Below are positions 1-24,456 of a stretch of DNA of 24,456 nt, piece by piece. Position numbers and translations under genes: made by a program. Numbering within the stretch: the first letter of the stretch is position 1; each line of letters begins with the position of its first letter. The DNA comes from a virus. The stretch spans positions 1 to 24,456 of the IMG/VR virus record IMGVR_UViG_3300034374_002326. One strand, 5' to 3'. Under the pieces are notes generated by a model that worked only from the letters and a program-made list of their open reading frames with translations, was not told the DNA's origin and searched no databases.

Positions 1-138
1 TATGCAGCTTCATTGATATGGTTCTATTGGATAAGGCTAAGATTATTTGAGCCGCTCAAACAATCCAAGCCAAAACGCAAAAGCTCTGAAGCAGCAACCC
101 GCCCCAGCTGGGAAGCACAACAAGCAGAAAGTAATTAA
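1..138 (+). CDS. 3' end of an upstream gene (unidentified)
   Basis: Frame 1 is open from the first base to a TAA at 136-138, giving 45 residues with no start inside the window. The visible part begins with a hydrophobic, aromatic stretch (AASLIWFYW) followed by a hydrophilic tail rich in Lys, Ser, Glu and Gln. That layout would suit a membrane protein ending in a charged tail. The family is not recognisable from so little sequence. It precedes a non-coding leader, so it is the last gene of the previous block. It could also be a chance open frame, which is why confidence is low. Confidence 0.4.
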   Translation, partial: YAASLIWFYWIRLRLFEPLKQSKPKRKSSEAATRPSWEAQQAESN

Positions 139-171
139 CTTTTTGAAAGACAAGCCAAATCCCAAATCACT

Positions 172-330
172 TTTCCGAACGGCCAACGATCCCCGCCCAG
201 ACAGGGTTTTTCGGCGGCCGGTCGAAATAGCAGCAGCGCACCGTTTCGCTAATCCGCAGGAGTGGCCCCAATGTTTTGTGGGGTATTCTTTCGCTGTACT
301 ATTCGTAACCGCTTTGCTACGCCCCCCCCC
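172..330 (+). ncRNA. Candidate structured leader RNA
   Basis: The 247 bases between 138 and 386 contain no convincing gene but fold well by eye. Bases 172-184 (UUU, CGA, CGGCC) pair with 216-227 (GGCCG, UCG, AAA) through about 11 base pairs with one bulge and one mismatch. Inside, CCG 193-195 pairs with CGG 212-214, and CCC 196-198 pairs with GGG 204-206 around an AGACA loop. A second hairpin pairs CCCCA 266-270 with TGGGG 279-283. A 21-codon frame (271-336, ATG in that second loop) follows an AGGAG at 258-262 and may be a leader peptide. The region ends in a run of nine C (322-330). It is more GC-rich by eye than the genes around it. The RNA class is unknown; a C4-like phage antisense RNA is one guess. 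Confidence 0.35.
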
Positions 331-346
331 AATTAATTACTTTATT

Positions 347-355
347 TGTTATATT
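347..355 (+). promoter_or_regulatory. Candidate extended -10 promoter before the HNH gene
   Basis: TGTTATATT at 347-355 fits an extended -10 element (TG, one base, TATATT against consensus TATAAT). No good -35 is visible 17 bases upstream, where the C-run lies, which is tolerated by extended -10 promoters. It would start transcription near 362, about 24 bases ahead of the HNH gene and within the AT-rich stretch that follows the structured leader. Confidence 0.35.
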
Positions 356-369
356 CTGTGCTACAGCTT

Positions 370-388
370 TTATGTGGAGGACATAATG
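370..388 (+). promoter_or_regulatory. Shine-Dalgarno in a hairpin loop at the HNH start
   Basis: TTATGT (370-375) and ACATAA (381-386) form a perfect 6-bp inverted repeat whose 5-base loop is exactly the GGAGG Shine-Dalgarno (376-380). The right arm includes the A of the ATG at 386. This ribosome binding site decides the start at 386 rather than any upstream codon in the same frame. The stem is short and AT-rich, so it would be a weak, perhaps temperature- or protein-sensitive, translational switch. Confidence 0.5.
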
Positions 389-619
389 CCAGTAAAAAAG
401 AAGCGTAACTACCGTAAGGAATACGACACATACCATAGCAAGCCAACGCAGCGTAAAAACCGCTCAACACGCAACAAGGCTCGCAGAAAGATGAAATTGC
501 GTGTGGGTGACCCAAGAGAAGTGGATCACAAAAAGCCACTTTCAAAGGGCGGTTCAAACGGCAAGAAAAACCTGCGTGTGGTTTCCCGTAAGACAAACCG
601 CAAAAAGCACACCAAGTAA
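386..619 (+). CDS. Small HNH endonuclease-like protein
   Basis: This 77-residue, very basic protein has an HNH-like core near residues 46-74: VDH at 46-48, PLSKGGSN at 51-58, KNL at 61-63 and TNRKK at 70-74. The spacing matches small phage HNH proteins that lack the zinc-binding cysteines of larger relatives. The N-terminal half (RNYRKEYDTYHSKP, then a run of Arg, Lys and Asn) resembles a DNA-binding tail common to these phage proteins. The frame stays open upstream to position 47, but the ATG at 386 has a perfect GGAGG, and the upstream part overlaps another frame and the structured leader, so I start here. HNH proteins beside terminases assist genome cleavage in HK97-like phages. Whether this short form is catalytic is an inference. 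Confidence 0.75.
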   Translation: MPVKKKRNYRKEYDTYHSKPTQRKNRSTRNKARRKMKLRVGDPREVDHKKPLSKGGSNGKKNLRVVSRKTNRKKHTK

Positions 620-627
620 ATAATAAT

Positions 628-659
628 TTGACACTGTTTGCACACGAATATAATGTGTG
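628..659 (+). promoter_or_regulatory. Sigma70-like promoter with dyad over the -10
   Basis: A perfect TTGACA lies at 628-633. A perfect TATAAT at 649-654 gives a 15-bp spacer, and the alternative TAATGT at 651-656 gives 17 bp. CACAC (641-645) and GTGTG (655-659) form an inverted repeat around the -10, the usual place for an operator. Transcription would start near 662, just ahead of the GGAGG (668-672) of the small terminase gene. This is the strongest sigma70 promoter visible in the window and could drive the packaging and head genes. Confidence 0.65.
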
Positions 660-677
660 TTTTATACGGAGGTTTAC

Positions 678-1100
678 ATGGGTCGTAAAATGGTCAAGAA
701 AGTCATGGTGCTTTCTGCCGAGATGCAGAGGGCGGTTGACATGATTGCTGATGGGCATACCTACAGCAGCGTCAGCCGGACATTAGGCATCCATATCAAT
801 ACGCTGTACAAGTGGCGCAGCAAGCCCAGTTTTCAGTATGCACTACTGGAGAAAGGCGAAGCATTAACCCAGAACAACGATGAGATGTTCAATGCCTATA
901 TTCAGGGTCGGGTAGATGGTCTGGTGCTGTCAGCTATGGAGGCACTCGATGTGATACTCCGAAACGGGGACAGTGAGAACGCCAAAGTAGCAGCTGCAAA
1001 ATATGTGCTTGAGACCTTTCGCACGCAAGAGGGTGACGAAGATGGGGCCAAGTCACTCAAGGACATTGACGAGCTTAAAAAGGCATTGCGCATAGTATGA
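678..1100 (+). CDS. terS: Terminase small subunit
   Basis: This 140-residue protein has a helix-turn-helix near residues 15-50 (AVDMIADGHTYSSVSRTLG followed by NTLYKWR). This is the usual form of small terminases that recognise the packaging site on phage DNA and load the large subunit. The middle and C-terminal part is helical (SAMEALDVILRNGD, AKVAAAKYVLETF), matching the oligomerisation region of the family. An upstream GTG in frame at 657 exists, but the ATG at 678 has GGAGG at 668-672, so I start here. The stop overlaps the start of the large terminase (ATGA at 1097-1100), as expected for a coupled pair. Assignment rests on the HTH, the size and the neighbouring large subunit. Confidence 0.85.
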   Translation: MGRKMVKKVMVLSAEMQRAVDMIADGHTYSSVSRTLGIHINTLYKWRSKPSFQYALLEKGEALTQNNDEMFNAYIQGRVDGLVLSAMEALDVILRNGDSENAKVAAAKYVLETFRTQEGDEDGAKSLKDIDELKKALRIV

Positions 1101-2629
1101 AGTTCTTAGACAGCATGCCACAAGAGGTAAGGGACGACATCCGCAAAGCACTCAGCAAAGCGGACAAGTTCGTGAGCATGCTGTCTATTCAGGACAAACG
1201 CAGCCACAAGATGGTCAAGTTCAAGATGAACGATGAGCAGAAGCACCTGTTGAAAGAGTTGCAGGCGCACAATCGGATCATCATATTAAAGCCAAGACAG
1301 ATTGGGGTAAGCACCTTGTTGAGGGCATATGCTTTCTGGGATGCCTATACAGCCAAAGAGCCAGTGCAATGGGGTGTGATCAGTTTCCATGACCGATCAG
1401 CCAAGCACTTGCGTAGGATGGATGACAAGTTTCACAAGAGCTTACCCAAACTTTTGCATCGTCAGTTTTCCGTATCCAATACACAGGATTTGGAATTCAA
1501 GGATACAGGAGCCAGATTATCATCGTACACTGCAGGGTCTCGTGGGGGGACACGGTCGTTTACGCTGACTTCGGTACACTTGAGCGAGTTTGCATTTTAT
1601 GACGATCCTGATGAACTACTGGCGACCACAATGGCGGCAGTGGGTGAGGGACAGGTCATCATAGAATCAACACCCAATCGGGCTGGCGATGCATTTCACC
1701 GTTTGGTGATGGGGGCACCGGAGAATGGATGGAGGCTGTGTACCTTTTGGTGGTATCAGCACGAGGCATATCGGGTGCATGTAGGGGAGGACTTTGAGCC
1801 AACGGCTGAGGAAGCGGCAATGGCGGAGGTCTATGAGCTAGACAAAGAGCAGATCATGTGGAGGCGGCAGCAGATAGCTACGCTTGGTCTGGAGAAGTTT
1901 AGGCGTGAGTATCCAGCGTGTTTGGATGATGCGTTTCATTTTACGACTTCGACATATTTTCATGGGGATGATTTAAAGAAGATTGAGCCAGTGTGGTTTG
2001 ACAAAGCGGACAGGCGGTATGAGCATGCGGAGCCGAACGATGCGTATGTGATGGGCGTGGATGTGAGTGCGGGTGTGAATCTGGACTATTCGGTGATTAC
2101 GATTGTGTCATTATCGACTTTGCAAGTGGTATATCAGTATCGGACAAATACGGTTCCACCAGTGATGTTTGCGGAGAAAGTAGCGGACATGGGTTGGGAA
2201 TACAACAATGCGATGATTTTGTGTGAGAGCAACAATCATGGTCATGTGGTGTTGACACGGTTGCGGGATTTCAAGTACAAGAATCTGTGGCGTGATGCTA
2301 AGGGGAAAGACTGGGTGACGACAGTCAAGAGCAAGTTGGATGCGTATGAAACGCTTCGTGAGTTCATTGTGGCCGAGATTATTGAGATGTTGGACATGAC
2401 GACGATTATGGAGCTGCGCTCATTGATGGTGGAGAAAGTGACACCGGAAGCTCCGAAAGGGTTGCATGATGATATGGCAATGTCGTTGGCATTGGCTTAT
2501 AGGTGTACCCGTGATGTGCCAAGACGCATTTTGCGCAGGGCGCAGGAAAATATGGTAGATGATTTTATCAGAAGCCGTAGAGTCGGTAGACGACAGGCAG
2601 ATCCAATCGCATGGGGGCGTAACGAATGA
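1097..2629 (+). CDS. terL: Terminase large subunit (packaging ATPase and nuclease)
   Basis: This 510-residue protein powers DNA entry into the procapsid at the portal vertex and cuts the concatemer. The ATPase half shows a Walker A variant LKPRQIGVST at 64-73, Walker B with catalytic Glu near 158-164 (SVHLSE) and a coupling motif ESTPN at 190-194. The RNase H-like nuclease half shows MGVDVSAG around Asp322, LCESNN around Glu377 and HDD at 457-459, the usual three acidic positions. Length and motif order are typical and complete. The start overlaps terS (ATGA) and the stop overlaps the portal start (ATGA at 2626), so the three are translationally coupled. No truncation or frameshift is seen. 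Confidence 0.96.
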   Translation: MKFLDSMPQEVRDDIRKALSKADKFVSMLSIQDKRSHKMVKFKMNDEQKHLLKELQAHNRIIILKPRQIGVSTLLRAYAFWDAYTAKEPVQWGVISFHDRSAKHLRRMDDKFHKSLPKLLHRQFSVSNTQDLEFKDTGARLSSYTAGSRGGTRSFTLTSVHLSEFAFYDDPDELLATTMAAVGEGQVIIESTPNRAGDAFHRLVMGAPENGWRLCTFWWYQHEAYRVHVGEDFEPTAEEAAMAEVYELDKEQIMWRRQQIATLGLEKFRREYPACLDDAFHFTTSTYFHGDDLKKIEPVWFDKADRRYEHAEPNDAYVMGVDVSAGVNLDYSVITIVSLSTLQVVYQYRTNTVPPVMFAEKVADMGWEYNNAMILCESNNHGHVVLTRLRDFKYKNLWRDAKGKDWVTTVKSKLDAYETLREFIVAEIIEMLDMTTIMELRSLMVEKVTPEAPKGLHDDMAMSLALAYRCTRDVPRRILRRAQENMVDDFIRSRRVGRRQADPIAWGRNE

Positions 2630-4332
2630 TTACAGCTAAGATTTTACAGGCCTTGTATGAGCAGCATGAGGAATACTGGCGCAATGAGCGGCCCAAGATG
2701 CGCAAGTTAAGGCTGGCGTATAACTGTGAGTATTGGGACAAGAGAGATAACTATGGTCAGATTCTCATTGATACGACACGGGCGTATGAGTACATTGAGG
2801 GGTATATTGCGTCATTGTTTACACGGTCGCCTGCGGTGGTGTTCAAAGCAGATGTGCGTGGTCGTGGAAATCCGATTAAAGCGCAGTTGATGACCAATGC
2901 GTTCTTAGACAGCATTAGAACGCAGTTGGAAGATGCCAGTCGGTTGGCGTTGATATATCCGGCAGCTTTTGTGAAGTTGGTTCCGAATGAGAATCCAGAT
3001 CCTTTTAAGCGGATCAGTGCGGTGGCGATTAATGCGTGGGATGTGATTGTGGATACGGATGCAGCCAGCTGGTATGACCAGCGGTTTGTGGCCCATCGGT
3101 ATTATATGACATTGCAAGACGCAAGAAAGAAGTTTGGTAACAAGCGGTTTGTCAGTGCGCCATTGGTGAAGTACTTGGATTATGTGGATGGTGAGGAAAG
3201 TCGTGGCTATGGAGGCAGAAAAGCATCTGAGGAAACGGAGCCCGTTTTTGAGTATGTCGAGATTGTTGAATGTTATGATTTTCGGAGCGATAAGCTCAAG
3301 ATATGGTCTCCTGATTATGCACATGGAGAAAAGTTTTTGTATGAGGGTGTTGTCATCGAGGAAGGTGAAGGCGATGCAATACAAAAAACCAAGTACGAAG
3401 ATATACCGTTTCGCTCCGCATCAGATGCGCCTATAAGTCCGATTGTACCTTTGTATTACTCACGGCAACCCGATGTACCGCTTCGTGGGTACAGTGCGCT
3501 TTTTAGAGTGTATGATCAGGTACAGGAAACCAATGTGATTCGGACATATCAGGCCAACATGGTGAGGCGTGCAGCCCGTCAATGGGTTGTTGAGCAAGGC
3601 GTGTTCGATGCCGATGCCATGTCCAAGTTGGCACAAGGTGTCGATGGTGAGTATGTGGAGGTTGAGCTTAGTCCTGGTCAGACATTGGCTGGGAGCATTA
3701 TGGCTGTGCCACATAATCCTGTACCAGCCGAGCTTCAGCAGTATGTGAATCAGGTCAATGACGACTTTCAGCGTGGCTCAGTGATGGCTCCGTTTACACG
3801 GGGTGAGGCGACCAAAGCGACTGCGACTGAGGTAACGGCTTTGGCGGCTTATTCCTCATCGGAAGTTGGGCGTTTGGCCAGAGAGCGTGATGCGATGATT
3901 GAGCATCTTTCGGCTGTATATGTGTCTATGATGCAGGTCTTTTTAACTGAAGATGCCGATGTGATTGTGCTTGATGGGGCTACACAAATCCTTAAAGGGG
4001 AAGATTTAGATGGGGACTTTGGCATTTATGCTCAGGATATGGGCAGCACACCCGTCAGTGACAACATTAAGAAACAAGAGTTTTTGAATATATTGCCTGT
4101 GCTGCAACAACTTGGTGTACCAAATGAAAAGCTGCTCGAGCAGATTGTGCGCAACTATGACTTGCCAGAAGATTTACTAGATGTGCCAGCCCCAATGCCA
4201 GCTGCCATGCCAGAGTCACCACAGCCCGCAATGGGTATGGGAGCAGGCAGTGTGAATCCAATGGCCGCAGCAGCAGTCGGAATACAACAACCCAGCCCAC
4301 AGAACATCAGCAGGATACTACCCAATGTCTGA
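2626..4332 (+). CDS. Portal protein
   Basis: This 568-residue protein follows the large terminase and precedes the scaffold and capsid genes, the classic portal position. It would form the dodecameric ring for DNA entry and exit. Family-like features are an N-terminal region with many Tyr and Trp (EYWRNERPKMRKLRLAYN), a clip and stem region in the middle, and a helical stretch near residues 395-440 (TRGEATKATATEVTALAAYS then EVGRLARERDAMIEHL), the pattern often seen in podovirus portals before the wing and crown. The C-terminus (about 523-562) is rich in Pro, Met, Ala and Gln and is probably flexible. The start overlaps terL; the end overlaps the next gene by 8 bases. Confidence 0.9.
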   Translation: MITAKILQALYEQHEEYWRNERPKMRKLRLAYNCEYWDKRDNYGQILIDTTRAYEYIEGYIASLFTRSPAVVFKADVRGRGNPIKAQLMTNAFLDSIRTQLEDASRLALIYPAAFVKLVPNENPDPFKRISAVAINAWDVIVDTDAASWYDQRFVAHRYYMTLQDARKKFGNKRFVSAPLVKYLDYVDGEESRGYGGRKASEETEPVFEYVEIVECYDFRSDKLKIWSPDYAHGEKFLYEGVVIEEGEGDAIQKTKYEDIPFRSASDAPISPIVPLYYSRQPDVPLRGYSALFRVYDQVQETNVIRTYQANMVRRAARQWVVEQGVFDADAMSKLAQGVDGEYVEVELSPGQTLAGSIMAVPHNPVPAELQQYVNQVNDDFQRGSVMAPFTRGEATKATATEVTALAAYSSSEVGRLARERDAMIEHLSAVYVSMMQVFLTEDADVIVLDGATQILKGEDLDGDFGIYAQDMGSTPVSDNIKKQEFLNILPVLQQLGVPNEKLLEQIVRNYDLPEDLLDVPAPMPAAMPESPQPAMGMGAGSVNPMAAAAVGIQQPSPQNISRILPNV

Positions 4333-4789
4333 AATTAAAGCCAAATACAGGTTTATGACCTACAACGAATTCAAAAGCAGTCGGGGCCTTAGCCCTAGAC
4401 GCTACCATTGCCGTGCAGAAGAATGTGATACCATGACCTATGTGTGGTGGTATGACATTAACGACATGACTTTTAAGATTCCTTGTAAAGGCTGTGGGCA
4501 TGATGCCGGATATGTGGCGGGTAAGCTGCGGCCAATACCTGTGAATGGCATTAACCAGAAAGGGTATTACGACAAGGCACTGGGTCGATACATCGAAAGC
4601 CATGAACACAAAGACAAGGTCATGGCCGAGCTTGGTGTGCGCCCTGTTAGCAATGAAGAAATCGAAACGAACATGCAAGAGCAGATTAATGATGCTATTG
4701 ACCATGAGCGTCAGGTGCAAACATTTACCCGCACCATGAAAGAAACAAACTCATTTGCCGCAGCGGCAAGATCAATCTCGGAGGAATAA
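4325..4789 (+). CDS. Zinc-ribbon-like phage protein of unknown function
   Basis: This 154-residue protein carries two cysteine pairs, C29 and C34 (CRAEEC) and C54 and C57 (CKGC), with an aromatic stretch between them (YVWWYDIN). It looks like a small zinc ribbon. The following segment (LRPIPVNGINQKGYYDKALGRYI and ESHEHKDKVMAELG; about 68-103) resembles phage proteins in this position that are often annotated FmdB-like regulators, where a ribbon is followed by a GRxVxSRxxRxxxLxxxG-type motif. The rest is helical and charged. It overlaps the portal gene by 8 bases and sits in the head-assembly block, so a role in head or portal assembly is more likely than transcription control, but that is inference. 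Confidence 0.65.
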   Translation: MSEIKAKYRFMTYNEFKSSRGLSPRRYHCRAEECDTMTYVWWYDINDMTFKIPCKGCGHDAGYVAGKLRPIPVNGINQKGYYDKALGRYIESHEHKDKVMAELGVRPVSNEEIETNMQEQINDAIDHERQVQTFTRTMKETNSFAAAARSISEE

Positions 4790-4790
4790 C

Positions 4791-5297
4791 ATGGGAATGA
4801 ATCAAATGGATATGGGCATGATGCCAGAAACAGATGCCAGAGAAAAGATGCGTAAGGCTGGAGATCGTGTTGATTTTGAGATCGAAAGCGTCATGGCAAT
4901 CGAGCTACCAGAGGGCCGCTTCAGTGAGCGCATGCTGAACAGACTGGTTGATACACTGAACAAGTATGCACCCATAATGGAATTTGAAGCCATTGAGCGT
5001 GTGAGCGGTGATCAGACCCAGTTTCCAATGGAGCTTTTGCAGATGGTTATGGCCATTGCTGCGGCTGCTGAAGATGCTGGCATGGACTTTAACATTGACT
5101 TGGCTGAGATGAAAGAAGATCGTGACCTTGCTTCAGTGATTGGACAGCTAGATAAGTTGGTCAAGAATGCTGAATTCAAAAAGTTTTTAGAAGAAGAAAT
5201 CTTTGGTGAAGCCGAAGAAGCAATGGGCGAAGCCCGTGAAGAAGTCGAAGTCGAAGAAGAAGTCGACATGGATGAAATGTTTAAGCGGAGAATGTAA
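4791..5297 (+). CDS. Acidic hypothetical protein of the head block
   Basis: This 168-residue protein begins with a Met-rich stretch (MGMNQMDMGMM), has a mixed helical core, and ends in a strongly acidic tail of Glu and Val repeats (about 135-160) before a short basic end (KRRM). The ATG at 4791 has GGAGGA at 4780-4785, so I prefer it over an in-frame TTG 36 bases upstream. The stop overlaps the scaffold start (TAATG at 5295-5299). I do not recognise the family. Its position and acidic character suit an assembly helper working with the scaffold or portal, which is inferred from context only. Confidence 0.7.
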   Translation: MGMNQMDMGMMPETDAREKMRKAGDRVDFEIESVMAIELPEGRFSERMLNRLVDTLNKYAPIMEFEAIERVSGDQTQFPMELLQMVMAIAAAAEDAGMDFNIDLAEMKEDRDLASVIGQLDKLVKNAEFKKFLEEEIFGEAEEAMGEAREEVEVEEEVDMDEMFKRRM

Positions 5298-6151
5298 TGG
5301 ATACAAAAACACCAACCACAGAACAATCGGTTAATACAGAAACGGTAGCACCTGAGCAGGCTGAAGCACCTGAACCTAACGGTTTGATCACAGAGGAGCC
5401 GAAATCGGGTGCTACCCCCAAACTTGATGAGTACGAGCAGCGCATCGAAAGCCTGCTCAATGCTCATGAGCAACGCAAAACCAAGAAAACACAAGACGAA
5501 GAAGAAACCACAAAGGCAGAAACACTTCGTGAGGGTGAATCTTGGCAGAGCGTTTTAGAGTCTGCGCCAGACGATGTGCAGCGTGCAATGGCCAGCCTGC
5601 GTGCCGACTATACTCGCAAGACACAGGAACTGGCCCAGCAGCGTAAGGAACTGGCACGGCAGCAGAAAGCCCTGACTGAAAGTGAGGCCTACCAGAAAAT
5701 AACCGAACTGGCGAACAGCGATAATGTTGAGTTTGATCCGTTTGATCCGCAGTCGTTTAATGCCTATGTCAACAAAGTTGTGGCTGAACGCTTGTCCAGT
5801 ATTCTTGAGCCAATGCGCCAAGAGCAGATGCAGTTTCAGGCCCAGAGTAAACTGGAGGCTTTTATGACTGAGCATCCCGAGCTTAAGACCGACCAAGAGT
5901 TTCGCAAGGAAGTCCACCAGACGCTCCAAGCCAATGAGCATCTTGACCTTGAGGCTGCTTATTGGATGGTACATGGTCGCAGGGCAAAAGCTGCGGAGGC
6001 TGTACAGACCCAGCGTGAGCAACGCACAAAGAAAGCTGCACGGGCAGCAGGTCTTGCTGTAGGCTCAGGGCGTAAATCTGGCGTGACCATGCCCAGAGAT
6101 ACCAAGATGAACGCATGGGACATTTACAATCATATCTTGCAACAAAAGTAA
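5297..6151 (+). CDS. Capsid scaffolding protein
   Basis: This 284-residue protein sits immediately before the major capsid gene. It is highly charged and helical: a disordered acidic N-terminus (1-80, many Thr, Glu and Pro), a coiled-coil stretch (about 95-140, rich in Arg, Gln, Lys and Glu), a predicted helix pair in the middle, and a conserved-looking basic C-terminus (about 225-284; KKAARAAGLAVGSGRKSG, then MNAWDIYNHIL). Scaffolds commonly bind capsid subunits through a basic C-terminal helix and leave the procapsid before or during packaging. The start overlaps the previous gene. A candidate promoter lies over the end of this gene, feeding the capsid gene. No protease gene is seen nearby. 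Confidence 0.85.
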   Translation: MDTKTPTTEQSVNTETVAPEQAEAPEPNGLITEEPKSGATPKLDEYEQRIESLLNAHEQRKTKKTQDEEETTKAETLREGESWQSVLESAPDDVQRAMASLRADYTRKTQELAQQRKELARQQKALTESEAYQKITELANSDNVEFDPFDPQSFNAYVNKVVAERLSSILEPMRQEQMQFQAQSKLEAFMTEHPELKTDQEFRKEVHQTLQANEHLDLEAAYWMVHGRRAKAAEAVQTQREQRTKKAARAAGLAVGSGRKSGVTMPRDTKMNAWDIYNHILQQK

Positions 6152-6165
6152 TTTTGATGTATACA
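6137..6165 (+). promoter_or_regulatory. Weak candidate promoter before the capsid gene
   Basis: TTGCAA (6137-6142) and TATACA (6160-6165) are separated by 17 bp. They overlap the end of the scaffold gene and lie about 100 bases ahead of the capsid start. Both hexamers are imperfect, so this is only a candidate. A capsid-proximal promoter would be consistent with the 115-base gap here, the longest untranslated interval after the packaging genes. Confidence 0.25.
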
Positions 6166-6177
6166 ATCTTTGATGAG

Positions 6178-6225
6178 GCCCCCTTATGGGACACGCCATA
6201 TTCACAGCCCCCGTATGGGATACGC
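6178..6225 (+). repeat. Two near-identical 19-bp direct repeats
   Basis: Bases 6178-6196 and 6207-6225 agree at 17 of 19 positions (GCCCCC, then TATGGG, then ACGC shared), with starts 29 bases apart. Each contains CCC and GGG flanking a short AT core. The second copy also holds a perfect 5-3-5 dyad, CGTAT, GGG, ATACG (6212-6224). They lie in the gap between the scaffold and capsid genes and are followed by an AT-rich stretch and the capsid ribosome binding site. They may be binding sites for a phage regulator or polymerase, or RNA stem-loops in the capsid leader. Confidence 0.75.
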
Positions 6226-6266
6226 TGAACTGAAACCTTAATCTTTAATTTTTACTGGAGAGAGCG

Positions 6267-7346
6267 ATGGCTATACAACCAGATATTTTAGCGTCGACCC
6301 TGCGTATCCTCCGTGATCGAGAAGTGGATAACACCTTCCGTGCAATCCCTCTCCTCGATGCGGTTCAGCGTGCAGGTAATGTCGAGCAATCCGATGGTGG
6401 TCAGAAAGTTGACTGCCCAACAATCCTCACTGAACACTCAAACATCACCCAGCTGAGCACTGGCTATGAAGCCGTAAACCTTGCTGTGCGTGATCCACTT
6501 CGTACTGCGACTTACAACTGGTGCGACTTTGTTGCGCCTATCGTCTTGACGGAAAAGGAGCAACTGTCCAATAAAGGTGACCGTGCGGTCATCAAAATTG
6601 CAGAGGCTCGCCTTAAGTCTGTTATGGGCATGCTTCAGCGTGAATACTGTAAGCAAGTCGTTGCTGGTACATCAACTGTTCTTACCGAACTTGAAAGCCT
6701 TAACGGTGCTACACAAAACGGTACTCGTGCCAATGGCTGGTTTGATACTTTAGCTTTTGGTGCTCAGACTGCAACCGTTGGTGGCATTGCTAAATCAGCA
6801 TATCAAACTTCATGGCAGAATCAATTTGTAAACTGCTCAGTAGATATTGGTGGTTCAAGTGGTGGTACCTATGATCCAACAGGTGCACAGTTATTTCAAT
6901 CAATGACACGCGTATTGATTGACAGTCAAATCTATGCACCAGAGGGTGAAGTTGACATTATTCTTGCGTCACCAAACAGCTATGAACTTTACAAAAATAG
7001 TTTGTTTGCACAAGAGCGTTATACTTCTATGTCTGAAGAACGAGATATGGCTGGTAAACTTGGACTGTTGTTTAACGGTGCAATGATGTACATTGATCCG
7101 AATCTTCCAATTACTGGTGTAGACTACGATGATGGTTCTGCCCGTACCAATGGTAAGATTTCAATGTATTTCTTGAACTCTAAACTGTTCAATGTGTACT
7201 TTGATAAAGACGCTTACTTTGAGCTTGGTGATTATGAGCGCATCAGCGGTTATGCTGCTATGGCTGCTAACATCATGGTTCGTACACAGATTACCACTGC
7301 TAACCTTTCAGGTCATGGTGTTATTATGAATGGGGAGAAAAGCTAA
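6267..7346 (+). CDS. Major capsid protein
   Basis: This 359-residue protein follows the scaffold and is preceded by a long leader with GGAGAGAG (6256-6263). Features expected of an HK97-fold capsid protein are present: a short N-terminal arm with ILRDREVDNTFRAIPLLDAV, a beta-rich E-loop-like region (about 50-90), a long helical backbone (EARLKSVMGMLQREYCKQVV; about 112-131), a core with LIDSQIYAPEGEVDIILASPN (about 215-236), and a C-terminal strand region (YFELGDYERISGYAAMAANI). No cleavage site or protease is obvious, so assembly probably depends on the separate scaffold. By eye the first part uses more C-ending codons than the terminase and portal genes, as expected of a very highly expressed gene. 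The stop overlaps the decoration gene (TAATG). Confidence 0.92.
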   Translation: MAIQPDILASTLRILRDREVDNTFRAIPLLDAVQRAGNVEQSDGGQKVDCPTILTEHSNITQLSTGYEAVNLAVRDPLRTATYNWCDFVAPIVLTEKEQLSNKGDRAVIKIAEARLKSVMGMLQREYCKQVVAGTSTVLTELESLNGATQNGTRANGWFDTLAFGAQTATVGGIAKSAYQTSWQNQFVNCSVDIGGSSGGTYDPTGAQLFQSMTRVLIDSQIYAPEGEVDIILASPNSYELYKNSLFAQERYTSMSEERDMAGKLGLLFNGAMMYIDPNLPITGVDYDDGSARTNGKISMYFLNSKLFNVYFDKDAYFELGDYERISGYAAMAANIMVRTQITTANLSGHGVIMNGEKS

Positions 7347-7828
7347 TGTCTAGTGCAAATGTTCTTCAAAGCCTTAATACCTCAGCGGATGGTGCTGGCG
7401 TTACCAGCTCTAACCGTCGAGTTTCCGAAATCTTTATTGCCAGTGAAAGCCTTGCTGCCAATACTGTTGTTTCCTTAGACCTTGCTCAGTCTGATGCCAG
7501 CGATAAAGCACTCTATGTAAAAACAGCAGACACCACTGACGCTTGTCCTATTGGTGTTATTGAGCAAGATTACGCTGCTGGAGAAGATGTAACCGTTATT
7601 CTTCGTGGTATTGTTGATGCTAAAGTAAACAGCACCAATCCGACATACACTGACATTGCTGTTGGCGATGCTCTTGTATCTCAAATTGCTGGTGGTGTGC
7701 TTACTGCTGCAGGTATTGATGAAGCTGGTTCTGCAGCTTTTAATCTTAAAGCCGCAACAGCAATTGCATTGGCAGCAAGTACAAATACTGCGGAAACTAT
7801 TAGCGTATTTGTTATCAAAAACTTCTAA
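7346..7828 (+). CDS. Putative head decoration or fibre protein
   Basis: This 160-residue protein is small, acidic and beta-rich, with many Ala, Thr, Ser and Val, and few aromatic residues. It is coupled to the capsid gene by TAATG and separated from the tail genes by a terminator, so it is co-expressed with the capsid protein, as decoration proteins are. The stretch from about 60 to 115 (CPIGVIEQDYAAGEDVTVIL, then a GDALVSQIAGGVL segment) resembles phage head proteins that bind the capsid surface through a beta-sandwich. The exact family cannot be named. It could instead be a head-stabilising or completion protein. Confidence 0.6.
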   Translation: MSSANVLQSLNTSADGAGVTSSNRRVSEIFIASESLAANTVVSLDLAQSDASDKALYVKTADTTDACPIGVIEQDYAAGEDVTVILRGIVDAKVNSTNPTYTDIAVGDALVSQIAGGVLTAAGIDEAGSAAFNLKAATAIALAASTNTAETISVFVIKNF

Positions 7829-7850
7829 TTTATCCTAGTTAGAGTTTGTT

Positions 7851-7890
7851 GCCCTGCCACTTGTTGCCCCTCGTGGCAGGGCATTTTTTT
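7851..7890 (+). terminator. Strong intrinsic terminator after the capsid genes
   Basis: GCCCTGCCAC (7851-7860) pairs perfectly with GTGGCAGGGC (7873-7882) across a 12-base loop, followed by A and seven T (7884-7890). This is a textbook rho-independent terminator. It lies 22 bases after the decoration gene and 11 bases before the tail adaptor ATG. With no room for a promoter after it, the tail genes must depend on read-through or on a promoter inside the capsid genes. Confidence 0.93.
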
Positions 7891-7901
7891 AAGGAGCACC
7901 C

Positions 7902-9197
7902 ATGCGTTTGTCTGAAATAAGAGATTACATCACCAACATATTGGACTATGACCCAGCCAATACCACTTTTGACGGGCAGACAGACGACATTATCAATGAC
8001 TGCTACCGCAGGTTGTTTGCTGAAAAGCCGTTCTTGTTTGCTCAGAAAGAGGCTAAGGTTACAGCATATAAAGATGTAGAAGTGCCTGTTATACCAACGG
8101 GCTTGAGCAACATTATGATTACAAGTGCGCCTAACTTTTTCCCAGAATGGATTGAGGGCCACATTGTAGCTTTTGATGGTGAAGAACTTACCGTCTTGTT
8201 TCGTTTGAATCCAACAACCATTTATGTAGACAAAACTTTCGATGCATCTGCCGCAGCAGGTACGGCTACATTTAAGATGCGGTACATAGACATGCCGCAA
8301 GACTGTACACAAATCCTACAGGTGGCCAAGCGCAGCTTAACCATTACACCTGTAGAACCTGGTCGGATGATACCGTTGACTCGCTATGAAGATGAGTGGT
8401 GGAACTTGCCGCTCGATGAGGTCAACATGCCATATTACTGGGTGCAATACGATGACTACAACATTGTTGCGCCTCGTAGGGTGGCTGCTGCTGGGTACAC
8501 TGTTGGAGCAGGACAAGGTGTCCGTACGATTGATGTGGCAATGACCTACCAATATGGTGTGGGTGCTACTTACCGTGAAAGTGCCATATCAAAAGTGACC
8601 ACATTGACATTGTCTGATACACAGAATTTGCAGATTACCAATGAGAACTTAGGGGTAGATGCATTTGCATATCGCAAGATTTATGTACGCTGTTCCGATG
8701 AAGATTTAAATGTGTGGCGTTTGGTGGCTGACAGCAGCGGACAATCCACTACTATTGCCCCGAACATATCAACAGTCCGCAATTACGATGTGTCGTTGTC
8801 CAGCTTACAGTCGCAGACATGGGAGCAAAACAATCCACGCTTTACATATCCCGATGGTTGCACACAGCGTGTCCGTTTGTATCCCCGTCAAGATGCCGAC
8901 TATGACATGACCGTGCGCTACATGTATCGACCACCACGACTGGTTGAAGATCACGACACGCCTGAGTTTCCCAATGCTCACCATCTTGTTCTGGCTTACA
9001 TGGCCCTTGAGCAGATATACATGAAAACAGATAACTTGACACAATCCAACATGTACAAGATGAAAGCCGACAGCGAAGTCGTCAAGATGGAGAAGCGGTA
9101 CTTGACACAGGCTCCAAAGCGTTGGGTTAAACAGTTTATGCCTGATGGACAGACTGATGCACAGCCCATCTATACTGCGTTGAGGCATACACCATGA
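7902..9197 (+). CDS. Head-tail adaptor protein with Fn3-like insert
   Basis: This 431-residue protein starts at an ATG with AAGGAG (7891-7896). The N-terminus (MRLSEIRDYITNILDYD) and the C-terminal part (about 325-405; VRLYPRQDADYDMTVRYMYR, then a helical region around LAYMALEQIYMK) fit phage adaptor or tail-tube A proteins that dock on the portal. Between them, residues about 205-300 form a beta module (MTYQYGVGATYRESAIS, then YRKIYVRCSDEDLNVWRLV) of the Fn3-like kind common in phage tails. Similar sequence occurs in the following nozzle gene. Families such as T7 gp11 or P22 gp4 are shorter, so the extra length is explained by the insert. The stop overlaps the nozzle start (ATGA). Confidence 0.75.
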   Translation: MRLSEIRDYITNILDYDPANTTFDGQTDDIINDCYRRLFAEKPFLFAQKEAKVTAYKDVEVPVIPTGLSNIMITSAPNFFPEWIEGHIVAFDGEELTVLFRLNPTTIYVDKTFDASAAAGTATFKMRYIDMPQDCTQILQVAKRSLTITPVEPGRMIPLTRYEDEWWNLPLDEVNMPYYWVQYDDYNIVAPRRVAAAGYTVGAGQGVRTIDVAMTYQYGVGATYRESAISKVTTLTLSDTQNLQITNENLGVDAFAYRKIYVRCSDEDLNVWRLVADSSGQSTTIAPNISTVRNYDVSLSSLQSQTWEQNNPRFTYPDGCTQRVRLYPRQDADYDMTVRYMYRPPRLVEDHDTPEFPNAHHLVLAYMALEQIYMKTDNLTQSNMYKMKADSEVVKMEKRYLTQAPKRWVKQFMPDGQTDAQPIYTALRHTP

Positions 9198-11287
9198 AGA
9201 ACCGTGTCGTCAGCATCCAAGCACTTGGCGGCATGAATCAGCTTTTGCCACAGCCAGAGATTGATGCTTCTGAGATAACAAACTGGACTGTTGATGAAAA
9301 CAGTGGTGGCTGGACCACACGCTGGGGATATGAGCGGTACAATCCGGTGCCGACCAATGGCTTTAATCCGTTTCAGACATTGCTGCGTATTGACAGCGTC
9401 TATATTCATAGCCGTAGAAATCGGGCAATGGAGGTCGTGCTGCTCACTTCTCAGGGCACTTTGTACTATGTCAATGATTCGACAGGTACAATGACACTGA
9501 CGCCTCTCCAGTCAGGCCGCAATGTACCGGCCAACAATGAGCTGCCAACACAGTACATACCTTATGGGAAGTTTACCATTATTGTCAATGGTCAGGATGA
9601 ACCATTGAAATTCGATGGGTGGCCTGTTGATCGAAGCAGTTTTGCCAATACCCCATTGTACACACCACTTGGTTTTCCGCAGCGACCACAGGCCCCATCG
9701 GTATGGCAGGTCAATCCAGCATACGATACGGCCAATGATGGGGTAAGCATTTCGATTTGGTTTCAGCGCACGGCTGGTCGAGGGCTGGGTTTGCCTGCTG
9801 TAACCAATGACAAAGAGAACCGTTTTAAATACAAGGTCAGCTTTATCTCAGAAACAGGAAGCGAAAGCCCATTATCTGATGCATCTGAAACAGTATCGTG
9901 GACAAGCGATCATGCCACATATCCAGAGCTTCGATATGCTGTTGCGATTGAGATACCAACAGGAGGCGATAATGTCGTTGCCAGAAACATCTATAGAACC
10001 AAAAACTTTAGCAGTGATGCGGGCAATGACCAGACATTTTATTATGTCGATACAATACCTAATAATGTCGATCAGCTTTATTACGATAGCACTTCTTCTG
10101 GTGCGCTTGGCAGTGTAGCCCCAAATGATTTACAGAGCGTTGTATTCCCAGCCCCTAGAGCCACAGTCGGTGTGGATTTTCAGGGTTGTTTATTCCTGAA
10201 TGGCGGATCAACTGATGCGCATACCTTGTACTTCAGCAATCCATTGAAGCCGGACCAGTTTGGGGCTTTTGATTTTATTACTGTGGGTAACTCAGAGGGC
10301 GGTGGTATTACTGGGCTGCATACCTATTACAGCACGCTGCTTGTATTCCGAGAGCAGTCCATTGATGTGGTGACTGGCTCTTATCCTAACTTCCAGCTGA
10401 CTCAAGTAAGCCGCAATGTGGGAACGGTAGCCACCAATACTATTACGACCATACCACAAGTCGGTGTTGTGTTCTTGGCCGAAGATGGTGTGTATCTGTT
10501 TACTGGTGGTGGGGCTGGCGTATACGGTGGAGCAGTCGCCAATATACAAAAGCTAAGCTCACCTGTTCATCGTACTATAAAGTCGATCAATAAAGCCGTG
10601 CTAAGTCGTGCAGTCGCATCGTATTCTGCTAAGCATGGAGAATGGCATTGCTACTTTGCACAAGAGGGCGCAGAGAAGCCGAATATAGGCATTGTGTTTC
10701 ATGTAGACAAACAAGGCTGGAGCATCCGTAAAGACATGCCAGTTTCATGTCTGACGGCTGACAGAGCAGGCAATCTAATCTTTGGGCATAATACTGGGGC
10801 GGTTGCTGCCGGTGACCCTGCTGGTTTGTTTGTGTTGTCGTTTCGAAGAACCAAAGGCCAAAGCAAAGTGGGCGACAGTATTGTTGACAACGCAGCTTTT
10901 ACCAGCACTTACTTCAGCCGTTGGCACGACTTTGGTGACCCTACCAAAAAGAAGAAAGTGCATCATGTTGTATTGTACTGCTTGACGGCTGGAGATACGG
11001 CTTTACCGCTTGAACACTATATTGATTTTTCATATACAGGTACAGCGGCTACCAGCATGAAACAGCAGCGACCAGACCATGCGGACCAGTTTGTATATGA
11101 CAAGGCTGTACTTGACACAGATACATGGGAGGATCAGTTTCTTACCCAAATACGCTATAGTGTGGCGACCAATGCCTGCTCACAGTTTGCTTTTAAGATA
11201 GAAACAACAAACGATACGACAATACTTGGGTATGATTTACATTATACAGAGATTGATACTAAGATTGTGGGAGGCAAGCCAGCATGA
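9194..11287 (+). CDS. Tail nozzle or tail-tube B-like protein
   Basis: This 697-residue beta-rich protein follows the adaptor, as T7 gp12 and P22 gp10 do. Early segments (LPTQYIPYGKFTIIVNGQ, then LKFDGW; about 116-138) and later ones (GVDFQGCLFLNGGSTDAHTL then YFSNPLKPDQFG; VVFLAEDGVYLFTGGGAGVY) are repeated blade-like strands of a nozzle beta-propeller. Residues about 209-305 carry a Fn3-like module (YKVSFISETGSESPLSDASE, then ARNIYRTKN) also present in the adaptor. The protein would form the distal end of the short tail that opens during infection. The start (ATGA with the adaptor) and the stop (ATGA with the next gene) are both coupled. Confidence 0.8.
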   Translation: MKNRVVSIQALGGMNQLLPQPEIDASEITNWTVDENSGGWTTRWGYERYNPVPTNGFNPFQTLLRIDSVYIHSRRNRAMEVVLLTSQGTLYYVNDSTGTMTLTPLQSGRNVPANNELPTQYIPYGKFTIIVNGQDEPLKFDGWPVDRSSFANTPLYTPLGFPQRPQAPSVWQVNPAYDTANDGVSISIWFQRTAGRGLGLPAVTNDKENRFKYKVSFISETGSESPLSDASETVSWTSDHATYPELRYAVAIEIPTGGDNVVARNIYRTKNFSSDAGNDQTFYYVDTIPNNVDQLYYDSTSSGALGSVAPNDLQSVVFPAPRATVGVDFQGCLFLNGGSTDAHTLYFSNPLKPDQFGAFDFITVGNSEGGGITGLHTYYSTLLVFREQSIDVVTGSYPNFQLTQVSRNVGTVATNTITTIPQVGVVFLAEDGVYLFTGGGAGVYGGAVANIQKLSSPVHRTIKSINKAVLSRAVASYSAKHGEWHCYFAQEGAEKPNIGIVFHVDKQGWSIRKDMPVSCLTADRAGNLIFGHNTGAVAAGDPAGLFVLSFRRTKGQSKVGDSIVDNAAFTSTYFSRWHDFGDPTKKKKVHHVVLYCLTAGDTALPLEHYIDFSYTGTAATSMKQQRPDHADQFVYDKAVLDTDTWEDQFLTQIRYSVATNACSQFAFKIETTNDTTILGYDLHYTEIDTKIVGGKPA

Positions 11288-11898
11288 AAGAATGGACACA
11301 AGGCTTTCCGCAGGCCAATGCACTGGTTGAAGCAGAGCAGTTTAATGATGAGTACGATGCACACAAGGGCACATTTAATGGTGGCCTAGACCGCACAGCA
11401 TTGAATGATGACTGGTGTAACAGAACGCATCTAAAAGCCAATGCTTTGTTGCTGGCAGATGTACAAAGCCTGACAGCCAACGATAACTTTGTCAGTCAGC
11501 CCAGCGGTAGCTCTTATGATTACTTTGGGTGCGTGCAGTACTCAGAATACAGTGGCGGATGGGCATCAACAAACATATCTCAGACTTTGTCCGATTGTCA
11601 TGAGGGCATGTTGCATGTTGAACTGAAAGGCAGCTTTTATATCAATCAACATGAATGCCGAACTGAAACAACGCAGGTCAAGATACGAATCAATCTAAAT
11701 GGGGTCCGTATTACTGGGGCTGGGTATTTTGTTCAGCCCTTTATGTCGTTTCGTATTACAGCAGATGTGCCAATTAGCAGTGGAACAAATGAGATCACGG
11801 TAGACTGGCGTATGAATGGTAACAATGCATATGCTTCTTCAGATCCAATCTTTCATTTGTTTGGTGTACAACTTATGTCTGTTGCGAGGTGGCGATGA
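11284..11898 (+). CDS. Beta-rich virion protein 1 of three
   Basis: This 204-residue protein has an N-terminal region (about 1-55, EQFNDEYDAHKGTFNGGLDR and LNDDWCNRTHLKANAL) that looks like a docking segment, then a beta-sandwich-like body ending in SGTNEITVDWRMNG and FHLFGVQLMSVARWR. It lies directly after the nozzle and is coupled to both neighbours by ATGA. No family is recognised. The two genes after it share the plan of a short docking segment that names a list of Asn or Asp positions, then a beta body. A tail fibre, knob or head fibre subunit is the best inference. Confidence 0.6.
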   Translation: MKEWTQGFPQANALVEAEQFNDEYDAHKGTFNGGLDRTALNDDWCNRTHLKANALLLADVQSLTANDNFVSQPSGSSYDYFGCVQYSEYSGGWASTNISQTLSDCHEGMLHVELKGSFYINQHECRTETTQVKIRINLNGVRITGAGYFVQPFMSFRITADVPISSGTNEITVDWRMNGNNAYASSDPIFHLFGVQLMSVARWR

Positions 11899-12776
11899 GC
11901 ACCATAACCAATGCCAGTTTTGTTGGTGGTGAAACATTATCCACAGCGAACATTGACCAAAAGTTTCAGGATATTACTGATGCGACAACAGCTAGCTTAA
12001 ACAACGATAACATTAGAGATCAGTCTATAGACCTAGCTCAGATGGAAAGCCAAACGCTGAATGGCAAGTCGGGTATTCAGCTGGTGACGCTTAAGTATGG
12101 CAGCGTTGGTACAGACAATGATTTGATTTCGAATTTGGCATATGCTGTGAGCAGAACAGGCTTGCCTTTATTAGACAGTGGTGGCACGCCTACAGCATTG
12201 GTTGTAAATGCAACATTAGATACAGATGATTTACTGCGTGTGTACTTTAGTGGTCGTGCAAGTACAACAACAACAGTTTCAAATGCTAACTCAACGCATG
12301 AAGCAAATGCGTGTTGGTGTTTTTGGTTGCAGTGGGACATAACAGATGCCACACTAACCAACTGGACTGAAGTCCCAAATCAGGGCAACTGGACAAATAC
12401 AATAACAGGTGGCCGATATGCAGAGCCAACTGATGTGGTATTGTCATCGACAAATGGTATTGCAGCCACAGCTATTGTACCGCACTTTTATACAGTCGAT
12501 AAGAATGACGGCTCAGGCAATCATGATGTAAAGAACTTTCAGCGCAATAATGTTAATGGTACTTACTACTATAAAAACACTGGTGCAGCGGTAACAATCT
12601 ATGGCTTGCGTGTTGTGGTGGGTGGTGTGTATCGTGGCGTTTGGGAACTAAATTCAGCCGGTACAACCAGACGCAACTACCTCGAATACACAACAGATAC
12701 AGATTATGTAGAGCCTACAGATACCATAAATATATACAATATGCAGTGTTCAGCATTAATACAGAGGGTTGACTAA
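11895..12776 (+). CDS. Beta-rich virion protein 2 of three
   Basis: This 293-residue protein starts at the ATG at 11895, which overlaps the previous stop (ATGA) and has GAGG at 11886-11889. A GTG six bases upstream is also in frame but lacks a good site. The first 50 residues (STANIDQKFQDITDATTASL, then NNDNIRDQSIDLAQM) list short N-D-I elements like fibre N-termini. The remainder is beta-rich, with Thr, Asn and Gly plentiful, and ends in DTINIYNMQCSALIQRVD. The family is not recognised. Coupling to its neighbours suggests stoichiometric expression with the other two beta proteins, possibly in one appendage. Confidence 0.6.
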   Translation: MSTITNASFVGGETLSTANIDQKFQDITDATTASLNNDNIRDQSIDLAQMESQTLNGKSGIQLVTLKYGSVGTDNDLISNLAYAVSRTGLPLLDSGGTPTALVVNATLDTDDLLRVYFSGRASTTTTVSNANSTHEANACWCFWLQWDITDATLTNWTEVPNQGNWTNTITGGRYAEPTDVVLSSTNGIAATAIVPHFYTVDKNDGSGNHDVKNFQRNNVNGTYYYKNTGAAVTIYGLRVVVGGVYRGVWELNSAGTTRRNYLEYTTDTDYVEPTDTINIYNMQCSALIQRVD

Positions 12777-13420
12777 TGGCATATTCATTTACAAATCTTA
12801 CTGCTGGAAGTCCGATTGATCGAGATACGGTTGTAGCTAACTTGGATGGCGTAAAAGTTTATGCGCACAAGATACAGACCAGTGCAATCCAAGCCTCTCA
12901 GTTTGTTGACCCTAACCATATTATGGCTCCTGAGTATGATGCTATTCGCAATGTCAGTACTCATGTGTCTGGCATATATGGTGGTCAGAATAATGGCGGT
13001 GTCAATCTTCAGCTCCAGTTTTCGACCCGTTGGAACAGTCAGCTTACATCTTCAACCTACAGACAAATCATCCCTAAGACAAGCCTACAAATAAAGTTTA
13101 TACGGCCATGTAGTTATATCTTTCAGTGGTGGCTGAATAGTTACAGCAAGTTTGATAATGCCACACCAGTACAGGGTGAAACATATGTCATGGTGTACAA
13201 TGGAGAGGCTAATTTTCAGCCCAAATCTATATCGGGTATGTCTGTGGTAGAGGCCAGCGAACAGGCGTTAAATCTTACGCAGGGAGGCTACAATGCCAGT
13301 GGGTTTTATGCAGAGGAAGCACAGAGCGCAGGCACGCTGACGATTGGGCTATGCACAGCCAGTGCGGCCAATGCCTACCATACGGCATGGGGATTTTCAC
13401 TAGAAGCATTTTTTATCTGA
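12776..13420 (+). CDS. Beta-rich virion protein 3 of three
   Basis: This 214-residue protein starts in a TAATG overlap with the previous gene. The first 50 residues (GSPIDRDTVVANLDGVKVYA, then KIQTSAIQASQFVDPNHI) follow the same short-docking plan as the two genes before it. The body is beta-rich (YGGQNNGGVNLQLQFSTRW, then CSYIFQWWLNSYSKF) and ends in WGFSLEAFFI, a hydrophobic final strand. The family is not recognised; a tail or fibre component is inferred from position. Confidence 0.6.
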   Translation: MAYSFTNLTAGSPIDRDTVVANLDGVKVYAHKIQTSAIQASQFVDPNHIMAPEYDAIRNVSTHVSGIYGGQNNGGVNLQLQFSTRWNSQLTSSTYRQIIPKTSLQIKFIRPCSYIFQWWLNSYSKFDNATPVQGETYVMVYNGEANFQPKSISGMSVVEASEQALNLTQGGYNASGFYAEEAQSAGTLTIGLCTASAANAYHTAWGFSLEAFFI

Positions 13421-13427
13421 GGTAGTT

Positions 13428-14051
13428 ATGGCAATAGGTACAATAGCAGCATTGGCCGCACCAGCATTGTTACGAGCAGGCGGTAATATTTATGCAGGCT
13501 CACAAGAGTTTACACGAGATGACCGTGAGCGACTGCGTGAGCTTGAGCGTCAACAAGCGTTGGGCATGTTGGGTATGTCACCAGCAGAGCGTGAGCGTGC
13601 GCAGCGTCAGATTATGCAGCCCCTACAAACGATTGAGCGTGAGGCAGCAATGCAGCGTGGCTCAGAGTTAGCGGCACAAGACTTGGGTCAGGGAGCGGCT
13701 TATCGTCAGATGCTGGCTGAAGATCAACTGCGACAGCAAGGCAGACTGGCAGCACAGCAAATGCTTCAGCAACAACAAGAGGCAGCCATAGCCCGTGATG
13801 AGGCAGAGATAGCCCGACTTGAAGATGCCCGTAAGCGTAGACGACAGATGATGGTTGGTGGCGCAACAGAAGCATTGGCTCAAGGTGCAGAAGCGGCTTA
13901 TGCAGGATACCAAATGGAACAGCAACAAGCATTGCAGCGACAGTATTATCAGGACATGATGGCGTTGGCTCGTGAGCAACAACAAGCATTACAATATGTG
14001 CCGCCAACCAATTATGCGTATGCCAATCCCACTCAAGTATTTTCAAGGTGA
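13428..14051 (+). CDS. Internal virion protein, gp14-like (helical, Gln-rich)
   Basis: This 207-residue protein starts at an ATG with GAGGTAG (13419-13425). It has a hydrophobic N-terminal helix (IGTIAALAAPALLRAGGNIY; residues 3-22) and a long Gln, Ala, Arg and Glu-rich coiled coil (about 30-185). T7 gp14 is 196 residues, forms part of the internal core and is ejected to help build a channel across the outer membrane. The size, the hydrophobic N-terminal segment and the place before a mid-size and a giant gene match that plan. There is no sequence match I can name, so this is positional inference. Confidence 0.55.
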   Translation: MAIGTIAALAAPALLRAGGNIYAGSQEFTRDDRERLRELERQQALGMLGMSPAERERAQRQIMQPLQTIEREAAMQRGSELAAQDLGQGAAYRQMLAEDQLRQQGRLAAQQMLQQQQEAAIARDEAEIARLEDARKRRRQMMVGGATEALAQGAEAAYAGYQMEQQQALQRQYYQDMMALAREQQQALQYVPPTNYAYANPTQVFSR

Positions 14052-14054
14052 TGT

Positions 14055-16028
14055 ATGAATAATGGTCAATACTATGGCACGATTGGTGCACAAGGCTATG
14101 CACAACTGTACTCACAGCTGTTTGATCAAATGCAGCAGCAGCTTATTGCCTCCAATATATCTGCACAGAAACGACAGCAAGCTCTTATGCAAATGGCCAA
14201 TAGTGCGGAGCAAAAATCCAACTATTATCATCAACAATTGTTGAAAGATTATCGCAAGGCGCAAGGCGGAACCAACATTAACCACAACAGCATTATGGGT
14301 CTGTTGTCTGTTGAAACCAAATTATTGGCATTAAAGTTAAAGTTGGAAGCCAAAGCCGCTGAAAGTGGACAACAAGCCGACTTACAGTATTTTGAAGATA
14401 TACAAGAGATTGAAGATTTATACAATCCAAGTAAAAATACACGGTTTGAAACAGCCATAACAACTGCAATACAAGATAATCCAAATGCTTTAAGTACACC
14501 ACAAGCACAACAAGCAGCCGTTACCGCAATACTAGATAATCAAGTTATACAAAGTACTTTAAATGGCATTCAAGATGAGGGCTTAAAAGCTGCATATTTA
14601 AATCATCTAACAGGCCGTATACAATCAGAACTATTTAATCTTCAAGAAGAATCAGCAGGTATACCTTTAATACGAACTGAAGCATTGGCTAAGTATGGTT
14701 TGACTGAGGAACAATCAACTGAAGATAAAGTGGCAGCGTCTTTAGAAGCCGCTAAAGGAAAGATACAAAAAGTAAGTGCTTTATCAGCAGATGTAAATCA
14801 AATCAATGAATTGATGGGTGAAGCTCGTAGAGCACGCTCCGGCACAGCAAAGGGCATATCAACAGAAGATGAGCGTAGGGCTGTTCGATTATTTGCAGAT
14901 CCTGAGTTTGCAGCTTTTATTCGATTGTATGATGCGACCAATGGTCAGCCTACTCAACAACAACTAGACAAGTTTTTTGAGGACAATCCTAAGACTGATA
15001 AGCAAGAGATTGGTCGCCAGTTTGCACAGGCCAAAGAACTGTACGCTACAAACATGGCACTTATCCCAGAAGAATATGTAGATGTGTTCTTTGAGCCTAT
15101 TCGTAAAGAACGCCAGCGAGCGGCACAGTTAGAGGGTGAGGCTGCTTTGACTGGCATGCAAGTCGCACCAGACTTGGAAAAGCTAGCGGCCCAGCGATTC
15201 TTACAATCCACACCTGCACCTATATCATTGTATACACGGGAGCAAAAAAAGGATTTACGCAAGGGTGTTTATGTCCCACAGGCGGGTACAGATGTGCAGC
15301 AAACAGATGTGTCCATCCAGGCTTTGTTGCGTGAAAGTCCAGCATATCGAGAGTGGTATAATGCCTTGAGTTCGGGCGAACAGGTCATGCAACGGTATGG
15401 CACAAGTGCAGATAAACTGTTTAAAGAAATGCAGGCAAATCCCAATATGGCTCCAAAGGGTCGGGCACAAAAGCTGGCAATGCAACTATATACAGCAACA
15501 CCTATTGGCGGTAAGTTATCTGCTGATGAACTGGTCAATCAGACTGCTGAGGCATTGAAAGATAAGGACTTACAGGATGAAGCCAGAGCCTATTATGCTG
15601 CGTTGATTATGAATCGGGATGCCGATACTCAGGCCCCAGTAGAAACGCAAGAGGCCAATGTACAAGCCAATGTTGAAGAAGATATGGATTTTACATTTAG
15701 AGAACGCATGATGGGCCAAAGAGCAATGCGGGAATATGAGCGTACAAATAAGCCTATACCTCCGCTTGTAGAACCAGCATTACAACCACAAGCACAGGCC
15801 GAAGAAGCAGCACAGTTAGCAGCCATGTATCAAGATCCAAATGCTATGGATGCAGTAGACATAAATGCTTTTACTAATAGGCAACCGACTGAGTTTGAGC
15901 GCATGGTATATAGTGACCCAACAATGACAGAAGCACCAACAGCATTGCCATTAAGCAGTCAACAGGCAATAGATATAATGTATCCTCAAGATGCTTTGGA
16001 TAAATATTTGTTTGGAACTAAGCAATGA
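14055..16028 (+). CDS. Internal virion protein, gp15-like (657 residues)
   Basis: This 657-residue, mostly helical, Gln-rich protein starts 3 bases after the previous stop. The N-terminus (GAQGYAQLYSQLFDQMQQQL) and middle show no lysozyme, transglycosylase or peptidase motif. T7 gp15 (747 residues) occupies the same place between gp14 and gp16 and forms part of the core and the periplasmic tunnel. The C-terminal part (about 520-640) is acidic with many Ala and Gln, and probably flexible. The stop overlaps the giant gene (ATGA at 16025), so the two are coupled. The functional name is inferred from position. Confidence 0.55.
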   Translation: MNNGQYYGTIGAQGYAQLYSQLFDQMQQQLIASNISAQKRQQALMQMANSAEQKSNYYHQQLLKDYRKAQGGTNINHNSIMGLLSVETKLLALKLKLEAKAAESGQQADLQYFEDIQEIEDLYNPSKNTRFETAITTAIQDNPNALSTPQAQQAAVTAILDNQVIQSTLNGIQDEGLKAAYLNHLTGRIQSELFNLQEESAGIPLIRTEALAKYGLTEEQSTEDKVAASLEAAKGKIQKVSALSADVNQINELMGEARRARSGTAKGISTEDERRAVRLFADPEFAAFIRLYDATNGQPTQQQLDKFFEDNPKTDKQEIGRQFAQAKELYATNMALIPEEYVDVFFEPIRKERQRAAQLEGEAALTGMQVAPDLEKLAAQRFLQSTPAPISLYTREQKKDLRKGVYVPQAGTDVQQTDVSIQALLRESPAYREWYNALSSGEQVMQRYGTSADKLFKEMQANPNMAPKGRAQKLAMQLYTATPIGGKLSADELVNQTAEALKDKDLQDEARAYYAALIMNRDADTQAPVETQEANVQANVEEDMDFTFRERMMGQRAMREYERTNKPIPPLVEPALQPQAQAEEAAQLAAMYQDPNAMDAVDINAFTNRQPTEFERMVYSDPTMTEAPTALPLSSQQAIDIMYPQDALDKYLFGTKQ

Positions 16029-19000
16029 GCCAACCACAATCCACACTGGCTGATGTAGACAAAGCCAAAGCCGCATTGTCACAGCTTATGCAGGTCAGGT
16101 ATACACAAGACCCGACTGCTTATGGATACACACAAGAAGAATTTGATGAGCTTGTACCTTATATGGACAGAGCCATATCAGATGCCAATGTGGCTATTCG
16201 ACTGGCTGAATACAATATACGAGAGCGTGGTGGCACAGACATTGATTTGGGTGCGTTTCAAGACCCACAGAATATATTCCGAAGCGGATACATAAGAGAA
16301 GAACAGCAGCGTGCAGTGGCTGGTGCTCGTGAAGAACTGGCCTATATACAAAACGAAATAGGCAATATAGATACAGAGCTGACAAACATTGCATTGACCC
16401 CAGAGCGTAGGGTAGAGCTGGAAGAACGCAAGCGTTTATTGCAACAAGATGCTGCTGTTATACAAAGTGGTCAGATGTTTCAAGCAAGACGACCAGTCGC
16501 TACCAAGCCGTTGTATTTAAGTGAACAGCGGCCAGAGCCAGCAGTAATGCAGACACTTCGGAAAGATGCAGCAGACGCAGAATTTGTGCGTGTGTTGGCT
16601 CAGACTGAGGGGGACAGAGAAGCAGCAGAGCGGGCTAGACAAGAGGTATATGACCGTTCGTTCGCTCCTCTAGTCCAAGATGTGGCTGGTGGGCCAAGTC
16701 GTATGGCAAAGATCGCCATGCCTGAGCTTAACATTGACATTGCCACAGGTACTTATGTCAATCCAGTTACCGGAGAAACCAGAGAGGCAACGCCAACAGA
16801 GATTTTGGGTGCGGCTTTACGGCCACAGGTAACACAGATACGGTCAGCAGAAAGTGAGCGTGCCAAAGCCATGCAGCAAAGACAGGCTTTAGAGCAGGCT
16901 GCGCAGCGTGGTGAGCTTTTGTCTGAAACAGCAGGACAGGGCTTGTCAGAAATATTTGAACGGGCAGTCCAGACACCTAGTCGCAGAGCACCAGATGTAT
17001 TGGTAGAAAGTCCTGCGATGTATGCGCTTCGGGTGGCATTTGCTATGCCAAGTGCATTGACAGGTTTAGCCGCTGAGGCTGTGACCTATGATGTTGATGC
17101 ACAGGGTAACCCGATTGACCCGATGGATTTGACTTACAAGGTACAAGATTATTTGTTTAATGGCATGACACCTGCATATGGCGGCTTGCCATTGCTGGGT
17201 GTTGATGTAGAAAATGTACCAGAGAGGCGTAACTGGGCGGATGCGTCATCGACATTTAATCTGGCGGCATCATCTATTGCAGATGGTGTGTCGTTTTATG
17301 AGATTAAACAGGCTATGCCTGCAATGAATGTTGAGGATACAGAATTTGATACCTTGCGTAGCACGATTCTGGGAGCCTCAGCATTAGGTTTAGATTTCTT
17401 AACACCATCTGGGCCTGCTGAATTAGCAACCGTATTACCAAAAGCTATGCGCAAAAGCATGAAAGTATTGCGTACAGAGCGTGGCATCCCATTTCAGATT
17501 GATTGGACATTGGATGACATAAAGAATGGTGATTTTCTTTTTAAGTGGGATGACCTTAGCAACTCATATAAATTTGGTATTAAGACCGACAAGATTAAGT
17601 TTACACCGCTTGCCGGTACTGGAGAGAAAGGCATTATAAATGTGCCAGTAAACTTGGATACGATTGATGACTGGTTGAAAGGGGCCAGTGAGGTATCGTT
17701 GTTTGGTGCATTTGCAGGAACAACAAAGGCAACAGCTGGGCAAGTGTATAAGTACGAGCTTAACCGATTGATTGATGAGGCCTTTACAAATCGTTCCTCT
17801 ATGAAAAGCATTGGTGGTTGGAACATAAATAATGTGCAAGACGCTGCGGCCAGAGAAATAGCATACAACTTGACCGACTTGACGGCTGCTCGTATCTTTG
17901 GCAAGACAAATGATACATTAGAATGGACTGCTAAAACCCTAGATAACTATGCTGAATGGAGCAACTTTTCACGCATTGATGTAGACAATCCATTTCGAGT
18001 TACTATATCTGTTGCTGAAGCTATTGGACAGGACATACGGATTATTGGGAGAGGCTTAGAAGCCTTGCCAAAATCATTGCTTTATACAAGTGTTTTTAGA
18101 AACAATCTGATACGAGCCGCAGCAAAATCAAAGCGGTGGCAAAAGAATCCGATTTTAAAGAATACATATCGCCAACAAAATTATAAAGATGTACCTGAGT
18201 ATTTATATAAAGCCGTTATTAAAGACGAAGAAGTCGTCAGAGAAGCCGTTTATCGAACACTGCGTGATGTGACCAAAGAGCAGCTGTACAATCGACTACC
18301 AATAGATATGATGTTTGTGGCTGGTGGTAGACGCATCATACATTTTGCTCAGTTTAATGAACAGAATCAGCTTAGGGTTGCGGCTATGATGGAGGTTGTA
18401 AACAATCCACAGCTTGCAGAGGGCGGCTTTCGACTTGGTAAAAATGTAGATGAACAGGTTGAATTGTTTATAGATGGTGTGGGTATTGACCAGATACGAC
18501 AGAGCGATGACCTTAAGCGTTTACTGGACAAGCTCAATAAGAACCAAGTGCTTACACCACAAGAGTATGCTTTGTATCAAGACTATATTGAGGCCGGTGC
18601 TTGGAGCAATGTGCTTGAAGATGCATATGAACCAACATTAATGTCGCAGGCTGCATACACAAATGCAACCGAGCTACGCAGCAATGATGTATTTTTGCAA
18701 CGCTCAGAACAAGCAGCAAGAAAATACCTTAAGGCTTCATCGAATTTATATACACCAAAAGCTATTGTAAAGGCATATCAACGCTACCGTAAGACACCTC
18801 AGACGATTGTATCTGATCGGGCTGGACTGGCTTATGTTAACAAACTAGACAAGAGCGTATACATTACACCAAAGCCATATTTGGATATGCGAGATAACCT
18901 TAATGCGCTTCGGTCAACAGAGTATGATTCGTTCAATGCTCGCCTAGAAGAACTGATGGGTCAGGGCTTAAATGGTGGTGAAGCACTTGGTGTGGCTATG

Positions 19001-22000
19001 AATGAGTCTGTTGAGATTATTACAGCAGCCAGACAAAGCATCTATACGCAACGGTATTTGAAAGAGCGTCAGGCACTTATCAGTGGCGGCATGGAGGCAG
19101 AGGCAGCATCGAAAACGGCTATGGAATCTATTATGCTTCAGCAAGATGCTAACAATTCTTTTAATTCGTACATGGCTGGTCGGCCCAAAACCAAAGACAT
19201 GCGCCCAATAGAAAACATACGCATGTTTATTGTTGAGTCGACACGCAAAGAGGTATTGACTGATTATTTTGATAAATTCTTTTATTTGCCAGAAGCAAAT
19301 GCAACAGCAGAACTAGAGCGTTTATTGCGTAGATATGCACAAGATTTTGAAAGCCCGATTACGCCTCAGTATTTGTATTACATTCATCGAGATATTATGA
19401 GTGTGCCTCAGCTTAAAAAGAAACTAGAATTCAAAAATTTGCTTACATTAAAACTGGATTTGGCTAATAATGCGTATACCACAGAAGCCAACCTTGAAAC
19501 AGGTTTAATGTTTACATTGTCATTGCGCTCTAAGGTGCGGTACAACTCAGAGATTGAGCGCATTATGACGCAGTATCCATCGTTGTATATTGACATGGTG
19601 GTAGACCCAACACAAACCTTGATCAAGCAATCACAGCCAGAGCGTTTGGTATTGGCTGCTCGTGAGGAGGGATTTAGGTTTGTACAGCGGATTATTGAGG
19701 GGCCAGCTGGTGATGGGTCAATCCCTGCCAAAATAGACAATGTAGAGGACATGCTGTTCTTTTTGTTAAATCCAAGACGGGATGAAAATGTATTCAATGT
19801 GTTGGATGCTGAGAAGATTAATACCCTAGAAACAAAGGTCACAAATAAACGAATACGAACAGTCGTTAAACAATTGGATGAAGCGTTGGATGCTTCTGCA
19901 AAAGCTGCTTTATTTAGCACTGCTGGTGAGCGTACAGAAATAGCAAACAGCATGATACAAGGTATGATTATGCAGAAGATTAATAGCAACAATCTTCCGA
20001 CACAATCATTTGTTAAGCTGGCATTAAAACAAAATGGTGGTGATTTAGCCAAAGCATATGAACAGGTTGAAGCTGCATTGGACAATCTGAAAATATTATT
20101 TCGGTATCCAACTAAGCAAGCAAAGATAAATACTGAGCAAAGACTAGACAGTTTGCGCAATGTATTGTTGTCAAATACAATGGGCTTGAACATGTCCTAT
20201 ACAGGCAACATGTCTGACCTAAGTTTTATTAAGACGGGTGCATATGAAAATACTCAGATAGCCACAACACCATTGCAGCTTTTGGAATATGAGATTGACC
20301 AAGTGCTGCGGTCATACGGCATTGTGTTTGGCCCAGAGCAGTATGATGATGCCATGCATACTATGCTTGAAAATTATCGGCCAGTACTTAGCAACATGGA
20401 CATATCTGGCATCAATATGTTTATGGGAAAAGAGTTTGCAGATACGATTGGCGAGCTTAAGAACCTGGCTCAAGGTGCTGATTTTAGACAGGCATTGGAT
20501 CAGTTTCGTGAGGTAACACGCAAGGTCAAAACAAAAGCTGACTATGACGAACTGCAAAAAGCACGGGTCTATAAGAATGCTTTAGATGCGCTGGCACGAA
20601 TACAGATGACTGGTTTATTGGGTGGTGCTATTGCGCCAAACATACCGTACTTAGCGCAGAACTTATTGACGATGCCATTTATTATGGTCACAGAACTGGG
20701 TGTAGATAAAACCTTGTCATTGACTAGGCATGTTGTGTCTGATGTAATGAATGTGGCTATGCCAACTTTTTCAACGCTAAAGGACACTTCTCCCTTTATT
20801 CGAAGCAGAACAGGGCGCATATATACTTTGGGTGAGTATAAGAATTTGCTCACTACTCAGGAGATAGCAACGACCTTTTCATCTTCTCAGTTTGCTGCAT
20901 CATCATTGGCCGAGCTTGTTCGTACGCTGCGTGCAGACAGTGAGCTTATACAAATATTGGACAAAGAGATAGCCAAAGGCGTCAAAGAGATTGGCTATAA
21001 GGACCCTGTATCTTTCTTTACAACGCTGGGTAGATATGCTGACCCCAGAGTGCGTACTTATTTTACAATGCTCAGTCATGTAACAGACATGAATTTTAGA
21101 CGGGCTGTATTTGCACAGGCACTTGAAGATGGATTGACCCCAGCAATGGCAGCCAAGCGTAGCCGTGAGGCATTGTATGATTATGGTCGGGCACGGGAAA
21201 CAGCACGAAAGCAGGCATTGGGTAAATGGATTGGATTTTTTAGTTTCTTTGAGCGATCATTGTCAGCCACATTCAAAGCGATAACGACCCGTAGAAATGA
21301 GGCCTTAAAAGTATTGCGCTTGCAGGACATATACAACAAGAATCAAGAGGGCGTATATGTAGGCGACAGTCGTCAGATGTCCCGTGTTTGGCAGTATATG
21401 GTAGATACTGGCACTGAGAAGAACTTGTATGTAGGTGGGCCATTAAACCCGTTGTATGAATCATTTGCGCTGATTGTAAACACAATGGCATTTGGTACTA
21501 GCTTTGTAATGGATACTATTCAAGGCAAGCCGACATTGCTCGGGCAAACATTTAATGATGTTATAGACAGAAAGCCCTTGCTTCCTTTGTACATGACCTT
21601 TTTGGATGCTGTCCTTAAAACAACAGACCTGACTAATCCACGCAATCCGTATGATGCCAACACATATTTGCCTGCATCGTATATGTCAGCAATGACCAAT
21701 AGGCCAACACGCCAATTGTTTATGACCATGTTCAATCTGGAGCCTGTTGCGCCATTGGAAGCAAGGCCAACATATCGCAATCAGATGTACAGATTTGCTG
21801 ATAAGAATGGATACTCAGCTTTTGTATCGCTTGAATTGTTAATGTCATTGACAACCATTCATCGCTTTACATTGGATGCACTGAAAACTGCACAGGTCAG
21901 TGGAGCAATAACGCAGCCTCAATACGACAGAGGCTATTACCATGCTGTGAATTCATGGACAAAGTTTACTGGTGATTCATTGGCTTGGAAGCAGCTGGAG

Positions 22001-22114
22001 GGTGCGATATTGTATCAGACAACAATACTACGGCCTGAGCTTAGAGCATCACCAGAGGGTATTTTCTTAGAAGCAGAAATGGCTAGAAAACAACAACTTG
22101 AAGCATTAAAATAG
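16025..22114 (+). CDS. Giant virion protein, gp16-like ejection protein (2029 residues)
   Basis: This single 6.1-kb frame is a quarter of the window. It is largely helical. The first 300 residues are charged and coiled-coil-like (for example EREAAERARQEV type runs). Hydrophobic stretches occur near 330-350, 1530-1559 (GGAIAPNIPYLAQNLLTMPF, then IMVTELGV) and 1808-1832. A segment near 1714-1750 (REALYDYGRA, then GKWIGFFSFFER) resembles a C-terminal motif often seen in very large phage virion proteins (short DY element, then an aromatic helix with FER). No T7 gp16-type transglycosylase, peptidase or N4-type RNA polymerase motif is visible. By order and size trend it parallels T7 gp16 (1318 residues), which is ejected into the host and pulls in DNA. 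The start is coupled to the previous gene. Confidence 0.6.
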   Translation: MSQPQSTLADVDKAKAALSQLMQVRYTQDPTAYGYTQEEFDELVPYMDRAISDANVAIRLAEYNIRERGGTDIDLGAFQDPQNIFRSGYIREEQQRAVAGAREELAYIQNEIGNIDTELTNIALTPERRVELEERKRLLQQDAAVIQSGQMFQARRPVATKPLYLSEQRPEPAVMQTLRKDAADAEFVRVLAQTEGDREAAERARQEVYDRSFAPLVQDVAGGPSRMAKIAMPELNIDIATGTYVNPVTGETREATPTEILGAALRPQVTQIRSAESERAKAMQQRQALEQAAQRGELLSETAGQGLSEIFERAVQTPSRRAPDVLVESPAMYALRVAFAMPSALTGLAAEAVTYDVDAQGNPIDPMDLTYKVQDYLFNGMTPAYGGLPLLGVDVENVPERRNWADASSTFNLAASSIADGVSFYEIKQAMPAMNVEDTEFDTLRSTILGASALGLDFLTPSGPAELATVLPKAMRKSMKVLRTERGIPFQIDWTLDDIKNGDFLFKWDDLSNSYKFGIKTDKIKFTPLAGTGEKGIINVPVNLDTIDDWLKGASEVSLFGAFAGTTKATAGQVYKYELNRLIDEAFTNRSSMKSIGGWNINNVQDAAAREIAYNLTDLTAARIFGKTNDTLEWTAKTLDNYAEWSNFSRIDVDNPFRVTISVAEAIGQDIRIIGRGLEALPKSLLYTSVFRNNLIRAAAKSKRWQKNPILKNTYRQQNYKDVPEYLYKAVIKDEEVVREAVYRTLRDVTKEQLYNRLPIDMMFVAGGRRIIHFAQFNEQNQLRVAAMMEVVNNPQLAEGGFRLGKNVDEQVELFIDGVGIDQIRQSDDLKRLLDKLNKNQVLTPQEYALYQDYIEAGAWSNVLEDAYEPTLMSQAAYTNATELRSNDVFLQRSEQAARKYLKASSNLYTPKAIVKAYQRYRKTPQTIVSDRAGLAYVNKLDKSVYITPKPYLDMRDNLNALRSTEYDSFNARLEELMGQGLNGGEALGVAMNESVEIITAARQSIYTQRYLKERQALISGGMEAEAASKTAMESIMLQQDANNSFNSYMAGRPKTKDMRPIENIRMFIVESTRKEVLTDYFDKFFYLPEANATAELERLLRRYAQDFESPITPQYLYYIHRDIMSVPQLKKKLEFKNLLTLKLDLANNAYTTEANLETGLMFTLSLRSKVRYNSEIERIMTQYPSLYIDMVVDPTQTLIKQSQPERLVLAAREEGFRFVQRIIEGPAGDGSIPAKIDNVEDMLFFLLNPRRDENVFNVLDAEKINTLETKVTNKRIRTVVKQLDEALDASAKAALFSTAGERTEIANSMIQGMIMQKINSNNLPTQSFVKLALKQNGGDLAKAYEQVEAALDNLKILFRYPTKQAKINTEQRLDSLRNVLLSNTMGLNMSYTGNMSDLSFIKTGAYENTQIATTPLQLLEYEIDQVLRSYGIVFGPEQYDDAMHTMLENYRPVLSNMDISGINMFMGKEFADTIGELKNLAQGADFRQALDQFREVTRKVKTKADYDELQKARVYKNALDALARIQMTGLLGGAIAPNIPYLAQNLLTMPFIMVTELGVDKTLSLTRHVVSDVMNVAMPTFSTLKDTSPFIRSRTGRIYTLGEYKNLLTTQEIATTFSSSQFAASSLAELVRTLRADSELIQILDKEIAKGVKEIGYKDPVSFFTTLGRYADPRVRTYFTMLSHVTDMNFRRAVFAQALEDGLTPAMAAKRSREALYDYGRARETARKQALGKWIGFFSFFERSLSATFKAITTRRNEALKVLRLQDIYNKNQEGVYVGDSRQMSRVWQYMVDTGTEKNLYVGGPLNPLYESFALIVNTMAFGTSFVMDTIQGKPTLLGQTFNDVIDRKPLLPLYMTFLDAVLKTTDLTNPRNPYDANTYLPASYMSAMTNRPTRQLFMTMFNLEPVAPLEARPTYRNQMYRFADKNGYSAFVSLELLMSLTTIHRFTLDALKTAQVSGAITQPQYDRGYYHAVNSWTKFTGDSLAWKQLEGAILYQTTILRPELRASPEGIFLEAEMARKQQLEALK

Positions 22115-22138
22115 TATATACAAACAAGGGGGTGCGGC

Positions 22139-22516
22139 ATGGCACAAACAGGTCAATTAAATAAACAGAAAATTGTAACAGGCTCAGTATCGGTAACCAG
22201 CACATCATATGATGCAGCCAAATATTTGAGCGTGGAGCTACCATCGAACATTACGCTGAGTCTGATTCGCTTGAGTGGCACATTTGTCACAACAACAAAG
22301 GTCAGTATTCAGGTCAGCCGTGATGCCGCTGGGGATGACATATTGATCCCAGATACAGAGGCAACGCTGGCTATTGGTACAACCACAGCGTCAGTAGGTG
22401 TTGCAATGTTTGAAGTTGAAACAAACATTTATACACAGGGCGAAATCTTTATCCATGCCAAAGTCGATGCAGGCACATATACATGGACAAAAGCTGAAGT
22501 GTATTGGAGAGAATAA
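22139..22516 (+). CDS. Small beta-rich virion protein
   Basis: This 125-residue protein starts at an ATG with an AAGGGGG site (22127-22133). It has alternating Val, Thr and Ser strands (KIVTGSVSVTSTSYDAAKYL and SIQVSRDAAGDDILIPDTEA) and ends in TYTWTKAEVYWRE, an arrangement of a single beta-sandwich. It precedes a larger beta-rich gene with which it overlaps by TAATG. No family is recognised; a small structural or fibre-associated protein is inferred. Confidence 0.6.
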   Translation: MAQTGQLNKQKIVTGSVSVTSTSYDAAKYLSVELPSNITLSLIRLSGTFVTTTKVSIQVSRDAAGDDILIPDTEATLAIGTTTASVGVAMFEVETNIYTQGEIFIHAKVDAGTYTWTKAEVYWRE

Positions 22517-23388
22517 TGCCTATATCTCGTGTGAATTTTCAAAGCGTTGCTATTCCTCCAGCTACAGATTCAGGTGGCGGAGGTGGTGGTGGTAGCAGTA
22601 ACTGGGTTGAGATTGCAGCTGGTGATCTTACACTTGATGCTCAGTCATACACGACTTTCAACTTGGCGGCTTCGGCTGTATCTGGATATGCGCATCGCAT
22701 TAATATAGGTGCTGACACTGGTGCTGCAACCAATACATTTAATATGGCTCAGGCAGGTATTGTATGGTTTGATACAGGTATATCTCTTGATACGCTTACA
22801 ACTGGTGAGGGCACTCAGGGTGTGCTTCAGATGCAGTTTGAACCAGCAGGTGTTGATTCATCGAGCACTTATTACAGCGATACAGATCATCCACAGTCTG
22901 TAATACTATGGTGCGGTTTTGATGTGCCGCCATTTGCCAGTGGAGATATGGTGTATTTTGGTGGTGGATTACAGTTAAGAGCAAATGCTGGATTAACTAA
23001 TAATGACGGTTGGTATCATCAAACTCGTATTATGAGGACACAAAATACAACAACTGCATTAGCAGGTTCATCATATCTGTTTGGTTATCGCTTTCAGAAT
23101 TTGGCTATGACGGCAACGTTTGGTAAAACTTACAGCACAGCAACTGAATTAGCTATTAGCCAAGTTGATTGGAATGGAACCATTTACCGAAATGATGCCG
23201 GTTCTTATGTTGATTATGCAATGTTATCAACAATCTCACAAGTAACAGATTTGTTGAATACAAAAACTAGTGATTCAGCTACAACAATCAAAATCGGTGT
23301 TGCTTTCAATGTTGGAACCACCATCGATGCATCAACACATGGTTGGGATTTTAATCTAAAATGGCGTAAGCTGTTGTTGGAGGCATAA
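22516..23388 (+). CDS. Beta-rich virion protein with polyglycine linker
   Basis: This 290-residue protein starts at an ATG in a TAATG overlap with the previous gene. A slightly earlier in-frame codon at 22504 has no advantage. The first 19 residues form a short docking tip, followed by seven consecutive Gly (20-26) and then a beta-rich body (WVEIAAGDLTLDAQSYTTF, then VLQMQFEPAGVDSSSTYY, ending in WDFNLKWRKLLLEA). A short anchor, a flexible Gly linker and a beta body suit a fibre, a receptor-binding protein or a decoration fibre. The position just before the holin candidate matches T7 gene 17, the tail fibre. The family is not recognised. Confidence 0.6.
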   Translation: MPISRVNFQSVAIPPATDSGGGGGGGSSNWVEIAAGDLTLDAQSYTTFNLAASAVSGYAHRINIGADTGAATNTFNMAQAGIVWFDTGISLDTLTTGEGTQGVLQMQFEPAGVDSSSTYYSDTDHPQSVILWCGFDVPPFASGDMVYFGGGLQLRANAGLTNNDGWYHQTRIMRTQNTTTALAGSSYLFGYRFQNLAMTATFGKTYSTATELAISQVDWNGTIYRNDAGSYVDYAMLSTISQVTDLLNTKTSDSATTIKIGVAFNVGTTIDASTHGWDFNLKWRKLLLEA

Positions 23389-23741
23389 TGACAACAACTG
23401 ATATGGTAATGAATTTTATGACTGGCCCTGTTAGTGCATTGGCATTGGCAGTGGCTATCCTTTGGGGCTTAGGTAAAACTATGGGCAAATACATACCACA
23501 GTTGGTAGATAAACATTTAGAGCAGATTGACAAACAGATGGAAGCCCAGATCCAAATATGCAATCGTTTGGATGACATGAAGAACATATTGCACACAGAG
23601 CACGCAGAGCAGACAGAGGTGTTTCGTCGAGCTGTGGCTGGGTTGCATGGTCGCCTCAATCCAATAGAATCTGATGTAAAAGAAATAAAAGCTGCCGTAG
23701 GATTTAAACATGCCCAAACCCAAGTCCAAAACCAAATCTAA
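23388..23741 (+). CDS. Holin-like single-span membrane protein
   Basis: This 117-residue protein has a short N-terminus, one hydrophobic span (about 13-29; GPVSALALAVAILWGLG) and a long amphipathic, coiled-coil-like region (about 34-95) rich in Gln, Glu, Lys and Ile. T7 holin gp17.5 has one hydrophobic span and a short helical tail, and also follows the tail fibre gene. The start is coupled by TAATG. An alternative is a spanin-like or membrane-anchored virion protein. The amidase about 550 bases downstream supports a lysis role. Confidence is limited because single-span proteins are easy to over-call. Confidence 0.5.
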   Translation: MTTTDMVMNFMTGPVSALALAVAILWGLGKTMGKYIPQLVDKHLEQIDKQMEAQIQICNRLDDMKNILHTEHAEQTEVFRRAVAGLHGRLNPIESDVKEIKAAVGFKHAQTQVQNQI

Positions 23742-24015
23742 AACGCCTCATGCTCCTCGAAGAATAAAGAAAGGAGAACCAGGTTATGGCAAGAAGAAAT
23801 TTGTGGTACGGGTGCGTACAAAATCTGGTGGGGTCAAGACTGTGAAGTTTGGTGACCCCAATATGGAGATACGCAGGGACAATCCAAAGGCTAGAGCCAA
23901 CTTCCGATCGAGGCACAACTGCTCGGGGAAAACAGACAACACAACTGCTGGTTATTGGTCATGTCGTATGTGGTCGAAAAAACCGGTATCTAAAATAACA
24001 GGAAAGAAGAAATGA
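23710..24015 (+). CDS. Small basic protein with H-x-C and C motif
   Basis: This 101-residue, strongly basic protein overlaps the previous gene by 32 bases. Its ATG has AGGA at 23699-23702. The N-terminal 30 residues are mainly Lys, Pro, Ser and Arg. Residues 48-88 hold GDPNMEIRRDNPKARANF, then RSRHNCSG and TTAGYWSCRMW, with H69, C71 and C85 suggesting a small metal-binding or disulfide-linked knot. I recall similar tails of this motif in uncharacterised phage proteins, but cannot name a family. A nucleic-acid-binding or virion-associated role is possible. Confidence 0.6.
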   Translation: MPKPKSKTKSKTPHAPRRIKKGEPGYGKKKFVVRVRTKSGGVKTVKFGDPNMEIRRDNPKARANFRSRHNCSGKTDNTTAGYWSCRMWSKKPVSKITGKKK

Positions 24016-24125
24016 AATACATGAAGGCGAAAGTGGCAAAAAAGCCGATGAAAGGCGCAAAGCCAAAGGCGAAAGCCGCAGCAGCAAAGGCCCGTAAGGC
24101 ATACAGCAAAGGAAAGAAACGATGA
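24012..24125 (+). CDS. Tiny H1-tail-like basic peptide (37 residues)
   Basis: This 37-residue frame joins the genes on both sides by ATGA overlaps (24012-24015 and 24122-24125). It contains 14 Lys and 2 Arg, no acidic residue, and otherwise mainly Ala, Pro, Gly and Ser, like the tail of histone H1 or small basic nucleoid proteins. The double coupling argues that it is translated. It may bind DNA or RNA or screen charge inside the virion. The function is unknown. Confidence 0.6.
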   Translation: MKYMKAKVAKKPMKGAKPKAKAAAAKARKAYSKGKKR

Positions 24126-24307
24126 GGCAAGTTCAGCTAGACCAGCAGGTGTTGGTACAGGCTATCCGGCTATTGGGTAAGCTGATACGATTTAGCAAGG
24201 GTGGATTGGATAACGATGAACGACGGGAGCTAGCGTATGATTTGTTATCTCTTGGCGCAGCATTACTTGGCGACATTGTCGGGCAGATTGATGCGTCAGA
24301 TTCATAG
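24122..24307 (+). CDS. Hypothetical 61-residue helical protein
   Basis: This 61-residue protein starts in an ATGA overlap with the basic peptide and ends 17 bases inside the amidase gene. It is helical: a first helix (about 5-24, LDQQVLVQAIRLLGKLIR type), a turn (FSKGGLDNDE) and a second helix (about 32-55, RRELAYDLLSLGAALLGDIV). The pattern of two amphipathic helices could be a small lysis accessory or a regulator. No family is recognised. Confidence 0.55.
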   Translation: MRQVQLDQQVLVQAIRLLGKLIRFSKGGLDNDERRELAYDLLSLGAALLGDIVGQIDASDS

Positions 24308-24456
24308 GATTATCGTACACCATAGTGCCAGTCCGTTGTCCACCACAGTAGACGACATACGGGACTGGCATGTCCACAACAATGGATGGTCGGACATTGG
24401 CTACCACTACATTGTATTGGGCGATGGGACTGTGGCTGAGGGTAGACCAATAGGCA
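24291..24456 (+). CDS. N-acetylmuramoyl-L-alanine amidase, 5' part (T7 lysozyme-like)
   Basis: The frame is open from the ATG at 24291 to the window edge, giving 55 residues; the 3' part is missing. The sequence aligns by eye to T7 lysozyme (gp3.5): IIVHHSAS (7-14) matches the strand carrying the first zinc ligand (H10 here, H17 in T7). IRDWHVHNNGW, then DIGYHYIV and GDGTVAEGR (23-52) match the T7 stretch IRQWH, GYHF and DGTVEAGR. Y38 corresponds to the T7 Tyr46 that supports catalysis. The other ligands (T7 His122 and Cys130) lie beyond the edge. It cuts the amide bond between muramic acid and L-Ala in peptidoglycan. In T7 the enzyme also binds RNA polymerase. It overlaps the previous gene by 17 bases. 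Confidence 0.9.
   Translation, partial: MRQIHRIIVHHSASPLSTTVDDIRDWHVHNNGWSDIGYHYIVLGDGTVAEGRPIG

Follow-up and report, generated by a model that had tools for sequence, protein, structure and literature searches.

In phage T7, three ejection proteins of increasing size, gp14, gp15 and gp16 (196, 747 and 1318 aa), are encoded after gp12, and the phiKMV-like phage LUZ19 has a comparable arrangement in gp34-37, in which gp35, gp36 and gp37 have 181, 898 and 1337 aa. The same size order is seen in N4 (gp52/51/50), P22 (gp7/20/16) and JC1 (gp67/68/69; 196-510-4515 aa). Previous studies showed that gp15-like proteins diverge quickly in sequence and are thus recognized mainly by their size and synteny (PMC8954989), that the transglycosylase is a trait of a T7-like subset and is not universal in the gp16 class (PMC8954989), and that the giant polymerase serves as third ejection protein of Schitoviridae (PMC10925440). 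JC1 gp69 was detected in virions by mass spectrometry (PMC9144972). Here, we analyzed an IMG/VR record, linear and 24,456 bases long (hereafter, the window), which contains three genes with the same size order and the same layout as all of these sets. The product of the third gene, a protein of 2029 aa, is most likely a giant ejection protein of the gp16 class from a lineage of short-tailed phages with small genomes, and it is probably helical and conduit-forming. That it works in a gp16-like manner is well supported by its context; by sequence, it is a candidate member of the class.

The genes for the large terminase subunit, portal, capsid, adaptor-like, nozzle-like and triad proteins, the 125-aa gene after them and the protein segments mapped below are on the + strand. 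The gene order in the window is small terminase subunit (TerS), large terminase subunit (TerL, 1097-2629, assigned by homology search), portal protein (2626-4332, phrog_1216), three small genes, major capsid protein (MCP, 6267-7346, phrog_9953), a 160-aa gene, an adaptor-like tail or structural protein of 431 aa (7902-9197, assigned by profile comparison), a nozzle-like tail protein of 697 aa (9194-11287), three further genes and the set of three (hereafter, the triad). When the nozzle-like profile was compared with a 541-aa protein of Pseudoalteromonas phage vB_PtuP_Slicky01, a podovirus by its name, the hhalign probability was 97.5%; the adaptor-like profile matched another Slicky01 gene with a probability of 84%, and these two Slicky01 genes adjoin each other. 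Relatives of the nozzle-like protein fall in PHROG families labeled internal virion protein or "amidase". These labels may be wrong, since both its location and its conservation point to a tail nozzle. A 154-aa gene between the portal and MCP genes (4325-4789) has 4 Cys residues, with a family mean of 2.9%; in this it differs from other structural genes of the window, and its product is possibly metal-binding.

The triad consists of tightly coupled genes for proteins of 207 aa (13428-14051), 657 aa (14055-16028) and 2029 aa (16025-22114), located downstream of the nozzle-like gene. Thus, the arrangement is that of the gp16 class: co-oriented small, medium and large genes after a nozzle gene, with the giant in third place. 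The 207-aa protein has a hydrophobic N-terminus rich in Gly and Ala, as in a gp14-like small partner, followed by a Gln/Arg-rich and likely helical part. Its homologues gave weak matches to glycine zippers, and it is predicted to form a pore. The 657-aa protein is gp15-like by size and position. It evolves far faster than the giant protein, a behavior known from gp15-like proteins, varying from 441 to 876 aa in relatives, and its profile misses distant homologues. No peptidoglycan-hydrolase domain was found in the triad by Pfam, PHROG and motif searches. The giant gene is followed in most relatives, as in the window, by a 125-aa gene (22139-22516). Next to it, a 294-aa gene (22504-23388) was recognized in just two of the nearest relatives, its neighbors being widely conserved, and looks exchangeable.

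The giant gene begins with ATG at 16025, which overlaps the stop codon of the upstream 657-aa gene (CAATGAGC), and runs to a stop codon at 22112-22114 with no internal stops. It occupies 6090 of 24,456 bases (24.9%), in exact agreement with the first-pass annotation, which had described a 2029-residue reading frame taking a quarter of the window. Direct searches with the protein in Pfam, PHROGs, NCBIfam, PDB, cultured-phage records and IMG/VR returned no matches, and the view that most of it carries no recognizable motif was therefore borne out against the first five of these collections. Since the direct search gave no relatives, we reached them by searches with TerL and MCP. The giant protein was present in nine records found in this way and in 14 more detected by alignment-based scans. 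Homologues thus occur in 23 further IMG/VR records, and they have the same gene position wherever the contig reaches the region. The order nozzle-like gene, three genes and triad (about 200-310, 441-876 and 1769-2338 aa) was kept in all relatives whose contigs extend this far. The homologues, their same position and intact frames of 1769-2338 aa show that the reading frame is a genuine gene and not a chance one.

Our working set of 20 sequences comprised the window protein and its homologues, some of them fragmentary, with full lengths of 1769-2338 aa. Identity was 28-35% in a near group and 14-22% in a far group. The longest variant (L056, 1392-8408; G018; 2338 aa) has an extra stretch of approximately 300 aa, coiled-coil-like, in mid-chain. 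The relatives' genomes are small phage genomes: in one of 34.9 kb, the two ends share an exact repeat of 127 bases, which is expected of a circular assembly, and another of 30.7 kb has a near-identical end repeat of 714 bases with 25 mismatches. A prophage copy was not found when bacterial and archaeal genomes were scanned with one family member. The family of the 2029-aa protein had not been filed before; it is a new sequence family of a known kind of machine. Comparison of family profiles A6 and A7 by hhalign with the ejection proteins of T7, LUZ19, P22, P-SSP7, epsilon15 and N4 revealed no similarity, the targets being single sequences and the sensitivity limited accordingly.

The family alignment revealed two conserved regions. 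The N-terminal block (residues 222-361, 16688-17107) contains G222, E328, R336 and G361, which are invariant or nearly so, and the motif [IVL]VE[ST]P. The C-terminal family domain covers residues 1500-2029 (20522-22111). AlphaFold2 models were mostly helical and unreliable, both for residues 1-900 (pLDDT 59, pTM 0.35) and for residues 860-2029 (pLDDT 46.5, pTM 0.26). Moderate confidence was limited to residues 8-154 (16046-16486; pLDDT about 66-94), modeled as long helices or a coiled coil, and to residues about 600-870. Fold matches of the models in PDB were generic helices and coiled coils. A search of BFVD with the N-terminal half gave one good match, A0A516LG04_1 (E 6e-6, 18% identity), which is nameless and adds no function. 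For an N-terminal transglycosylase, there was no Pfam or PHROG match, and an SLT-like motif was absent in relatives.

The strongest hydrophobic segment is located at residues 1810-1832 (21452-21520). It is thus close to the C-terminus, where gp16-class proteins have putative membrane-interacting helices and where the corresponding segments of T7 gp16 and LUZ19 gp37 also lie. The best 19-residue Kyte-Doolittle mean was 1.41 (residues 1814-1832), compared with maxima of 1.44 at residue 1137 of T7 gp16 and 1.64 at residue 1211 of LUZ19 gp37. This value is under usual transmembrane levels, and the segment is therefore no clear transmembrane helix. The several hydrophobic stretches reported previously are thus weakly confirmed: the stretch at 1814-1832 is present, but it falls below the transmembrane level.

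A further feature of the triad is the lack of Cys. No Cys occurs in its 2893 residues (0 Cys and 7 His in the giant protein), whereas eight neighboring proteins of the virion region have 25 in 2928 (Fisher p about 6e-8), and the mean of the giant protein family is 0.03%. Six known ejection sets showed the same tendency, with 7 Cys in 14,977 aa against 58 in 9,423 aa of other virion proteins, drawn from five of the same phages (p about 2e-17). JC1 gp67-69 have no Cys in 5221 aa. It should be noted, however, that the residues counted are not independent of each other and that some other head proteins, i.e., the N4 capsid protein and the products of two small head-region genes of the window, likewise have none; the absence is correlative and supports the assignment but does not prove it. 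It is plausible that the lack of Cys reflects unfolded passage through the oxidizing periplasm. Our literature search found no earlier account addressing the absence of Cys in ejection proteins, although it may still have been reported.

One homologue carried an additional domain. The 2054-aa protein L084 (5444-11608 of its record) has one clean insert of approximately 290 aa (residues about 899-1188), flanked on both sides by conserved sequence, which is absent from its near relatives L093 (1769 aa) and L094 (1771 aa) and lies apart from the extra stretch of the 2338-aa variant. The insert is a zincin (HExxH) domain with the motif HELLHAAT. It matched PDB 9sfn_G, an internal virion protein of the LUZ19-like type (E 2.9e-13), and phrog_2206, an N4-type virion RNA polymerase (E 4.8e-15). 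The same domain occurs in LUZ19-like gp37 and in 111 phage records overall, some of them annotated as a DNA ejectosome component. The HExxH domain of the N4 protein, C1, is separate from its polymerase part (PMC12633501). Injected polyvalent proteins commonly contain zincin-like peptidases (PMC5512222). In the window protein, the corresponding slot (residues about 984-1057, 18974-19195) has no insert and consists of only about 75 poorly conserved residues. The HExxH motif was absent from all 19 other sequences of the set, the window protein included. The first-pass annotation considered hidden domains plausible; this holds for the family, given the L084 zincin, but not for the window protein, which has neither HExxH nor a match to an enzyme family. 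As far as its sequence tells, an effector domain seems to be absent from it.

The best-conserved part of the family is the aromatic segment noted previously as DY...FER near residues 1714-1750. This segment is present, with D1719-Y1720-G1721, F1738, F1741 and FER at 1742-1744; Y, G and both Phe are invariant, but "ER" is not. It is part of a larger core motif (residues 1688-1744, 21086-21256), D-x3-R-x3-F..G..AA..R....DYG....F..F, in which D1688, R1692, F1696, G1703, A1709-A1710, R1714, Y1720-G1721, F1738 and F1741 are fully or almost fully conserved. When profiles were compared, that of the C-terminal region aligned 71 columns, with a score of 29.0 and a pairwise E of 0.016, to a profile of JC1 gp69 C-termini, and the alignment pairs the core motif with the segment just before LPD38. 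As a control, none of 100 column-shuffled profiles reached this score (maximum 24.5), and the scores of profiles A6 and A8-A11 did not exceed 18.6. A loose motif pattern matched only the window protein and JC1 gp69 among reference ORFs totaling 174,000 residues, a descriptive and not independent result as the pattern was written after both proteins had been seen. No match in phages was obtained with a consensus written by hand for the C-terminal core. A search for LPD38 (PF18857) in eight records also gave no match, but was uninformative because the control was silent too. The likeness to other giant phage proteins claimed at the outset thus holds weakly, for JC1 gp69, and the match suggests a domain common to it and the family.

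These observations bear on an alternative explanation, that the 2029-aa protein is a polyvalent effector whose main task is to act on the host (through DNA protection, enzymes for nucleotides or RNA, or proteases) and not to build a DNA channel. Its large size and location next to late genes would agree with such a function, as would the zincin of L084 and the core weakly shared with JC1 gp69, which has LT, methylase-helicase, LPD3 and LPD38 domains (PMC5512222). However, no Pfam, PHROG or NCBIfam domain was detected in the window protein or in eight other members at E values up to 10, while polyvalent proteins have at least two disparate enzyme or binding domains per chain. In addition, HExxH is missing, the insert is restricted to a single sequence of the 20 in the family alignment, and the C-terminal domain, where conservation is highest, is predicted to be helical and shows no catalytic signature. 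We consider the effector function unlikely.

Even less probable is a function as tape measure in the tail of a long-tailed phage. The protein is long, helical and encoded near tail genes, and weak BFVD matches of its N-terminal half (E above 0.01) include several tape-measure proteins, but it matched no tape-measure PHROG, and no genes for a tail tube, sheath, tail terminator or chaperone were recognized in the window. Moreover, nozzle-like and adaptor-like genes are located upstream, and small hydrophobic and medium partners precede the giant; this synteny led us to drop the tape-measure assignment. A divergent N4-type virion RNA polymerase, which could be suspected from the giant third triad member, as in N4, and from the L084 match to phrog_2206, was dismissed as highly improbable because this match covers the zincin region alone (profile positions 1982-2248) and not the polymerase, the window protein does not match phrog_2206, and R..DYG, in our own reading, lacks the motif B lysine and the spacing of T7/N4-type polymerases.

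A gp16-class ejection protein is therefore the explanation we prefer. Like T7 gp16 and LUZ19 gp37, the window protein is the third and largest of its set, is Cys-free and has a hydrophobic segment near the C-terminus, but it is about 50% longer and has no detectable similarity to them and no transglycosylase was found in it; the zincin of LUZ19 gp37 is shared by L084 and not by the window protein. With N4 gp50, it has in common the position as giant third member of a Cys-free triad, and the C1 zincin is common to N4 gp50 and L084, but no polymerase domain was found in the family and its length is 2029 aa versus 3500 aa. JC1 gp69 (Bcep22-like, DarB-type) is likewise part of a Cys-free triad and shares the weak DY...F..F match, whereas its many enzyme domains and LPD38 have no recognized counterpart in the window protein. 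The earlier proposal of a virion protein delivered with DNA is favored by the third position in the triad, the lack of Cys and the conserved synteny.

For packaging, ejection, order of exit, membrane docking and DNA uptake, we infer the following course. The 2029-aa protein would be packed in the capsid, probably above the portal. During infection, the 207-aa protein would exit first and form an outer-membrane pore, and the 657-aa protein would form a periplasmic tunnel. The giant protein would then thread unfolded through portal and nozzle and refold, its helical N-terminal portion resting on the tunnel, and the large conserved C-terminal domain may dock at or through the inner membrane and take in DNA. 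The variable central slot has received a zincin in at least one relative; thus, a protein of this kind can carry cargo, although the window protein seems to be without any.

Our analysis proposes a function for an orphan family whose gene takes up about one-fifth of the small genomes of these uncultured phages, and places a small-medium-giant ejection cassette in a lineage for which no cultured member was found. L084 is a specific example of an ejection protein that has gained an enzyme-like domain by insertion, and the Cys signature provides a simple and testable rule to spot ejected proteins among unknown viral genes. More tentatively, it is possible that the C-terminal core (D-x3-R-x3-F...G....AA...R....DY/DF...F..F) is an ancient domain of giant ejection proteins, meaning this family and those of the DarB/LPD38 type, which are otherwise thought unrelated, and that the mid-chain is a landing slot for effectors such as zincins. 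If so, the shared core and the absence of Cys would make giant ejected proteins recognizable by sequence alone.
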